Source: an uncultured Rhodospirillales bacterium
GTDB taxonomy: Bacteria; Pseudomonadota; Alphaproteobacteria; ATCC43930; CGMCC-115725
Reading direction: 5' to 3'
DNA length: 64,000 nucleotides
Assembly: GCA_903828515.1 (NCBI GenBank)
Contig: CAIKMD010000002.1
Span: 558,001-622,000 of the forward strand
This document shows, in pieces, positions 1 to 64,000 of the stretch (position 1 is the stretch's first letter; each line of letters begins with the position of its first letter). Under the pieces are notes generated by a model. The model saw nothing but the letters and a program-made list of their open reading frames with translations. It was not told the DNA's origin and ran no database searches. The translations under genes were made by a program, and so were the position numbers.

Positions 1-2
1 AT

Positions 3-467
3 CTGCGGCTCTGGGTCTACGGGCTGAGACCGGTTTATGGCCTCTTCCGGTTTCTCCACCTCTTCGGCGTCGCCGGCTTTCTCGGCATGCTGATGCTCAT
101 TGAAGTGAAGCGGCTCGGGTTCTTCGCCAGCTCGTCGTTTCAGGCGATGCGGCTACCGGTTCTGACGCTGATGAATTCGGCTTTCGCGCTGACCGTGGTG
201 ACCGGCCTGGCGCTCTTCCTCTATGACCCGGTTGGCGTGGGGCTCCATACCATGTTCTTGCCCAAGCTCGTCCTGATCGTGCTGGGCCTGATCCACGCCT
301 ATGGCGTCGAGCGTACCCCGATGATGCGGAACCAGTCTCTGCGGCGTCTCTCGGCGGCGGTTGCTCTGGTTGTCTGGACCCTGGTCATGGGGGCATCGAC
401 CTGGAACGCGGTCGAACGGCCACTCAACCCGGCCGACGTCCATCGCGTCGATCCCCGCGTCAAATAG
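3..467 (+). CDS. Membrane protein, 5' end outside the window
   Basis: The reading frame is open from the first bases of the window, so the gene begins upstream. The visible part has about four hydrophobic helices: one around the first in-frame ATG cluster near base 87, one ending in LALFLYDP, one in LPKLVLIVLGLIHAYG and one in the VALVVWTLVMGAS stretch. It ends in a short polar tail. The pattern resembles small CopD/DUF2214-like inner-membrane proteins found beside iron-receptor genes in alphaproteobacteria; this assignment is an inference from helix layout. It lies upstream of the hemP promoter on the same strand, 25 bases before the predicted -35 box. No function is assigned. Confidence 0.6.
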   Translation: MRLWVYGLRPVYGLFRFLHLFGVAGFLGMLMLIEVKRLGFFASSSFQAMRLPVLTLMNSAFALTVVTGLALFLYDPVGVGLHTMFLPKLVLIVLGLIHAYGVERTPMMRNQSLRRLSAAVALVVWTLVMGASTWNAVERPLNPADVHRVDPRVK

Positions 468-492
468 CTCGTCGGATTGCCTGATTCAGGCA

Positions 493-522
493 TTGCAAAT
501 GGTTCTCAATTGCGATTATAAA
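493..522 (+). promoter_or_regulatory. Putative iron-regulated promoter with Fur-like box
   Basis: A -35-like TTGCAA at 493-498 and a -10-like TATAAA at 517-522 are 18 bases apart. Between and overlapping them lies GCAAATGGTTCTCAATTGC (495-513), 19 bases and nearly palindromic (outer GCAA/TTGC arms), which is the length and symmetry of a Fur or Irr site. The position would let a repressor block RNA polymerase. The genes downstream (hemP, siderophore receptor, piuC, exbBD-tonB) are all of the type controlled by iron. The exact regulator is inferred. Confidence 0.55.
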
Positions 523-563
523 CTTTCTGCAACTCACTCGCAATTGCATTGGAAACAGAATCG

Positions 564-737
564 ATGACCGAAGAGCCGACGAAAATGATCGGCGAACTCC
601 CGCCCGAAACAGATTCACCGCCGGTGATTTCGAGTCGGGACCTGCTGACTGGTCATCGCGAAATCATCATCCAGCACAACAGCGAGCAGTACCGGCTTCG
701 TCTCACCAACAGCAACAAGCTGATTCTCTGCAAGTAA
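564..737 (+). CDS. hemP: Hemin uptake protein HemP
   Basis: A 57-residue protein. Its C-terminal half reads SRDLLTGHREIIIQHN followed by the YRLRLTNSNKLILCK block, which is the HemP signature (Ser-x-x-Leu ... His-x-x-x-x-Tyr-x-Leu-Arg-x-Thr ... Lys-Leu-Ile-Leu-x-Lys). HemP/HmuP proteins are small iron-regulated proteins; in some species they act on expression of haem receptor genes. The ATG at 564 is preferred over a TTG at 549 because the conserved core starts well inside either form. It is the first gene after the Fur-like promoter, about 100 bases ahead of the receptor gene. Confidence 0.8.
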   Translation: MTEEPTKMIGELPPETDSPPVISSRDLLTGHREIIIQHNSEQYRLRLTNSNKLILCK

Positions 738-839
738 GTCACGTGCCGTTCTTCACCAGCAACCAAGCCAGCCGGTCCGATACTGAGGACGAAAGCCAGC
801 CAGGAATGCTTCTCGCAACCTCATCTCCTGGGATTCAAC

Positions 840-3161
840 ATGGCTTATCGTCGTCTTTCGCAACTTCTCGCTTCGACGTCGCCGGCGGCACTGCTCGGCC
901 TTGCCTTGTCGAGCGCGATTCATCCTGCCGCTGCCCAAAGCTACGGCAATGGACCGGTCCAGATTCCGACCATCTCGGTGCAGGACACCGCGCAGCAACA
1001 GAATTACCGCACCGACTCATCGTCTCTGCCGAAACTCACCCAGCCGTTGCTCGACACGCCGCACTCGATCGACGTCGTTCCGCAGCAACTGATGAAAGAC
1101 CAGGGTGTGACGACCTTGCGTGACGCTCTGCGAAACGTCACCGGCGTCAGCCTTGCGGCCGGTGAAGCGGGCGCACAGGGCGATAACCTGACGCTGCGCG
1201 GCTTCACGGCGCGCAACGACATCTATCTCGACGGCATGCGCGATTTCGGCAGCTATTATCGCGATCCGTTTTTCCTCGAGGATGTCGAGGTCCTGAAAGG
1301 GCCGGCCTCCATCCTGTTCGGGCGCGGCTCGACCGGCGGCGTGATCGAACAGGACAGTAAGCTGCCAAAGCTCGAGGGCTTCACGAACAGCTCGGTCCAG
1401 TTCGGCACCGACATGACCAAGCGCATGACGGCGGACATCGATCGGCCGATCGGCGGACTTGGCACGGGCGCGGCATTCCGCATCAACCTGATGGCGCATG
1501 ATTCGAACGTGGCGGGACGCGATACCGCTGAGTTCAGCCGTTTCGGCATTGCGCCGACGCTGGCATTGGGGATGGGCACCGATACGCGCATCACGTTGAG
1601 CTACCTGCATCAGACCGAATACGACACGCCCGATTATGGTTTGCCGTGGGTTTTCTCGGCTCCGTCGGGAGTAAAAAACGCAACCGCGACTCCCTTGCAG
1701 GCGAGCCGTTCAAACTTCTATGGCTTTGCCAGCAACGATTATCTGCGCACCAACGCCGATATAGCCACCGGCAAGATCGAGCACGACATCAACGATTCGA
1801 TCACGGTACGCGATCAGTTGCGCTACGCCCATTACACGCGTCAGTTCCGCATCACCGAGCCGCAGATTAATGCAACCGCCGCCCTCGGTGCATCGGGTGC
1901 GGTGCAACTGGTGCCGCCGAACACGCCGACCAGTTCGCTCCTCGTGTCGCGCAATCAGCTTGCCGGCACCAGCCTCGAAACCTTCCTCCAGAATCAAGCG
2001 GATTTCACGGCCAAGTTCCCGACCGGGTTCGTCGATCATACGTTCGTGGGTGGCATCGAGGTCGGCGAGGAAACCTCGGACCCGCGTCGCTTTACGACGG
2101 TCGGCCCGTTCAGCACGACGTCGGCGGTCGCGCCCAATTCGGGCCAGCCGTTTAACTCGAACATCTATTTGAGTTCGTCGACCAAGACGGATGCGGCGAC
2201 CGCCGCAGTTTACGCGCTCGATACGCTGAAGCTCAACGATCAGTGGCAGTTGATGGTGGGCGGCCGGCTCGACCGATTCGATGCGACCTACTATCAGCAG
2301 GCATTCCCCAACCCCAACCCCAACACCGGCGCCAACGCGACGCCCTATACGGCGCTTCAACACACCGACGACATGGCAAGCTGGCGCGGCGGCATTGTCT
2401 ACAAGCCGGCACCCAACGGCAGCGTCTATTTCGATATCGGCACATCGTTCAACCCGTCGGCGGAAGCCTTGTCGACGACGGCGGGGACCAACAACCTCGC
2501 ACCCGAGAAAACCAAGACCTACGAGGTCGGCACCAAGTGGGATTTGTTCCATGACGCTTTCAGCGTGCGCGGCGCGATCTATCGCACCCAAAAAGGCAAC
2601 GTGAAGGAGACCGATCCGAACAATTCGGCGAACACGATTCTCGCCGGCGATGCGCGGGTCGACGGCTTCGAGATCGAAGGCGCCGGTCACCTGACGGAGA
2701 GTTGGCAGATTTATGCCGGCTATTCGTACATGTTCAGCGAGATCGACAGTTCGCCCGTGACCGGAGCCGGCAGCGATCTCGGTAATCGCCTCGCCAACGT
2801 GCCGATGCACACCTTCAACCTCTGGTCGACCTATACGCTGCCGTTCTGGAACAACATGGAGATCGGCGGCGGCATGAATTACGTGTCCAGCCGCTATGCC
2901 AATTCCACGCCGCGTTTCGTCTGTTCGCCGGCGGCTTCGAGCTGTACGGCGACGACGACGGGCGCCGTCGCCTTCCTCGACAAGTTGCAAGGCTATGCCA
3001 CGTTCAGCGCGATGGCGAAGTACTACCTGAACGAGCACACCGACGTACAGCTCAACATCAACAACATTTTCGACAAGTACTATTTCGATACGATCCATCC
3101 GTCGCACATCGTCCCGGGTGCGGGCCGAACGGCGATGCTGACGGTCGACTTCAAATACTAG
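840..3161 (+). CDS. TonB-dependent siderophore receptor (Fiu/CirA-like)
   Basis: A 773-residue outer-membrane receptor. The N-terminus is a signal peptide ending near AAAQS (about residue 33). A plug domain follows at about residues 60-180, with the typical [19 protein letters not shown] opening, [13 protein letters not shown] and [17 protein letters not shown] motifs. The rest is a 22-strand barrel ending in the aromatic C-terminus FKY. The [10 protein letters not shown] type of plug is typical of catecholate siderophore receptors such as Fiu, so ferric catecholates are the likely substrate (inference). It heads a run including piuC, a PepSY protein and exbB-exbD-tonB, so receptor and energy supply are encoded together. 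No cleft FecR/FecI pair is present. Confidence 0.9.
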
Positions 3162-3174
3162 AAGGGTCGCGACA

Positions 3175-3855
3175 ATGCTCATCCAGGTTCCCGCCGTTCT
3201 GACTCCCGAGCAGGTGGCGCAATGCCGCCAGGCTCTGGATCAGGCCGAGTGGGTGGATGGGCGCGTTACGGCCGGTCATCAGTCGGAGCGCGCCAAGGAC
3301 AACATGCAGGTGCCGGAAGAACATCCGATCGCGCGCCGGCTCGGCGAGGTCATCCTCGCCGCCTTGGAGCGCAAGGCGCTGTTCATTGCGGCGGCGCTTC
3401 CTCTCAAGGTCTCGGCGCCGACCTTTAACCGCTATCAGGGCAAGCAGACCTACGGCACGCATATCGATGGCTCGATCCGGCAGATACCGGGCTCGCGCGA
3501 ACGTATCCGAACGGATCTATCCGCGACGTTGTTCCTGTCGGCGCCCGAGGAATACGACGGCGGCGACCTGATGATCGAGGACACTTACGGTCTTCACCGC
3601 GTGAAACTTCCCGCCGGCGACCTTGTGCTCTATCCGGCAGCGAGTCTGCATCGGGTCGAGCCGGTGACGCGCGGCGCGCGATTGGCATCGTTCTTCTGGA
3701 TTCAAAGTATGATCCGTGACGACGGGCAGCGCACGCTGTTGCTCGATCTCGATACGTCGATCCAACAACTCAATCGCGTTGTGCCCGACAATCCGGCGAT
3801 GGTTCAGCTCACCGGGGTTTATCACAATCTGATGCGCCAATGGGCGGAGGTCTGA
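3175..3855 (+). CDS. piuC: Fe(II)/2-oxoglutarate dioxygenase, PKHD-type hydroxylase PiuC
   Basis: A 226-residue protein of the PiuC/YbiX family, the standard family length. The iron ligands H96 and D98 (in THIDGS) and H159 (in LHRVEP) and the 2-oxoglutarate-binding R169 are all present at the expected positions. The substrate of this family is not firmly known; it is almost always encoded beside ferric siderophore receptors, as here, where it starts 13 bases after the receptor stop. Its last codons lie just before the start of the next gene, so it is very probably part of the same transcript. Confidence 0.92.
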
Positions 3856-3860
3856 TCCCG

Positions 3861-5003
3861 GTGGATTGGCGCGATAAAATTCTTCGTCGTCTTCATTTCT
3901 GTATCGGCGCCTTGCTGTCGATACCTCTGGTCATGCTCGGCTTGACCGGAAGCGTTCTCGTCTATGAACCTGAATTGACCTCATGGCTCGATCCCGTGCC
4001 GCCGGTAAGCGCGGCTGCGCCGGGGCAATCCTTGGTGGCGATCATCGCGGCTGCCCGCGCGGCGGCTCCCGAAGGCTGGATTCCGACGATGATTTTGCCG
4101 TCGGATGCGGCGACCGTTCCTGCCGAAGTACGCCTGTCCGATCCGAAACGCGGTCCCGGTCCCGGCGGATTGCAGATGTATATCGATCCGGTCTCCTTGG
4201 CCGTGGTCGGGCAGCATGAGCCCGGCGCCAATCTCATTCGTCGTATCTTTCTGCTGCATGCCAATCTGATGAGCACGGATCGCAGCGGCCGCGAGATCGT
4301 CGGCTGGTTCGGCGTCGCCATGTGCACGCTCGGCGTGACCGGGCTGGTCTTGTGGTGGCCGGCGCGACGTCGCTTGGGTGCGGCGTTGACCGTCGATACG
4401 CGCGCGCGTGGTCCGGTGCTGTTGCGTCAGATTCATGGCGCGGCCGGGATCTGGGGGCTTGTCGTTTTTCTGTTGGTCAGCTTCACCGGCGTGTGGCTGT
4501 CGTTCCCGCAGGGCTTCAATGCCACGGCGGCCTCGTTATTGGGCACGCGCGACCTCCGTCCGGGTGTTGCGGCCATTGCCGTCACGCCGGCAGCGGGTGT
4601 CGATGCACTTGACGTCGATGGGGCCGTCGCGTTGGCGGTTGCTGCGGCGCCGGATGCCAAGCTGCGCTCGGTGGCATTGCCGCTCAAAACCAGTCAGCCG
4701 TTTCGTGTCGCGTTGACCCGCGCGGGTCAGACGCTGCCGGTTGTCGCGTTCATCGATCCATGGACGAAGCGGGTCGCCGAGTTGCGCGATCCGAAAAATT
4801 ATTCGGTGGCGGATCGCCTCGTCGCTTCGGTCCATGCGATTCACGATGGAAGCTGGCTCGGCTGGCCGTGGCGACTTCTGGTTTTCGCGTCAGGGTTGTT
4901 GCCGGCGCTTTTTGCCGGTTCCGGTATCGCGATGTGGTTGATGAAGCGACGCGCGCGTCGAGCGCCGTCGCGCGTCCGGGTTTATGGCGTCCCGGGCGAA
5001 TGA
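3861..5003 (+). CDS. PepSY-associated membrane protein (PiuB-like)
   Basis: Inner-membrane protein of the PepSY_TM family, about 380 residues. The layout is typical: a helix near the N-terminus (IGALLSIPLVMLGLTGSVLVY), a PepSY periplasmic part, a helix at VGWFGVAMCTLGVTGLVLWW, another at GIWGLVVFLLVSFTGVWL, a second PepSY part and a final helix near LLVFASGLLPALFAG. Members are linked to siderophore use and periplasmic iron reduction. I choose the GTG at 3861 because GGCGGAGG lies 10 bases upstream; an in-frame ATG at 3840 overlaps piuC but has no ribosome site. Followed closely by exbB. Confidence 0.85.
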   Translation: MDWRDKILRRLHFCIGALLSIPLVMLGLTGSVLVYEPELTSWLDPVPPVSAAAPGQSLVAIIAAARAAAPEGWIPTMILPSDAATVPAEVRLSDPKRGPGPGGLQMYIDPVSLAVVGQHEPGANLIRRIFLLHANLMSTDRSGREIVGWFGVAMCTLGVTGLVLWWPARRRLGAALTVDTRARGPVLLRQIHGAAGIWGLVVFLLVSFTGVWLSFPQGFNATAASLLGTRDLRPGVAAIAVTPAAGVDALDVDGAVALAVAAAPDAKLRSVALPLKTSQPFRVALTRAGQTLPVVAFIDPWTKRVAELRDPKNYSVADRLVASVHAIHDGSWLGWPWRLLVFASGLLPALFAGSGIAMWLMKRRARRAPSRVRVYGVPGE

Positions 5004-5022
5004 AAGTGAAGAGGTCGTGACG

Positions 5023-5841
5023 ATGAAGTGGGTTCTATCTTTGCTTGCCTTGCCGCAGCTTGCGTTTGCCGCCGACGAGACGGCCGCACCGGTCGCAGCG
5101 GCCGTGCCTGTGGCTCCCGCCGTGGTGCCGGCAGCCGCGCCGGTCGCGACTGTCGCAGGATCGCTGTCGCCCGATTTGTCGCCCTGGACGATGTTCGTCA
5201 ATGCCGATCCGATCGTGAAGACGGTCATCATATCGTTGGCGTTTGCCTCGATCGTGACCTGGACGATCTGGGTCGCGAAGACGCTCGAAATCGTTATGGC
5301 CAAGCGGCGCGCGACTGCCAGCCTGAAACTCATCATCGGCGCACGCGGTCTCAACGAAGCGGCATCGCGGCTGGGCTCGGAAACCGGCGCGGTTGCCGAG
5401 ATGGCGCGTGTGGCGGCTGAGGAGAGACAGCTTTCGGATGGCGGTGGGGAAGGGATGATCGAGCGCATCCATCTGTGCCTCGCGCGGATCGAAGGGGCTT
5501 ACCGTCGCTCGGCGCAAAGCGGCATCGGCATTCTCGCGACCATCGGCGCGACCGCACCCTTCGTTGGCCTGTTCGGCACGGTGTGGGGCATCATGAACAG
5601 CTTCGTCGGCATCGCGTGGACGCAGACGACGAACCTGGCGGTCGTCGCCCCCGGCATCGCCGAGGCGTTGCTGGCGACCGCAGCGGGTCTGGTTGCCGCC
5701 ATTCCGGCGGTCATCATCTATAACTGGTTCGCGCGCTCGATCGCGGGTTATCGCGCGACGCTGGGCGATGCGGCGACCGAAGTGCAACGTCTGGCAAGCC
5801 GCGATCTCGACCGGTTCCCGTCGGCCAAGGCGGCGGAATAA
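5023..5841 (+). CDS. exbB: Biopolymer transporter ExbB (MotA/TolQ/ExbB proton channel)
   Basis: A 272-residue proton-channel subunit that powers TonB. The chosen ATG at 5023 has GAGG eight bases upstream and gives a signal-like start (MKWVLSLLALPQLAFA) followed by an Ala/Val/Pro-rich periplasmic stretch, as in the larger ExbB class. Three helices follow: TVIISLAFASIVTWTIWV, GILATIGATAPFVGLFGTVWG and the AEALLATAAGLVAAIPAVIIYN segment. The GLFGTVWGIMNSF motif is the family signature. An ATG at 4984 would overlap the upstream gene and is less likely. It works with the ExbD and TonB encoded immediately downstream. Confidence 0.93.
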   Translation: MKWVLSLLALPQLAFAADETAAPVAAAVPVAPAVVPAAAPVATVAGSLSPDLSPWTMFVNADPIVKTVIISLAFASIVTWTIWVAKTLEIVMAKRRATASLKLIIGARGLNEAASRLGSETGAVAEMARVAAEERQLSDGGGEGMIERIHLCLARIEGAYRRSAQSGIGILATIGATAPFVGLFGTVWGIMNSFVGIAWTQTTNLAVVAPGIAEALLATAAGLVAAIPAVIIYNWFARSIAGYRATLGDAATEVQRLASRDLDRFPSAKAAE

Positions 5842-5845
5842 TCTC

Positions 5846-6271
5846 ATGGCGATCGCCTTCAATAGCGACGACGACGAACTCGACGAAGCGCACGAGATCA
5901 ACGTCACGCCGTTCATCGATGTGATGCTGGTTCTGTTGATCATCTTCATGGTGGCGGCGCCGCTGGCGACGGTCGATCTGCCGGTCGATCTGCCGCAAGC
6001 CTCGGCCGCGCCGCAGCCGCGGCCGGACAAACCGCTCTATCTGACGGTGAAGGCCGATCACAGTCTCGCGGTCGGTGAGAATTCGGTTCCTGAGGATTCG
6101 CTGGCGCCGGCTCTCGATCAAGCCAGCGGCGGAGACAAGGAAGCACGCGTCTTTCTTCGCGCCGATCGAACGATCGACTACGGCGAGTTGATGAAGGTGA
6201 TGAGTGCGCTACGCGCGGCCGGCTATCTCAAGGTAGCGCTGGTCGGGCTCGATGGTGGAGATTTCAAATGA
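5846..6271 (+). CDS. exbD: Biopolymer transporter ExbD
   Basis: A 141-residue TolR/ExbD protein. It has a short cytoplasmic N-terminus with acidic residues and the motif HEINVTPFIDVMLVLLIIFMV, where the Asp of FIDVML is the conserved proton-path residue of the single helix. A periplasmic domain follows, ending in VALVGLD. It begins four bases after the exbB stop, and its own stop overlaps the tonB start by four bases (ATGA), so the three motor subunits are translationally coupled. Confidence 0.93.
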   Translation: MAIAFNSDDDELDEAHEINVTPFIDVMLVLLIIFMVAAPLATVDLPVDLPQASAAPQPRPDKPLYLTVKADHSLAVGENSVPEDSLAPALDQASGGDKEARVFLRADRTIDYGELMKVMSALRAAGYLKVALVGLDGGDFK

Positions 6272-6954
6272 CGTTGGCGATTGCAAGCTTTCCTTCGCGC
6301 CGCCGCGCGCAGGGCGAGACGTTCCGATGGAGCGCAGCCGTGGCCGTGGCCGTCGGACTTCATGCGTTGCTCGCGCTGATGTTGCTGCATTGGCGCGCCG
6401 CGCCGCCGACATCGTTGGCCGAACAAAGTGTGACGATGATCGACCTGGCGCCATTGCCGACGCCCCCACAGCCCCAGCCGGTGGTGAAACCGGCCGAAGT
6501 AAAACCCGAGGTGAAACCGGTTGTGAAGCCGACGCCGGTCATGCGTCCGGTCGTGGTCAATCATCCGGTGGCGGTACCGATCCCGGCGCCCGCGCCGACG
6601 GAGTCCGCGCTCCCGCAGCAAGCGGCGGCGCCGAGCGCAGTGGCGCCTGCGCCACCGGCAACCGATCAGTTGACGAATTTCCGTGCGCAGCTTGCCGCGT
6701 ATCTTGCTCGCTATAAGCGTTATCCGCATGGCTCGCAGGTCAAAGGCGAGGAAGGTACCGCGATGATTCGTTTCACGCTCGACCGTCAAGGCGGTGTGTC
6801 GGCCGCGCGGATCGAGCGGGGCTCGGGTCACGCGATGCTGGATGACGAAGTCATGGCGCTGTTGCGCCGTGCAACACCGTTGCCGGCGATCCCGCTTGGG
6901 ATCACGGCCGATTCACTCGATATCGTGGTTCCGGTGCAATTCTCGCTGCGATAG
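6268..6954 (+). CDS. tonB: Energy transducer TonB
   Basis: A 228-residue TonB protein. It shows one N-terminal helix (about residues 15-37, AVAVAVGLHALLALMLLHW, with the conserved His of the anchor), a long Pro-rich spacer with Glu-Val-Lys-Pro repeats near residues 75-95, and a C-terminal TonB domain (about 130-228) with YPxG-like RYPHGSQVKGEEGT and the closing VVPVQFSLR. It passes the energy of the ExbBD channel to the receptor encoded at 840. It overlaps exbD by four bases and is the last gene of the iron locus; the next gene is convergent. Confidence 0.92.
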   Translation: MTLAIASFPSRRRAQGETFRWSAAVAVAVGLHALLALMLLHWRAAPPTSLAEQSVTMIDLAPLPTPPQPQPVVKPAEVKPEVKPVVKPTPVMRPVVVNHPVAVPIPAPAPTESALPQQAAAPSAVAPAPPATDQLTNFRAQLAAYLARYKRYPHGSQVKGEEGTAMIRFTLDRQGGVSAARIERGSGHAMLDDEVMALLRRATPLPAIPLGITADSLDIVVPVQFSLR

Positions 6955-6975
6955 TCGCAGCAACGCCGTCATCGG

Positions 6976-7899
6976 CTAGATCGAGCGGCGGTCGCGCAAC
7001 GCGGCGTCGGCCGGAATGACGGGCTTGGGCTCGTTGGATGTGTGGTCTTCGTCGGTCATTTTGAGCGCGGCGAGCGCGACCACGTTCAGCATCGACATCA
7101 TCTGCGACGATAGTTTCACGCCGGACCAGTCGACCGACGATCCCATATGCGATGCCACGAAAGCACCGGCGATCGGATCGTTGCTGGGGGCAAGAGCCTT
7201 GGCGGCGGATGCGACGACATTGGTTGCGGGAGAAGCTGCCGATCCTCCGCCGAGCGCATTCGCGGCCGTCTCGATTTTGCTGGTGAGCGAGTGATAGATT
7301 TCGGCGACGGTGCGGGCGCGTCCGGTTTGTGAATCGTAAAAGATGCTCTGATTGCTGGCCGCGGCTTCGGGAAGAATATTGGCGGCGACGGTATTGCCTT
7401 TGGTCTCGACCGCCTTCAGCAAGGTGGTGGCGCCGCCGGCGCCGAGAAAATGCGCCATGTAGAGATCGGCGCGCTGTAGCGGGTGACCGAGCGCCTGCTC
7501 GACCTGAGTCTGGTTCATGCGATTGTATTCGCCGGCAAGCGACGCCGAGAGCGTCGGGTCCGACCGCAGATCGAGGATTTTGCGCTTGGTAGCCGCGTCG
7601 TCGACCGTCAATTTTCCATTGGCGTCCGGCGTGATGTGTTGCGCGAGCGCCCCCGCGCCGTATTTCGCGCCGAAGCGTTTGACCATGTCGAGCCAGGTAC
7701 TGTCGATGAACTGAAACAGCCCGGACGCACTGCCGGTTGATGATTTGGCGTGGGTATTGAAGCTGCTTTCCTGCTGAGCCTGGGCCATTAGGAGACCGAA
7801 ATCGGTCGAGGTCGCCTTGCTCGCCTGACGGATGCTCTGCACCACGTTCGGGTCGATCGCGTGCGCCAATGCGGGATAGGGATTGGTGGGGGCGGTCAT
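6976..7899 (-). CDS. Lytic transglycosylase (SLT domain) protein
   Basis: A 307-residue protein. Its first ~150 residues form a transglycosylase SLT domain: the catalytic Glu is E44 in QAQQESSFN, followed by GSASGLFQFIDSTW, the GLxQ-type motif. It should cleave peptidoglycan glycan strands. No clear signal peptide is visible, which is unusual for a periplasmic enzyme. The C-terminal part has low-complexity Ala/Ser stretches and is not recognised. It is convergent with tonB and unrelated to it. Confidence 0.8.
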   Translation of the reverse strand: MTAPTNPYPALAHAIDPNVVQSIRQASKATSTDFGLLMAQAQQESSFNTHAKSSTGSASGLFQFIDSTWLDMVKRFGAKYGAGALAQHITPDANGKLTVDDAATKRKILDLRSDPTLSASLAGEYNRMNQTQVEQALGHPLQRADLYMAHFLGAGGATTLLKAVETKGNTVAANILPEAAASNQSIFYDSQTGRARTVAEIYHSLTSKIETAANALGGGSAASPATNVVASAAKALAPSNDPIAGAFVASHMGSSVDWSGVKLSSQMMSMLNVVALAALKMTDEDHTSNEPKPVIPADAALRDRRSI

Positions 7900-7955
7900 A
7901 CCCCAGGACGCTAGGGCAATATGGTTAACGGAAAGTAACCAAAACCCTTAAAACG

Positions 7956-8138
7956 CTATCGGAAGAAGACCCACAGCGCGCCGATGAGTAATAAAGTTAC
8001 GCCGGTGAGGGGCAAAAGCAGCCTCAGCCGTGTCAGACCGGCGGCATTGTCATTTGCAGGATGAGGCAGCTTTCTCTGGCGCGCCACGACTGGCGGCGGA
8101 CGTCTTGCGGCATCGGCCACGGCGTCTCCTTCCCACAC
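7956..8138 (-). CDS. Hypothetical small membrane protein
   Basis: A possible 60-residue protein with a basic, Pro-rich N-terminal half and one C-terminal hydrophobic helix (LRLLLPLTGVTLLLIGALWVFF), so it would be a tail-anchored or single-pass protein. It lies between gltA and the transglycosylase on the same strand. Coding status rests on the clear helix only; no family is recognised and the start is uncertain. Confidence 0.4.
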   Translation of the reverse strand: MWEGDAVADAARRPPPVVARQRKLPHPANDNAAGLTRLRLLLPLTGVTLLLIGALWVFFR

Positions 8139-8208
8139 GGCGATGAGCCGCGCTTTATCTTTGCTGCGCCGCGCGGGGGGTGCCCCGCGAGCGTCGTCCC
8201 GCGCGGGG

Positions 8209-9519
8209 TTAGCCGCGCTTTGCGATGTCGATGTAGTCGCGCCGGACCGGACCCGTATAGAGCTGACGGGGGCGTCCGATCTTTTGGTTCGGATCCTCGA
8301 TCATCTCGTTCCATTGCGCGACCCAGCCCACGGTACGGGCAATCGCGAACAGCACGGTGAACATCGAGGTCGGGAAGCCCATCGCTTTGAGGATGATGCC
8401 GGAATAGAAATCGACGTTGGGATAGAGTTTCTTCTCGATGAAGTAGTCGTCCTTGAGGGCGAGGCGTTCGAGCTCCATCGCGAGCTCGAGCAGTGGATCG
8501 TTGACGCCGAGCTCTTCCAGCACTTCGTGGCACGCCTCGCGAAGCACTTTGGCGCGCGGGTCGAAGTTCTTGTAGACCCGGTGGCCGAAGCCCATCAGCT
8601 TGAACGTGTCGTCCTTGTTCTTGGCGCGCTTGACGAATTCGGGGATGCGGTCCTTGTGGCCGATCTCCATGAGCATCTTCAGCACCGCCTCGTTGGCGCC
8701 GCCATGAGCGGGACCCCAGAGCGAGGCAATGCCGGCGGCGATGCAGGCAAACGGATTGGCGCCGGACGAGCCGGCAAGGCGCACCGTCGAGGTCGAGGCG
8801 TTCTGCTCGTGATCGGCATGCAGGATGAAGATCTTGTCCATCGCCTTGGCGAGGGTCGGGCTTACCTTGTATTCCTCGCACGGGACGGCAAACGTCATGT
8901 GCAGGAAGTTTTCCGCGAAGCCGAGCGAGTTCTTCGGGAAGATGAAGGGCTGTCCGAGCGAGTATTTGTAAGTCATTGCCGCGATGGTCGGCATCTTGGC
9001 GATCAGACGATGCGAGGCGATCATCCGCTGGCGCGGGTCGGTGATATCGGTTGAGTCGTGATAGAAGGCCGAGAGCGCGCCGACCACGCCGCACATCACC
9101 GCCATCGGATGGGCGTCGCGGCGGAAGCCGCTGAAGAAGCGCGTCAGCTGCTCATGGACCATCGTGTGGCGCGTGATCGCGCCGACGAACGAGGATTTCT
9201 GTTCGCGGGTCGGCAACTCGCCGTAGAGGAGGATGTAGCAGGACTCCATGAAGTCGCTTTTGTCGGCGAGCTGCTCGATCGGATAGCCGCGGTAGTAAAG
9301 TTCGCCCTTATCGCCGTCGATATAGGTGATCTTGCTTTCGCAACTGCCGGTCGCGGTGTAGCCAGGGTCGAAGGTGAAATGGTCGAGTTCGGAATAGAGC
9401 TTTCGGATATCGACCACTTTGGGGCCGATCGTTCCGGAGAGCAGCGGCATATCGATGGATTTGCCGGTGACGTTGTCCGTGACCGTAAGGGTTTCACGGT
9501 TCGAGGGCTTATTATCCAT
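8209..9519 (-). CDS. gltA: Citrate synthase
   Basis: A 436-residue type II (hexameric) citrate synthase, which condenses acetyl-CoA with oxaloacetate at the entry to the TCA cycle. Motifs include the GCESKIT-type N-terminal region ([12 protein letters not shown]), [10 protein letters not shown] with the catalytic His, [10 protein letters not shown], and [15 protein letters not shown] with the second catalytic His, then the C-terminal Asp region near [12 protein letters not shown]. The ATG at 9519 is chosen because AGGAGG lies seven bases upstream; in-frame ATGs further upstream lack this. Same strand as gltX, which lies upstream. Confidence 0.96.
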
Positions 9520-9610
9520 CCGATCGCCTCCTGGTGCGTCCATGGTGCGACGCAATATCTCACGCTTTGGTTAAGAATAGTGCGGGCCGTGGGATTTGGC
9601 AATTCAAGGC

Positions 9611-11008
9611 TTAGCCGCCCGACGCATCTGCGAGACGGCCAAGACTTTCCTCGCGTCCGAGCACCGCCATGACGGCAAAAATCGGCGGCGAGGCAGCGCT
9701 GCCCGTCAGCGCGGCACGCAAAGGTTGGGCGGCATCACCTAATTTGATGCCCTTGGTTTCGGCAAATGTCCGGACCGCCTGTTCGAGCGCGGATTCTTCC
9801 CAAGGCGCGGTCGCCAAGGCCGATTGAAGCTCGCTCAGCAACGGCTTCGCCGGCGAAATCAGGGCTCGCGCCTTGTCGTCGAGCGCAATCGGTCGCGGTG
9901 CCACATAAAAACGCGCGACTTCAGCGAGGTCGTTGAGCGTCTTCGCGCGCGGCTTCAGGCCCGGCATCGCGGCGACAAGAATTGCGGTTTTCTCGGCATC
10001 GAGGCTGGCGCCGATAGCCGCTTCGAGACGGGGGGCGACCATCGCGGCGAGCGCGGCGTCATCGGTCGCCCGCAGATAATGGGCGTTGAGGTTGCCCAGT
10101 TTCGCGAAATCGAACCGGGCGGGCGCGCGGCCGACCGCGTCGAGATCGAACCACTCGATCGCTTGCGCGGTCGGAATGATTTCGTCGTCGCCATGCCCCC
10201 AGCCGAGGCGCAGGAGATAATTACGCAGCGCCTCTGGGAGGTAGCCCATGTCGCGATAGGCATCGACGCCGAGCGCGCCGTGGCGTTTCGACAGTTTCGC
10301 TCCGTCGGCTCCGTGAATGAGCGAGACATGAGCGAAGTCCGGCACGGCCCAACCCAGCGCACGATAGATTTGGGTCTGGCGGAAGGCGTTGTTGAGATGA
10401 TCGTCGCCGCGGATGACATGGCTGATGGCCATGTCGTGATCGTCGACCACGACGGAGAGATTGTAAGTCGGAGTGCCGTCGGCGCGGAGCAGGATGAGGT
10501 CGTCGAGTTGTTCGTTGGCGACGACGACACGGCCCTGAACGTGATCCTCGATCAATGTCTCGCCGGTCTGTGGCGCGCGCAAGCGAATGACCGGCTTGAT
10601 CCCCGGCGGGGCCAGGCTTGGATCGCGGTCGCGCCAGGTTCCGTCGTAGCGCACCGAGCGGCCCTCGGCCCGCGCCTTGTTGCGCATCGCCTCCAATTCC
10701 TCTGGGCTGCAATAGCAGCAATAAGCGTTGCCTTCGGCGAGCAGTCGGCGCGCGGCCTCGGCATGGGCCGACTGACGTTGCGACTGGTATACGATCTCGC
10801 CATCCCACGACAAATCGAGCCAGCGCATTCCGTCGATGATCGCATCGACCGCTTCCTTGGTCGAACGCTGGCGGTCGGTATCCTCGATCCGCAGCAGGAA
10901 TTTGCCGCCGTGATGCTTGGCGAAGAGCCAGTTGAACAACGCCGTGCGCGCACCGCCGATATGGAGGAAGCCGGTGGGCGAGGGGGCAAAACGGACGGTC
11001 ACACTCAT
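9611..11008 (-). CDS. gltX: Glutamyl-tRNA synthetase
   Basis: A 465-residue class I aminoacyl-tRNA synthetase. The HIGH-type motif is [20 protein letters not shown] near the N-terminus and the KMSKS-type motif is AKLSKRHGA, both typical of bacterial GluRS. It charges tRNA-Glu; alphaproteobacterial members are often non-discriminating and also load tRNA-Gln, which cannot be read here. The ATG at 11008 starts the conserved [13 protein letters not shown]; an in-frame ATG six codons upstream is possible. The gene is divergent from comEC, with 61 bases between starts. Confidence 0.95.
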
Positions 11009-11069
11009 CGGGGCGGGGTGTAGCACATCCGGCTGGTCGCGTCATGGCGCGGCGGACTAGAGTTGGACC

Positions 11070-13178
11070 ATGTCCATTGCCGGTCCGATCGTCGGGAATA
11101 GTCTCACGACGCGGGAAGCGCTCACGCAGCGCTTTTTGGCCGAGCGCGCGCGCTGGCCGCTGTGGTTTCCGGTGCTGATGGGCGTCGGCATCGCGCTCTA
11201 TTTTCTTGCCGAACAAGAACCTTTGGCGTGGACCGGACCGGCGGCGCTTGTCGTCGCCGTCGGGGTTCTCGTGGCGGCGTGGCGGGCAGGGCGTGACCTT
11301 ACCGGTGCGTGCGGCTTTCTCGCGGTGGCATTGGGTTTCGCGGCGGCGCAGTTCCAAGCCGAGATGGCGGCAGCGCCGGTGCTGGAGCGCCGACAGGGAC
11401 CCGTCGACGTCGTCGGACAACTTGTTTCGGTCGATCCGTTGCCCGAGGGTGCGCGACTGACGATCGCGCCGAGCCAGATCGGCGAACTCGACGCGGCGCA
11501 TCGGCCGGTGCGGATCCGCGTGCGCTTGCGCAAGGGCGACAGCCCGGCGGCGCCCGGCGAGTGGGTAAGTCTTCGCGCGATGCTGATGCCGCCGCCGGCG
11601 CCATCGATGCCGGGCGCTTACGATTTCGATCGCCGCGCCTATTTCGATCGGCTCGGTGCGGTCGGGTATGCCCTTGGCGCGGCGACGCGGACGGCCGCGC
11701 CGGCGGGGCAGGAACCTGGCTTCTGGCAGGGCGCTATCGAAAGCATGCGCCGCGGGGTGAATGCCCGTATTCGCGCGGCATTACCGGGAAGCGATGGCGC
11801 GATCGCCGCGGCTATCCTCGCCGGTCAGACCCACGGTATCAAACCCGACGATTCCGGTGCGTTCCGCGACGCGGGGCTCGCGCATATTCTCGTGATCGCG
11901 GGCCTGCACATGGGCATGGTTGCCGGTATTGCGTTCTTCGCCTTGCGTGCGTTCTTTGCGCTTATCCCGCGCCTCGCGCTCAACTATCCGATCAAGAAAT
12001 TCGCCGCACTTGGCGCTCTCATCGTGATCTTCGGTTATCTTTTATTGTCCGGTGCGACCGTGTCGTCGCGTCGGGCTTTCATGATGATCGGGTTGGTGCT
12101 GTTGGCGATCCTGGTCGACCGCATCAGCGTCTCGCCGCGTGCCGTGGCGCTTGCCGCGATCGTGGTGATGCTGATGACGCCGGAAGCAGCGACCGGCCCG
12201 AGTTTTCAGATGTCATTCTCCGCGGTCGGCTGTTTGGTCGCTTTTTATGAGGCGATGCGGCCGACGCTCTCAGCGTGGCACCGCGATGCCCGGCCGGTCC
12301 GTCGCGCGGGGCTCTATGTACTCGGGCTCGCTTTCACGACGATGGTGACGACGGTCGCGACGGCGCCGTTCACGATCTATCACTTCAATCGCTTTCCGCT
12401 TTATTCGGTGGCGGCGAACGCCACGGCCGTACCGATCACGGGTTTCTGGGTCATGCCGTGGGGCATCGTGTCGGTCCTGCTGATGCCGTTGGGTCTCGAG
12501 AAATTCGCACTGGTGCCGATGTCGTGGGGGATCGAAGCGATTGCCTGGATCGGCCATCAGGTGACGTCATGGCCGGGCGCGGTGATGCTGGTGCCGAGTC
12601 TCGATGCCGGTGCTCTGGCGCTGGTGTCGATCGGCGGATTGTGGCTTTGCATCTGGACCGGGCGGTGGCGCTGGTGGGGCATGGCGCCGATCGCGCTGGG
12701 CTTTCTCAGCCTTGCTTTCATTCGTCCGCCCGATGTGCTGGTGTCCGGCGACATGAAACTCGTCATGGTGCGCAGCCCAGACGGGGCCTACTTGCCGTCG
12801 GTCGCGCGTGCCGATCCGCTCGTGCAGGACACCTGGACGAAGCGCGCGGCCGCGGCGCTTGGTGCTCCTTGGCCGAGGAGCGGTTCGGTCGGCGATAACC
12901 TGCTCTCCTGCGATGCGGAAGGTTGTATTTACCGAACGCATGGCCAGACGGTTGCGCTCATCCGCGACGGCGCGGCCATTGCCGAGGATTGCCGCGCGGC
13001 CGATCTTGTCGTAAGCCCCGTCGCGGCGCATCAAGCATGCCGGACGACTCCGACGATCGATCGTATCGACACGCTTGAAAAAGGCGGCCATGCCGTGTGG
13101 CTCGATCCATCGGGAATTACGATCGCGACGGTGCGCCAGTGGCAGGGCGCGCGACCGTGGTCGCCAAAACGTTATTAG
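11070..13178 (+). CDS. ComEC/Rec2 family DNA-uptake membrane protein
   Basis: A 702-residue polytopic protein. N-terminal helices are followed by a DUF4131-type soluble part, then the Competence domain with the hallmark AHILVIAGLHMGMVAGIAFF segment and a bundle of helices to about residue 550. The C-terminal ~150 residues are a short soluble tail without the HxHxDH metal site of the metallo-beta-lactamase-like domain seen in long ComEC proteins. This shorter form is common in alphaproteobacteria. Likely role: channel for single-stranded DNA in transformation; whether the organism is competent is unknown. Divergent from gltX. Confidence 0.88.
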   Translation: MSIAGPIVGNSLTTREALTQRFLAERARWPLWFPVLMGVGIALYFLAEQEPLAWTGPAALVVAVGVLVAAWRAGRDLTGACGFLAVALGFAAAQFQAEMAAAPVLERRQGPVDVVGQLVSVDPLPEGARLTIAPSQIGELDAAHRPVRIRVRLRKGDSPAAPGEWVSLRAMLMPPPAPSMPGAYDFDRRAYFDRLGAVGYALGAATRTAAPAGQEPGFWQGAIESMRRGVNARIRAALPGSDGAIAAAILAGQTHGIKPDDSGAFRDAGLAHILVIAGLHMGMVAGIAFFALRAFFALIPRLALNYPIKKFAALGALIVIFGYLLLSGATVSSRRAFMMIGLVLLAILVDRISVSPRAVALAAIVVMLMTPEAATGPSFQMSFSAVGCLVAFYEAMRPTLSAWHRDARPVRRAGLYVLGLAFTTMVTTVATAPFTIYHFNRFPLYSVAANATAVPITGFWVMPWGIVSVLLMPLGLEKFALVPMSWGIEAIAWIGHQVTSWPGAVMLVPSLDAGALALVSIGGLWLCIWTGRWRWWGMAPIALGFLSLAFIRPPDVLVSGDMKLVMVRSPDGAYLPSVARADPLVQDTWTKRAAAALGAPWPRSGSVGDNLLSCDAEGCIYRTHGQTVALIRDGAAIAEDCRAADLVVSPVAAHQACRTTPTIDRIDTLEKGGHAVWLDPSGITIATVRQWQGARPWSPKRY

Positions 13179-13193
13179 CCGTTAGGAATGGGA

Positions 13194-13496
13194 ATGACCG
13201 AAGAAGCCGCCGCCCCGGACGACGAAAAGGCCAAGCGCAAGGCGGAGAAGGAGCGGCTCCTTCACATCATGTGGGCTTATGTCTGCGGTGCGATTACCTT
13301 GCTCTCGGTTGTCGTCGGTTACGAGGCAACCTTCATCCCGCTGGGCTTCGGCGTGCTCGGGCTGATTCTCGTATCGACGCTCATCCGTCAACGCGAACGC
13401 ATTCACGCACCGATCACCGGCGCGATCAATCTCGGCGGTATCCTGATCTGGATCAGCTATAACTGGTCGATGCTGAAATCTTATCTCGGCGGCTGA
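13194..13496 (+). CDS. Small membrane protein, function unknown
   Basis: A 100-residue protein with a charged Lys/Glu-rich N-terminus (about 25 residues) and three hydrophobic helices (IMWAYVCGAITLLSVVVGY, FIPLGFGVLGLILVSTLI, ITGAINLGGILIWISY). The start at 13194 fits an AGGA six bases upstream; an ATG at 13188 directly abuts that site. It lies 15 bases after comEC on the same strand and may be cotranscribed. No family is recognised. Confidence 0.7.
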   Translation: MTEEAAAPDDEKAKRKAEKERLLHIMWAYVCGAITLLSVVVGYEATFIPLGFGVLGLILVSTLIRQRERIHAPITGAINLGGILIWISYNWSMLKSYLGG

Positions 13497-13503
13497 GCGC
13501 GGA

Positions 13504-14448
13504 TTAGGGCGCGATCAGTGACGCGGAATCCGGATTTCCTTTGACCAAACCTTGTTCGCGCGAAATCTTGATCCAGAAATCCATGTCGCTGGGCTTGGCG
13601 TGCGCGTCGAGATTGACGGGAATGTCGATGGTTGCCGCGGCCTGCGGCGGCAATTTCGAGAACTTCGCGAGGCTGGCGCGGACCGAATCGGCGTGTGCCG
13701 TGTCGTTGATGTAGGCCGTGGCGTCGTCGAGCGCCGCACGGAACGCCTTGACCGTCGCGGCGTTCTTCGTTGCCCAATTGCGGGTCGAGACATAAATACT
13801 CGCGACAGCACCGGACGGTACGATCGAAAAATAACTTCCGATGTCGTAACCGACTTTGTTGTCGCGATCGCGCGCATAGAACGGGTTGACCGTCATAACC
13901 GCATCGGCGAGACCGGTTTTCATCGCGTCGCCCATCTGCGGGAGTTGGAGTTCGATCCAGCCGACCTGATGATAATCGAGGCCGCTCGATTGCACCCATG
14001 TCTTGGCGAGCAGATCGACCGTTCCACCAAAACCGGGAACGCCGACTTTTCTGCCGCGGAGATCGCCAGCATCTTTGATGCCGCTGCCGGTACGCGCCAA
14101 TGCTCCGCCGACGCCGGGCGGCAGAGGGAATAAATGTGTGCTGGCGACCACGACCAGATCCAATCCTTGCTCGTCGGCCTGAAGCATCGAAGGTGGTGTT
14201 GGTCCGGCGATCTGCGCTGAATCGGATACGAGCGCGGGTAAGGCGGCAGCCCCGCTTTGCGCCAGCGACAGCGAGACTTCAAGGCCGTGTCTCGTAAAGA
14301 AACCTTGGTCCGCAGCGACGTAACTTCCAACGAAATCACCCGACGCGTTATAGAGAAAAGTGAGCTTCGTTTGCGCGAGCGTCGGTGTCGAAAGCATACC
14401 GATCGTCAAAAGCGTCGCGACGACGGCCATCGAGGCGATTGGTTTCAT
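13504..14448 (-). CDS. ABC-type substrate-binding protein (NMT1/SsuA-like)
   Basis: A 314-residue exported binding protein: signal peptide ending at TLAQ (about residue 26), then the KLTFLYNASGDFVGSYVAADQGFF opening of nitrate/sulfonate/taurine (NMT1/THI5-like) periplasmic proteins and a KVGVPGFGG motif in the second half of lobe one. No permease or ATPase gene is adjacent. It is clearly paralogous to the product of 57230-58189: the two share the framework SDSAQI/ADSAQI, QGLDL, KVGVPGxGG and the closing KGNPDxASLIAP. It sits between a small membrane gene and lexA, convergent with the former. Ligand unknown. Confidence 0.85.
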   Translation of the reverse strand: MKPIASMAVVATLLTIGMLSTPTLAQTKLTFLYNASGDFVGSYVAADQGFFTRHGLEVSLSLAQSGAAALPALVSDSAQIAGPTPPSMLQADEQGLDLVVVASTHLFPLPPGVGGALARTGSGIKDAGDLRGRKVGVPGFGGTVDLLAKTWVQSSGLDYHQVGWIELQLPQMGDAMKTGLADAVMTVNPFYARDRDNKVGYDIGSYFSIVPSGAVASIYVSTRNWATKNAATVKAFRAALDDATAYINDTAHADSVRASLAKFSKLPPQAAATIDIPVNLDAHAKPSDMDFWIKISREQGLVKGNPDSASLIAP

Positions 14449-14564
14449 CGATTTCTCCCCCCAAGACGAAAGCGACGTTCGGCCAGCGTGGCCTCGTCGC
14501 GTTTTGAATTATTGATTATACGAGCGGAAAGCCGCAACGGCGATCCGTGGCGGCTGAGCGTGCT

Positions 14565-15269
14565 TCAGTACCGCCGCATCAGACCGACGAGCTTGCCCTG
14601 AACCTGGACACGGTCGGGCCCGAAGATGCGGGTCTCATAGGTTTTGTTGGCAGGTTCCAGCGCGATGGAGTCACCACGCTTGCGCAGGCGCTTCAGAGTC
14701 ACTTCGTTGCTGTCGACCAGGGCCACGACGATGGCGCCGTTTTCGGCTGTGTTGCACTTTTGGATGAGGACGGTGTCGCCATCCATGATGCCGGCTTCGA
14801 TCATGCTGTCGCCCGCGACATGGAGCGCGTAGTGATCGCCGGTGCCAAGCATATCGGGCGGCACATTGACCGTCTCGTCGCTTCGCATGGCTTCGATCGG
14901 CGTACCAGCTGCGATTTTACCGTAGAGCGGAATTTCGACCGCCTCGTTGGTATTGGCGACGGCTGTGCTGGGCTGCGTCGTTTTGAAGTCCGCCCGCACA
15001 AGCGTCGGCGAGAAACGTGAACGATCCAACGGCTTGCGGCCGGCGACCGAGGTATCCTCGGGCAGCTTTACGACCTCCAAGGCGCGCGCCCGGTGGGGGA
15101 GGCGGCGGATGAAGCCGCGTTCCTCGAGGCCGCTGATGAGGCGGTGGATGCCCGATTTGGACTTGAGGTTAAGTGCTTCCTTCATCTCCTCGAACGAGGG
15201 CGAAACACCGCCAGCGCCGAGCCGGCTGTTGATGAAAAGCAGCAATTCGTGTTGCTTGCGCGTCAGCAT
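14565..15269 (-). CDS. lexA: LexA repressor
   Basis: A 234-residue SOS repressor and self-cleaving protease. N-terminal winged helix (residues 1-65) starts at the conserved [10 protein letters not shown]. Cleavage site Ala121-Gly122 ([10 protein letters not shown]), nucleophile S155 in [10 protein letters not shown] and general base K193 in VTLKRLRK are all present. RecA-stimulated cleavage would derepress DNA-damage genes. An SOS box lies 55 bases upstream of the start, so lexA is autoregulated. The ATG at 15269 is chosen since the conserved N-terminus begins there; an ATG at 15290 adds seven unlikely residues. Confidence 0.95.
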
Positions 15270-15323
15270 GCCAACCCCCAAAACCGGCAAAACAGCCGGA
15301 ACAAAACAAAAACTCCTGTGGAT

Positions 15324-15338
15324 GTTCTAGTTTAGTTC
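15324..15338. promoter_or_regulatory. SOS box (LexA-binding site) of lexA
   Basis: GTTCTAGTTTAGTTC is an exact GTTC-N7-GTTC, the direct-repeat LexA site of alphaproteobacteria. It lies between moeA and lexA, 55 bases upstream of the lexA ATG. Known biology of the group makes negative autoregulation of lexA the expected role. Confidence 0.85.
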
Positions 15339-15386
15339 CAACTCGCCCGTCAACTCTAAAAGCGCTATGGCTGGCCGACTCGGGGT

Positions 15387-16589
15387 TTAGAGCACGGTCA
15401 GGGGGACGACATCGACCCAGTCTCCCGGCTTGGCGGCGGGAGCGAGGGGCTTGCGGATGACCAGCCCGTCGGCCTTGGCCAATAGCGACACCATCGAACT
15501 GTCCTGCTTCTTGAATGGTTCAGTCTCGAGCGTGCCGTCGGCGGCTCGTGAGAGCGTTGAACGCAGGTAATCCTCACGACGGTCATTTTCGTCGAGCGCG
15601 ACTTTGAGTCGCGCGCGCAGCGGTAACTCGAACAGATCGGCGAGCCCGGACATTTTTGCCATGGCGGGCTTGGCAAAGAGTAAGCCGCAGACGAGCGTCG
15701 AGACCGGATTGCCGGGCAGGCCGATCATGGGTGTGTCGCGATAGCGACCAACCATCAGCGGCTTGCCCGGCCGCATGGCGACGCTCCAGAAATCGAGTTC
15801 GAGTCCGTCGGCACCGAGCGCACCGCGCACGAGGTCGTGGTCGCCGACCGACGCGCCGCCGGTGGTAAGCAGCAAATCCGCGCCGGCTGCGCCCGCGGCG
15901 ATATGCTGAAGCGCCTTGTCGTCGTCAGGTGCGATCGCGAGATGGATGGGGACACCGCCGCAGGAGGCGACCAATGCGGCGAGCGCGATCCCGTTGGAAC
16001 TGACAATCTGATGCGGACCGACCGGATCGCCCGGCATCACCACTTCATCGCCGGTCGGCAGAATGGCGACACGCGGCTTGCGGTGAACCAAAAGCCACGG
16101 ACGGTTCATGGCGGCGGCAAAGCCGACATCGCGGACGGTGAGACGCCTTCCGGCCTTAAGCCCGACATCGCCCTCGCGGAAATCGAGGCCGGCGGGACGA
16201 ACGTAACGACCGACGGGCGCGCCCTCACGCACGATCACGATATCGCCGTCGCGGTCGGTGTCTTCCTGGATGACGATGCAGTCGCTGCCATCGGGCAACG
16301 GGGCGCCGGTGAAAATGCGCACCGCTTCGCCGGCTTTGATCGCGCCATCGTGGGCTTGTCCGGCGGGGGCGGCGCCGACCACTTTGAGACGCGCCGGGAT
16401 TCGGGCAACGTCCGCCGCGCGCACGGCATAACCGTCCATTGCCGATACGGCCCAAGGGGGCTGGGTCCGGCGGGCAACGACGTCTTCGGCGAGAACCCGG
16501 CCGAGTGCTTCGGTGAGCGAAACCTGTTCCGCGCCCAAGGGCGCGATCATGGCGATGAGGCGTTGTTGGGCCTCTTCGACCGGGATCAT
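15387..16589 (-). CDS. moeA: Molybdopterin molybdenumtransferase
   Basis: A 400-residue MoeA enzyme, which inserts molybdate into adenylated molybdopterin. Motifs: [11 protein letters not shown] near residue 45, IVIQEDT, GDEVV in domain III and [10 protein letters not shown] near residue 290. Its start overlaps moaC by four bases (ATGA), so it is translationally coupled and is the last gene of the trpGDC-moaC-moeA run. No deviation from the family is seen. Confidence 0.95.
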
Positions 16590-17065
16590 CGTTTCGCCTC
16601 GTATGTTCCTGACTTTCCGCCCGATTTATGCACCAGCTTGATCTCGCCGATACACATACCGCGGTCGACGGCCTTGCACATATCGTAGATTGTCAGAGCA
16701 GCAACGGAAACTGCTGTTAATGCTTCCATTTCGACCCCCGTCCGGCCGGTAATCTTGCAGGTTGCGACGATGTCGACGGTATTGCGTTGTGGATCGCAAG
16801 CGAGTTCGACCTCGACCGAGGTCAGGTTCAGCGGATGGCAGAGCGGGATCAGATCCGGTGTCCGTTTGGCGCCCATAATTCCGGCAAGCCGGGCGACCGA
16901 CAGGACGTCTCCCTTTTTGACGCCACCCGCCATGACCCGCTCAAGCGTGGCCTTCTCCATTACGACGCTACCGGAGGCCACGGCGACTCGTTCGGTCTCG
17001 CTCTTGTCCGAGACGTCGACCATCACCGCAGCGCCCTTGGAGTCGAAATGGGTGAAGTCGCTCAT
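16586..17065 (-). CDS. moaC: Cyclic pyranopterin monophosphate synthase
   Basis: A 159-residue MoaC, the normal length. It converts the 3',8-cyclised GTP made by MoaA to cyclic pyranopterin monophosphate. Visible family motifs are [11 protein letters not shown] (substrate pocket), [11 protein letters not shown] and the Asp-containing IYDMCKAVD. Overlaps trpC and moeA by four bases on either side. Pairing with trpC in one operon is common in alphaproteobacteria. moaA is not in the window. Confidence 0.95.
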
Positions 17066-17868
17066 GCGCGGGCCAGGTCCTGAGCCAGGAGTGCGGCGGT
17101 GGCTGCGGTGACATCCGGCTTTCGCATCAGGGCTTCGCCGATCAGGAAACAGCGTGCACCGGCGCGAGCCATGCGCGCGAGGTCGGCGGGTGAGCTGAGG
17201 CCGCTCTCGCTGACGAGGACACGATCCTTTGGCACCAACGCCGCTAGTTGTTCCGTCATCGAAATGTCGGTCTTGAGCGTTTTGAGGTTGCGGTTGTTGA
17301 CGCCGATCATGCGCGCCTTGAGCTTGAGTGCCCGTTCGATCTCGGCTTGGTCATGGGTCTCGACCAGCACATCCATGCCATAGGAGATCGCGGTTTCCTC
17401 GAGGTCGCGCGCCGCGCTGTCGTCCAGCGCGGCCATGATGATGAGGATGCAGTCCGCGCCCATCGCGCGTGCCTCGACCACTTGATAGGGGTCGAGCATG
17501 AAATCCTTGCGGAGCACCGGCAATGTGCATGCCGCGCGCGCGGCGATCAGATACGCGGGCTCGCCTTGGAAATCCGGACCGTCGGTCAGTACGGAGAGGC
17601 AAGATGCGCCGCCGGCCTCGTAAGCGCGTGCAAGCGAGGGTGGATCGAAGTCCTGGCGAATCAACCCGGCCGATGGTGAAGCTTTCTTGATCTCGGCGAT
17701 CAAACCGTAACGGCCACCGGCAGCGGCACGCAGGAGCGCAGCGGCGAACCCGCGCGGCGGCGAGGCTGCTTTGGCCGTGCGCTCGATTTCGGCGAGCGGA
17801 CGTTGTGTCTTGGCGCGAGCAATCTCGACACGCTTGCCGTCGCAAATGCGCGCCAACACATCGGTCAT
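17062..17868 (-). CDS. trpC: Indole-3-glycerol phosphate synthase
   Basis: A 268-residue TIM-barrel enzyme of tryptophan synthesis that forms indole-3-glycerol phosphate. Motifs: [13 protein letters not shown] (catalytic Lys and phosphate site), [21 protein letters not shown] and SESGLSSP. It is monofunctional (no TrpF domain). Coupled by four-base overlaps to trpD upstream and moaC downstream. Confidence 0.96.
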
Positions 17869-18890
17869 GCCGGCTCGGCCTCGTTGGTGATGGCGACCAG
17901 TTTATCGAGCGCGCGCTTGGCGGCGCCCGATTTGATCGCTTCGGCACCGAGCGCGACGCCCGCGCGCAGATCCTTAGCTTTGCCCGAGACAATGAAAGCG
18001 GCGGCCGCGTTCAACAGCACGATGTCGCGCACTGGGCCGGTTTCTCCGGCGAGGATCGCACGCAGCTTGGCCGCGTTCTCGCCGGGTTCGCCGCCTTTCA
18101 GGTCAGAGAGCTTGGCGCGTTCGAGCCCGGCTTGTTCTGGGGTTACCTCGAATGTCTCGACCTTGCCGTTTTCGAGCGCGGCGACGACGCTGGTTCCCGT
18201 CGTGGTGAGTTCGTCGAGACCCTCACCATGCACGACCCACGCCCGCTCGCTGCCGAGCTTGCCCAACACTTCGGCGATCGGTTTGACCCAGGCGGGGGCG
18301 AAGACGCCGACGAGCTGACGTTTGGCGCCGGCCGGATTCGAGATCGGCCCCAGCAGATTGAAGATCGTGCGCGTACCGAGTTCGACGCGGGTCGGTCCGA
18401 CATGGCGCATCGCCGAATGATATTTCGGTGCCATGAGGAAACCGATATTCGCTTCGATCATCGCGCGCTGCACAGCGCCGACCCCGGCGTCGAGGTTGAC
18501 GCCGAGCGCCTGCAAGATGTCGGCGGCGCCGGATTTCGACGAGAAGTTGCGATTGCCGTGCTTGGCGACCGGTACACCCGCGCCGGCGACCACGATCGCG
18601 GCGGCGGTCGAGATGTTGAAGGTGCCGGCATTGTCGCCACCCGTGCCGACTGTGTCGATCGCACCGGCGGGTGCTGTGATCGGCAAGGCCTTGGCGCGCA
18701 TCGTGCGCGCGGCTCCGGTGATTTCCTCGACTGTCTCGCCGCGCAGGCGCAACGCCATCAGGAACGCGCCCATCTGGGACGGCGTCGCGTTGCCGGACAT
18801 CATCGTGTCGAACGCGTCCGCGGCGTCGGCTTCGCTCAACCGCTCGCCGGCAGCCAAACGCCCCAGAAGTTGCTTGAAATCGAGGCTCAT
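17865..18890 (-). CDS. trpD: Anthranilate phosphoribosyltransferase
   Basis: A 341-residue TrpD that transfers phosphoribosyl to anthranilate. Key motifs: [15 protein letters not shown] (PRPP loop), [14 protein letters not shown] and LLGPISNPA with the anthranilate-contacting region. Starts inside the last codons of trpG with an ATGA overlap, and overlaps trpC in the same way. Normal length for the family. Confidence 0.96.
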
Positions 18891-19471
18891 GCTGCAGCCA
18901 TCGCGCCGGTGGCGAGATTGAGGAAGTTGCCCAAGAGATCGTGGCCCGAAGCGGAGGCGATGCTTTCGGGGTGGAATTGCACGCCGTGCATCGGGCGCTC
19001 GCGATGCGCGAGGCCCATGATGATTCCGTCGGCCGTCTCGGCGGTAATGCGCAAACTGCTGGGGAAACTTGCGCGCTCGACGATCAACGAGTGATAGCGT
19101 GTCGCTTGGAACGGATTCGGGATGCCGGTGAAAACGCTAGTTCCGTCGTGATGGATTGCCGAGAGCTTTCCATGCATCGGCATCGGTGCCCGCACGACCT
19201 TTCCGCCCATGGCCTGTCCGATCGCCTGGTGACCGAGGCAGACGCCCAGCAACGGGATATTGCCGGCGCGGCGAATCAGGTCGAGGCAGATTCCGGCATG
19301 ATCGGGATCGCTGGGTCCCGGCGAAATCACGATGCCTTGCGGTTTCAGCGCAAGCGCCTCTTCGACGCTCAAAGCGTCATTGCGCTGTACGACAACCTCG
19401 GCCCCCAGTTCACCCAGGAAATGCCACAGATTGTAGGTAAAAGAATCGTAGTTATCGATCAGCAGGAACAT
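18887..19471 (-). CDS. trpG: Anthranilate synthase component II (glutamine amidotransferase)
   Basis: A 194-residue class I glutaminase. The triad is C78 (GVCLGHQ), H167 and E169 (VQFHPES). It supplies ammonia to TrpE. Here it is first in the trpG-trpD-trpC-moaC-moeA run and is separated from trpE by about 2.2 kb holding an unrelated binding-protein gene and a divergent deacetylase gene. It must therefore use a promoter in the 117-base gap shared with the deacetylase gene (19472-19588). A role in folate synthesis as PabA is also possible because the families overlap. Confidence 0.93.
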
Positions 19472-19588
19472 CCGGATTTCTCACCCTAGGAAACCGTTAT
19501 ATCAGATTGATTGCCAAGAATAAAATCACCCCGGGACAAGACATTTGGCAAGTGCTTAGGCTACACTACGTCAAACAGGTGGAGGCCG

Positions 19589-20650
19589 ATGATCAATCGC
19601 GGCGATGATACCGGCGCGAAGCCGCGGCGTCACGGGATCATCACCGGGGCCGCAGGGCTGCTCGCAATTGCGATCGTGGCGGCACTGGTAACCGTCTGGC
19701 TGTCAAATCCCCGTTCGGAATCAAAAGGTACGTCCGCCAACATCACGGCGCCGCTGCCGCCTGAAGCGCCTCCTCGAGGAGCAGCGAGCGACTTGGCTTC
19801 AGGGCAACCGGCAGTGTCGACACCGCTGCCGGCGTTTCCATCGCCGCCCGACGTTCAGACTCAACAACCACAACAGGCAATCCTACCGCCGCGCCCGGTT
19901 CAAACGCAGCCTCCCAAAGAGGGCGATCAGCCGGCTTGGATCAAATTCGCGGGACTTTCGCTTGCGAACGGCGACCGCCCGCGCGTTGCCATTGTCATCG
20001 ACGATCTTGGTCTCGATCGGGCGCGCACCGCGCGCGCAATCGGTCTTCCCGCTGCGGTGACGCTCTCGTTCCTGGCGTATGCGGGGGACTTGCCGCGCCA
20101 AACCGCGGCCGCGCGCGCCAACGGTCATGAATTGCTGGTGCATGTGCCGATGGAACCGGTCAGCGTCCGTCAGGATATGGGCCCCAATGGCCTCAAGACC
20201 AGCCAGCCGCGCGACGAGGTCCTGCGCCGTCTGCGTTGGGATCTAGATCGTTTCGACAGCTATGTCGGGATCAACAACCACATGGGCAGCCGGTTTACCG
20301 GTGACGGCGAGGCGATGGGATGGGTTCTTGCCGAACTTAAGGCGCGCGGTTTGCTGTTCCTGGACTCCCGAACCATCGCCGCGACGACCGGCGAAAAGGT
20401 CGCCGCGGCCGAGGGGGTGCCCTTTGTCTCGCGTGACGTCTTCCTCGACGACGATCAGTCCGCGGTCGTCGTGCGCGAGCGTTTGCGCGATGTCGAAGTA
20501 CTCGCCAAGCGCCACGGCAGCGCGGTTGCGATCGGCCATCCGCACGACGCGACCCTCGATGCGCTGGTCGGCTGGATTGGGACTCTCTCCCAAAAGGGCC
20601 TGGTTCTCGTTCCGCTCACCGACATCGCAAAATTGCGCGCCCGATCCTGA
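19589..20650 (+). CDS. Divergent polysaccharide deacetylase family protein (YibQ-like)
   Basis: A 353-residue protein with one N-terminal helix (GIITGAAGLLAIAIVAALVTVWL), a Pro/Gln-rich linker of about 90 residues, and a C-terminal divergent polysaccharide deacetylase domain (PRVAIVIDDLGLDRARTARAI; later NNHMGSRFTGD). It is likely periplasmic and membrane-anchored, acting on envelope polysaccharide; the exact substrate is unknown. The ATG at 19589 has AGGTGG six bases upstream; an earlier TTG at 19511 is unlikely. In related genomes the family often sits near cell-wall hydrolase genes; here it splits the trp genes. Confidence 0.85.
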   Translation: MINRGDDTGAKPRRHGIITGAAGLLAIAIVAALVTVWLSNPRSESKGTSANITAPLPPEAPPRGAASDLASGQPAVSTPLPAFPSPPDVQTQQPQQAILPPRPVQTQPPKEGDQPAWIKFAGLSLANGDRPRVAIVIDDLGLDRARTARAIGLPAAVTLSFLAYAGDLPRQTAAARANGHELLVHVPMEPVSVRQDMGPNGLKTSQPRDEVLRRLRWDLDRFDSYVGINNHMGSRFTGDGEAMGWVLAELKARGLLFLDSRTIAATTGEKVAAAEGVPFVSRDVFLDDDQSAVVVRERLRDVEVLAKRHGSAVAIGHPHDATLDALVGWIGTLSQKGLVLVPLTDIAKLRARS

Positions 20651-20653
20651 GCG

Positions 20654-21664
20654 TTACTTCGCGTCGAGGCGTTTCTTGGCTTCCGTCACCAGCGAAAGAT
20701 CGAGATATTTCGTGACGTCGACCCGTGCGGGCATCAGCTTGGCCTGCGATGCAAGATCGATTTCCTTCTGCATCGCCGGGACGTTCGGCATCATGTCGGG
20801 CGCGCGATAACTGTCGCGCATCATGAACAGGTAGTTGAGGTTGTCGCGGCTCTGTTTGGTGACGGTGGCCGCGATGTCCAAGACCTGCTCGCGATTTGCC
20901 GGATCGAAGAACCAGTGTTGCGCGCGCATATAGTCGGTCAGAAAATCGACGAGCGCCGCACGATGCGCGGTGATGAAGTCGACCGGCGATGCCCAGGCGA
21001 CAACCTGTTCGACACCTTCGATATCGCGCACTGACATAAGCGGCCGATACTTTCCGGTCGCCTCGAACGCGCCCTGGAACGGCGGCGGGACCGGTGCTAG
21101 ATCGACCTTCTGACTTTCGATCATTGCGAGCATCGACGGGAACGCTGCTTCAATCACGACATAGTCTTTTTCATTGAGGCCGTGCTGGAAAAATGCGATC
21201 CGCATCAGCATGTCAGTGATGCCGCCGATCGAATTGGTGGCGGCGCGATGGCCCTTCATATCTTCGATTTTCTGGATCGGTCCGTCCTTGAGCACGGCGT
21301 AGTAAAGGCCGGGATTGTTGACACCCGATTGCAATACATCCGCAATGACGCGCATATCGAGATGCGCATTGTTGACGGCGAAGACCAACGTCGAGGGACC
21401 GAAACTCGCGATGTCGATTTCGTGGGCGGCGAGGGCCGTGATCTGGGGCGTACTGCCCTGAAAGCGGAACAGCTCGACGCTGTACGTCTTGTTGTTGCCG
21501 GGAAAGATATCGGGACGCAGCTCGGCGAGGTGCTCGACGAGCGGAATCAGATGATCCGGAACGGTGACATAGGCGATCCGTAACTTGACGGGTTCCGAAA
21601 ATGCCGGAAGCGATAACAGGCCGACAGCAAATGCCAGCATCACGGCGCGCAATGTCGTCTTCAT
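20654..21664 (-). CDS. ABC-type substrate-binding protein (NMT1/THI5-like)
   Basis: A 336-residue exported protein: signal peptide MKTTLRAVMLAFAVGLLSL ending near AFSE, then KLRIAYVTVPDHLIPLVEHL, a pattern of NMT1-like periplasmic binding proteins. GAGGGGGAA lies a few bases before the ATG. It ends three bases from the convergent deacetylase gene and starts 27 bases after trpE. No permease or ATPase is nearby. It is only distantly related to the other binding proteins in the window. Its position within the trp cluster makes cotranscription with trpE likely, without evidence that it handles a trp intermediate. Confidence 0.82.
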   Translation of the reverse strand: MKTTLRAVMLAFAVGLLSLPAFSEPVKLRIAYVTVPDHLIPLVEHLAELRPDIFPGNNKTYSVELFRFQGSTPQITALAAHEIDIASFGPSTLVFAVNNAHLDMRVIADVLQSGVNNPGLYYAVLKDGPIQKIEDMKGHRAATNSIGGITDMLMRIAFFQHGLNEKDYVVIEAAFPSMLAMIESQKVDLAPVPPPFQGAFEATGKYRPLMSVRDIEGVEQVVAWASPVDFITAHRAALVDFLTDYMRAQHWFFDPANREQVLDIAATVTKQSRDNLNYLFMMRDSYRAPDMMPNVPAMQKEIDLASQAKLMPARVDVTKYLDLSLVTEAKKRLDAK

Positions 21665-21690
21665 CAATTCCCCCTCGAATGTTTTTTCGG

Positions 21691-23193
21691 TCAGTTCTTG
21701 GCGAACCGAACCGCTTCTTCGGCGGCACGAAAGAGCGCACGCGCCTTGTCCTGGATCTCCTGATGCTCGGCCGCCGGATCGCTGTCGGCGACAACGCCAC
21801 AGCCCGCCTGCACGACCATACGGCCATCCTTCACCACGGCGGTACGAAGCACAATACAAGTGTCCATGCTGCCGTCGCCGGCAAAATAACCGATCGCGCC
21901 GCCATAGAGGTTGCGTCGTTCAGGTTCGAGCTCGTCGATGATCTCCATGGCTCGTACTTTCGGCGCGCCCGACAACGTGCCGGCAGGAAAACCGGCCAGC
22001 AACGCGTCGATTGCGTCGTGTTTGCCGTCGATCGCGCCTTCGACATGCGAGCAGATGTGCATGACATGACTGTAACGCTCGATCATGAATTGCTCGGCGA
22101 CGTGAACGCTACCGATCTTGGCGACACGGCCGACATCATTGCGCGCGAGGTCGAGCAACATCAGATGTTCGGCGCGTTCCTTCGGATCGGCGAGCAACTC
22201 GGTCGCCAGCGCCTGGTCTTCTTCTTGATTCTTGCCGCGCCGCCGTGTTCCGGCGAGCGGCCTGATCGAGACGTTGCCATCCCGCAAGCGCACCATGATC
22301 TCGGGGCTCGAGCCGACCACGGCGAAGTCGCCGTAATCGAGGAGGAACATGAAGGGCGAGGGGTTCAGCCGACGAAGCGCGCGATAGAGCGCGATCGGCG
22401 GCAAGGTGAAGGGCACGCTCATGCGCATTGAGGGAACGACCTGGAAGATTTCGCCGGCCCGAATGTATTCCTTGGCCGTCTCAACCATCGCGAGGCATTG
22501 CTCGTGCGTCATGTTGGCTTGAGGTGCTGCCAGGGTCGGGACGGGGCCGCTCTCGGCACGGCGCTGTTTCACGTCGCGATCGAAATCGGCGATTACGGCG
22601 GACAGGCGCGCGGTTGCGCCTTCATAGGCGGTTTTGGCATCGAAACCACCCATCGCCCATACCGGGGTCACGATGGTGATCGTGTCGAGCACTTTGTCGA
22701 AGATGCAGATGATGCTCGGTCGCAATAAGATCCCGTCGGGAATCCCAAGCGTATCGGGATTGGCGTCGGGCAACCGCTCGATCAAACCGACCGTCGAATA
22801 GCCGAGATAACCGAAGAGGCCGGAAGCCATCGGCGGCAAGGCTGACGGTGTCTCGATCCGGCACTCAGCGACGAGGGCGCGCAGCGATTCCAGCGCACCT
22901 TCTTTTTGCGGCTCAAACGTATTCAGGTCGTCCTGCGCATGGCGATTGATTTCCGCGCGACCTCGAAAGCAGCGCCAGATCAGGTCGGGCTTCAGACCGA
23001 TGATCGAATAGCGTGCGATGCGTTCGCCACCCTCGACGGACTCCAACAGGAAACTCATCGGTCGGTGCTCGGCGAGTTTCAGCATTGCCGAAACCGGCGT
23101 TTCGAGATCACCGATCAGCGAGGTCCAAACCAATACCGGTTTGCCCTGGGCGTGAAGCCCGGCGAATTCGCTGAAGGCGGGCGAGATGTCCAT
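21691..23193 (-). CDS. trpE: Anthranilate synthase component I
   Basis: A 500-residue TrpE, which makes anthranilate from chorismate. The N-terminal regulatory half has LLESVEGGERIARYSIIG (with the Ser-containing tryptophan-feedback motif LLES), and the C-terminal half has the chorismate-binding motifs GEIFQVVPSMR, RPLAGTRRRG, DLARNDVGRV, SGAPKVRAMEIIDELEP and YGGAIGYF. The ATG at 23193 lies 13 bases after the ppiD stop. No leader peptide or attenuator is visible, since ppiD abuts directly. trpG is not adjacent. Confidence 0.95.
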   Translation of the reverse strand: MDISPAFSEFAGLHAQGKPVLVWTSLIGDLETPVSAMLKLAEHRPMSFLLESVEGGERIARYSIIGLKPDLIWRCFRGRAEINRHAQDDLNTFEPQKEGALESLRALVAECRIETPSALPPMASGLFGYLGYSTVGLIERLPDANPDTLGIPDGILLRPSIICIFDKVLDTITIVTPVWAMGGFDAKTAYEGATARLSAVIADFDRDVKQRRAESGPVPTLAAPQANMTHEQCLAMVETAKEYIRAGEIFQVVPSMRMSVPFTLPPIALYRALRRLNPSPFMFLLDYGDFAVVGSSPEIMVRLRDGNVSIRPLAGTRRRGKNQEEDQALATELLADPKERAEHLMLLDLARNDVGRVAKIGSVHVAEQFMIERYSHVMHICSHVEGAIDGKHDAIDALLAGFPAGTLSGAPKVRAMEIIDELEPERRNLYGGAIGYFAGDGSMDTCIVLRTAVVKDGRMVVQAGCGVVADSDPAAEHQEIQDKARALFRAAEEAVRFAKN

Positions 23194-23206
23194 GGGGAGG
23201 ATCGGT

Positions 23207-25087
23207 TCAGAGCAAGCGGTCGATATTGGCCTGATTGACCTCGACCGGGAACTGTCCGCGCAATGCATGATCGAACGCACCGAGCATGTCGTCTTTCATC
23301 GCGTTGGACAATTGGTTCGACATCGCCTTGACCGCGGCGGGGTCCTTGGCAGGATCTGCGGGTTCGATGTTCTTCACCTGTCCGACAACGACGTTGTCGC
23401 CATCGGCGGCACTCACGGCGCCGCCTTCCTTGGCGCCGAACAGGGCGGCGACCAAAGCCGGCGGAATGGTTGCGCCCGCTCCCGTGCGCTGCAGAGGTTG
23501 AGTTGTCGCGACCGTGAGTTTGCGCGATGCGGCGGCGTCTTTGAGGCTCTTGCCGCTGTTCACGTCGTCGACCAACGATTGTGCGATTTTCGCGAGTGCC
23601 TGCTTCTTTTGATCGGCTTGCCACAAGGTCACGGCTTGCGCGTGAACATCGGCGAGCGGCTTTACCACCGCAGGCGAAACGCGATCGATGTGCGCGAGAA
23701 AATAACCATCATCGCCCAATTCGTTGAGCGAACTGGTATCGCCGGCATTGCCGGTGAATACGGCATGCAAAACGACATCGGCCGGTTGAGGCAGATCGAC
23801 TTGCTTGCCGTCCGCGTCATGACCCTGAGTGTCAACGCTGGTTACGACCTGGGTCTTGAGGCCAAATTTTTTGGCCACGGCATCGAAGGTGGCGCCGCCA
23901 GCAAGCGCGTCGTCAATATCGTTCGCGGTCTTGGCAATCTGATCCCCGGCGGCGTCGCGCGCGACTTCCTGCGCGAGCTTCTCCTTCACTGTCTCGAAGG
24001 CTTGCGTCGTCGCGGGTTTGATGTCGGTGACCATCAAGATGTGCCACCCGAAGCTGGTCTGGACCGGCGCGCTTGATCCGCCTTTGGCGAGGCCGAAGGC
24101 AACATCGGCGAGTTGATCGGGCAAATCGCCGCGTTTCACCCAGCCAAGATCGACCGACGAGGCGTCCGCGTTGGCTTGGGCTTTTGCCACCGCGAGAAAG
24201 TCCTTACCGCCATCGAGCGCGGCCTTCGTTGTCTTGGCCGCCGTTTCGGTCGGCAACAGCATTTGGCGCAAGGCGCGCTGTTCGGGGGTTTGGAACTCGT
24301 CGCCGCGGGCCTGATATTCGGCTTTCAGCTTGTCGTCAGGAATCTTGATCGATGCGGCGACGTCATCGATACGCAGGAGTCCGATGGTGACGCCCCGCAA
24401 TTCGGGGGTCCGAAACAGATCCTCGTGCGCGGCGTGAAAGGCGACGAGTTGCTCCTCGGTCGGCGCCGGGATCGTCGCGGTAGCGGAGGCCGGGGTGAGG
24501 GTCACGGTATCGGCGGTACGGCGTTCGCCTTGGGCGCGATAAAGCGTTTCGGTCAGCAATGCGGGTGGCGTCATGCCGTCGGCGATGGCGCCGGTGAGCT
24601 GATTACGGACCAAATTCGCTCGCATCGACGCTTCGTATTGGGTCTGGGTCAGATGGTTGGCGGCGAGAATCTGCGTATAGGTGTTGCGGTCGAAAGCACC
24701 GGTGGGACCGCGGAAATTCGGGTCTTGCAGAATGGCTTGGCGGATCGTGTCGTCACCGACAACGAGGTTCAGCCGCGCGGTTTCGAGATCGACCAGATTA
24801 CTGCCCACGAGCCGCTGTAACGTGGCGTCGACCAATCCCATCTGCTTGGCCTGATCCAGATCGATATTGCTGTTCAGCATGCTGCGCAGTTGAGCGAGCT
24901 GGTTCTGCAGCGCCTGGTTCAGGTCGTCGGCGCTGATGGTCTTGCTGCCGACATGGGCGACCGTGGTATCGATCCCCCAATTGCGAAATACGTCACCGAT
25001 TCCCCACAACGCAAAGGTCGCGGCGAGCAGCGCGAACAGGATTTTGATGACGTAGGAATTGGCTTTGGAACGGATGACTTGAAGCAT
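23207..25087 (-). CDS. ppiD: Peptidylprolyl isomerase PpiD (SurA N-terminal/parvulin)
   Basis: A 626-residue inner-membrane-anchored periplasmic folding factor. An N-terminal helix (IKILFALLAATFALWGIGDVF) is preceded by the typical MLQVIRSKANSY start; a SurA_N-like chaperone region follows, then a parvulin domain near residues 255-360 (LRQMLLPTE ... SFGWHILMV). It helps fold outer-membrane proteins. Placement directly upstream of trpE is common in alphaproteobacteria. The start at 25087 is 83 bases from the divergent tpiA start. Confidence 0.92.
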   Translation of the reverse strand: MLQVIRSKANSYVIKILFALLAATFALWGIGDVFRNWGIDTTVAHVGSKTISADDLNQALQNQLAQLRSMLNSNIDLDQAKQMGLVDATLQRLVGSNLVDLETARLNLVVGDDTIRQAILQDPNFRGPTGAFDRNTYTQILAANHLTQTQYEASMRANLVRNQLTGAIADGMTPPALLTETLYRAQGERRTADTVTLTPASATATIPAPTEEQLVAFHAAHEDLFRTPELRGVTIGLLRIDDVAASIKIPDDKLKAEYQARGDEFQTPEQRALRQMLLPTETAAKTTKAALDGGKDFLAVAKAQANADASSVDLGWVKRGDLPDQLADVAFGLAKGGSSAPVQTSFGWHILMVTDIKPATTQAFETVKEKLAQEVARDAAGDQIAKTANDIDDALAGGATFDAVAKKFGLKTQVVTSVDTQGHDADGKQVDLPQPADVVLHAVFTGNAGDTSSLNELGDDGYFLAHIDRVSPAVVKPLADVHAQAVTLWQADQKKQALAKIAQSLVDDVNSGKSLKDAAASRKLTVATTQPLQRTGAGATIPPALVAALFGAKEGGAVSAADGDNVVVGQVKNIEPADPAKDPAAVKAMSNQLSNAMKDDMLGAFDHALRGQFPVEVNQANIDRLL

Positions 25088-25170
25088 GGAACGGATGATA
25101 GGAGTCAGCCGCCATCCACCGCAATAGGGCACACTGGCCAATCATGTGGCCTCTATGCTAGAGCCAAGCC

Positions 25171-25914
25171 ATGCGCAAGCTCGCCGCCGGCAATTGGAAG
25201 ATGAACGGGTTGAAGGCCGATGGTATCGCCTTGGCCAAGGACCTTGCTGCACGCGCCGCACGTGACGCTCTCGGCTGCGAGTTGCTTGTCTGTCCGCCGG
25301 CGACGCTGCTCGCTCCGATTGCCGAGGCACTCGCGTCCAGTTCGATCGCGCTCGGTGGACAAAACTGTCATGGCGAGCCCAAGGGCGCCCACACCGGCGA
25401 GATCAGCGCGACGATGCTGAAGGACGCGGGGTGTGCTTACGTGATTCTTGGCCATTCCGAGCGTCGTGCGGAGCAGGGCGAGAGCGATGCGGTCGTATGC
25501 GCCAAAATCGAGGCGGCGCGCGGCGCGGGGTTGTCGGCGATTCTCTGCGTTGGCGAAACCCTCGCCCAGCGCGATGCCGGGCAAGCGCTCGATGTGGTCG
25601 CGCGTCAGCTCGAGGCCTCCTTGCCCAAAGGGCTCGATCCCTCGGAGATCGCGGTGGCATACGAGCCGGTTTGGGCGATCGGCACAGGCCGCACGCCGAC
25701 GCCCCTGCAGATCGCGGAGGTTCACGCCCATATCCGTACCTGTCTTGGAGGGCTGGTGCGCGATCCGGGCAATACCCGGATTCTCTATGGTGGTTCGGTC
25801 AAACCGGACAATGCGCAGGCGTTAATGAGCGTCGCCAATGTCGATGGCGCGCTGGTTGGCGGCGCGAGCCTTGTCGCAGCGGATTTCTGGGCAATCGCAA
25901 AGGCTTGCGCCTGA
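25171..25914 (+). CDS. tpiA: Triosephosphate isomerase
   Basis: A 247-residue TIM. Active-site residues N8 and K10 (AAGNWKMNG), H95 (ILGHSERR) and E165 ([11 protein letters not shown]) are present, as is the phosphate-binding YGGSVKPDN. It interconverts dihydroxyacetone phosphate and glyceraldehyde 3-phosphate. Divergent from ppiD and followed by secG, an order common in proteobacteria. Confidence 0.96.
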
Positions 25915-25938
25915 GCCGGGGGTTCGCTAAAACCCGGC
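25915..25938 (+). other. Hairpin between tpiA and secG
   Basis: GCCGGG at 25915-25920 can pair with CCCGGC at 25933-25938, with an inner GGTT/AA-rich loop. It ends one base before the secG ATG, so in mRNA it would cover the secG start region. There is no U-run, so it is not a good intrinsic terminator; a translational effect is only a possibility. Confidence 0.35.
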
Positions 25939-25939
25939 C

Positions 25940-26266
25940 ATGCTTACCGTTGTCGTCGTCATCCATCTGATCATCGCCATTTCGCTGGTCGGCGTAATTC
26001 TCGTGCAAAAAAGCGAGGGTGGCGCCTTGGGCATGGGCGGGGGTGGCATGTCCGGGTTCATGAGTGGTCGGTCGACTGCCAATCTGCTCACCCGTACGAC
26101 CGCGATCCTGGCCGCGTGTTTCTTCGCCACGAGCATCGCATTGGCCTTGCTCGCGGGTTCGCAGCGGGCGCCGCGCTCGATCATCGACGTGCCCGCAACC
26201 TCGGGGCCGTTAACACCGCCGCAGCCTGTGGTGCCAGCCGAACCCAGCACGCCGCTGGGGAAATAA
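25940..26266 (+). CDS. secG: Preprotein translocase subunit SecG
   Basis: A 108-residue SecG: a first helix (VVVIHLIIAISLVGVILVQ), the conserved Gly-rich loop KSEGGALGMGGGG, a second helix (AILAACFFATSIALALL) and a Pro-rich tail. It is an auxiliary subunit of the SecYEG channel. Follows tpiA by 25 bases and precedes pyrG by 79 bases. Confidence 0.93.
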   Translation: MLTVVVVIHLIIAISLVGVILVQKSEGGALGMGGGGMSGFMSGRSTANLLTRTTAILAACFFATSIALALLAGSQRAPRSIIDVPATSGPLTPPQPVVPAEPSTPLGK

Positions 26267-26345
26267 AATAAAAAGAGTCGCCGACCCGAGTCGCACCGCG
26301 CTTTTGATTTGTGCCGACGCTGACTCGTCCCTACATTGAAAGTCC

Positions 26346-27971
26346 ATGACGCGGTTTATTTTCATCACCGGCGGCGTGGTTTCCTCACTCGGCAAGGGTC
26401 TTTCCGCAGCATCGCTTGCGGCGCTGTTGCAGGCGCGCGGCTTCAAAGTGCGGCTTCGGAAGTTCGACCCCTATCTCAACGTCGATCCGGGGACCATGAG
26501 CCCGTATCAGCATGGCGAAGTGTACGTCACGGATGATGGGGCCGAGACGGATCTCGATCTCGGACATTACGAGCGTTACACCGGCGTGGTCACGAGGCGG
26601 TCGGACAGCGTCACGACAGGGCGCATTTATCAGGCGGTGATTCAGCGCGAGCGGCGCGGCGAGTATCTCGGCGCGACGGTCCAGGTCATCCCGCACGTCA
26701 CCGACGCGATCAAGGAATTCATCCAGGCCGATATCGGCGACGAGGATTTCGTGCTGGTCGAAATCGGCGGCACGGTCGGCGACATCGAGAGCCTGCCTTT
26801 CGTCGAGGCGATCCGCCAGCTCGGCAACGATGTCGGGCGCGAGCGCGCGATGTATGTGCACCTGACGCTGGTGCCCTACATTCCGTCGGCCGGCGAGATC
26901 AAGACCAAGCCGACGCAGCATTCGGTCAAGGAACTCCTCGGCCTCGGCATTCAGCCGGACATTCTCCTCTGTCGCTGCGACCGGGTGATCCCCGAGGGCG
27001 CGAAGAAGAAGATCGCGCTGTTCTGCAATCTGCGCGAGGAGCGGGTCATCTTGGCGCAGGACGTCGACACGATCTATCAGGTCCCGCGCGCCTATCACGA
27101 CGAGGGTTTTGACGCGCAGGTCTGTGCCCATTTCGGCATTCCCGCGCACGAGCCCGATTTGGGACGCTGGAGCGAGATCGTCTCGCGCGTGCGCCGGCCC
27201 GAGGGCATCGTCAACATCGCGGTCGTCGGCAAATACACCCATCTGCTCGATGCCTACAAATCATTGGGCGAGGCGCTGACCCATGGCGGGATCGCCAACA
27301 ATGTCGGCGTGAAGCTCGACTGGATCGACAGCGAAATCTTCGAGCAGCCCGACGCGGTGCAGCAGCTCGAAAGCGTGCACGGCATCCTCGTCCCCGGCGG
27401 CTTCGGCGAGCGCGGTTCCGAAGGCAAGATCGCCGCGGCGTGTTTCGCCCGTGAAAAACGCGTGCCCTATTTCGGCATCTGTTTCGGCATGCAGATGGCG
27501 GTGATCGAGGCGGCGCGACACCTGGCGGGCCTCTCCGGCGCGGGCACGACCGAGTTCGGTCCCTGCGCCGATCCGGTCGTCGGCCTGATGACCGAGTGGA
27601 CGCGCGGCAACCAGATCGAGCGGCGCAACGCGGCGGGCGACCTCGGCGGCACGATGCGCCTCGGCGCCTATCATGCGACGCTGGAGCCCGGCTCGCGCGT
27701 CGCCGAGATTTATGGCTCGACCGAAATTTCCGAGCGCCACCGTCATCGCTACGAGGTGAACATCAACTACAAGGCGCAGCTCGAAAAAGCCGGCCTGCGT
27801 TTTTCCGGCATGTCCCCCGACGGGCTGCTGCCCGAGATCGTCGAGATTCCCGATCACCCGTGGTTCATCGGCGTGCAATACCATCCCGAGCTGAAATCGA
27901 AACCGTTCGAGCCGCACCCGCTGTTCACCAGCTTCATCAAGGCGGCGGTCGAGCAGTCGCGGCTCGTGTAA
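26346..27971 (+). CDS. pyrG: CTP synthase
   Basis: A 541-residue enzyme converting UTP to CTP with ATP and glutamine. The N-terminal synthetase domain begins [17 protein letters not shown]; the C-terminal glutaminase domain (from about residue 290) has GGFGER, the nucleophile Cys in GICFGMQ and the His/Glu of YHPEL. Standard length. First gene of a closely spaced pyrG-kdsA-eno group. Confidence 0.97.
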
Positions 27972-27984
27972 CAGGATCGCGCTC

Positions 27985-30098
<2,114 letters not shown>

Positions 30099-30195
30099 CG
30101 CGGGCTCATTCGGGCGGTCCCGAAAAGGCGAGCTACCGGTAGAAGCGCTTTGGCGCGGCCTGTGGTAGAATACGGCCAAGGCAGGAGATACCCCG

Positions 30196-30438
30196 ATGGC
30201 CGATACAGTAATGGTTTCGATACCGGTTTCTCGCGAGGCGGCGGTGGCGCTGACGGACGAAGCGCGCCGTCAGAAGGTTGGCAAGCTTGTCAGCGACATG
30301 CTGCGCCCAGGCTCGCTCGCCGAAGACCCGCTTGCCGCGCTCATCGCGGAGATGAAAGCCGATGCGCGGGCCGATGGTCTGACCGACCAGAAGATCGACG
30401 CCGAACTGACGGCCTATAATGTCGAACGTCGTCTTTGA
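30196..30438 (+). CDS. Type II antitoxin paired with PIN toxin
   Basis: An 80-residue protein with a short N-terminal strand (TVMVSIPVS) followed by helices, as in ribbon-helix-helix-type antitoxins, and an acidic helical C-terminus that would wrap the toxin. Its end overlaps the PIN-toxin gene by 20 bases, the usual antitoxin-first TA layout. AGGAG lies before the ATG. The exact antitoxin family is not recognised. Confidence 0.7.
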   Translation: MADTVMVSIPVSREAAVALTDEARRQKVGKLVSDMLRPGSLAEDPLAALIAEMKADARADGLTDQKIDAELTAYNVERRL

Positions 30439-30841
30439 CGCGAGTTCACTGGTCGGCGCGTTACTCAAGGAAGATTCGATCCCCGAGCGCGCGCTTCTTC
30501 TGGCGCGCGGGCATGACACGATTTGCCTTTCGCGCGACGTCGAAGCTGAAATCCGCGAGGTATTTTCGCGCCCCCGGTTCGGAAAATATCTAACGTCGGG
30601 TCGCGTTCAACTCGTTCTCGACGTGATCATGGCGTCAGCTGTGATTGCCACGCCAACGGTATCCGTGACGGATTGCCGGGACGTGAAAGACAACAAATAT
30701 CTCGAACTGGCGTTGGCCGCCGGTGCACAGACCATTGTAACCAGCGACCGCGATCTTCTCGCGCTCGATCCCTGGCGCGGCATCCGGATATTGACGCCCG
30801 CCGATTATGTCAGCCGGTTCGATTCCACCGAGGCGCCATGA
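30419..30841 (+). CDS. PIN-domain toxin (putative RNase)
   Basis: A 140-residue PIN-domain protein of the 'putative TA toxin, PIN family' type. The acidic active site is visible: the N-terminal Asp in VVFDASSLVGALL, the middle Asp region DCRDVKDNKYLELALAAGAQ and the C-terminal TSDRDLLAL. PIN toxins cut RNA when freed from their antitoxin. Overlaps the antitoxin by 20 bases; the downstream SDR gene begins 31 bases later. Confidence 0.82.
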   Translation: MSNVVFDASSLVGALLKEDSIPERALLLARGHDTICLSRDVEAEIREVFSRPRFGKYLTSGRVQLVLDVIMASAVIATPTVSVTDCRDVKDNKYLELALAAGAQTIVTSDRDLLALDPWRGIRILTPADYVSRFDSTEAP

Positions 30842-30872
30842 ACGGCATGTCGCCGCTTCCTCGAGGCACCCC

Positions 30873-31631
30873 ATGACCACCAAAACCTGTCTCGTCACCG
30901 GCGCCGGCCAGGGGATCGGGCGCGCCATCGCGCTGCATTTTGCGGCGCGCGGTGCCAACGTCGTGCTGGCCGAACAGAAAGCCGAGACCGGCGAGGCCGT
31001 CGCATCCGAGATCGCGGCCGCGGGCGGCTCGGCGCTGTTGGTCGAAACCGACGTCGCCGATCCGCAATCGGTGCGCACGATGATCACGCGCGCGACGGCG
31101 AAATTCGGCCGCATCGATATTTTGATCAGCAACGCGCGCTGGTCGGGCCTTGCCTCGACCCCGGTTCAGGACATCACCGACGCCGATTGGCAACGCGCGA
31201 TGGACGTCAACGTCACCGGCGCGTTTCATTGCGTGCGATCGGTCGTGCCGGGGATGATCGAGGCGGGATGGGGCCGGATCGTGATCCTCTCGTCGAGCAC
31301 CGTGTTGTCGCCGCCCGCGCGGCGTCCCTATGTGCATTACCTTTCCACCAAGGCCGCGTTGATCGGCATGACCCGCGCGCTGGCCGTGGAACTGGGCGCG
31401 CACGGCATCACGGTCAACGCGATCCTGCCCGGATCGGTTGAGACGGGCGCGGACCGGCCAAGCCCGGTCACCACCGAACAGCGCGAGCAGCGCGCCCGCG
31501 AAGGCCAGGCGATCCCCCGCGTTCTGCGCCCCGCCGACATGGCGGGCGCCGCCTGGTTCCTCGCCTCGGACGAGGCCGCGCTGATCACCGGCCAATCGAT
31601 CGCGGTGAATGGCGGAAGCCAGTTTAATTAG
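30873..31631 (+). CDS. SDR family NAD(P)-dependent oxidoreductase
   Basis: A 252-residue short-chain dehydrogenase: cofactor motif TGAGQGIG, NAR variant of the NNAG motif (LISNARWSG), catalytic Ser in VILSSSTV, and Tyr/Lys in RPYVHYLSTKAAL. The C-terminus closes with [10 protein letters not shown]. Substrate unknown. The ATG at 30873 has GAGG seven bases upstream. The last 331 bases are repeated, about 94-95% identical, downstream of the RelB/YafQ module at 32284-32614. Confidence 0.88.
   Translation: MTTKTCLVTGAGQGIGRAIALHFAARGANVVLAEQKAETGEAVASEIAAAGGSALLVETDVADPQSVRTMITRATAKFGRIDILISNARWSGLASTPVQDITDADWQRAMDVNVTGAFHCVRSVVPGMIEAGWGRIVILSSSTVLSPPARRPYVHYLSTKAALIGMTRALAVELGAHGITVNAILPGSVETGADRPSPVTTEQREQRAREGQAIPRVLRPADMAGAAWFLASDEAALITGQSIAVNGGSQFN
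31300..31630 (+). repeat. Direct repeat copy A: 3' end of the intact SDR gene
   Basis: Copy A of a 331-base direct repeat whose partner is 32284-32614, offset exactly 984 bases with no indel in my hand alignment (about 18 mismatches). Between the copies lie only the RelB/YafQ module and its promoter region. Confidence 0.9.
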
Positions 31632-31690
31632 GGGGAATTTGCGGAGAACTTCGGCGGCCGATCCCACACGGCTTAACCAAACTTGCAACT

Positions 31691-31718
31691 TTGTACTGTA
31701 GCCCCCCTGTGCTACACT
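31691..31718 (+). promoter_or_regulatory. Putative promoter/operator of the RelB/YafQ module
   Basis: TTGTAC (31691-31696) and TACACT (31713-31718) are 16 bases apart and could be -35 and -10 boxes. They overlap the inverted repeat TGTAGC (31697-31702) / GCTACA (31711-31716). A palindrome over the -10 box is what is expected for autorepression by a RelB-type antitoxin. Confidence 0.5.
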
Positions 31719-31740
31719 TACCCGATTGGGAGTACGGCCT

Positions 31741-32004
31741 ATGGGCAAAACGCAAACCGTTCGCGCACGGATCGAGCCGGAGCTTAAGCGCGGCGCCGAA
31801 GCCGTGCTCAAAAAGATCGGCCTGACCTCGAGCGAGGCGATCACCCTTTTCCTGACCCAGGTCAAGCTCACCAAGGGTCTTCCGTTTCCGTTGCGCGTCC
31901 CGAATGACGTCACGGATCGCGCCATCAAGCAGGCACGCGCCCGAAAAGGCGTCGAAACCTTTCCCACCGTTGCCGAATGGGCCAAAAAGGCGCGCTCGCT
32001 CTAG
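31741..32004 (+). CDS. RelB/DinJ family antitoxin
   Basis: An 87-residue RelB/DinJ-type antitoxin: N-terminal strand and helix (TQTVRARIEPELKRGAEAVL) and the typical LGLTSSEAI-like stretch GLTSSEAITLFLTQVKLTKG followed by PFPLRVPN. It would bind and neutralise the YafQ toxin encoded six bases downstream and repress its own promoter. The ATG at 31741 has GGGAG about eight bases upstream; an upstream in-frame start near 31726 overlaps that site. Confidence 0.88.
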   Translation: MGKTQTVRARIEPELKRGAEAVLKKIGLTSSEAITLFLTQVKLTKGLPFPLRVPNDVTDRAIKQARARKGVETFPTVAEWAKKARSL

Positions 32005-32010
32005 GCTCTC

Positions 32011-32280
32011 ATGCGGCGCATCACGCAACAGGCGCAGTTTCAAAAAGACCTGAGACGCCAGCGGCGGCGCGGCAAAGATATCGAAGAACTTATCGCCGCC
32101 GTCGAACTCTTGGCCGAGACCGGAAACCTCCCGAAGGGCTACGCTCCGCATTTTTTATCGGGTGAATGGAAGGGTGTGTCCGAGTGCCATATCGAGCCGG
32201 ATTGGCTCTTGATTTACGACGTGACGCCGGATGAAGTGGTTCTGATCCGCACTGGAACGCATGCCGATTTGTTCGAATGA
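32011..32280 (+). CDS. yafQ: YafQ-type mRNA interferase toxin
   Basis: An 89-residue RelE-superfamily toxin. The YafQ residues align with a constant offset of three from E. coli YafQ: H47, H60, D64, H84 and F88 (motifs [26 protein letters not shown]). It should cut mRNA on the ribosome. It appears intact. Its stop codon is followed after only three bases by a copy of the 3' part of the upstream SDR gene. Confidence 0.92.
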
Positions 32281-32283
32281 CAT

Positions 32284-32616
<333 letters not shown>

Positions 32617-32649
32617 AGCCTTAAGACATAGTTCTGTCTGCTAATTCTG

Positions 32650-32655
32650 TATAAT
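32650..32655 (+). promoter_or_regulatory. Putative -10 box upstream of the restriction-modification genes
   Basis: A perfect TATAAT in the gap between the SDR fragment and hsdR. The -35 region is weak (AAGACA at 32623-32628 is too far for a good fit), so this is a tentative promoter for hsdR-hsdMS. Confidence 0.35.
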
Positions 32656-32766
32656 GGCGGCAGTCCGGCGGGGGACGGGGATGACGCCAGAAGAATTCTT
32701 CATTAGACGGCGATGTGGCGCGACGCACGTGAAGCGTTCTGCGCGCATCCAGGCAAAGTCGTCGAC

Positions 32767-35307
32767 ATGAAAGAAGCGACAGCCCGCATCAAGATCAACA
32801 AGCTGCTTGAAGCGACCGGCTGGCGCTTCTTCGCAGAGAAGGACAAGCCGGCCAACATTCAGCTTGAACCAGCCATCACGATTAAGACGACCGACCTCGA
32901 CGCGCTCGGGGACGATTTCGAGAAGACCTCCAAAGGATTCATCGACTTTCTGCTTCTCGATGCAAAGGGTTTCCCCTTCATCGTTCTGGAGGCGAAGGCA
33001 GAGGACAAAAATCCGCTCATCGGCAAGGAACAGGCGCGTAAATACGCGCGGTCGCAAAATTGCCGTTTCATCATTCTGTCAAACGGCAACCTGCACTATT
33101 TCTGGGATCTCGAACGAGGCAATCCCTACATCATCACGTCGTTTCCGACGCCGACTTCCGTGATCGGTTACCAGAAGGTCGCGCCCAATCCGCAACGACT
33201 CATCGAAGAAAAGGTTGGTCACGACTTCATCGTCCTCACCCAGCGACCCAATTATGCGGCGGAAGCGGGGTGGAAGAATGAAGCCGAGCGTCCCGCCTAT
33301 ATCTTCACCAACAAGCTGCGCTTTCTCCGTCCTTACCAGTTAAAGGCCGTTGAGGCTCTTCAGCGAGCGGTCAAAGACGGCAACGATCGCTTCCTGTTTG
33401 AGATGGCCACCGGCACCGGCAAGACGCTGGTTGCGGCCGCCATCATCAAGCTATTCCTCCGCTCCCGGAATGCCTCGCGCGTCCTCTTTCTGGTCGATCG
33501 CCTGGAATTGGAGGACCAAGCCAAGAAGGCTTTTTCGGCGCTACTGTCCGCTGATTTTCAGACCGTGGTCTACAAGGAGAACCGCGACGATTGGCGGCAC
33601 GCCGAAATCGTCGTGACGACGGTGCAATCGCTGTTGTTCAACAACAAGTATCAGCACCTGTTTTCGCCGACCGATTTCGATCTGGTTATCTCCGACGAGG
33701 CGCATCGCTCCATCGGCGGCAATGCGCGTGCGGTGTTCGATTATTTTATCGGCTACAAACTGGGTCTCACTGCAACGCCTCGCGATTACCTGCGGCGGTT
33801 CGAACGAAGCAGTCCCGCCACGACGGACCCACGCGAGGCCGAACGGCGCCTGCTGCTCGATACCTATCGCACCTTCGGTTGCGAAAACAGCCAACCCACA
33901 TTCCGCTATTCCCTGCTGGACGGCGTGAAGGAGGGCTTTCTCATCAATCCGACCGTCGTCGATGCGCGCACCGACGTGACAACGGAGCTTTTATCGGAAG
34001 AAGGCTTCATCGCCACGTTCACCGACGAGAGCGGCGAAGACCAGCAGGAAGAGTTCAAACACCGCGAGTTCTAGAAGCGTTTCTTCTCCGAAGCGACCAA
34101 TCAGCTCTTTTGCAAAACATTCCTCGACCATGCTTTGCGCGATCCGGTGAGTGGTGAGATCGGCAAGGCCATCGTGTTTGCCGTCAGTCAGAACCACGCG
34201 CTCAAGCTGGCCCACATCTTCAATCTCATGGCCGACCGCATGTTTCCGGGAAAGTATCAATCGGACTTCGCCGTGCAGGTCACATCGCAGATACCCGAAG
34301 CCCAGCAATTCACCATCAACTTCACCAACAACAATCTGCTTGGCTCCGCCAACTTCCTGCCTGCTTATAAAACCAGCAAGGCACGCATCTGCGTGACCGT
34401 TGGCATGATGACGACCGGCTATGATTGTCCGGATATTCTGAACCTCGGTCTGTTCCGCCCGATCTTTTCGCCGACCGATTTCATTCAGATCAAAGGACGC
34501 GGCACCCGCAAACATAACTTCCTGGAAGAGCTTTTCGATAACAGCGTCAAAGATGACGTTTCACACCCCGATAAGACCGCGTTCAAACTGTTCGACTTTT
34601 TTGCCAATTGCGAATACTTCGAAACGGAATTCGACTACGACGAAGTCTTGGAGCTTCCGAAGCCGAAGGGTAAGAGCGGCGAAAGAGCTGAGGGCACGGG
34701 CGAAGGCGGTGGTGGTCCCGCCGGCACCTACGAACATCTTGGGACCGATATCCTCGCGACCGTCAAGGAAGAGACGATCGGCTATGAGGGGATGAAGATC
34801 GACCGGATGTTCTTCGAGCAATTCGAAGATGCCGTGCGCGAGGATGTGACGATTGCCAAGGCCGTCGAAGCGGGCCAATGGGACCACGTTATCGACTATG
34901 TCAACCGCGAGGTCTTCGACAAGCCCGAGGAATATTACACCCTCGACAAGCTCCGCAAGGCGGCGGCCGTGGACCGCCGCCTGAGCTTGCGCGAAATTCT
35001 CGAAAAGGTCTTCGGCCTTATTCCGCGCTTCAAGTCCAAGGACGAATTGCTGGAAGAGGAATTCGCCAAGTTCGTGGCCGACTACAAACCCGACGAGGCC
35101 GAAGCCATTCCGGCGATCAAGATGTTTTTCAAGGCGTATGTCGTGAGCGACCAAATCCGTCATATCATCGAAAGCAAAGACTTCACCGGCCTGGCGACCA
35201 ATCCGGTTTTTTCCAGCCGCGACTTCAGGGCGGTGCCGGCCAAATATCGCGCGCTCATTCCCGAATACGTCAAGGATTACGTCTCCTTGAATCAGTTCGC
35301 GGCTTAA
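32767..35307 (+). pseudogene. hsdR: Type I restriction enzyme HsdR, interrupted by an amber codon
   Basis: Type I restriction motor/nuclease subunit, about 846 codons, with one in-frame TAG at 34072-34074 (codon after EFKHREF); the same frame continues on the other side with KRFFSEATNQLF and no indel. Before the stop: the PD-(D/E)xK nuclease domain (FIDFLLLD ... FIVLEAKAED), Walker A MATGTGKT and DEAH box SDEAHRSIGG. After it: the second helicase lobe (MMTTGYDCPD, QIKGRGTRKHN) and an EcoEI-like C-terminal domain. The stop separates the two RecA lobes, so restriction should be lost unless read through. An in-frame ATG at 32713 could extend the N-terminus by 18 residues. Confidence 0.88.
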
Positions 35308-35316
35308 GGAAGTTCC

Positions 35317-37866
35317 ATGCTCGACAACGACACCAAACGCCGGATCGATACGGCGCGCGACATTCTCGTGGGCAAGGTGCCTGATCCAAAAAGTCAGGTC
35401 GAACAGATCACCATCGCGCTGATCTACAAGTTCATGGATGATATGGATGCCGAGAGCGAGGAGTTCGGCGGCAAGCGCAAATTTTTTGCCGAGGGATTCG
35501 AGCGCTACGGCTGGGCCAAGCTGATGCATTCGGGTTTGGGCGGCCACGAGACCCTGAATCTCTACGCCGAGGCCATCGCGAAGATGCCGGAAAATCCGGG
35601 CATCCCGCCGCTCTTCCGCGAGATATTCAAGAACGCGTATCTGCCTTACCGCGATCCGGAGACGTTGCGCGCGTTCCTCAAGATCATCGACGAGTTCACC
35701 TATGATCATTCCGAAAAACTCGGCGATGCCTTCGAGTATCTCTTATCGGTCCTCGGCTCGCAGGGCGATGCGGGTCAGTTCCGCACGCCGCGCCATATCA
35801 TCGATTTCATGGTTTCCATCGTCGATCCGAAGAAAAGTGAAACGGTGCTCGATCCGGCCTGCGGCACGGCGGGGTTTCTGATTTCGTCCTACAAACACAT
35901 CCTCAAGGCGAACACCGACGCGGCGGGGCAGAGCACGCTGACGCCAGATGACAAGGGACGGCTCGCGACCAACTTCAAGGGCTATGACATCTCCCCTGAC
36001 ATGGTGCGCCTGTCGTTGGTAAATCTCTATCTGCATGGTTTCACCGATCCGCACATTTACGAATACGACACGTTGACGTCGGATGACCGGTGGAATGAAT
36101 ACGCCGATGTGATCCTGGCCAACCCGCCATTCATGTCGCCGAAAGGCGGCATCAAGCCGCACAAACGCTTTTCCATTCAGGCCAAGCGAAGTGAAGTTCT
36201 ATTCGTGGACTACATGGCGGAGCATTTGACGCCCAATGGGCGAGCGGGAATCATCGTTCCCGAAGGCATCATCTTCCAGAGCCAGACCGCCTACAAAGAG
36301 CTGCGAAAGATTCTCGTCGAGAACTATCTTGTCGCCGTCCTCTCCCTACCGGCGGGCTGTTTCAATCCCTACTCCGGGGTGAAGACCAGTATCCTCATTC
36401 TCGATAAATCGCTTGCCAAGGCTTCCGACACCGTCGCCTTCTTCAAAGTGGAAAACGACGGCTTCGGCCTCGGTGCCCAGCGCCGCGTCATCGAAAAGAA
36501 CGACCTCCCGCAAGTCCGAACCGAACTCGCCACATACCTCCACGCCCTCCGCTCCAAAGCGGCTACTGATACTCTTCTCCCGCTAACGTCGACCGCCCAG
36601 ATCGTACCGAAAGAGAAGATTGCCGCGAATGGTGACTACAACCTCAGCGGCGAACGGTATCGGGATGGAGTTGTCGCAATCTCATCGTGGCCTTTCGTTT
36701 CGGTGAGAGCTGCTTTCCGGAAAAGAGACGAAACCGTTCTTCCCGAGTCGCTCGATGGTCCGATCACATATCTCGGCCTCGAAAATATCTCGCAGAACAC
36801 GGGAGAGCTTGAGGGAGATATCATCACCCAAAGGCCTACTGACATTAAAAGCTTAAAGAACGTCTTCAAGCCGCGCGACATCCTTTATGGGAAGCTTCGG
36901 CCAAACTTGAACAAGGTGTGGCTCGCCGACCGAAGGGGCATCTGTTCGACCGACATCTTCGTAATTGAGCGCATCGAAGGAATGACGGACCCAGCGCTCT
37001 ATGCATATCTCTTCCGTAGCGTCCGGTTCAACGATGCTGTCATGGGACAACTCAAGGGAGCGCAGCTTCCACGAATCGGCTGGTCGTCGTTTGCCGAACT
37101 TCAAATTCCCCTACCGCCGCTCGACGTACAGAAGGAGATCGTAGCGGAGATCGAGGGCTACCAGAAAGTCATCAATGGTGCTCGGGCGGTCCTCGATAAT
37201 TACCGACCGCACATCCCGATTCACCCCGACTGGCCGATTCTAAATCTAAGCGAGGTCGCCATTTTTCAAGAAGGCCCCGGAATCCTTGCGAAGGATTTTC
37301 GACCGGAAGGTGTTCCGCTAATTCGTCTCGCTGGTCTTCGTGACGGAATGGTTTCGCTTGCCGGCTGCAATTACCTTGATCCCGAGGTGGTGGAACAGAA
37401 ATGGTCGCAGTTCCGACTTGAAGAAGGAGATATACTCGTTCTCACTAGCGCGACATTTGGAAATCCGGCAATTGTCGGACCTGAAACGGTTGGAGCGATT
37501 TTCTACACCGGGATAATTCGGTTCAAGCCAAGGTCAACGGATTTGGATTCGGGCTTCTTGAGGACCTACCTCGGCTCGGCATCCTTCTTGGATCAAGCTG
37601 AGGCTCTCGCGTCTGGTGCAGTAATCCGACATTTTGGACCGACGCACATTCGTCAGATGACAATCTCGGTCCCACCTGTCGCTACGCAGCAAGCCATCGT
37701 GGCGGAGATCGAAGCCGAGCAGGCCCTCGTAGCCGCGAATCGCGACTTGATCGTCCGCTTCGAGAAAAAGATACAGGCGACGCTTGCCCGCATCTGGGGC
37801 GAAAAGGGGCCAGTCTCATCGGAAGCTATAACGATGGATGACCGGGCTGAACTCACGACCGCTTGA
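35317..37866 (+). CDS. Fused type I modification-specificity protein HsdM-HsdS
   Basis: An 849-residue fusion. Residues 1 to about 430 are an N6-adenine methyltransferase: SAM motif DPACGTAGFL (179-188) and catalytic NPPF (269-272), preceded by the HsdM N-terminal helical domain. From about residue 440 come two target-recognition domains of an HsdS (SWPFVSVRAAFRK ... LPPLDVQKEIVAEIEGYQ, then WPILNLSEVAIFQ ... VPPVATQQAIVAEIEAEQ), each closed by the conserved helical spacer. It should recognise a split DNA site and methylate adenine. It starts nine bases after hsdR. With hsdR broken, it may act as a stand-alone methylase. Confidence 0.9.
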   Translation: MLDNDTKRRIDTARDILVGKVPDPKSQVEQITIALIYKFMDDMDAESEEFGGKRKFFAEGFERYGWAKLMHSGLGGHETLNLYAEAIAKMPENPGIPPLFREIFKNAYLPYRDPETLRAFLKIIDEFTYDHSEKLGDAFEYLLSVLGSQGDAGQFRTPRHIIDFMVSIVDPKKSETVLDPACGTAGFLISSYKHILKANTDAAGQSTLTPDDKGRLATNFKGYDISPDMVRLSLVNLYLHGFTDPHIYEYDTLTSDDRWNEYADVILANPPFMSPKGGIKPHKRFSIQAKRSEVLFVDYMAEHLTPNGRAGIIVPEGIIFQSQTAYKELRKILVENYLVAVLSLPAGCFNPYSGVKTSILILDKSLAKASDTVAFFKVENDGFGLGAQRRVIEKNDLPQVRTELATYLHALRSKAATDTLLPLTSTAQIVPKEKIAANGDYNLSGERYRDGVVAISSWPFVSVRAAFRKRDETVLPESLDGPITYLGLENISQNTGELEGDIITQRPTDIKSLKNVFKPRDILYGKLRPNLNKVWLADRRGICSTDIFVIERIEGMTDPALYAYLFRSVRFNDAVMGQLKGAQLPRIGWSSFAELQIPLPPLDVQKEIVAEIEGYQKVINGARAVLDNYRPHIPIHPDWPILNLSEVAIFQEGPGILAKDFRPEGVPLIRLAGLRDGMVSLAGCNYLDPEVVEQKWSQFRLEEGDILVLTSATFGNPAIVGPETVGAIFYTGIIRFKPRSTDLDSGFLRTYLGSASFLDQAEALASGAVIRHFGPTHIRQMTISVPPVATQQAIVAEIEAEQALVAANRDLIVRFEKKIQATLARIWGEKGPVSSEAITMDDRAELTTA

Positions 37867-37869
37867 TAA

Positions 37870-37891
37870 ATTATGAGTTTTAACTCATAAT
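37870..37891. promoter_or_regulatory. Palindromic operator of the HigBA-like module
   Basis: ATTATGAGTT (37870-37879), two T bases and AACTCATAAT (37882-37891) form a perfect inverted repeat with 10-base arms. It lies eight bases before the toxin start and is AT-rich amid GC-rich DNA. This is the expected form of an operator bound by a HigA-type helix-turn-helix antitoxin such as the one encoded at 38279. Confidence 0.65.
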
Positions 37892-37899
37892 TCGGCTCG

Positions 37900-38282
37900 A
37901 TGATACGAATCTCGCGGGTGCCGCGGCCCCTGCTTTGGGTCGCGTCCGCCAAGAAGGATTATCGCGACTTCCCGCCGCGCGTGCAGGGCAATTTCGGCTT
38001 CGAATTGTTTCTGGCCCAGACCGAGCAGCATCCGCCCTCGCCAAGCCGCTCAAGGGGCTCGGTGGTGGAACGGTCGAGTTGATCGGCGATTTCGACGGCG
38101 ACACCTATCGTGCCGTTTATACCGTTCGGTTCAGCGAGGCGGTCTATGTGCTGCACGCGTTCAAAAAGAAATCGAAGCGCGGGGCGGCGACGCCGAAAGG
38201 TGATATCGAATTGATCAAGCGCCGGCTGGCGGCCGCGGAACGCGACCACGCCGAACGCTTCAAACCGGAGAAGCAACCATGA
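37900..38282 (+). pseudogene. HigB/RelE-type toxin (Gp49-like) with a frameshift
   Basis: The first part in one frame reads RPLLWVASAKKDYRDFPPRVQGNFGFELFLAQ, shown here as RPLLWVASAKKDYRDF and what follows, and the second in another frame reads KPLKGLGGGTVELIGDFDGD then AVYVLHAFKKKSKRG. Together they make the standard phage Gp49-like HigB toxin. The frame changes near 38030-38040 (after EQHP), which fits loss of one base. Either the toxin is inactivated or this is a sequence error. The gene overlaps the HigA-type antitoxin by four bases. Confidence 0.78.
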
Positions 38283-38623
38283 CGCGGCGCATGAAGGTTG
38301 AAATCAGCAGCGGCAATGTCTTCGCCGATCTCGGCTTGCCCGATGCCGAGACACATTTCTTGAAGGCGCAAATCGTCTCCGAGATCTATCGGCTCGCGAC
38401 CGAACGCGGTCTTACCCAACGCGCGGCCGGCGCGCGCATGGGCATCAGCCAACCAGAAGTCTCGCGCCTGTTCAAAGGCAATTTCCGCGAATATTCGATC
38501 GAGCGCCTGATGGGGTTTCTCACCACCTTCGATCGCGACGTCGAGATCGTCGTCCGGCCGCATAAGCGATCGCGCAAAACCGGCAAGGCCGGCAAGATCG
38601 TGTTCACGCCGGTTGCGGCGTAA
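38279..38623 (+). CDS. HigA-like XRE-family antitoxin
   Basis: A 114-residue helix-turn-helix protein: EIYRLATERGLTQRAAGARM and GISQPEVSRLFKG form the DNA-binding unit, in the XRE/HigA style found with Gp49-like toxins, where the toxin gene comes first. The C-terminus is basic. It should repress from the palindrome at 37870-37891. An ATG at 38291 is an alternative start. Its toxin partner upstream is frameshifted, so it may persist as an orphan regulator. Confidence 0.85.
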   Translation: MTRRMKVEISSGNVFADLGLPDAETHFLKAQIVSEIYRLATERGLTQRAAGARMGISQPEVSRLFKGNFREYSIERLMGFLTTFDRDVEIVVRPHKRSRKTGKAGKIVFTPVAA

Positions 38624-38637
38624 GACCGGTCATTACG

Positions 38638-38925
38638 TCACGCCACGCGCCGCGGCCGCTTCGCCGCTCTCGCCAACGCGTCGTTCATGCGCGTCTGCCA
38701 ACCCGGCCCGTCGGCCTTGAAGCTCTCGACCACCTCGGCGTCGAGGCGCAACGTGACGTGCTCCTTGGGCCGTTCCAGCTTGGGCCGGCCGCGCGCGCGC
38801 TTCGCCGCTTCGATCAACTCGGGCATCACCTCGGCCACCGGCCGCGCGCGCCGAAAATCCTCCAGGGTCCATTCGGGGTTGTCGGGGTCGTCGATCGTCT
38901 GATCGTCTTTACGCTTCCTGGCCAT
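38638..38925 (-). CDS. brnA: BrnA family antitoxin
   Basis: A 95-residue BrnA protein: charged N-terminal part, EWTLEDFRRARPVAEVMPEL, then the ribbon-helix-helix segment HVTLRLDAEVVESFKADGPG and the hallmark GPGWQTRMNDALARA. BrnA binds BrnT and represses the brnTA promoter. The ATG at 38925 lies inside the end of brnT (17-base overlap) and has AGAGGTT upstream. Convergent with the HigA-like gene. Confidence 0.88.
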   Translation of the reverse strand: MARKRKDDQTIDDPDNPEWTLEDFRRARPVAEVMPELIEAAKRARGRPKLERPKEHVTLRLDAEVVESFKADGPGWQTRMNDALARAAKRPRRVA

Positions 38926-39177
38926 AACGTCGAACCTCTTTGTCGTTCGCCTTGCGAAAACTGATAAGCCGCACCTTGTCGCCGTGATGGGTGAGGGCAA
39001 CGAAATACAGGCGGTCGTTCCAAAACGCGTATGCCCGATATCGGGCCTCGCCGTAATCGCGGCGATCATCGACCAGAACCTGAGCGGTTTCCCAGGCGAG
39101 GGACGCTACATCCTTGAAATCGAGCTCGTGCTTGGCACGGTTGGCGTCGCGTTTATCGTTGTCCCAATCGAGTCCAT
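38909..39177 (-). pseudogene. brnT: BrnT family toxin, probable frameshift at codon 3
   Basis: The body is a clear BrnT ribonuclease (LDWDNDKRDANRAKHELDF, later ARYRAYAFWNDRLYFVALTH and VRLISFRKANDKEVRRY). No ATG or GTG opens this frame near the expected start; the only in-frame start is a TTG 29 codons upstream at 39265 with an unlikely peptide. An ATG-GAC at 39177 sits exactly where the family start (Met-Asp-Phe-x-Trp-Asp) belongs but is out of frame by one missing base (ACTC instead of ACTTC). So a one-base deletion is likely. If the upstream TTG is used, the gene spans 38909-39265. Confidence 0.6.
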
Positions 39178-39209
39178 TAAATGTGCCTACGTTTAATGAA
39201 GATGTCGAT

Positions 39210-39228
39210 ATTTTTGTGCTACAAAAAT
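39210..39228. promoter_or_regulatory. Inverted repeat upstream of brnTA
   Basis: ATTTTTGT (39210-39217), GCT, ACAAAAAT (39221-39228) is a perfect palindrome with 8-base arms, about 33 bases before the expected brnT start, in a short AT-rich patch. BrnA autorepresses brnTA in known cases, so this is a good operator candidate. Confidence 0.55.
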
Positions 39229-39395
39229 GATTGCGGTCGCGGCAGTGCTCGGTTGCGCACGCCAAATTTTAATTGACTTCCGGCCGGAAAATGAGTACAA
39301 AACAGGAACAAAGACGAGATCGCTCGCGGCCCATCCGCTGGGCGGTTTTGTTGTCTTTGATGCTGGGTGAGGGGTAAGCGGCGGCCGGAGGCAGT

Positions 39396-40253
39396 GTGAG
39401 CAGCAAAGAGGGCGGGCTGTCGCCGCGCGAGCGGCGTTTCGTGTCGGAATACGCGGTCACGCGCAATGCGAAGCGATCGGCGATGGCCGCCGGGTGGTCG
39501 GCGAAAAGCGCCGCCGCGACCGGCTCGAAGCTGCTGCGCCGGCCCGCGATCATCGAAGCGTTGCGCGCGCGGGGGGCCGATATCGCCTACGGCATCAATC
39601 CATCCGGTCAACATCGCACGCCGCGCCGCGCCTTTCGTAAAAGCGGCCTGACGGTCGTGCAGCAACGCTTCGTCGAATCCTATCTGCTCTCGGGCAACGC
39701 GACCCAGGCGGCGCGTATCGCTTTGCCGCGAACGCGCAGGCCCGAGTTCGCCGGCTCCAAGCTGCTGCACCGCCCCGGCGTCGCCGAAGCCATCACGTTC
39801 GAACGGACGCGCAGCATGGAACGCACGCGCGTCAGCCATGAACGCATCCTTGCCGAATACGCGCGGCTCGCCTTCTCGAACGTGGGCGATATCGCGCAAT
39901 GGGGGCCGGATGGCGTCGTGCTCAAGCCCGACGACGAAATCGCCCGCGACGACCGCGCCGCGATCCAGGAAATCGAAACCGCGACGACCCGAACTGGCGC
40001 TCATGCGCGCGTGCGGATGTATTCGAAACACGCCGCCCTCGACGCGCTCGCCCGCCTCACCGGCTTGAACCGCAAGGGCATGATCATCGAGGCCCGCGCT
40101 CAGCGAACCGTCGGCGGTCGCGACGCGCGCGAGGTCCTGCGGGAACGCCTGGCGCGGTTGATGGCGGTCGCGCCGAAGCAAGCCGCCGAGCCCGAGAAGA
40201 AAGAGGAGGCGGAGGTGGCACCGTTAGAGGAGAAGAAAGTCACCGAGGGGTGA
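39396..40253 (+). CDS. Phage terminase small-subunit-like protein with a repeated DNA-binding domain
   Basis: A 285-residue protein starting at GTG 39396 (GGAGG four bases upstream). Two copies of a Terminase_2-like helix-turn-helix unit are visible: LSPRERRFVSEYAVTRNAKR ... GSKLLRRPAIIEAL (about 8-57) and LTVVQQRFVESYLLSGNATQAA ... SKLLHRPGVAEAI (about 85-131). A helical region and a charged Glu/Lys tail follow. In phages the small subunit binds DNA and loads the packaging motor. No large subunit, portal or integrase is nearby, so it is an orphan prophage remnant or has been recruited for another job. Confidence 0.7.
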   Translation: MSSKEGGLSPRERRFVSEYAVTRNAKRSAMAAGWSAKSAAATGSKLLRRPAIIEALRARGADIAYGINPSGQHRTPRRAFRKSGLTVVQQRFVESYLLSGNATQAARIALPRTRRPEFAGSKLLHRPGVAEAITFERTRSMERTRVSHERILAEYARLAFSNVGDIAQWGPDGVVLKPDDEIARDDRAAIQEIETATTRTGAHARVRMYSKHAALDALARLTGLNRKGMIIEARAQRTVGGRDAREVLRERLARLMAVAPKQAAEPEKKEEAEVAPLEEKKVTEG

Positions 40254-40285
40254 GACGGTAAGATTGGGCTGGATGACGAGCAGGG

Positions 40286-40379
40286 GTCCTTCGACACGCT
40301 CAGGACGAGGTTGATCTCACGCGCCATCGCCGATCGGTGCCACGAAGAAAATCTCCTCGTCCTGAGCGTGTCGAAGGAC
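40286..40379. repeat. Perfect 25-base inverted repeat (REP/MITE-like)
   Basis: The left arm 40286-40310 begins GTCCTTCGACACGCTCAGGA and the right arm 40355-40379 is its exact reverse complement; the loop is 44 bases. Such GTCCTTCGACACGCTC elements recur in many GC-rich proteobacterial genomes between convergent genes, as here between the terminase-like gene and the convergent gene at 40425. Confidence 0.85.
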
Positions 40380-40424
40380 GCACGATCGTTTTGCAGTCGA
40401 CTTGCGTCTTCGGCGCGCGCCCGC

Positions 40425-41483
40425 CTAAACCGGAATCTCCGCCGTATGCTTGTGCGCGGCCAGCAGGCCGGGGAACTTCGCCGGGTCGCCGCGGGCCATG
40501 CCGCATTCGGTGCCGATCCCGTCGATGCGCGCGTGGCGCCGCGCCGCGGCGAGGCGCGCCGCGTTGCCGGCATCGTCGTCGCGATGGACGAGGCCGAGAT
40601 AGAGTTCGGTGCCCTTGCCGAGTTTGAGGTTTGCCAACGGCGCGTAATAGGCGTCGTCGGTGCGCGCCTTGATCACCGGCAGGTGAAAGAACTCGATCGG
40701 GCGTTTGACGCTCGCGGCCACCGCGTTGACCATCTCGACCATCAGGCCGGAGTCCTTCGGCAGCACCATGTGTTCGTCGGCGGGGCTGCCATAGCAGAGG
40801 TGATATCCCAATTCGACATCGGCCGGGACGTTGTCGCCGATCTTGGTCAGCACGTCGATCGCCTCGGTGCGGAAATCGACCGGGCCGGGCTCGTAATAAT
40901 TTTCCCAGGCGAGGACTTCCTGGCACACGTCCCACTGGATCGCGAGTTTGTCGTGCGGGACGATGCTGGCGATCTTCGCGACTTCGCCGTTGAAATGCGC
41001 GACCAGCGCGGGCAACACCTTCGGCCGGTCGGACGGCAGCATGTTGTTGTAGGTCGGCGCGATCGGCGTCGGCAGGCTGACCTGGAATTTGACCTTGGCC
41101 GGGATCGCGCCCGATTTTTGCAGTTGCGCGAACTTGCCCCAGGACTCGATCGCCATGTCGGCATAGCCGGTGCGGAACCCGTCGGTGGTGACCACGGCGC
41201 CCGGCTTCACCCGGAGGCGCGCGATCTCGCGCACCACCACGCCGTCCCATTGGGTGAACTTGAACGGCGGCACGTCCTTCGCCACCTCGATCGCCGGGTG
41301 CTGCGCCAGCACGTCCTGGAGGAACCGGATCCAGGATTTGCGAATCCCGGTCTCGCCGTCGGGCAGGCGGGTGAGGTTGTTGCCGACCGCGGCCGGGAGG
41401 GTGCGGAATACCGAGTCGGCATCGGGCAGGGGGATGCTGCCGACGAAATGGACGATGGGATGCTGGTTCTGTTGAGCGGCCAT
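40425..41483 (-). CDS. Methionine synthase II / UROD-like TIM-barrel protein
   Basis: A 352-residue protein, start at ATG 41483 (MAAQQNQHPIVHFVGSIPLP). It has features of the MetE C-terminal/uroporphyrinogen-decarboxylase-like barrel: the opening VGSIPLPD, TYNNML, QWDVCQEVLAWE, ELGYHLCYGSP and, near the end, GIGTECGMARGDP, which may carry a zinc-ligand Cys like that of MetE. It lacks the MetE N-terminal half, so it is probably a single-domain methyltransferase of unknown substrate. It lies between repeats and the glmU promoter region, transcribed away from glmU. Confidence 0.65.
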   Translation of the reverse strand: MAAQQNQHPIVHFVGSIPLPDADSVFRTLPAAVGNNLTRLPDGETGIRKSWIRFLQDVLAQHPAIEVAKDVPPFKFTQWDGVVVREIARLRVKPGAVVTTDGFRTGYADMAIESWGKFAQLQKSGAIPAKVKFQVSLPTPIAPTYNNMLPSDRPKVLPALVAHFNGEVAKIASIVPHDKLAIQWDVCQEVLAWENYYEPGPVDFRTEAIDVLTKIGDNVPADVELGYHLCYGSPADEHMVLPKDSGLMVEMVNAVAASVKRPIEFFHLPVIKARTDDAYYAPLANLKLGKGTELYLGLVHRDDDAGNAARLAAARRHARIDGIGTECGMARGDPAKFPGLLAAHKHTAEIPV

Positions 41484-41701
41484 GGCGCCGTTCCTCCCGA
41501 TGTTGTGCCGTGTTGGGGCTAGGATAGCCCAAGTTTCATCGGGGTTCCCGCGGAACCTGCGTCCTGCCGCGGTGGGCCCCAAAATCCCGTAAAATCAATA
41601 TCCTGGTTAATATTGTTAAACTTCTCTTCGTTCGCCGTTACTTATTCGGTAAAAGTTTCCATGGCATTCTTCCACCCTCATAGAATGGTTCCCCCAGCCC
41701 G

Positions 41702-43111
41702 ATGACCGAATCCTCCCTCGCTGTCCTGATCCTTGCCGCCGGCAAGGGTACCCGCATGGTCTCCGACCGCCCGAAGGTCATGCACGAGATCGCGCATCGC
41801 TCGCTGCTCCATCATGTGCTCGAGGCGGCCAAGGCCTTGCAGCCCGAGCGGGTGATCGTCGTCGTCGGCCCCGGCATGCAGGATGTCGCCGACGAGGCGC
41901 TGCCCGCCGAGACCGTGGTTCAGGCGCATCAGCGCGGCACCGGCGACGCGGTCAACGCGGCGCGCGACGCGCTCGGCAGTTTCGACGGCGACGTTCTCGT
42001 GCTTTACGGCGACACGCCGCTGATCGCCTCGGCGGCGTTGCGGCGGTTGCTGGCCGAGCGACGCAAGCACAACGCGGCGGTCGCCGTCGTCGGCATGCGG
42101 CCGACCGATCCGGGCGTCTATGGACGATTGGTGCTCGCGGCGGACGGTACGCTCGAGGCGATCGTCGAGGCGGCGGATTGCACCGAGGCGCAGCGCAAGA
42201 TCACGCTGTGCAATTCCGGCGTCATGGCGATCGACGGCAAGCGCCTGTTCGAACTGATCGCCGCGATCAGCGACGGCAATTCCAAAAGCGAATACTACCT
42301 CACCGACATCGTCGCCATCGCGCGCGAGCGCGGCCTGCGCTGCGCCACCATCGAGGCGCCGGTCGAGGAGATGATGGGCGTCAACTCGCGCGCCGAACTC
42401 GCCCATGCCGAAGCCGCGATGCAGCGGCGCCTGCGCGCCAAGGCGATGGCGGCGGGCGTCACCTTCACCGCCCCCGAGACCGTGTTCCTCTCGGTCGACA
42501 CCCATATCGGCAAGGACAGCATCGTCGGTCCCTTCGTCGTCTTCGGCCCCGAGGTCGCGGTCGGGCAGGGCGTCGTCATTCCGGCGTTCTCGCATATCAC
42601 GGGCGCCACGATCGGCGATCACGCGATCGTCGGGCCGTTCGCGCGGCTGCGCCCCGGCGCGGTGCTCGCCGACAACGTCCATATCGGCAATTTCGTCGAG
42701 GTGAAGAATTCGACGCTCGCCGAAGGCGTCAAAGCCAATCACCTCGCCTATCTCGGCGATTCATCGATCGGCGAACGCACCAATGTCGGCGCCGGCACCA
42801 TCACCTGCAACTATGACGGCTTTGCCAAGCATCGCACGACGATCGGCCGCGACGTCTTCATCGGCACCAACGCGTCGCTCGTCGCGCCGGTGACGATCGG
42901 CGACGGCGCGATCATCGGCGCGGGCTCGGTGATCACCGCTGACGTGCCCGCCGACGCGCTGGCGCTGGGCCGCGGCCGTCAGGTCGTGAAGAAAGCGCGC
43001 GCAAAGACCTGGCGCGCCAAACACGCAAGCGCGAAAGCCGCGCCGAAAAAGAAAAAAACGGCGAAGAAGCCTGCCAAGAAAATCGCCAAACCGAAAAAGC
43101 GCAAGCGATGA
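41702..43111 (+). CDS. glmU: Bifunctional GlmU (GlcN-1-P acetyltransferase / GlcNAc-1-P uridyltransferase)
   Basis: A 469-residue enzyme making UDP-GlcNAc. The N-terminal uridyltransferase has LILAAGKGTRMVSDRPKVM, QRGTGDAV and YGDTPLI; the C-terminal left-handed beta helix has the hexapeptide repeats and the acetyl-CoA site GAGTITCNYDGFAKHRT and IGTNASLVAPV. The protein ends in an unusual ~40-residue tail of Lys/Ala/Arg (PKKKKTAKKPAKKIAKPKKRK type), longer and more basic than usual. The gap 41484-41701 before it is relatively AT-rich and probably holds its promoter. glmS follows. Confidence 0.95.
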   Translation: MTESSLAVLILAAGKGTRMVSDRPKVMHEIAHRSLLHHVLEAAKALQPERVIVVVGPGMQDVADEALPAETVVQAHQRGTGDAVNAARDALGSFDGDVLVLYGDTPLIASAALRRLLAERRKHNAAVAVVGMRPTDPGVYGRLVLAADGTLEAIVEAADCTEAQRKITLCNSGVMAIDGKRLFELIAAISDGNSKSEYYLTDIVAIARERGLRCATIEAPVEEMMGVNSRAELAHAEAAMQRRLRAKAMAAGVTFTAPETVFLSVDTHIGKDSIVGPFVVFGPEVAVGQGVVIPAFSHITGATIGDHAIVGPFARLRPGAVLADNVHIGNFVEVKNSTLAEGVKANHLAYLGDSSIGERTNVGAGTITCNYDGFAKHRTTIGRDVFIGTNASLVAPVTIGDGAIIGAGSVITADVPADALALGRGRQVVKKARAKTWRAKHASAKAAPKKKKTAKKPAKKIAKPKKRKR

Positions 43112-43128
43112 ACCGATATTCCCTTTTC

Positions 43129-43195
43129 ACCACGGAGACACGGAGAGCATGGAGGAAGATAACTTTCTTCTCCGTGTCCTCCGTGTCTCCGTGGT
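43129..43195. repeat. Inverted repeat between glmU and glmS
   Basis: ACCACGGAGACACGGAG (43129-43145) pairs exactly with CTCCGTGTCTCCGTGGT (43179-43195); the right side also holds a tandem CTCCGTGTC. The stem could act as a transcription terminator or mRNA-stability element, or be a dispersed repeat. It lies 29 bases before glmS. Confidence 0.8.
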
Positions 43196-43224
43196 CAATC
43201 TTCTTTCGTGAGGTTACGCGTTAG

Positions 43225-45048
43225 ATGTGCGGCATCGTCGGCATCGTCGGGCGCCAGGAAGTGGCGCCGCTTCTTCTCGATGGCCTGAAGCGCCTCGAAT
43301 ATCGCGGCTATGATTCGGCGGGCATCGCCACGCTGGTCGACGGCAAAATCGAGCGCCGGCGCGCGCAGGGGAAACTCTCGGCGCTCGCCGACCTGATCAA
43401 GACATCGCCGGTGCACGGCCATATCGGCATCGGCCACACGCGCTGGGCGACCCATGGCGTGCCGAGCGAAGCCAACGCCCATCCGATCGCCACCGCCAAG
43501 GTCGCCGTTGTCCATAACGGCATCATCGAGAATTTCCAGGCGCTGAAGGCGGAACTGACCGCGCTCGGCTATGCCTTCACCAGCCAGACCGACACCGAAG
43601 TGATTGCCGTTCTCGTCACCCGCTATCTCGACGAAGGGATGTCGCCGGTCGACGCCGTCGCGAAATCCTTGAAGCGTCTCGAAGGCGCCTTCGCGCTGGT
43701 GCTGCTCTTCGCCGGGCACAGCGACCGGGTGATCTGCGCGCGGCGCGGCTCGCCGCTGGCGATCGGGCTGGGCGAGGGCGAGATGTATGTGGGTTCGGAC
43801 GCGCTGGCGCTGGCGCCGCTCACCCGCCGCATCCTTTATCTCGACGACGGCGACTGGGCGGTGGTGACCGCCAATGCCGTGGCGATCCGCGATATGCACG
43901 ACCAGCCGGTCGAGCGCGCGATCAAGGAGACCGCGCTCTCCGGCGCCGCGATCGGCAAGGGCAATCACCCGCATTTCATGAAGAAGGAAATCTTCGAGCA
44001 GCCGGCGGTGATCGGCGACACGCTCAAGGAGCATTTCAACCCGGTGACGCGCACGGTCAGCCTGCCGGCGCTGCCGTTCGATTTGGCCGACATCGCGCAT
44101 GTCACGGCGATCGCCTGCGGCACCTCGTTTCACGCGGCGCTGATCGCCAAATACTGGATCGAGAAATACGCGCGCGTGCCCTGCGAGGTCGATATCGCTT
44201 CGGAGTTCCGCTATCGCGCCGCGGATATGCCGAAAGGCGGCCTCGCCATCTTCATCTCGCAATCGGGCGAGACGGCCGACACGCTCGCGGCGCTCCGTTA
44301 CGCCAAGAGCCAAGGCCAGCGCATCGTCGTCGTCGTCAACCAGCCGGAAAGCTCGATGGCGCGCGAGGCCGACGCGGTGCTGGCGACGCATGCCGGACCC
44401 GAGATCGGCGTGGCATCCACGAAAGCCTTCACCACACAGCTCGTCGTCGTCGCCTGCCTCGCCATCGCGATGGCGCGCGCCAAGGGCAAGATCGACGCCG
44501 CGCACGAAGCCGCGCTGTCGACCGCGCTCACCGAAGTGCCGTCGCGCGCGAGCGAAGTCCTCAACCACGACGAGGCGATCAAGGCGATGGCGCCGTGGTT
44601 CGCCGAGGCGCGCGACGTGCTCTATCTCGGCCGCGGCACGTCATATCCGATGGCGCTCGAAGGCGCCTTGAAGCTCAAGGAAATCTCCTACATTCACGCC
44701 GAGGGCTATGCCGCCGGTGAGATGAAGCACGGGCCGATCGCATTGATCGACGACCGCGTGCCGATCGTCGTCCTCGCGCCGCGCGACGATCTCTTCGAGA
44801 AGACCTTATCCAACGTGCAGGAGGTTCTCGCGCGCGGCGGCAAGGTCGTGATGATCTCGGACCGCGAGGGCCTCAAACGCCTCGACGGCCAGCTCACCTA
44901 CGCGATCGAGGTCCCGCATTGCGACCCGTTCGTGGCGCCGCTGCTCTATGCGATCCCGGTGCAACTCCTGGCGTATCACGTCGCCGTTCACAAAGGCACC
45001 GACGTCGACCAGCCGCGCAACCTCGCCAAGAGCGTGACGGTGGAGTAG
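43225..45048 (+). CDS. glmS: Glutamine-fructose-6-phosphate aminotransferase (isomerizing)
   Basis: A 607-residue enzyme making glucosamine 6-phosphate. The N-terminal Cys nucleophile follows the initiator Met (MCGIVGIVG); the glutaminase has LEYRGYDSAG and GHTRWATHG; two SIS domains follow (ACGTSFHAAL; SQSGETADTL) and the end is [10 protein letters not shown]. The last 40 codons are repeated at 45772-45894 after the MntA/HepT module. The end of glmS is the classic recognition site of Tn7 in other bacteria, though no Tn7 gene is seen here. Essential for peptidoglycan and lipopolysaccharide precursors together with glmU. Confidence 0.97.
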   Translation: MCGIVGIVGRQEVAPLLLDGLKRLEYRGYDSAGIATLVDGKIERRRAQGKLSALADLIKTSPVHGHIGIGHTRWATHGVPSEANAHPIATAKVAVVHNGIIENFQALKAELTALGYAFTSQTDTEVIAVLVTRYLDEGMSPVDAVAKSLKRLEGAFALVLLFAGHSDRVICARRGSPLAIGLGEGEMYVGSDALALAPLTRRILYLDDGDWAVVTANAVAIRDMHDQPVERAIKETALSGAAIGKGNHPHFMKKEIFEQPAVIGDTLKEHFNPVTRTVSLPALPFDLADIAHVTAIACGTSFHAALIAKYWIEKYARVPCEVDIASEFRYRAADMPKGGLAIFISQSGETADTLAALRYAKSQGQRIVVVVNQPESSMAREADAVLATHAGPEIGVASTKAFTTQLVVVACLAIAMARAKGKIDAAHEAALSTALTEVPSRASEVLNHDEAIKAMAPWFAEARDVLYLGRGTSYPMALEGALKLKEISYIHAEGYAAGEMKHGPIALIDDRVPIVVLAPRDDLFEKTLSNVQEVLARGGKVVMISDREGLKRLDGQLTYAIEVPHCDPFVAPLLYAIPVQLLAYHVAVHKGTDVDQPRNLAKSVTVE

Positions 45049-45050
45049 GG
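44928..45050 (+). repeat. Direct repeat copy A: 3' end of glmS
   Basis: Copy A of a 123-base direct repeat; copy B is 45772-45894, offset 844 bases without indels. The copies differ at seven positions, all third codon positions and all silent (TTC/TTT, GTG/GTC, TAT/TAC, CAA/CAG, CTG/CTC, GCG/GCC, GTT/GTC). Confidence 0.92.
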
Positions 45051-45121
45051 ACTGGGCGGGCCGCGCTGGCGAGACTTTGTTCAATCGCGTATAATCGCTT
45101 CGACAGGTCGAGACGAGCATC

Positions 45122-45411
45122 ATGCGCAATTTCGAAGACATCATCGGTGATTTGCGGCGAATGAAACCCGAATTGTTACGTCGCTATCCCATTCGCGGCA
45201 TCGGCGTTTTCGGGTCGTACGTCCATGGCGATCAAACCGAGACGAGCGATCTCGACGTGCTGGTGGATTTGCGCGCGGGGATCGGCTTGATGGGGCTCGC
45301 GGGTTTGCAGCAGGATCTGAGCGACCAGCTTGGCCTCAAGGTCGACCTCGTCATTCAGGATGCCTTGAAGCGCGACATCGGCGAACGGATTTTGGCCGAA
45401 GTGGTGATGGC

Positions 45412-45415
<4 letters not shown>
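45122..45415 (+). CDS. mntA: MntA-type nucleotidyltransferase antitoxin
   Basis: A 97-residue minimal nucleotidyltransferase. The active-site motif [19 protein letters not shown] is the GSx(10)DxD form. In the HepT/MntA system this protein modifies (AMPylates) the HEPN toxin to silence it. A TATAAT at 45090-45095 is a likely -10 box. It lies 73 bases after glmS and overlaps the toxin gene by four bases (GTGA). Confidence 0.9.
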
Positions 45416-45894
<479 letters not shown>

Positions 45895-45935
45895 GCGGAG
45901 CAGACGGCTGAGTTCGGCGGTAAGCCCCGTCGCCG

Positions 45936-46718
45936 ATGAAGAATGTCCAAACGCCACCGCAAATTGACGAGGTCTATGCTCCGCCAGGTACAGTCGTAGG
46001 TGTAAATACGCCGGTTCCGGTCGTGCGGATTGTTTTTCCCGAGAAAGTTTTCTTCGACTTTAATCAAGCAGTTCCTCGCACGGAGGCGATGCAAATAATT
46101 GAGACCGTGGCCGCGAACATGCGGCGTGATGTACCAGACGCTTCTCTTACATTGCTCGGACACACTGATGCCGTAGGTTCAGACGAATACAATGTAGCGC
46201 TATCGCAACGAAGAGCATCAACAGTGCTGGCAGAGCTCGTCCGCAGGGATGTGAATCCAAACCAGTTAAGCACCGTTGCAATCGGAAAAGCCCAACCCAT
46301 AGCAACGAACTCGACCGAAGACGGAAGAGCGCGGAATAGGCGAGTCGAGTTTCTCATTTCTGGTTCTGAAAAAGCGAACCTATCCGTCGTTGAGGATCGA
46401 CCAATAAATTCCGCTTATTTGACGTCTCCGGGGCAGGTCGCGGCATTTTTGCCAAGACCCGTTACGGTACTCAGGCCCATCCGCGCGCCGAGTGGTCCGG
46501 CAGATGAAGGTATATTGGGGCCAGCGGGGATCCTGACGTTGAGAGCGCCAGACCCGAACCCCGAACCCACTGCCGCAATCTTGACGAAGATCACACCAAC
46601 TGCCGGACCAGAGCCGGTCATTGCCCGGCCATCCGCCCCCGCCCCGAAGATACTGCTTCGGGAACCGGAAAAGGTCTTGCCCGCCCCACTAGGGGACGTT
46701 GCGCCCCTCAACTTCTGA
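45936..46718 (+). CDS. OmpA-family domain protein without signal peptide
   Basis: A 260-residue protein. An OmpA-like peptidoglycan-binding domain spans about residues 34-142: VFFDFNQAVPRTEAMQ, LLGHTDAVGSDEYNVALSQR (D78 binds diaminopimelate in the family) and RARNRRVEFL (R135). A Pro-rich tail follows. There is no signal peptide; a stop codon lies in frame 15 bases before the ATG, so either the start is lost, the N-terminus was cut when the upstream DNA arrived, or the protein uses another route. First gene of a low-GC block, 22 bases before the next gene. Confidence 0.75.
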   Translation: MKNVQTPPQIDEVYAPPGTVVGVNTPVPVVRIVFPEKVFFDFNQAVPRTEAMQIIETVAANMRRDVPDASLTLLGHTDAVGSDEYNVALSQRRASTVLAELVRRDVNPNQLSTVAIGKAQPIATNSTEDGRARNRRVEFLISGSEKANLSVVEDRPINSAYLTSPGQVAAFLPRPVTVLRPIRAPSGPADEGILGPAGILTLRAPDPNPEPTAAILTKITPTAGPEPVIARPSAPAPKILLREPEKVLPAPLGDVAPLNF

Positions 46719-46739
46719 ACATCATACCGGCGGAATCGA

Positions 46740-48101
46740 ATGGCAAAAACCTCGGATCAAATAAAACCAAACGCGACTTTCGATGGCCAAGTATCGCCCA
46801 GCCTAGAAGCGGCCTTTCAGGGCACTCAGAGCTTTCAGTCTTCGCGCGCGACCGGATTCGCAATGTCCTCTAGTGATGCCATCGCGCTCGCAAAAGAAGA
46901 AGCCGCGTTCGGCAAAATCGATGTTGATGACAAGGGGCTTACAGCAGGGATGCGGCTCCATGTTTTGCAGCCCGCACGCTCTGTGCTTGCCGACTGGCGA
47001 ACGGCGCGGGCACCATTTGACCAGATTCTTGCGCCTCATATCAGTAAAATCGAATCAATTGATAAATCCGCGGAGGAGATCGACGAGCTACGTCGAAAAT
47101 GTACGCGCGAAGAGGCTGATCTCGAAAGAACACTGGAAGCCAACACAAAATACGTACAGGTGAAAGAACGGTACGATAATGCCGTATCGCGATATAAACA
47201 AAAATTCGCCGAAAACGATCAGCGTGTGCCGGTGTTATGGGGATATAGCCCAACCTATATCATCGCCTTGGCATTCACAGGCGTTGCCGAGTGGTTTATC
47301 AACTACGACGTTTTCGTGCGGTTTCTACAGGTGCCAGCATGGGCCGCGGCGACAGCGATAATTTTGGGTGCCCTACTTGCATTTTCTGCGCATGGATACG
47401 GGAAGCTCCTAAAACAGTGGGCTTACCGTTTTGGACGTGCTCGTACCCGGGCTCAACGATTCACGGACTGGCGTTTTCTGGCGCTCTCCACTCTCGGCCT
47501 ATCGATCGTGCTCGTCGCAGCGGGCGGATCGCGCTACGCCGCCGTCATGCGCCTCATAGGTAACGCGCCCACAATTAACTTGTTGGGCGGAGAAGCCAGC
47601 ATCGATATCAACCCAATCCGAGACGTACTGATCAGTCTGCTCGGCAATATCGGGGCGTGGGTCGTCGGCGTATTCTGGGCATACATCGGCCACGACCAAG
47701 ACCCCGACTACATGGAAGCTGCACACGAACGCGAAAAAGCGCAGGACATTTACAACCGATTTCGCAAAGATTTGGATCAAGAGAAAGAAACAGTTCGCGC
47801 AAGATACGCGATCGAAATCTCAAAGAAAGAGAATGCCGCCCAGACGTTTCTTCGTGACTTCGAACGGTTACGTAACCTTCTGCTGCAGGTACGTGAGCAT
47901 GAGAATGCGATAATTGGCGATCTACAAACGACTTTGCTGACCAATGCCCAACGTTATCACGACGCGCTTATCCAATTGGCTGCCAAAGAACCGGATAAAT
48001 TGTCGTTCATTCGCGGCGATGCAAGCCAAACGATCTCAGCCTACGAATACAAAAATATGCCACTTAAATTTGATTCCTCATTCGTGCGAGGGCTCGTTTG
48101 A
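46740..48101 (+). CDS. Coiled-coil inner-membrane protein, function unknown
   Basis: A 453-residue protein. A soluble N-terminal part ends in a predicted coiled coil (about 105-160, ESIDKSAEEIDELRRKCTREE). Four hydrophobic segments follow at about 172-192, 201-217, 245-262 and 295-316, then a long charged coiled coil (about 325-400). This is a membrane platform with large cytoplasmic coiled coils. Loosely, MotA/ZorA-like partners of OmpA-domain proteins have similar parts, but the helix layout and motifs do not match and I do not assign that family. It overlaps the next gene by four bases (TTGA). Base composition is visibly AT-richer than the housekeeping genes. Confidence 0.75.
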   Translation: MAKTSDQIKPNATFDGQVSPSLEAAFQGTQSFQSSRATGFAMSSSDAIALAKEEAAFGKIDVDDKGLTAGMRLHVLQPARSVLADWRTARAPFDQILAPHISKIESIDKSAEEIDELRRKCTREEADLERTLEANTKYVQVKERYDNAVSRYKQKFAENDQRVPVLWGYSPTYIIALAFTGVAEWFINYDVFVRFLQVPAWAAATAIILGALLAFSAHGYGKLLKQWAYRFGRARTRAQRFTDWRFLALSTLGLSIVLVAAGGSRYAAVMRLIGNAPTINLLGGEASIDINPIRDVLISLLGNIGAWVVGVFWAYIGHDQDPDYMEAAHEREKAQDIYNRFRKDLDQEKETVRARYAIEISKKENAAQTFLRDFERLRNLLLQVREHENAIIGDLQTTLLTNAQRYHDALIQLAAKEPDKLSFIRGDASQTISAYEYKNMPLKFDSSFVRGLV

Positions 48102-49252
48102 AAAATTTATTGTCTTCCTGCTGTGCTGTCCTATTCGTCGGTTTCATGTTGAGTGCCGCGCGGGCCGACACAGATTTGTTTGGGTCTGCAGGGCTCGATC
48201 CTGGTTTCTGTAAACAACCCAACGACCGTCAGACCGTCGTATACATCGACGATTTGATGATGGTCGATGGTAAGCCGGATTGGGCGACGAAACTCGCCAG
48301 CAAACTCCGCGCGACGCTCGCGCCTGGCGAACGTGTTACGGTTGTAAGATTGTCCCCCGCGAGTGGGAAAAGCGATGAGATATGGAGCGGTTGCTGGCCT
48401 GAGTTGAGTGCCGGCGAGCGACAAAAAATAGAAAAACAGACCTATCTATTTTCCCGAAGCCCGCTCGACGGACTTGCGGATCAAAAAAAATTCTTCATGC
48501 GCGACCTAGATAGAGCATTGTCCGTAATCTACGGAGCGACAAAGCGGCCCGCGTCTGTCGCCATGATCGACCCGCAGCAACCTCCGGACAAAAACATTAT
48601 TCGCGCGCTTGCTTTTGATGAAGGCCGTTTTGCGCAAAGCCAAATAACAATCCGGGCGATCGTTTATTCCGATTTGGCTGAAAACAGTGATCTAGGATCT
48701 GTTTTCAAACAATCTGGCGTGCTGGATAATTATGGCAAAAAGCTCGGCACATATTTACGCCGGAGTGTTTTCTACTCTTATGGGATGGGTGAGGACGTTT
48801 CAAACGCGGCTAGCGTTCTGGAGCAAACAAGAAAATTCTGGAGCAACGCATTTCGCTCGATGAATGCGAGCGTGGGCGGACTGGGCACAGATTTAAACAT
48901 GCCCAATGCGGTGCCTGTTCTTGGCCGTTCATTCGTTGTTGTACTAAAGCGTGATGGGCAAGATTTGGACGGTCGGCTATCAATCTTGGCTGACGCGGAT
49001 GGAAACCTCGTTGACAGTTGGCTGCAGATTAGTCGGCTTACCATTGCCGGGCTTGCCGGAACGTTCAAGTGTCAGGGAACCGTTGACGACCAATCTTGTC
49101 GTCTTGTCGCGAAAACTACGAGCGGAATCGTCACCCAAACCGCTGAAGAGGATATGTCGTTGGCCGGTTCCGAACGTGCAGGATTTGCGGGGCAAATCGG
49201 CGTAAAGGGCGCGCTGACTTATCCGATACAAGCGAGCAAAGCTGAGAATTAA
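48098..49252 (+). CDS. Exported protein, possible von Willebrand A-like fold
   Basis: A 384-residue protein starting at TTG 48098 inside the previous stop, with GAGGG upstream. Signal peptide: NLLSSCCAVLFVGFMLSAARA (first 23 residues). The mature start has VVYIDDLMMVDGKPDWATKL then LAPGERVTVVRLSP, a strand-helix-strand order like the opening of a VWA/Rossmann-type domain, although the full DxSxS metal site is not seen. The C-terminal 100 residues look beta-rich with Cys pairs. No family is recognised. Coupled to the upstream membrane protein. Confidence 0.7.
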   Translation: MKNLLSSCCAVLFVGFMLSAARADTDLFGSAGLDPGFCKQPNDRQTVVYIDDLMMVDGKPDWATKLASKLRATLAPGERVTVVRLSPASGKSDEIWSGCWPELSAGERQKIEKQTYLFSRSPLDGLADQKKFFMRDLDRALSVIYGATKRPASVAMIDPQQPPDKNIIRALAFDEGRFAQSQITIRAIVYSDLAENSDLGSVFKQSGVLDNYGKKLGTYLRRSVFYSYGMGEDVSNAASVLEQTRKFWSNAFRSMNASVGGLGTDLNMPNAVPVLGRSFVVVLKRDGQDLDGRLSILADADGNLVDSWLQISRLTIAGLAGTFKCQGTVDDQSCRLVAKTTSGIVTQTAEEDMSLAGSERAGFAGQIGVKGALTYPIQASKAEN

Positions 49253-49331
49253 AGCGACATATATCAAATGAAAAGTCGCAATAAACCACGCCTAGTGGTC
49301 ATAAGAATGGACGCCGGGGGAGAGAATTATA

Positions 49332-49937
49332 ATGCAAGGGTTCCGACAGAAAAAATTCGCATCAGTCGCGATTATGATTGTTTTGAGTAACGCCGTCGTT
49401 GGATGCGCAAACCGACAATACGCGACGCCTGAAGAAGCTATTCAGAATGCATGCAGTTCATTTGGACCCAAGGCGCTATCTGGAGCCCTAATTGGTGGAC
49501 TTGCTGGGGCGGCGGGCGGCGCAGCGATCGGCGCATCGGCAGGTGGGGGGCAGAATGCGGCATACGGTGCTTTGGCCGGCCTCGCGGCTGGCCTAATCGT
49601 TGGCGCGATCGTTGGTAATACAACCGATAAGAGAGACTGCGAGCAAGCCCAGTTAGCACTTCAAAGGATGACCACGGCTCCCGTCGGCACCCGCGTAGCT
49701 TGGAATAGCGCGAGCGGCAGCTACGGGGCATTTACGCCAGTAACCGACGCAAAGACCGTCAACGACCGGATCTGCCGCGAAATTCGGGCGGACTATTATA
49801 TTAAAAATCATCAACCGGTTACTGGCGAATCAGGGGTTATTTGCCGCACGCCTAGCGGCGACTGGGCGCGTGTTGCTCCGCCGGCCTCGCCAGGCTCTAC
49901 AAACGAAGCGGCACCCGTACCCAGTCAGGGGACTTAA
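49332..49937 (+). CDS. Glycine-zipper lipoprotein
   Basis: A 201-residue putative lipoprotein: basic N-terminus, hydrophobic stretch and a lipobox-like AVVGC (Cys about residue 25). A glycine-zipper follows (GALIGGLAGAAGGAAIGAS and ALAGLAAGLIVGAIVGN), which usually inserts in or spans a membrane. The C-terminal half holds Cys residues and an IRADYYIKNHQPV segment. GGGGGAGAG lies before the ATG. Probably part of the envelope gene block. Confidence 0.72.
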   Translation: MQGFRQKKFASVAIMIVLSNAVVGCANRQYATPEEAIQNACSSFGPKALSGALIGGLAGAAGGAAIGASAGGGQNAAYGALAGLAAGLIVGAIVGNTTDKRDCEQAQLALQRMTTAPVGTRVAWNSASGSYGAFTPVTDAKTVNDRICREIRADYYIKNHQPVTGESGVICRTPSGDWARVAPPASPGSTNEAAPVPSQGT

Positions 49938-49948
49938 TCCGAAATACT

Positions 49949-51046
49949 ATGCGCGCGCGAATAGCACGGCGAGGGGTCTTCAAGAAACCATTTGTCGGTT
50001 TTTTTGTACTCTTAGGCTGTGTCGTTTTTTGTCTTTGCCGACAAGCGCACGCCGCAAAAATTCAGCTCGATCAAAGTGGCCCAAGGTCAATAATCACCAT
50101 TGATGGTGATCTTGGTCCAGAAGACGGTAGAAATTTTTCCGAGAAAATCTCGGGATTAAACGGCGGTATCGTCGCCTTTAGCAGCCCTGGCGGGCAAGTT
50201 CTTGCCGGCCTTCGCATCGGCACCCTGATTAACCTACATCACTTCGATACACTAGTGGGGAACGGATACAGGTGCGCCTCTGCATGTGCCATCGCATGGC
50301 TGGGCGGAGCTGTTCGTTACATGGCGCCAAAAGGATTTATTGGTTTCCATGCTGCATATCTGATTGAGAATGGTCGACAGATTGAAAAGGGAGCTCCCAA
50401 CGCGCTAGTTGGAGCCTATTTGAATAGCCTAGGTCTCTCTTACGACGCTATTCTATATGTCACATCGACGCCGCCTCAGGATATAACCTGGCTAACGCCG
50501 AGTGAAGCTCAGGCACATGGAATTGTAGTTGCTATGTGGCCTCCTGTCGGGGGTACACAAAACCAGAGCCCGCTTGCTGTTACGCCCACCCGCCCGCCCC
50601 AATCTCCAACTGTGGAGCCTTCAAAGCCGTCGCCATCACGAGAAAATCTCGACGAAGTCGCGCGATTATTCGCGAACTCGTATTTTGCTCATTGGTCGGA
50701 GACAAATGAGGACGCGCTGCGATACTTCGGCGATGTCTACGCAGAATCAATAACCTTCTTTGACCGACAGGTTCAACGCACCGTTCTTTTAAATGAGAAG
50801 CGGAAATATGCCGAGCGTTGGCCGGAACGGATTTACACGGCGCGTCCCTCGACTATTAAAACGAACTGCACTTCGGAGACGTCAAAGTGCACGATCACAG
50901 GTCAGGTGGAATGGGATTGTCGCAATCCCCCCGAGAACCAACACTCAGTAGGCTTGGCGAATTTTACGCTTCAGATCGTGATATCGCAGGTTGGTGGTGT
51001 GACAGTTGCTGGCGAATGGAGCACGGTGGTATCGCGGCTTCAGTAA
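49949..51046 (+). CDS. Exported ClpP/crotonase-like protein with a C-terminal NTF2-like domain
   Basis: A 365-residue protein with an N-terminal hydrophobic signal (FVGFFVLLGCVVFCLC, cleavage near AHAA). The next ~150 residues are a ClpP-like fold seen in secreted proteins: AFSSPGGQVLAGLRIG, then CASACAIAW with candidate nucleophile S111 and GFHAAY with candidate H134. After a Pro-rich linker (about 185-210) comes a C-terminal region of about 145 residues with the size and opening helix of an NTF2/SnoaL-like domain (inference). It closes the low-GC block; 12 bases separate it from the lipoprotein gene. Confidence 0.75.
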   Translation: MRARIARRGVFKKPFVGFFVLLGCVVFCLCRQAHAAKIQLDQSGPRSIITIDGDLGPEDGRNFSEKISGLNGGIVAFSSPGGQVLAGLRIGTLINLHHFDTLVGNGYRCASACAIAWLGGAVRYMAPKGFIGFHAAYLIENGRQIEKGAPNALVGAYLNSLGLSYDAILYVTSTPPQDITWLTPSEAQAHGIVVAMWPPVGGTQNQSPLAVTPTRPPQSPTVEPSKPSPSRENLDEVARLFANSYFAHWSETNEDALRYFGDVYAESITFFDRQVQRTVLLNEKRKYAERWPERIYTARPSTIKTNCTSETSKCTITGQVEWDCRNPPENQHSVGLANFTLQIVISQVGGVTVAGEWSTVVSRLQ

Positions 51047-51190
51047 AGATATCGTGTAAGATATTGCTTCGCGATCATAAAGCCGACGGCGATCTTCACC
51101 GCCGGATGACACGAAATCGTATTGCAAGTCCTCATCATCTACGGTTCCGCTGTGCGATTTCGGATTCGCCGCGCCTAACCGCTCCGCCGC

Positions 51191-52909
51191 TCACGCCTGA
51201 TAGACCGTCCGCCCGCCGGTCGCCGTGCGCAGGATCTTGATGTCCTTGATCGTGTTCGGATCGACCGTGAAGGGATCGGCCGCCAGCACGATGTAATCGG
51301 CGAGCTTGCCCGGCGTGATCGAGCCTTTGATGTTTTCCTCGAACGAGGCGTGGGCGCCGTTGAGCGTGTAGATGCGCACCGCTTCGGCGACGGTGATCTT
51401 CTGGTTGGCGCCCCATACTTCGCCGTTCCAGCCTTTGCGCGTGACCATGCCCTGGATGCCCATCAGCGGCGCCAGTGCCCCCGCGGTGAAATCGGAACCG
51501 GCGCAAACCGGGATGCCCGCGTCGAGCAGGGTCCGATAGGCCATCATGTGGGTCATCATCTCTTCGCCGTAGAATTTGAATTTGTCGGAGTTGTAATAGG
51601 CATAGGTCGTGAAGAGCGCGGGCACCGCGCCGGCCGCCTTGATGCGGCGCACGAGGTCGGGATTGACGTCGGTGCAATGGGTGATCTTCGGCCGGGCGTC
51701 TTGGCGCGGGAAGAGTTTCTGCGCGCGCTCGATCGCAATGAGCATGTGTTCGATCGCCACGTCGCCATTGGCGTGGCAATTGACCTGGATGCCGGCGCGG
51801 TGGACGCGCTCAACCCAGGCATTCAACTGATCCTGGGTCTCGGCGACATTGCCGTAATAGGGCGGATTGGTGCCGGCATAGGGCGTGCTCAACGCCATCG
51901 TGCGCTCGGAGAACGAGCCGTCGACATTGTGCTCGAAGGTCGCGCCGAAACGGATCCATTCGTCGCCGAGCCCGGTCTCGATGCCGCTTTTGATCATCGC
52001 TTCGAGAATGTCGCCGTTCGCTTCGTAGCTGACGCGATGCAGGAGCTTGCCGTCGGCGCGGACGTTCTGCAGCGCGAAGAGATTGCCGGCCGCATGATGC
52101 ACGCTGGTCAGGCCGTAACGGACGAATTGCTGCGAGATGAAGGCGAGCCCGTCGCGGTCGCGCTGCAAAAGCTGGTCGGCGGTGAAGGTCGGACGCTGGC
52201 CGACGCTGTCGAACACCTTGCGCGCCGTGTCGGTCACCCGCCCGGTGGGCTCGCCGTTGCTGTCCTTGTCATAGGTGCCGCTCGCCGTATCGGCCGTATC
52301 CTTGGTGACGCCGGCAAGCTGCAGCGCCTTGCTGTTGTAAAACGAGGTGTGACCGCCGCGGTGATTGACCACCACCGGCAGCTCGGTCGAGACCTTGTCG
52401 AGGTCGTGGACATTGAGTTCGCGATTGTCCTTGACCTTGGTGTCGTCGAAGAACAGGCCGGTAACCCAGGCGCCCGGCGGCGTGGTTTGCGCCCGCGCCT
52501 TGAGCTTCTCGACGATGCTGTCGATCGTGACGAACTCGACGTCATAGGGATTGCCGACCAATACCTCGTTCATCAACTGCGTGCCAGGCGCGTGGTTGTG
52601 GCAATCGATGAACCCCGGCAGCACGGTCATGCCGTGGGCGTCGATGACCTGAGTCTCGCGCGTGGCCATCGCCTTGATGTCGGCGGTCGACCCCACCGCC
52701 ATGAAGCGGCCGTCCTTGACCGCGAAGGCCTGGGCACGGGGTATGCGGTCGTCGACCGTATAGATTTTGGCGTTGAGCACCACCGTGTCGGGGACACGCG
52801 GTGCCGCGGCGTATGCCGCGCGTGCGGCCAGCGGCGTGCCCAGCAGTCCGGCGGCACCGATCGCGCCCGTGCGCATGAAGTCCCGACGGCTTCGACCGAT
52901 CGTTGGCAT
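51191..52909 (-). CDS. Tat-exported amidohydrolase (YtcJ/Amidohydro_3 family)
   Basis: A 572-residue metal-dependent hydrolase. Twin-arginine signal: GRSRRDFMRTGAIGAAGLLG. Then the family opening VLNAKIYTVDDRIPRAQAFAV, the metal-site motif PGFIDCHNHAPG, VNHRGGH, NCHANGDVAIEH (metal His), THCTDVNPD, AGSDFTAG with the final Asp, and a C-terminal strand domain with ILRTATGGRTVYQ. Substrate unknown; relatives act on N-substituted formamides and similar amides. The 145 bases between this gene and the envelope block show only a short inverted repeat near 51047. Confidence 0.85.
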   Translation of the reverse strand: MPTIGRSRRDFMRTGAIGAAGLLGTPLAARAAYAAAPRVPDTVVLNAKIYTVDDRIPRAQAFAVKDGRFMAVGSTADIKAMATRETQVIDAHGMTVLPGFIDCHNHAPGTQLMNEVLVGNPYDVEFVTIDSIVEKLKARAQTTPPGAWVTGLFFDDTKVKDNRELNVHDLDKVSTELPVVVNHRGGHTSFYNSKALQLAGVTKDTADTASGTYDKDSNGEPTGRVTDTARKVFDSVGQRPTFTADQLLQRDRDGLAFISQQFVRYGLTSVHHAAGNLFALQNVRADGKLLHRVSYEANGDILEAMIKSGIETGLGDEWIRFGATFEHNVDGSFSERTMALSTPYAGTNPPYYGNVAETQDQLNAWVERVHRAGIQVNCHANGDVAIEHMLIAIERAQKLFPRQDARPKITHCTDVNPDLVRRIKAAGAVPALFTTYAYYNSDKFKFYGEEMMTHMMAYRTLLDAGIPVCAGSDFTAGALAPLMGIQGMVTRKGWNGEVWGANQKITVAEAVRIYTLNGAHASFEENIKGSITPGKLADYIVLAADPFTVDPNTIKDIKILRTATGGRTVYQA

Positions 52910-53056
52910 CGGCTAATCCTCCCGAAATTTTCTGACCTGGCGCTTATCGTCCCGCTTCTGCGCGCTTCCTGCAAGCTGGGCCGATGGCCCCCTTGTCGGC
53001 AGCGTCCGGCGGGCGCAATCTCAAGGTCTAAAAAAAACGTCTAAGGGGGAAATGCC

Positions 53057-54274
53057 ATGACACCGTCACGACGCAGCCTGTTTCAAGCCGTCGGCGCCGG
53101 AGCGCTGATCGCCGCCAGCGCATCCGAAGCGCTTGCCGCGGATGTGCCCGCAACGCCAGCACCGGCAACACCATCATCGGCGGCGCCGCCCGATTTCGGC
53201 ACGGCGAGCAGCGCCAACAACCCGGTGAACATCGTGAGCCCCGCGCATCTCGAGGCCGAGGCGCGTAAGATGATCTCGCCCGGACGCTTCGCCATCACCG
53301 GCTGGTGCGGCGACGGCGTGACCTATCGCGCGAACCGGTCCTCGCTCGATGCGACGCCGATCCTCACGCACCGGCTTCAACACATCAACGGCGAGGCGAT
53401 CGATCTGAGCACCTCCATTCTCGGCCACAAATTGCCGTTTCCGATGATCAACTGTCCGATGGGCGGGCATGGCAGCTTCCACGTCGATGCCGAGGTCGCG
53501 ACCGCGGGCGGCGCCGGCGCCGCCGGTGCGCTCTATGTTTCCTCGGGCGCATCGACAAGGCCGATGGAGGATATCGCCAAGGCCACGCCGGGGCCCAAAT
53601 GGTTCCAGATCTATATGCTTCGCGACATGGAGATAAACCGCTGGCTGGTGCAGCGCGCGAAGGCGGCGGGCTTCTCGGCGATCGTGCTGACCGCCGACGC
53701 GCTCGGGCCGGGGCAGAGCGACGATTACATCGCCCTGGGCCGCCCGCGCGATCCCGCGCTCACCGCCGGCAATCACGATCCGCGCTTCGGCGGCCGCGGC
53801 AATTTCGCCGATCAGAAGCGCGATCTCAGTTTTGCCGACATTCGCTTCCTGCATGAGGCGTCGGGACTTCCTGTAGTCGTCAAGGGCATGGTGGAGCCCG
53901 CCGATATCCGCGAGGCGCTCGCCTCGGGCGCCGCGGCGATCTGGGTCAGCAATCACGGCGGCCGGCAGATGGATGGCGGGCCGGGTTCCTTCTCCCTGTT
54001 GCGCGGGGCGGTGGACGCCGTCAAAGGCCGCGTGCCGATCATCTTCGACAGCGGCGTGCGGCGCGGCAACGACGTCTTCAAGGCGGTGGCGATGGGTGCG
54101 ACGGTCTGCGCGATCGGCCGGCCGGTGCTGTGGAGCCTCATGTGCGGCGGCGCGCCGGGGGTCAAGAGCGTCTATGACTGGATGGCGGGCGAGCTGCGTT
54201 CGACGATGCTGCTCTCGGGCGTCGGCAAGGTGACCGACCTGAAACGCCGTAACCTCAGCATCGCCAAGGCATAA
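53057..54274 (+). CDS. FMN-dependent alpha-hydroxy-acid oxidase/dehydrogenase, exported
   Basis: A 405-residue flavoenzyme of the glycolate/lactate oxidase family. Tat-like leader SRRSLFQAVGAGALIAASAS. Active-site K276 (VVKGM), H300 and R303 (VSNHGGRQMDGGPGS) and the FMN phosphate site DSGVRRGNDVFKA are present. It oxidises a 2-hydroxy acid to the 2-oxo acid; periplasmic location is an inference from the leader. Divergent from the amidohydrolase, with 147 bases between; both have Tat-type leaders and may work in the same compartment. AGGGGG lies upstream of the ATG. Confidence 0.88.
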   Translation: MTPSRRSLFQAVGAGALIAASASEALAADVPATPAPATPSSAAPPDFGTASSANNPVNIVSPAHLEAEARKMISPGRFAITGWCGDGVTYRANRSSLDATPILTHRLQHINGEAIDLSTSILGHKLPFPMINCPMGGHGSFHVDAEVATAGGAGAAGALYVSSGASTRPMEDIAKATPGPKWFQIYMLRDMEINRWLVQRAKAAGFSAIVLTADALGPGQSDDYIALGRPRDPALTAGNHDPRFGGRGNFADQKRDLSFADIRFLHEASGLPVVVKGMVEPADIREALASGAAAIWVSNHGGRQMDGGPGSFSLLRGAVDAVKGRVPIIFDSGVRRGNDVFKAVAMGATVCAIGRPVLWSLMCGGAPGVKSVYDWMAGELRSTMLLSGVGKVTDLKRRNLSIAKA

Positions 54275-54336
54275 AAGGAGTACCGCGCGCGCCTAGAGCA
54301 CGATTGATTCTGATCGAATCAGCTCTGGCGGAACCA

Positions 54337-54467
54337 CACCTCACCCTCCCATTGCTATCGCAATGGGTCCCTCCCTCTCCCCGCAAGCGCGGAGAGGGGC
54401 TTCGTAGCACCAACCCTCTCCACCCATTGGGGGGGAGAGGGTGCGAGCATCGCGAGCGGGTGAGGTG
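54337..54467. repeat. Nested palindromic intergenic repeat
   Basis: The outer arms CACCTCACCC (54337-54346) and GGGTGAGGTG (54458-54467) are exact reverse complements. Inside are a perfect hairpin CCCATTGC-TATC-GCAATGGG (54348-54367), a CCTCTCCCCGC/GCGGAGAGGGG pair and ACCCTCTCC/GGAGAGGGT (54413-54421/54434-54442). Elements of this kind are common dispersed repeats in alphaproteobacteria. It fills most of the 222-base gap between two convergent genes. Confidence 0.8.
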
Positions 54468-54496
54468 GGTTCGCGTCAACCTAAAACGATCAAGCT

Positions 54497-55225
54497 CTAG
54501 CCGCGTCCGAGAAACGGCATGCCGATGGGGAGGACCATCGCCTCGAGCAGGTTCGTCTCGTCGGGCAGGGACGCCATCATCAGGACGACGCTGCCGATCT
54601 CGGAGGCCTGCATCATCTGGCGCGCCGGGCGCGTCGAGCGCTTGCCGGCCAGATTGCTGTCGGCGACGCCGGGATGCAGGATCGAGACGGTGATGCCGTC
54701 CTCGCGGCCGTCGAGCGCCATCGACCGGGTCAGCCCGTCGAGCGCGCATTTGGTCGCGACATAGGCCGCCGTGTGCGGGCGCGGCACGCGATAGGAGACG
54801 CTGCCGATATTGATGATGCGTCCGCGCTGCTGCGTCTTCATGATCTTGAAGGCTTCGCGGCTGCACAGGAACGCGGCGGTCAGGTTGATGTCGAGGATCT
54901 CACGCCATTTCGCCAGCGTGAGTTCGGCGGTCGGCGTGTGATCGGCGATCCCGGCATTGTTGACGACGAGGTCGACCCGCCCATAGGTGTCCATCGTGGT
55001 CTTGAAGAGACGAACGACCTGTTCTTCCGATGTCACATCGGTCGGGCAAGCGAGCGCGGTGCCGCCGGCGCTACGGATTTCTTCGGCCAGGGTGTTGAGC
55101 TTCGCGCCCGTGCGCGCCGCGAGAACCGTCTTGGCCCCGGCGCCCGCCAGCGCAAGGGCGATCGCGGTGCCGAGGCCCGAACTCGCGCCGGTGACGATCG
55201 CCACTCTTTCCGATAGATCGATCAT
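54497..55225 (-). CDS. SDR family oxidoreductase
   Basis: A 242-residue classical short-chain dehydrogenase: TGASSGLGTA (cofactor), NNAGIADHTP, catalytic Ser in NIGSVSYRV and Tyr-x3-Lys in AAYVATKCALDG. Start at ATG 55225 with GGAGAG upstream. Divergent from the Rieske oxygenase gene, which suggests a shared pathway for oxidising an aromatic or cyclic compound; substrate unknown. Confidence 0.88.
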   Translation of the reverse strand: MIDLSERVAIVTGASSGLGTAIALALAGAGAKTVLAARTGAKLNTLAEEIRSAGGTALACPTDVTSEEQVVRLFKTTMDTYGRVDLVVNNAGIADHTPTAELTLAKWREILDINLTAAFLCSREAFKIMKTQQRGRIINIGSVSYRVPRPHTAAYVATKCALDGLTRSMALDGREDGITVSILHPGVADSNLAGKRSTRPARQMMQASEIGSVVLMMASLPDETNLLEAMVLPIGMPFLGRG

Positions 55226-55378
55226 GGAAAACTCTCCGTGGGTCATGAGGGACGAACCGATGGGCGCGGCTCAGGATAGCGTGGGCGAGGGGGATATCCA
55301 CGGAGCGGCGACTATTCAAAGCGGTATCGGTTGGACTAGGCTGTTCCCGTCGGGCGACACGGAGGGGAGAGGATCACC

Positions 55379-56683
55379 ATGAGCGATCAATACGACACGA
55401 TTACGCAAGCCGGCCCCGGAACGCCGATGGGCGAGCTGATGCGCCAGTATTGGATCCCGGCGGCCCTGTCGGAGGAATTGACGCCCGACGGCACGCCGGT
55501 TCGGATTCTTCTTTTGAACGAGAAGATGATCGCGTTTCGCGATACGGCGGGCCGGGTCGGCATGATGGATCACCGCTGTCCCCATCGCTGCGCCTCGCTG
55601 TTCTATGGGCGCAACGAGGAAGGTGGATTGCGGTGCGTCTATCACGGCTGGAAATACGACGTCGAGGGCAATTGCCTCGACATGGCGAACATCCCCGAGC
55701 GCCAGCATTTCACCGACAAGGTCCATACCAAGGCGTACCTGACGAAAGAGCATAACGGCGTCGTCTGGGTTTATATGGGCGATCCGGCGCGCGCGCCGAA
55801 AGACCTGCCGCAATTCGAATGTCTGCTCGGGCCCGCCAGCGCGGTGAAGATGCGTTTCATCCAGCGGCGCTGCAACTGGCTTCAGGCGATCGAGGGCGAT
55901 CTCGATACCAGCCATGTCGGCCTCTTGCATTTCGGCTTCGTCAAGCCGACGCAGGATCTCGATCCCGGCCGCAAGGACCTCACCGTCAACCGCGCGCCGG
56001 AATACCGGCTTCAGGAAACCAAATTCGGCCTGACCTATGGCGCCTATCGGCCGTCGCCGACCGTGCCCGGCGGGACCTACTGGCGCGTCGCGCATTTTCT
56101 CTATCCGTTCTGGATCATGCCGCCGGTGGCGGTGCTCGAGAACAACGTCATGGTGCGTGCCTTCATCCCGATGGACGACGAGCACTGCATGTTCGTCGGC
56201 TTCGAATCCACGGCGTTCATGCGTGAGAATGATCGCGAGCGCACGTCGCGCCAGGGCGACGGCGGCTATCTGCGCGACAACCTCCTTCCCAACGAGAGCG
56301 GCTGGTACGGGCGCTATCGCATGGTCGAGTGCGAGGAAAACGACTACCTCATTTCGCGCGACGAACAGAAGACGAAATCCTTCACCGGCATCGAAGGCAT
56401 CCACACGCAGGACCAATGCGTGACCGAGAGCATGGGCGGCATCATCGACCGCTCGTTCGAGAATCTCGCGCCGTCGGATATCGCCATCGCGCGCAATCGC
56501 CGCATGCTGTTGAAAGCGGTCGAGGCGTTCCAGAACGGGGTGCGTCCGCCGGCCTGCGACGACCCGTCGGCCTACGCTCTTGCCCGAGGCGGGAGCTTCA
56601 CCACGACGACCGAGGGCGATTGGTTGGGTCTGCACAAGGAAGCGGTGGCCAGCGTGCGCGAGAAATCGTCCGTGCCTGCCTAA
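55379..56683 (+). CDS. Rieske non-haem iron oxygenase, large subunit
   Basis: A 434-residue oxygenase of the phthalate/vanillate-type family. Rieske ligands C67 and H69 (DHRCPHRCAS) and C86 and H89 (RCVYHGWKYD). Mononuclear iron ligands H179 and H184 in DLDTSHVGLLHFG. AGGGGAG-type ribosome site just upstream (gaggggagag before the ATG). It would hydroxylate or demethylate an aromatic substrate and needs a reductase, which is not in this window. Likely part of the catabolic group with the SDR and the aromatic-acid transporter at 58186. Confidence 0.9.
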   Translation: MSDQYDTITQAGPGTPMGELMRQYWIPAALSEELTPDGTPVRILLLNEKMIAFRDTAGRVGMMDHRCPHRCASLFYGRNEEGGLRCVYHGWKYDVEGNCLDMANIPERQHFTDKVHTKAYLTKEHNGVVWVYMGDPARAPKDLPQFECLLGPASAVKMRFIQRRCNWLQAIEGDLDTSHVGLLHFGFVKPTQDLDPGRKDLTVNRAPEYRLQETKFGLTYGAYRPSPTVPGGTYWRVAHFLYPFWIMPPVAVLENNVMVRAFIPMDDEHCMFVGFESTAFMRENDRERTSRQGDGGYLRDNLLPNESGWYGRYRMVECEENDYLISRDEQKTKSFTGIEGIHTQDQCVTESMGGIIDRSFENLAPSDIAIARNRRMLLKAVEAFQNGVRPPACDDPSAYALARGGSFTTTTEGDWLGLHKEAVASVREKSSVPA

Positions 56684-56736
56684 AAATCGGGCGTTCGTGA
56701 ACGGATAGCGATCCGACCGTCAGCGCAGCGGCGTAA

Positions 56737-57207
<471 letters not shown>

Positions 57208-57229
57208 CGGCGGATGAAAGCCGGGTCGC

Positions 57230-58189
57230 TTAAGGTGCGATGAGGCTCGCCGGATCGGGATTGCCTTTGATCAATCCCTGTTCGCGCGAAACCGTAATCC
57301 AGAAGCTGAGGCTCTCGGGCTTCGGGTCCACGTCGAGCCGATCGGGGATGGATAGGGTAGCGGCGGCCTGTGGCGGCAGCATGGTGTATTTCGCCAGAAT
57401 GGCTTTCGTCGCCGGAAGGTTCGCCGGGTCGCGAATGAAGATCTCCGCTTCTTTCAATGAGGCGCGAAACGCGGCGACCGCGGCGGCATTCTTCGTCGCC
57501 CAGCCTCGGGTCGACGTATAGACGATCGGTACCGTTCCGGTCGGGATGACCGAGCCGTAATCGCCGACATTGACCCCGATGCCGCTGTCCATGATCCGGC
57601 TGTAAAATGGATCGGTGATCGCGACGGCGTCGGCAATACCGGATTTAAGCCCGTCGCCCATTTGCGCGAGGGTCAGTTCGATCCAGTCGACCTTGTGATA
57701 GTCGACGCCTTTTGCCTGCACCCATTTCTTGGCGAGAACGTCGATCAGGCCGCCCAGGCCGGGCACGCCGACTTTCTTTCCCAAGAGGTCTTTGGTTTCC
57801 TTGATCGCCCCATCCTTGCGCGCGATGATTCCGCTGAGATTGTTCAACGGATAGGTCGCGGTTCCGGCGATGACGATGAGGTCCAATCCCTGTTCGTTCG
57901 CCTGCAGCAGCACGGTGGGCGTCGGCCCGCCGATCTGCGCGCTGTCAGCCACGAGCGCCGCCGCGATGACCGATCCGTTCTGCGCGATGGTCAGGTCGAT
58001 GTCGAGGCCGTGCTTTTCGAGATAGCCCTGATCCTTGGCCACGAAGATGCCGACCCAGCTATTCACCGGCGTGTAGAGAAAGGTGAGCTTGGTCGCGGCC
58101 TTTGCCGGCGGCGCGATATGCGCGAGCGTCGCCAGCATCAGGACGAAAAGAATCCGTCGGCCGATCGTCATGGGCATTTCCTTCTTCAT
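57230..58189 (-). CDS. ABC-type substrate-binding protein (NMT1/SsuA-like), paralogue of 13504-14448
   Basis: A 319-residue exported binding protein with a signal ending at PAKAA, then KLTFLYTPVNSWVGIFVAKD, SAQIGGPTPTVLLQA, KVGVPGLGG and the ending IKGNPDPASLIAP. It closely matches the protein from 13504-14448. The ATG at 58189 overlaps the stop of the upstream MFS gene (ATGA); an in-frame ATG at 58171 with AAGGA upstream is the alternative start. No ABC permease or ATPase is near; the transcriptional partner is an MFS permease. Ligand likely an aromatic or sulfonated acid given the neighbours (inference). Confidence 0.86.
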   Translation of the reverse strand: MKKEMPMTIGRRILFVLMLATLAHIAPPAKAATKLTFLYTPVNSWVGIFVAKDQGYLEKHGLDIDLTIAQNGSVIAAALVADSAQIGGPTPTVLLQANEQGLDLIVIAGTATYPLNNLSGIIARKDGAIKETKDLLGKKVGVPGLGGLIDVLAKKWVQAKGVDYHKVDWIELTLAQMGDGLKSGIADAVAITDPFYSRIMDSGIGVNVGDYGSVIPTGTVPIVYTSTRGWATKNAAAVAAFRASLKEAEIFIRDPANLPATKAILAKYTMLPPQAAATLSIPDRLDVDPKPESLSFWITVSREQGLIKGNPDPASLIAP

Positions 58190-59544
58190 TTGATCATGGC
58201 CGGCGTTGCGTCGCGCATCGTGTTGCGGCTGCCGACGATCGCGGCGCGCACGCCGATGATCGCGAAGGCGGCAATCGTCGGCGCCACCGCGCTGACGAAC
58301 CAGATGATCGCGATGCTCCAGCCGGTGCCCAGCATCACGCCGCCGATGATCGGACCGACGATGTTGCCGGCGCGGCCGACGCCGAGCGCCCAGCCCACGC
58401 CGCTCGACCGGATGAAAGTCGGGTAATAGGCCGCTGCCAGGGCGTTGGCGCCGTATTGCGAACCGATCACGAACCAGCCGGCGAAGAACGCGGCGACCAT
58501 GATCGGCGCCGGCTGCGCGCCGAAATAACCGAGGAAGACCAGCGAGATCGCGGCGCCGAGGTAATAGCAGCACAGCACGACATAGCCGTTCATGCGCGAG
58601 ATCATCAATCCGACCGCGAGGGTTCCGATGATCGCGCCGACGCTCTGGATCGCGGGCAGGATCGTCGCCGTTTGCAGCGGGAAGCCCGCGCCGTGGGTCA
58701 GCGTGGTCAGCCAGTTGCCGAGGAAATAGACGCTCAGGAGGTTCATCGCGAAGACGAGCCAAAAGAGAAGTGTCACTTTGGCGCGCCCGTCGCGGAAGAG
58801 ATGCGCCACCGTCATGCCGGGTGCTTTCTCTTCGCGATAGACGAGGCGTGTATTGGACGGCACGGCATGTTTTGGCAGCACGCGCGCGAGCAGACCGCGC
58901 ACGCGCGCGTCGTCCCGGCCGCGCACCGCCAGCCAACTGATCGATTCAGGCAGCGCGAGCCAGGCGACCGGCAGCAGGATCAGCGAGGCGATGCCGCCGG
59001 TGTAGAACATGATCGGCCAGCCGAGCGTCGCGAGCAGCGAGGTCGCCACGATGGACGCGATGATCGCGCCCACGGTGAACCCGAGCGCGACGTAGGTCAC
59101 GACCGCATGGCGCAGGCGCGCGGGGACATATTCGGCGCTCATCGTCGTGACCATCGGCATGCAGCCGCCGAGGCCGATGCCGGTCATGAAGCGATAGAAG
59201 ACGATCATGTCGATCGACGTGGTGAGCGCGGTGAGGAACGTAAAAATGCCGAAAAACGTGATGCTGATGAGCATGACCGATTTGCGGCCGATCTTGTCGG
59301 CGAGATAACCGAGGGTCAGCGCGCCGACGAACATGCCGAGGCCGCTCGCCGCGAAGATGGTGCCGAGCATGGCCGGCGAGACATGAAGGACGCTGAGCAG
59401 CGAGGGGCCGACGAAGCCTGCCGCTGCCGCGTCATAGCCGTCGCTGATGACGATCAGCGCGCACAGCAGCAGAACGCGAATCTGAAATCGCCCGAGCGGG
59501 GCGGTATCGATCAGCGGCTTGATATCCAGTTCATGCTCTGACAT
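58186..59544 (-). CDS. MFS transporter, aromatic acid:H+ symporter family
   Basis: A 452-residue, 12-helix carrier. The first helix holds the family motif LIVISDGYDAAAAGF (DGxD); the loop between helices 2 and 3 is LGYLADKIGRKSVML, the MFS signature. This points to PcaK/BenK-like uptake of aromatic acids. It follows two LLM oxidoreductase genes on the same strand (9-base gap to the nearest) and overlaps the binding-protein gene, so uptake and oxidation genes form one operon. Confidence 0.88.
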   Translation of the reverse strand: MSEHELDIKPLIDTAPLGRFQIRVLLLCALIVISDGYDAAAAGFVGPSLLSVLHVSPAMLGTIFAASGLGMFVGALTLGYLADKIGRKSVMLISITFFGIFTFLTALTTSIDMIVFYRFMTGIGLGGCMPMVTTMSAEYVPARLRHAVVTYVALGFTVGAIIASIVATSLLATLGWPIMFYTGGIASLILLPVAWLALPESISWLAVRGRDDARVRGLLARVLPKHAVPSNTRLVYREEKAPGMTVAHLFRDGRAKVTLLFWLVFAMNLLSVYFLGNWLTTLTHGAGFPLQTATILPAIQSVGAIIGTLAVGLMISRMNGYVVLCCYYLGAAISLVFLGYFGAQPAPIMVAAFFAGWFVIGSQYGANALAAAYYPTFIRSSGVGWALGVGRAGNIVGPIIGGVMLGTGWSIAIIWFVSAVAPTIAAFAIIGVRAAIVGSRNTMRDATPAMIK

Positions 59545-59553
59545 GGGAACACC

Positions 59554-60669
59554 TCATCGACGGTGGGGTTTGCGCAGGCCGGCGGCTTCGAGACGGGGCA
59601 GGACGTCGCGCACGAAGCGCGGGATGCCGTCGACTGCGTTGGGCCAGGTCAGCAACAAGCCGTCGAGCCCGGCATTAGCGACCCCGATGATCCGTTCGGC
59701 GATATCCTCGGCGACGCCGCTCAGGGGGAATCCGCCCATGCCGGTCGCCATGCGGCGTTTCATCACTTCGATTTCGGCCGGCGACGGTGTGCCGCGATCG
59801 AGGCGCCGGCGCATCAGCCGTTTGAGCCCGCGCTCGTCGCAATGGGCGACGAGATAATCTTCGTAATCGCGAACCTCTTGCATCGTGTCGCGCTGGATCG
59901 AGAAACCGTAGCCCCAGACCTGGATCTCGCGCCCTAAGGCGCGAGCGACTTCACGATAAGCCTCGATCGGCCTGCGGCAAGCCTCGGGGTCGGACGGATC
60001 GAGGGCGATGAAGGCGATATCGACCTGCTCGGCGGCGAAACGCTTGCCGCGCTCGGAGGTGCCGGCGTTCATCAGCGGGATCGTAGGACGCTGGATTGGT
60101 TGCGGGCGAACCAGCGCCTTGCGCAATTGATAGAATTTTCCCTCGAAGTCGAATTCGTGTTCTTCGCTCCACAGGCGCTTGAGGAGGTGAACCCATTCCT
60201 CGGTGCGCTGGTAGTGGTCTTCATGGTCGGGGAGGTTGAGCCCGAACATGGCGAATTCTTCTTCCGACCAGCCGGCCACCACGTTCAAGGCAAAGCGCCC
60301 GCCCGAGATGTGGTCGACGGCGGCGCATTGCTTGGCGGCGACGAGCGGATGGATCGTATAGACGTGGTAGGTCGCGAAAATGCTCGAATAGCTGGTCGCC
60401 TGCGCCAGACCCGCCGCCCAGATCATCGGATCGAGCGAGCGATGCGCGCGGTGCGAGGCTTCGTCTTCGATCGGGCCTTTCCAGCGCGCGACCGGCACGA
60501 TCGCCTCGAAGCCGGCTTCGTCGGCCATCCGCGCGCATTGGAGCGTGTTCGCCCAGGTCGGCTCGAACGCGTCGGGCGCCACGATATGGCCGTTGGTGGC
60601 AAGGTTGGTCGCGAAGCTGCCGAGTTTCAGCTTGTTGCCGTTGAAGAGGGGATTGGTCGTGTTGGGCAT
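59554..60669 (-). CDS. LLM class flavin-dependent oxidoreductase (RutA/SsuD-like)
   Basis: A 371-residue bacterial-luciferase-like monooxygenase: KLGSFATNLATNGH, RMADEAGFEAIVPVARWKG, FALNVVAGWSEEEFAMFG and the FMN-linked MNAGTSERGKRFAAEQVD. The closest style is pyrimidine monooxygenase RutA or alkanesulfonate monooxygenase SsuD. It needs FMNH2 from a reductase not seen here. It starts three bases after the second LLM gene upstream and precedes the MFS gene. Confidence 0.87.
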   Translation of the reverse strand: MPNTTNPLFNGNKLKLGSFATNLATNGHIVAPDAFEPTWANTLQCARMADEAGFEAIVPVARWKGPIEDEASHRAHRSLDPMIWAAGLAQATSYSSIFATYHVYTIHPLVAAKQCAAVDHISGGRFALNVVAGWSEEEFAMFGLNLPDHEDHYQRTEEWVHLLKRLWSEEHEFDFEGKFYQLRKALVRPQPIQRPTIPLMNAGTSERGKRFAAEQVDIAFIALDPSDPEACRRPIEAYREVARALGREIQVWGYGFSIQRDTMQEVRDYEDYLVAHCDERGLKRLMRRRLDRGTPSPAEIEVMKRRMATGMGGFPLSGVAEDIAERIIGVANAGLDGLLLTWPNAVDGIPRFVRDVLPRLEAAGLRKPHRR

Positions 60670-60672
60670 CGT

Positions 60673-61872
60673 CTAGGCCGTTACCCCTTCGGCGGCGGGC
60701 ACCCGCTTGATCTCGTGCGCCTGGAGCTTCGGCAGGACGTCGCGGCCGAAACGGCGGACCTGCTCGATGAACATGTCGTGCGGCATCGCGCCGCGATTGA
60801 AGGTGACGAGCACGTTTTCCGACCCGGCGCGGTTCGCTGCCGCGATGATACGCTCGGTCACCTCGGCCGCCGTGCCCCACGGCATGTGCTCGGCCTGGCG
60901 CGCCACGTCTTCCATCGTGGTGTTGCGGAAATCGACCCGCGAGCGTTCGGCCGCTTGCAAATTCTCCGGCCGCACATAGTCGGCCGAATTATCCGACATA
61001 TAGCCGGTGGTGCGGCCGATGCTGGTCTCGGTGAAATTGCCGTGGCTGAACAGGGTGCGGTTGAAATAGAGGTGATAAGGGCCGTTCTCCTTGATCGCCT
61101 GCGCCTTGGTGTCGGCGAGATAAACCGATTGCGCGATCGCCAGATGGTTCGGCGTGATCTGGTGGCCGCTTTGCGCAAGGCATTTGGCGAAGAACCGTAT
61201 GATGTCTTCCTGCAGACCGGGCGAGCCGATGCCGGGCGTGATCGTGATGTTGTGCTTGCCGGCGAATTCGATCGATTCCTTGCTGCCGGTGATCGGCATC
61301 CAGACCGGCGGGTGCGGCCGTTGCATCGGCCGCGGCCACATCGCGACGTCCTTGTAGGACCAGAATTTTCCCGAATAGGAAAATATCTCCTCGGACCAGG
61401 CCTTGAGGATGATCTCGTGCGCTTCCTCGAAGCGTTCGCGCGATTCGGCGAGGGAAATGTTGTGGACCTGGTATTCGCGCGGAATGCCGCGCGCGAAGCC
61501 GGCGATCAGCCGTCCGCGCGACATGCAATCCAGCATCGCCAGTTCCTCGGCGAGACGCAGCGGCTCGTGCAGCGGCAGGAGATTGCCGTAGATCAGCAAT
61601 TTGAGGTTCTTGGTTCTTTGCGCGACGGCGGCGGCAAGCAGATTGGGCGAGTTCATCAAACCATAGGGCGAGCAATGATGCTCGTTGAACCCGACGCCGT
61701 CATAGCCGAGCCGGTCGAGTTCTTCCCACGCCGCGAGATGTTCGGCATAGGTGTTGGCCGCGATCTCGGGATCGAAATGCTTGCGCGCGAGCGGGTAGGG
61801 CAATTCGTTGTCGACCTTCAGATGGTCGAGCTGTTTGCCATACGCCAAAAGATCGAAAACGATAACCTTCAT
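60673..61872 (-). CDS. LLM class flavin-dependent oxidoreductase
   Basis: A 399-residue luciferase-like flavoprotein: WEELDRLGYDGVGFNEHHCSP near the N-terminus, then MLDCMSRGRLIAGFARGIPRE and PVWMPITGSKESIEFAGKHN. It is only distantly similar to the adjacent LLM protein, so the two probably act on different steps. First gene of the leftward operon LLM-LLM-MFS-binding protein, divergent from the TetR gene with a 169-base gap holding a palindrome. Confidence 0.86.
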   Translation of the reverse strand: MKVIVFDLLAYGKQLDHLKVDNELPYPLARKHFDPEIAANTYAEHLAAWEELDRLGYDGVGFNEHHCSPYGLMNSPNLLAAAVAQRTKNLKLLIYGNLLPLHEPLRLAEELAMLDCMSRGRLIAGFARGIPREYQVHNISLAESRERFEEAHEIILKAWSEEIFSYSGKFWSYKDVAMWPRPMQRPHPPVWMPITGSKESIEFAGKHNITITPGIGSPGLQEDIIRFFAKCLAQSGHQITPNHLAIAQSVYLADTKAQAIKENGPYHLYFNRTLFSHGNFTETSIGRTTGYMSDNSADYVRPENLQAAERSRVDFRNTTMEDVARQAEHMPWGTAAEVTERIIAAANRAGSENVLVTFNRGAMPHDMFIEQVRRFGRDVLPKLQAHEIKRVPAAEGVTA

Positions 61873-61927
61873 CGCGCCCTCGTCCTCCCGGGTCCGCCCC
61901 GCGTCGTCGCGCGGTTGCGGATAAATA

Positions 61928-61941
61928 TGAATCGTAATTCA
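61928..61941. promoter_or_regulatory. Candidate TetR operator between the LLM operon and tetR
   Basis: TGAATCGTAATTCA has exact inverted arms TGAAT/ATTCA with a four-base centre, in the divergent gap between the LLM operon and the TetR-family gene. Position and symmetry fit an operator, but the arms are short. Confidence 0.4.
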
Positions 61942-62041
61942 GGAAAACCTATACCATGCCGGCGAGGCTGGCAAGCGCAGGCTCCGGGTCGCGGAGGGTT
62001 CGCGATCCCGGTATCGTGGCGGCTTGTTTCGGGGGCAATGA

Positions 62042-62752
62042 ATGGCGGCGAAGAAGACCAGCGCATCGAAGGGCGAACGCACGCGCCGGCAATTGATGGA
62101 TGCCGGGCGCGCCGTCTTTCGCAAGACCGGCTATCACAACGCCGAAATCGGCATGATCTGCCGCGAGGCGGGCAAGGCGACCGGCGTGTTCTATCTCTAT
62201 TTCAAGAACAAGCAGCATCTTCTCTACAACATGATCTCGGAGTTCCGCGCCGAAGCGCCGCATGGCTGGCTGCTGCATGGCACCGATGAGGTATCGCTGG
62301 CGCTCGATCGGACCGAAGCCGTGAGAAGCTTCTGGCAATGGTATAAAAAATATCAGCCCGATCTGATGGCGCTGATGCAGGCCGCGACGGTCGACAAGGC
62401 GTTCCTCGAGGAGTGGCGCGAAGTCCGCAACCGCGGCAACGCGGCGCTCGAGCGCGCGATCACGCGCCTCCAGGCGCAAGGCCAATGCATCGGCCTCGAT
62501 CCGTCGCTGGCCGCCTCGGCGATCACCGGCATGGCGCTGTTTTCCTGCTACAACTGGCTGTCGCAGAAAATCGATTTTGCCGACCGGCCGCTCGACGAAG
62601 AAAAGGCGATCCAAACACTGGCGCACTTGATCAACGGCGCGTTGTCGTCGGGCGAGGGTGCAACCGCAGGTTCCGTGCGCCGGGTTAAGGCGCCACCCCG
62701 CAAGAAGTCATCGTCGCGTAAGTCGGTGCGTGCAACTTTACCGGGAGCGTGA
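62042..62752 (+). CDS. TetR/AcrR family transcriptional regulator
   Basis: A 236-residue regulator. The N-terminal helix-turn-helix is clear: GERTRRQLMDAGRAVFRKTGY, MICREAGKATGVFYLYFKNKQHL. The rest is a helical ligand-binding domain, and the C-terminus is basic (RKKSSSRKSVRA). It is divergent from the LLM-MFS operon and the probable local repressor of it. Confidence 0.9.
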   Translation: MAAKKTSASKGERTRRQLMDAGRAVFRKTGYHNAEIGMICREAGKATGVFYLYFKNKQHLLYNMISEFRAEAPHGWLLHGTDEVSLALDRTEAVRSFWQWYKKYQPDLMALMQAATVDKAFLEEWREVRNRGNAALERAITRLQAQGQCIGLDPSLAASAITGMALFSCYNWLSQKIDFADRPLDEEKAIQTLAHLINGALSSGEGATAGSVRRVKAPPRKKSSSRKSVRATLPGA

Positions 62753-62837
62753 TTGCCTTGCCGGGTGGTTCGGTCGCACCTATGATTTTGCGATCAACAT
62801 AAGGCGCGATCGACAAGGCGCCGTCGGCGAGGAAACC

Positions 62838-63848
62838 ATGAAGACCATCCGCGACGCGCTTGCCGCGTCCGTTTTCTTTCTATGTCTCGCGGGGGCCGGT
62901 TTCGCGCCGCGCGATGCCGCGGCGGAAAGCATCAAGATCGGCATCGTCAAAGTCGGCGCCTCGGGGCCGGTCTATGTCGCCTATGACAAGGGCTATTTCA
63001 CCGCGCAGGGGCTCGAGGCCGAACTGGTCTATTTCGATGGTCCCGAAAGCATTCCCGTGGGGCTCGTTTCGGGCAGCATCGATGTCGGGGCCGGGCCGAT
63101 CGGCGCGGCGCTCTATACATTGGGCGGCCAGGGCGCGGTGCGGATCATCGGCGGTCTCAATCGCTATCATCGCGATTTTCATGCGATGGCGATGATGGCG
63201 TCCAATCGGGCGTGGTCGACGGGTCTCAAATCGGCGGGCGATTTCGGCGGCCATTCCTTCGCCGTCAGTCAGTTCGGCACGTCGCCGCAATATTCGCTGT
63301 CGCGTCTCGCGGAAATTCGCGGCATCGACGTCAAATCGATCCGCGTCGTCGCCTTGCAATCCGCGCCCAATATCGCGGCGGCGCTCACCGGCGGCCAGGT
63401 GGATTCGGCGATCCTGCCGATCATCATCGCGACGCCACTGATCGCGCGCGATCAGGCGAAGTTGATCGGCTGGCTCGACGACGAGGTCGGTCTCCAGAAC
63501 GGGGTGATCGAGGTCGCCACCAAGACCGCGGACACGCGGCCCGATATGATCAAACGATTCCTGACGGGATATCGCAAAGGCGCGCGGGAATATTACGACG
63601 CCTTTACCGGGCCTGACGACGAGCCGCGCATGGGGCCGAACGCGCCGGCGGTGATGGCGCTGATCGACAAATATACCGGCCAGACTACGACGACCGCCCT
63701 GGGCGCATCCTATATCGATCCCGAGGCGAAGGTCGATGTCGAAGATGTCTATCGCCAGATCGCCTGGTTCAAGTCAGTCAATATGGTGAAGCCGGATCTC
63801 GACGCGAATCAAATCGTCGACAAGCGATATGTGGTACCCCTGCGCTAG
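62838..63848 (+). CDS. ABC-type substrate-binding protein (NMT1/SsuA-like)
   Basis: A 336-residue exported protein: signal MKTIRDALAASVFFLCLAGA ending near DAAAE, then IKIGIVKVGASGPVYVAYDK and the rest of an NMT1-like bilobed fold (VGLVSGSIDVGAGP; GQVDSAILPI). GAGGAAA precedes the ATG. It is a different branch from the paralogue pair at 13504 and 57230. It follows tetR on the same strand; permease genes could lie beyond the window. Confidence 0.85.
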   Translation: MKTIRDALAASVFFLCLAGAGFAPRDAAAESIKIGIVKVGASGPVYVAYDKGYFTAQGLEAELVYFDGPESIPVGLVSGSIDVGAGPIGAALYTLGGQGAVRIIGGLNRYHRDFHAMAMMASNRAWSTGLKSAGDFGGHSFAVSQFGTSPQYSLSRLAEIRGIDVKSIRVVALQSAPNIAAALTGGQVDSAILPIIIATPLIARDQAKLIGWLDDEVGLQNGVIEVATKTADTRPDMIKRFLTGYRKGAREYYDAFTGPDDEPRMGPNAPAVMALIDKYTGQTTTTALGASYIDPEAKVDVEDVYRQIAWFKSVNMVKPDLDANQIVDKRYVVPLR

Positions 63849-63923
63849 ACGCGATACAACGCTAGACGCGCCTGGGGTTCTGCCGCAAGCTTGCGCCGGT
63901 AACATGCGGCATTGGAGTCCTCC

Positions 63924-64000
63924 GTGACGGAAGCCATCGAGCGAAAGAAGTCTCTTGGCGAACTCGCCGACGAGCTCGAAGAGCGTATGATCGACGAACT
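63924..64000 (+). CDS. Start of an unidentified gene, cut by the window end
   Basis: A GTG at 63924 with GGAG seven bases upstream opens a frame to the end of the window: TEAIERKKSLGELADELEER then MIDE. The charged helical start does not identify a family. It follows the binding-protein gene by 75 bases and could belong to the same operon. Confidence 0.5.
   Translation, partial: MTEAIERKKSLGELADELEERMIDE

What the first reader, a model, noticed from the sequence alone, without database searches (positions are those of the whole stretch)
45936..51046. Unassigned five-gene envelope block next to the duplicated glmS end
Seen: five same-strand genes with small gaps or overlaps and lower GC by eye: OmpA-domain protein, four-helix membrane protein with long coiled coils, exported protein with a VWA-like opening, glycine-zipper lipoprotein, exported ClpP-like protein with an extra C-terminal region. 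The parts span inner membrane, periplasm and peptidoglycan, as in a trans-envelope machine. The position (after TA and restriction-modification genes, at a glmS-linked site) is typical of defence or competition cargo. I know no named system with this composition; Zorya and Tol-Pal share only the OmpA theme.
Basis: partly seen in the sequence, partly recalled or inferred. Interest (0 to 1): 0.8.

Follow-up and report, generated by a model that had tools for sequence, protein, structure and literature searches.

The report
Undescribed four-gene cell-envelope module, truncated here
This is a horizontally acquired, partly damaged copy of a rare four-gene unit, kept together across distant bacteria and described nowhere we could find, whose proteins appear to bridge the inner membrane, periplasm and cell wall; its job is unknown.

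Summary
The five ORFs are real, on one strand, in a low-GC block (53% against 62% window mean). Four of them form a conserved module; the fifth (ClpP-like) does not. Homologues of gene 2 (four-TM, two coiled coils) were read in 15 other loci, from Acidiphilium, Rhizobium, Agrobacterium, Sinorhizobium, Novosphingobium and unnamed Pseudomonadota genomes. In every one it is adjacent to a gene-3 homologue (exported, VWA-like). Twelve of the 15 also carry the OmpA gene and the glycine-zipper lipoprotein; three carry only the core pair. Neither core family is in Pfam, NCBIfam, PADLOC or PDB at significance. (1) The OmpA gene here is 5'-truncated at the duplicated glmS end: all 12 other copies have about 40-110 further N-terminal residues, most with a signal-like stretch, plus a conserved motif, both absent here. 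(2) Defence-island context is weak: one of 15 loci lies among known defence genes. Best explanation: a trans-envelope complex, with OmpA and lipoprotein anchors joined through a periplasmic VWA-like adaptor to a membrane protein with cytosolic coiled coils. Its function (envelope maintenance, stress sensing or phage defence) is inferred and untested. It fails tests for Zorya/MotAB stators.

The parts
44928..45064 (+). 3' end of intact glmS (copy 1 of the duplication)
   Evidence: family D2; glmS ORF 43225-45048
45122..45771 (+). Small nucleotidyltransferase (45122-45415) and HEPN-like partner (45412-45771), a toxin-antitoxin-like pair between the two glmS ends; not part of the module
   Evidence: ORFs; PADLOC PDC-S09 E=1.2e-23 for the first; pair type from my reading of the sequence
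45772..45908 (+). Second, diverged copy of the glmS 3' end; about the last 60 bases to the stop are identical to copy 1, with scattered differences upstream. Left edge of the module
45936..46718 (+). Gene 1: OmpA-domain protein, 5'-truncated. In-frame stop at 45921; homology to relatives begins at about residue 2; no signal peptide, no ExxDRxxRL-type motif
46740..48101 (+). Gene 2: inner-membrane protein, four TM helices, long helices before (69-160) and after (322-416); E184, N188, G221, N303 invariant in 16 relatives
48098..49252 (+). Gene 3: exported VWA-like protein with C-terminal beta domain; C38, D51, C99, P101 invariant in 16 relatives
49332..49937 (+). Gene 4: glycine-zipper lipoprotein with C-terminal CR...CRxxxGDW region (17 kDa surface antigen type)
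49949..51046 (+). Gene 5: exported ClpP-like protein with extra C-terminal region; compositional passenger of the same island, not part of the conserved module

Best explanation
Genes 1-4 are a horizontally acquired copy of a rare, undescribed four-gene module whose products most likely form one trans-envelope complex. The 4TM protein sits in the inner membrane with both coiled-coil segments in the cytosol. The VWA-like protein is the periplasmic adaptor that docks on it. The glycine-zipper lipoprotein and the OmpA protein hold the complex to the outer membrane and peptidoglycan. Tension or damage in the envelope would be passed through the adaptor to the cytosolic coiled coils, so the complex would work as an envelope tether and sensor. 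Shown: co-conservation, gene order, export signals or hydrophobic topology, conserved residues. Inferred: physical complex, direction of signalling, biological role. In this genome the OmpA anchor cannot be exported as encoded, so this copy is probably decaying, or works as the OmpA-less core pair seen elsewhere.
For: Gene-2 and gene-3 homologues are adjacent in all 16 loci examined, window included. Reciprocal searches of the same 385 genomes give the same nine genomes. Direct BLAST of window gene 3 against the neighbours of gene 2 gives E=1e-107 to 3.5e-4 in 11 loci. The four-gene set occurs in 13 loci in two orders: OmpA-4TM-VWA-lipoprotein (7) and lipoprotein-4TM-VWA-OmpA (6). Three diverged loci keep only the core pair; their homology to the long forms is firm in a test without self-inclusion (hhalign score 111 and 188 against shuffle maxima of 23). 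Export: OmpA copies elsewhere carry signal-like N-termini or lipoboxes, and gene 4 a lipobox. Intramembrane polar residues E184, N188, N303 and a conserved Cys pair C38/C99 suggest a functional interface and a periplasmic fold. Truncation.
Against: No structure of a complex was computed; the single-chain models are weak (pLDDT 45 and 67) and fold searches found nothing significant. Loci were found through gene 2, and the gene-3 profile was built from its neighbours, so eight of the nine co-occurring class genomes (window genome included) were training members. The three core-pair loci lack both anchors, so bridging to the cell wall is not needed for every form. No cytosolic effector is encoded, so what the coiled coils would signal to is unknown.
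Confidence: 0.55

Rival explanations
1. It is an anti-phage defence system: the envelope-spanning complex senses phage attachment or DNA entry and blocks it at the membrane, as Zorya is thought to do.
For: Patchy distribution (10 of 385 alphaproteobacterial genomes, 1 of 119 in one family); presence on conjugative plasmids; low-GC island near TA and type I restriction genes in the window; one plasmid copy lies between IetAS and ZacC/DruE-like genes.
Against: No PADLOC model matches genes 2-5 significantly, and gene 1 only through its OmpA domain. Related Rhizobium plasmids carry the same module with no annotated defence genes beside it. Many chromosomal copies lie among housekeeping genes such as the fab cluster, tamAB/typA-like genes, lepA and carA. 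No nuclease or other effector is in the module.
Confidence: 0.25
2. It is an accessory envelope-maintenance unit, a Tol-Pal-like strut that keeps outer membrane, wall and inner membrane together under stress, with no signalling.
For: Two envelope-anchor proteins (OmpA domain; glycine-zipper lipoprotein with a 17 kDa antigen-type end). Together they resemble the two halves of YiaD-type lipoproteins.
Against: Rare and patchy, unlike maintenance systems; it lacks TolQ/TolR/TolB homologues; long cytosolic coiled coils are not needed for a strut.
Confidence: 0.3
3. In this genome the block is a dead remnant: a decayed fragment fused to glmS, with no function. (This concerns the window copy only and is compatible with any function of the intact module.)
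For: Gene 1 has lost signal and N-terminal motif exactly at the glmS duplicate; the other genome of its genus lacks the module.
Against: Genes 2, 3 and 4 are full length with start, signal or lipobox and conserved residues intact; the core pair stands alone in three other loci.
Confidence: 0.35

Closest known systems
Zorya ZorAB (and MotAB, TolQR, ExbBD stators)
   Same: Inner-membrane multi-helix protein with cytosolic helical extension, encoded next to an OmpA-type peptidoglycan-binding domain
   Different: No MotA/TolQ/ExbB-family match for gene 2; the OmpA protein is an exported protein or lipoprotein, not a TM helix with the stator Asp; no ZorC/D/E; two extra conserved components
Tol-Pal
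   Same: Pal-like OmpA domain protein as outer-membrane and wall anchor
   Different: No TolQ, TolR, TolA or TolB homologue; different inner-membrane protein; accessory rather than core
YiaD-type glycine-zipper/OmpA lipoproteins (NF053611)
   Same: Gene 4 matches the zipper half (E=8.8e-5) and gene 1 the OmpA half (E=1.3e-31)
   Different: Split into two genes, with a 4TM and a VWA-like partner
17 kDa surface antigen family (PF16998)
   Same: C-terminal region of gene 4 (E=5.6e-5, slightly below curated cut-off)
   Different: Encoded beside the 4TM/VWA pair in the four-gene loci examined here

Membership tests
Zorya / MotAB-type stator | Inner-membrane subunit homologous to MotA/ZorA/TolQ/ExbB | tested here: not met
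   No such match for gene 2 in Pfam, NCBIfam or PADLOC, nor in Pfam for its 9 relatives
Zorya / MotAB-type stator | OmpA-domain partner with N-terminal TM helix bearing the critical Asp (ZorB D24/D21; PMC11890865) | tested here: not met
   Relatives have a signal-like N-terminus, in three a clear lipobox, followed by an ExxDRxxRL-type region; the window copy lacks any N-terminal helix. Judged by reading the N-termini; no dedicated TM/Asp scan was done
Zorya / MotAB-type stator | 5:2 assembly | not testable with these tools
   No complex prediction available
Zorya | Effector genes zorC/zorD or zorE nearby | tested here: not met
   No Zorya effector among the PADLOC matches of 113 flanking genes at 1e-15
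Tol-Pal | TolQ, TolR, TolA, TolB with Pal | tested here: not met
   Only an OmpA/Pal-like domain is present
VWA domain proteins | VWA fold | tested here: inconclusive
   No Pfam VWA hit. Profile comparison with 23 known VWA domains aligns D51 with the MIDAS Asp; score 19.7 (1 of 150 shuffles as high); for short forms 28.1 against shuffle maximum 17.9 of 120. Model confidence low
VWA domain proteins | Complete DxSxS MIDAS motif | tested here: not met
   Only the first Asp is invariant
OmpA/Pal peptidoglycan-binding domain | OmpA domain with conserved NRRVE-type and GHTD...YN..LS..RA motifs | tested here: met
   PF00691 E=1.5e-18 over 98/98 positions; most motif residues invariant in 7 relatives
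Defence-island cargo | Repeated proximity to known defence genes | tested here: inconclusive
   One of 15 non-window loci clearly; window has RM and TA genes within 14 kb; no matched background control was run

The most novel reading that the evidence does not exclude
The module is the founding example of a new class of trans-envelope machine or sensor, unrelated to the Mot/Tol/Exb/Zorya stators. In it a periplasmic VWA-like adaptor couples wall and outer-membrane anchors to a 4TM protein with an invariant intramembrane E/N cluster and cytosolic coiled coils; the core pair is the ancestral unit and the anchors were added in two alternative gene orders.
Probability: 0.35. Interest if true: 0.8.

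Novelty: categorically new. Interest (0 to 1): 0.6.

Why it matters
Two protein families without Pfam, NCBIfam, PADLOC or PDB relatives are kept together with two envelope anchors across distant Pseudomonadota and on conjugative plasmids. That is a well-bounded, testable, unstudied gene system; its plasmid copies in culturable Rhizobium, Agrobacterium, Sinorhizobium and Novosphingobium can be deleted or expressed directly. 'Categorically new' refers to composition and families; the function is open, and the literature search covered open-access papers only.

Tried and rejected
Pfam, NCBIfam, PHROGs and PADLOC scans of all five proteins, Pfam scans of all nine members of both core alignments and PDB sequence searches gave no family for genes 2 and 3. 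Phage records (gene 2) and viral contigs (genes 2 and 3) hold no relatives. Alignment-based viral scans were impossible (too little conservation). Literature searches for a described system with these parts found none. Rejected: that gene 5 belongs to the module (absent from the other loci where the flank could be read; similar proteins are common elsewhere, 347 plasmid records; L002 ends before the place where it could stand). Rejected: that a missed upstream start restores gene 1 (in-frame TAA at 45921, and the sequence upstream is the glmS end). Checked: no second DNA copy of the retained gene-1 region in the assembly (only the glmS end matched again); a displaced N-terminus alone, absent from the query, could not have been found this way.
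Full report
OBSERVATION. The five ORFs exist at the stated places on the + strand, with small gaps and one 4-base overlap. Their GC is 0.528 as a block against a window mean of 0.616; the minimum of 5.1-kb windows taken every 100 bases is 0.528 at 46001, and GC3 is 0.49-0.54 against 0.87 for glmS. The block therefore has one foreign composition, gene 5 included. The glmS 3' end is present twice, 44928-45064 and 45772-45908 (91%). About the last 60 bases to the stop codon are identical, with scattered differences upstream. Between the copies lies a small nucleotidyltransferase/HEPN-like pair (45122-45771). The other genome of the same genus in the set has glmS at 86% protein identity but no gene-2 match and no synteny to the right.

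WHAT THE GENES ARE. Gene 1 has a full OmpA domain (E=1.5e-18). Genes 2, 3 and 5 have no Pfam family at curated cut-off; gene 5 has weak ClpP-related matches. Gene 4 is a glycine-zipper lipoprotein whose end resembles the 17 kDa surface antigen domain (5.6e-5). No member of either core alignment, nor their profiles, finds a convincing Pfam family or solved structure.

THE MODULE. One genome scan with gene 2 found an Acidiphilium MAG contig (L002) carrying genes 1-4 in the window's order, with 42%, 30%, 42% and 42% identity, up to the contig end. Whole-genome searches found eight genomes in 385 of the class with the gene-2 sequence alone, ten with its profile, and two further genomes in the phylum draw (G549 and G698), besides one weak hit of E=8.4e-4. 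Plasmid searches added Rhizobium, Agrobacterium, Sinorhizobium and Novosphingobium. Neighbourhoods were read for 16 loci, window included. In all 16, gene 2 is adjacent to a gene-3 homologue. Thirteen hold the full set: OmpA-4TM-VWA-lipoprotein in the window, L002, L010, L013, L014, L031 and L036; lipoprotein-4TM-VWA-OmpA in L011, L012, L030, L033, L034 and L035. The lipoprotein was often missed by annotation but is recognised by its CR...CRxxxGDW end (L031 by eye). In L030 and L035 the zipper half is incomplete in the ORF as read. Three loci (L015, L016, L061) hold only a core pair with a short gene 3.

IS THE LINKAGE REAL? Searching the same 385 genomes with the gene-3 profile returned the same nine genomes as gene 2, at the adjacent positions; the only extra gene-2 hit was weak (G360, 6.9e-4). 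This is partly circular, because eight of those nine (window genome included) contributed to the profiles. Independent support: window gene 3 alone finds the neighbour in 11 loci at E<=3.5e-4, and loci not used in the profiles (L030, L031, L061, plasmids) show the same neighbours. The short and long forms were compared with each excluded from the other: gene-3 hhalign score 111 (shuffle maximum 23 in 60), gene-2 score 188 (shuffle maximum 23). The distribution is sparse everywhere it was sampled: 10 of 385 in the class, 1 of 119 in the family of G322, 2 of 14 in the family of G146, 1 of 48 in the class of G549.

CONSERVED RESIDUES AND TOPOLOGY. Across 16 relatives gene 2 keeps E184 and N188 (end of TM1), G221 and N303 (TM4); R265, H318 and D319 are 15 of 16. 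Four hydrophobic segments and no N-terminal signal put both long helical segments on the same side, most likely the cytosol (inference). Gene 3 keeps C38, D51, C99 and P101 in all 16. The Cys pair suits an oxidised periplasmic fold (inference). Its N-terminal half aligns with VWA domains so that D51 meets the first MIDAS Asp; for the full family the score is at the edge of shuffled controls (1 of 150 as high), for the short forms above all 120; the rest of the MIDAS motif is missing. The AlphaFold model, made from two sequences, has mean pLDDT 45 and is usable only in the C-terminal beta region.

THE WINDOW COPY IS DAMAGED. All 12 other OmpA genes extend about 40-110 residues further at the N-terminus than the window gene. 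Most carry a hydrophobic signal-like stretch, in three a clear lipobox, and nearly all a motif of the type EHxDRxxRLxRL. The window gene starts at an ATG 15 bases after the start of an in-frame stop (TAA, 45921), a few tens of bases after the stop of the second glmS end, and homology begins at about its second residue. The glmS junction has therefore removed the OmpA gene's start, signal and probably its promoter. No second copy of the retained OmpA region exists in the assembly. An assembly error cannot be excluded without reads.

CONTEXT. Of 113 genes flanking the 15 other loci, ten PADLOC models matched at 1e-15, one member each. The hits I placed (IetS, ZacC, PDC-M27C and DruE) are on the Rhizobium NXC14 plasmid, where an IetA-like gene is also present; a HIT-family match is probably the ordinary HIT gene in L031. 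Related plasmids with the same module lack annotated equivalents. Several chromosomal copies sit inside housekeeping regions, for example between fabG- and acpP-like genes in L031 (names from my reading of the translations). No matched background was computed, so defence association is open.

MECHANISM. The best-supported reading is a trans-envelope complex: membrane protein with cytosolic coiled coils, periplasmic VWA-like adaptor, and two outer anchors to membrane and wall, acting as tether and sensor. Co-conservation and export features are shown; assembly, signal and role are inferred. Rivals are phage defence, a passive strut, and, for this genome only, a dead remnant.

KNOWN SYSTEMS. In Zorya, five ZorA surround two ZorB helices whose Asp (D24 or D21) lies at a Ser/Thr ring, and the ZorB peptidoglycan domain and ZorA extension are needed for defence (PMC11890865). 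The present module shares the theme but fails the tested family features. Tol-Pal shares only the anchor domain. On the libraries available here the module is undescribed.

Noticed in passing
31300-31599 and 32284-32583: The 3' part of an SDR gene is duplicated (94%) around a small TA-like pair (31741-32280), followed by type I restriction genes: the same layout as the glmS duplication around a TA pair followed by the envelope module.
   Followed up: partly
L002 180-1067: PAAR-motif protein with a C-terminal Ntox37 domain beside the module in the Acidiphilium contig.
   Followed up: no
L033 (pRspNXC14a): Module lies near IetA/IetS-like genes on one side and ZacC- and DruE-like genes on the other; the related plasmid loci L091/L092 show no annotated equivalents.
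   Followed up: partly
L031 7997-12030: Module inserted between fabG- and acpP-like genes of a fatty-acid synthesis cluster, same strand.
   Followed up: no
L061 7790-8518; L062 3210-3938: Unknown 242-aa protein directly after the core pair, without Pfam or PADLOC match; also present in L032.
   Followed up: partly
G895 contigs C29 and C81 (L061, L062): Two near-identical copies of the core-pair region on separate contigs of one genome with 7% contamination, probably an assembly duplicate.
   Followed up: no
L033 12072-14005; L091, L092: In Rhizobium plasmids the module is followed by a conserved 280-aa hypothetical protein and a thermonuclease-family protein.
   Followed up: no
40269-40396: 42-nt inverted repeat with 83% complementary arms, 44 nt apart.
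   Followed up: no
54338-54399: Short intergenic stretch with an 85% match near glmS in the other genome of the genus, probably a dispersed repeat.
   Followed up: no
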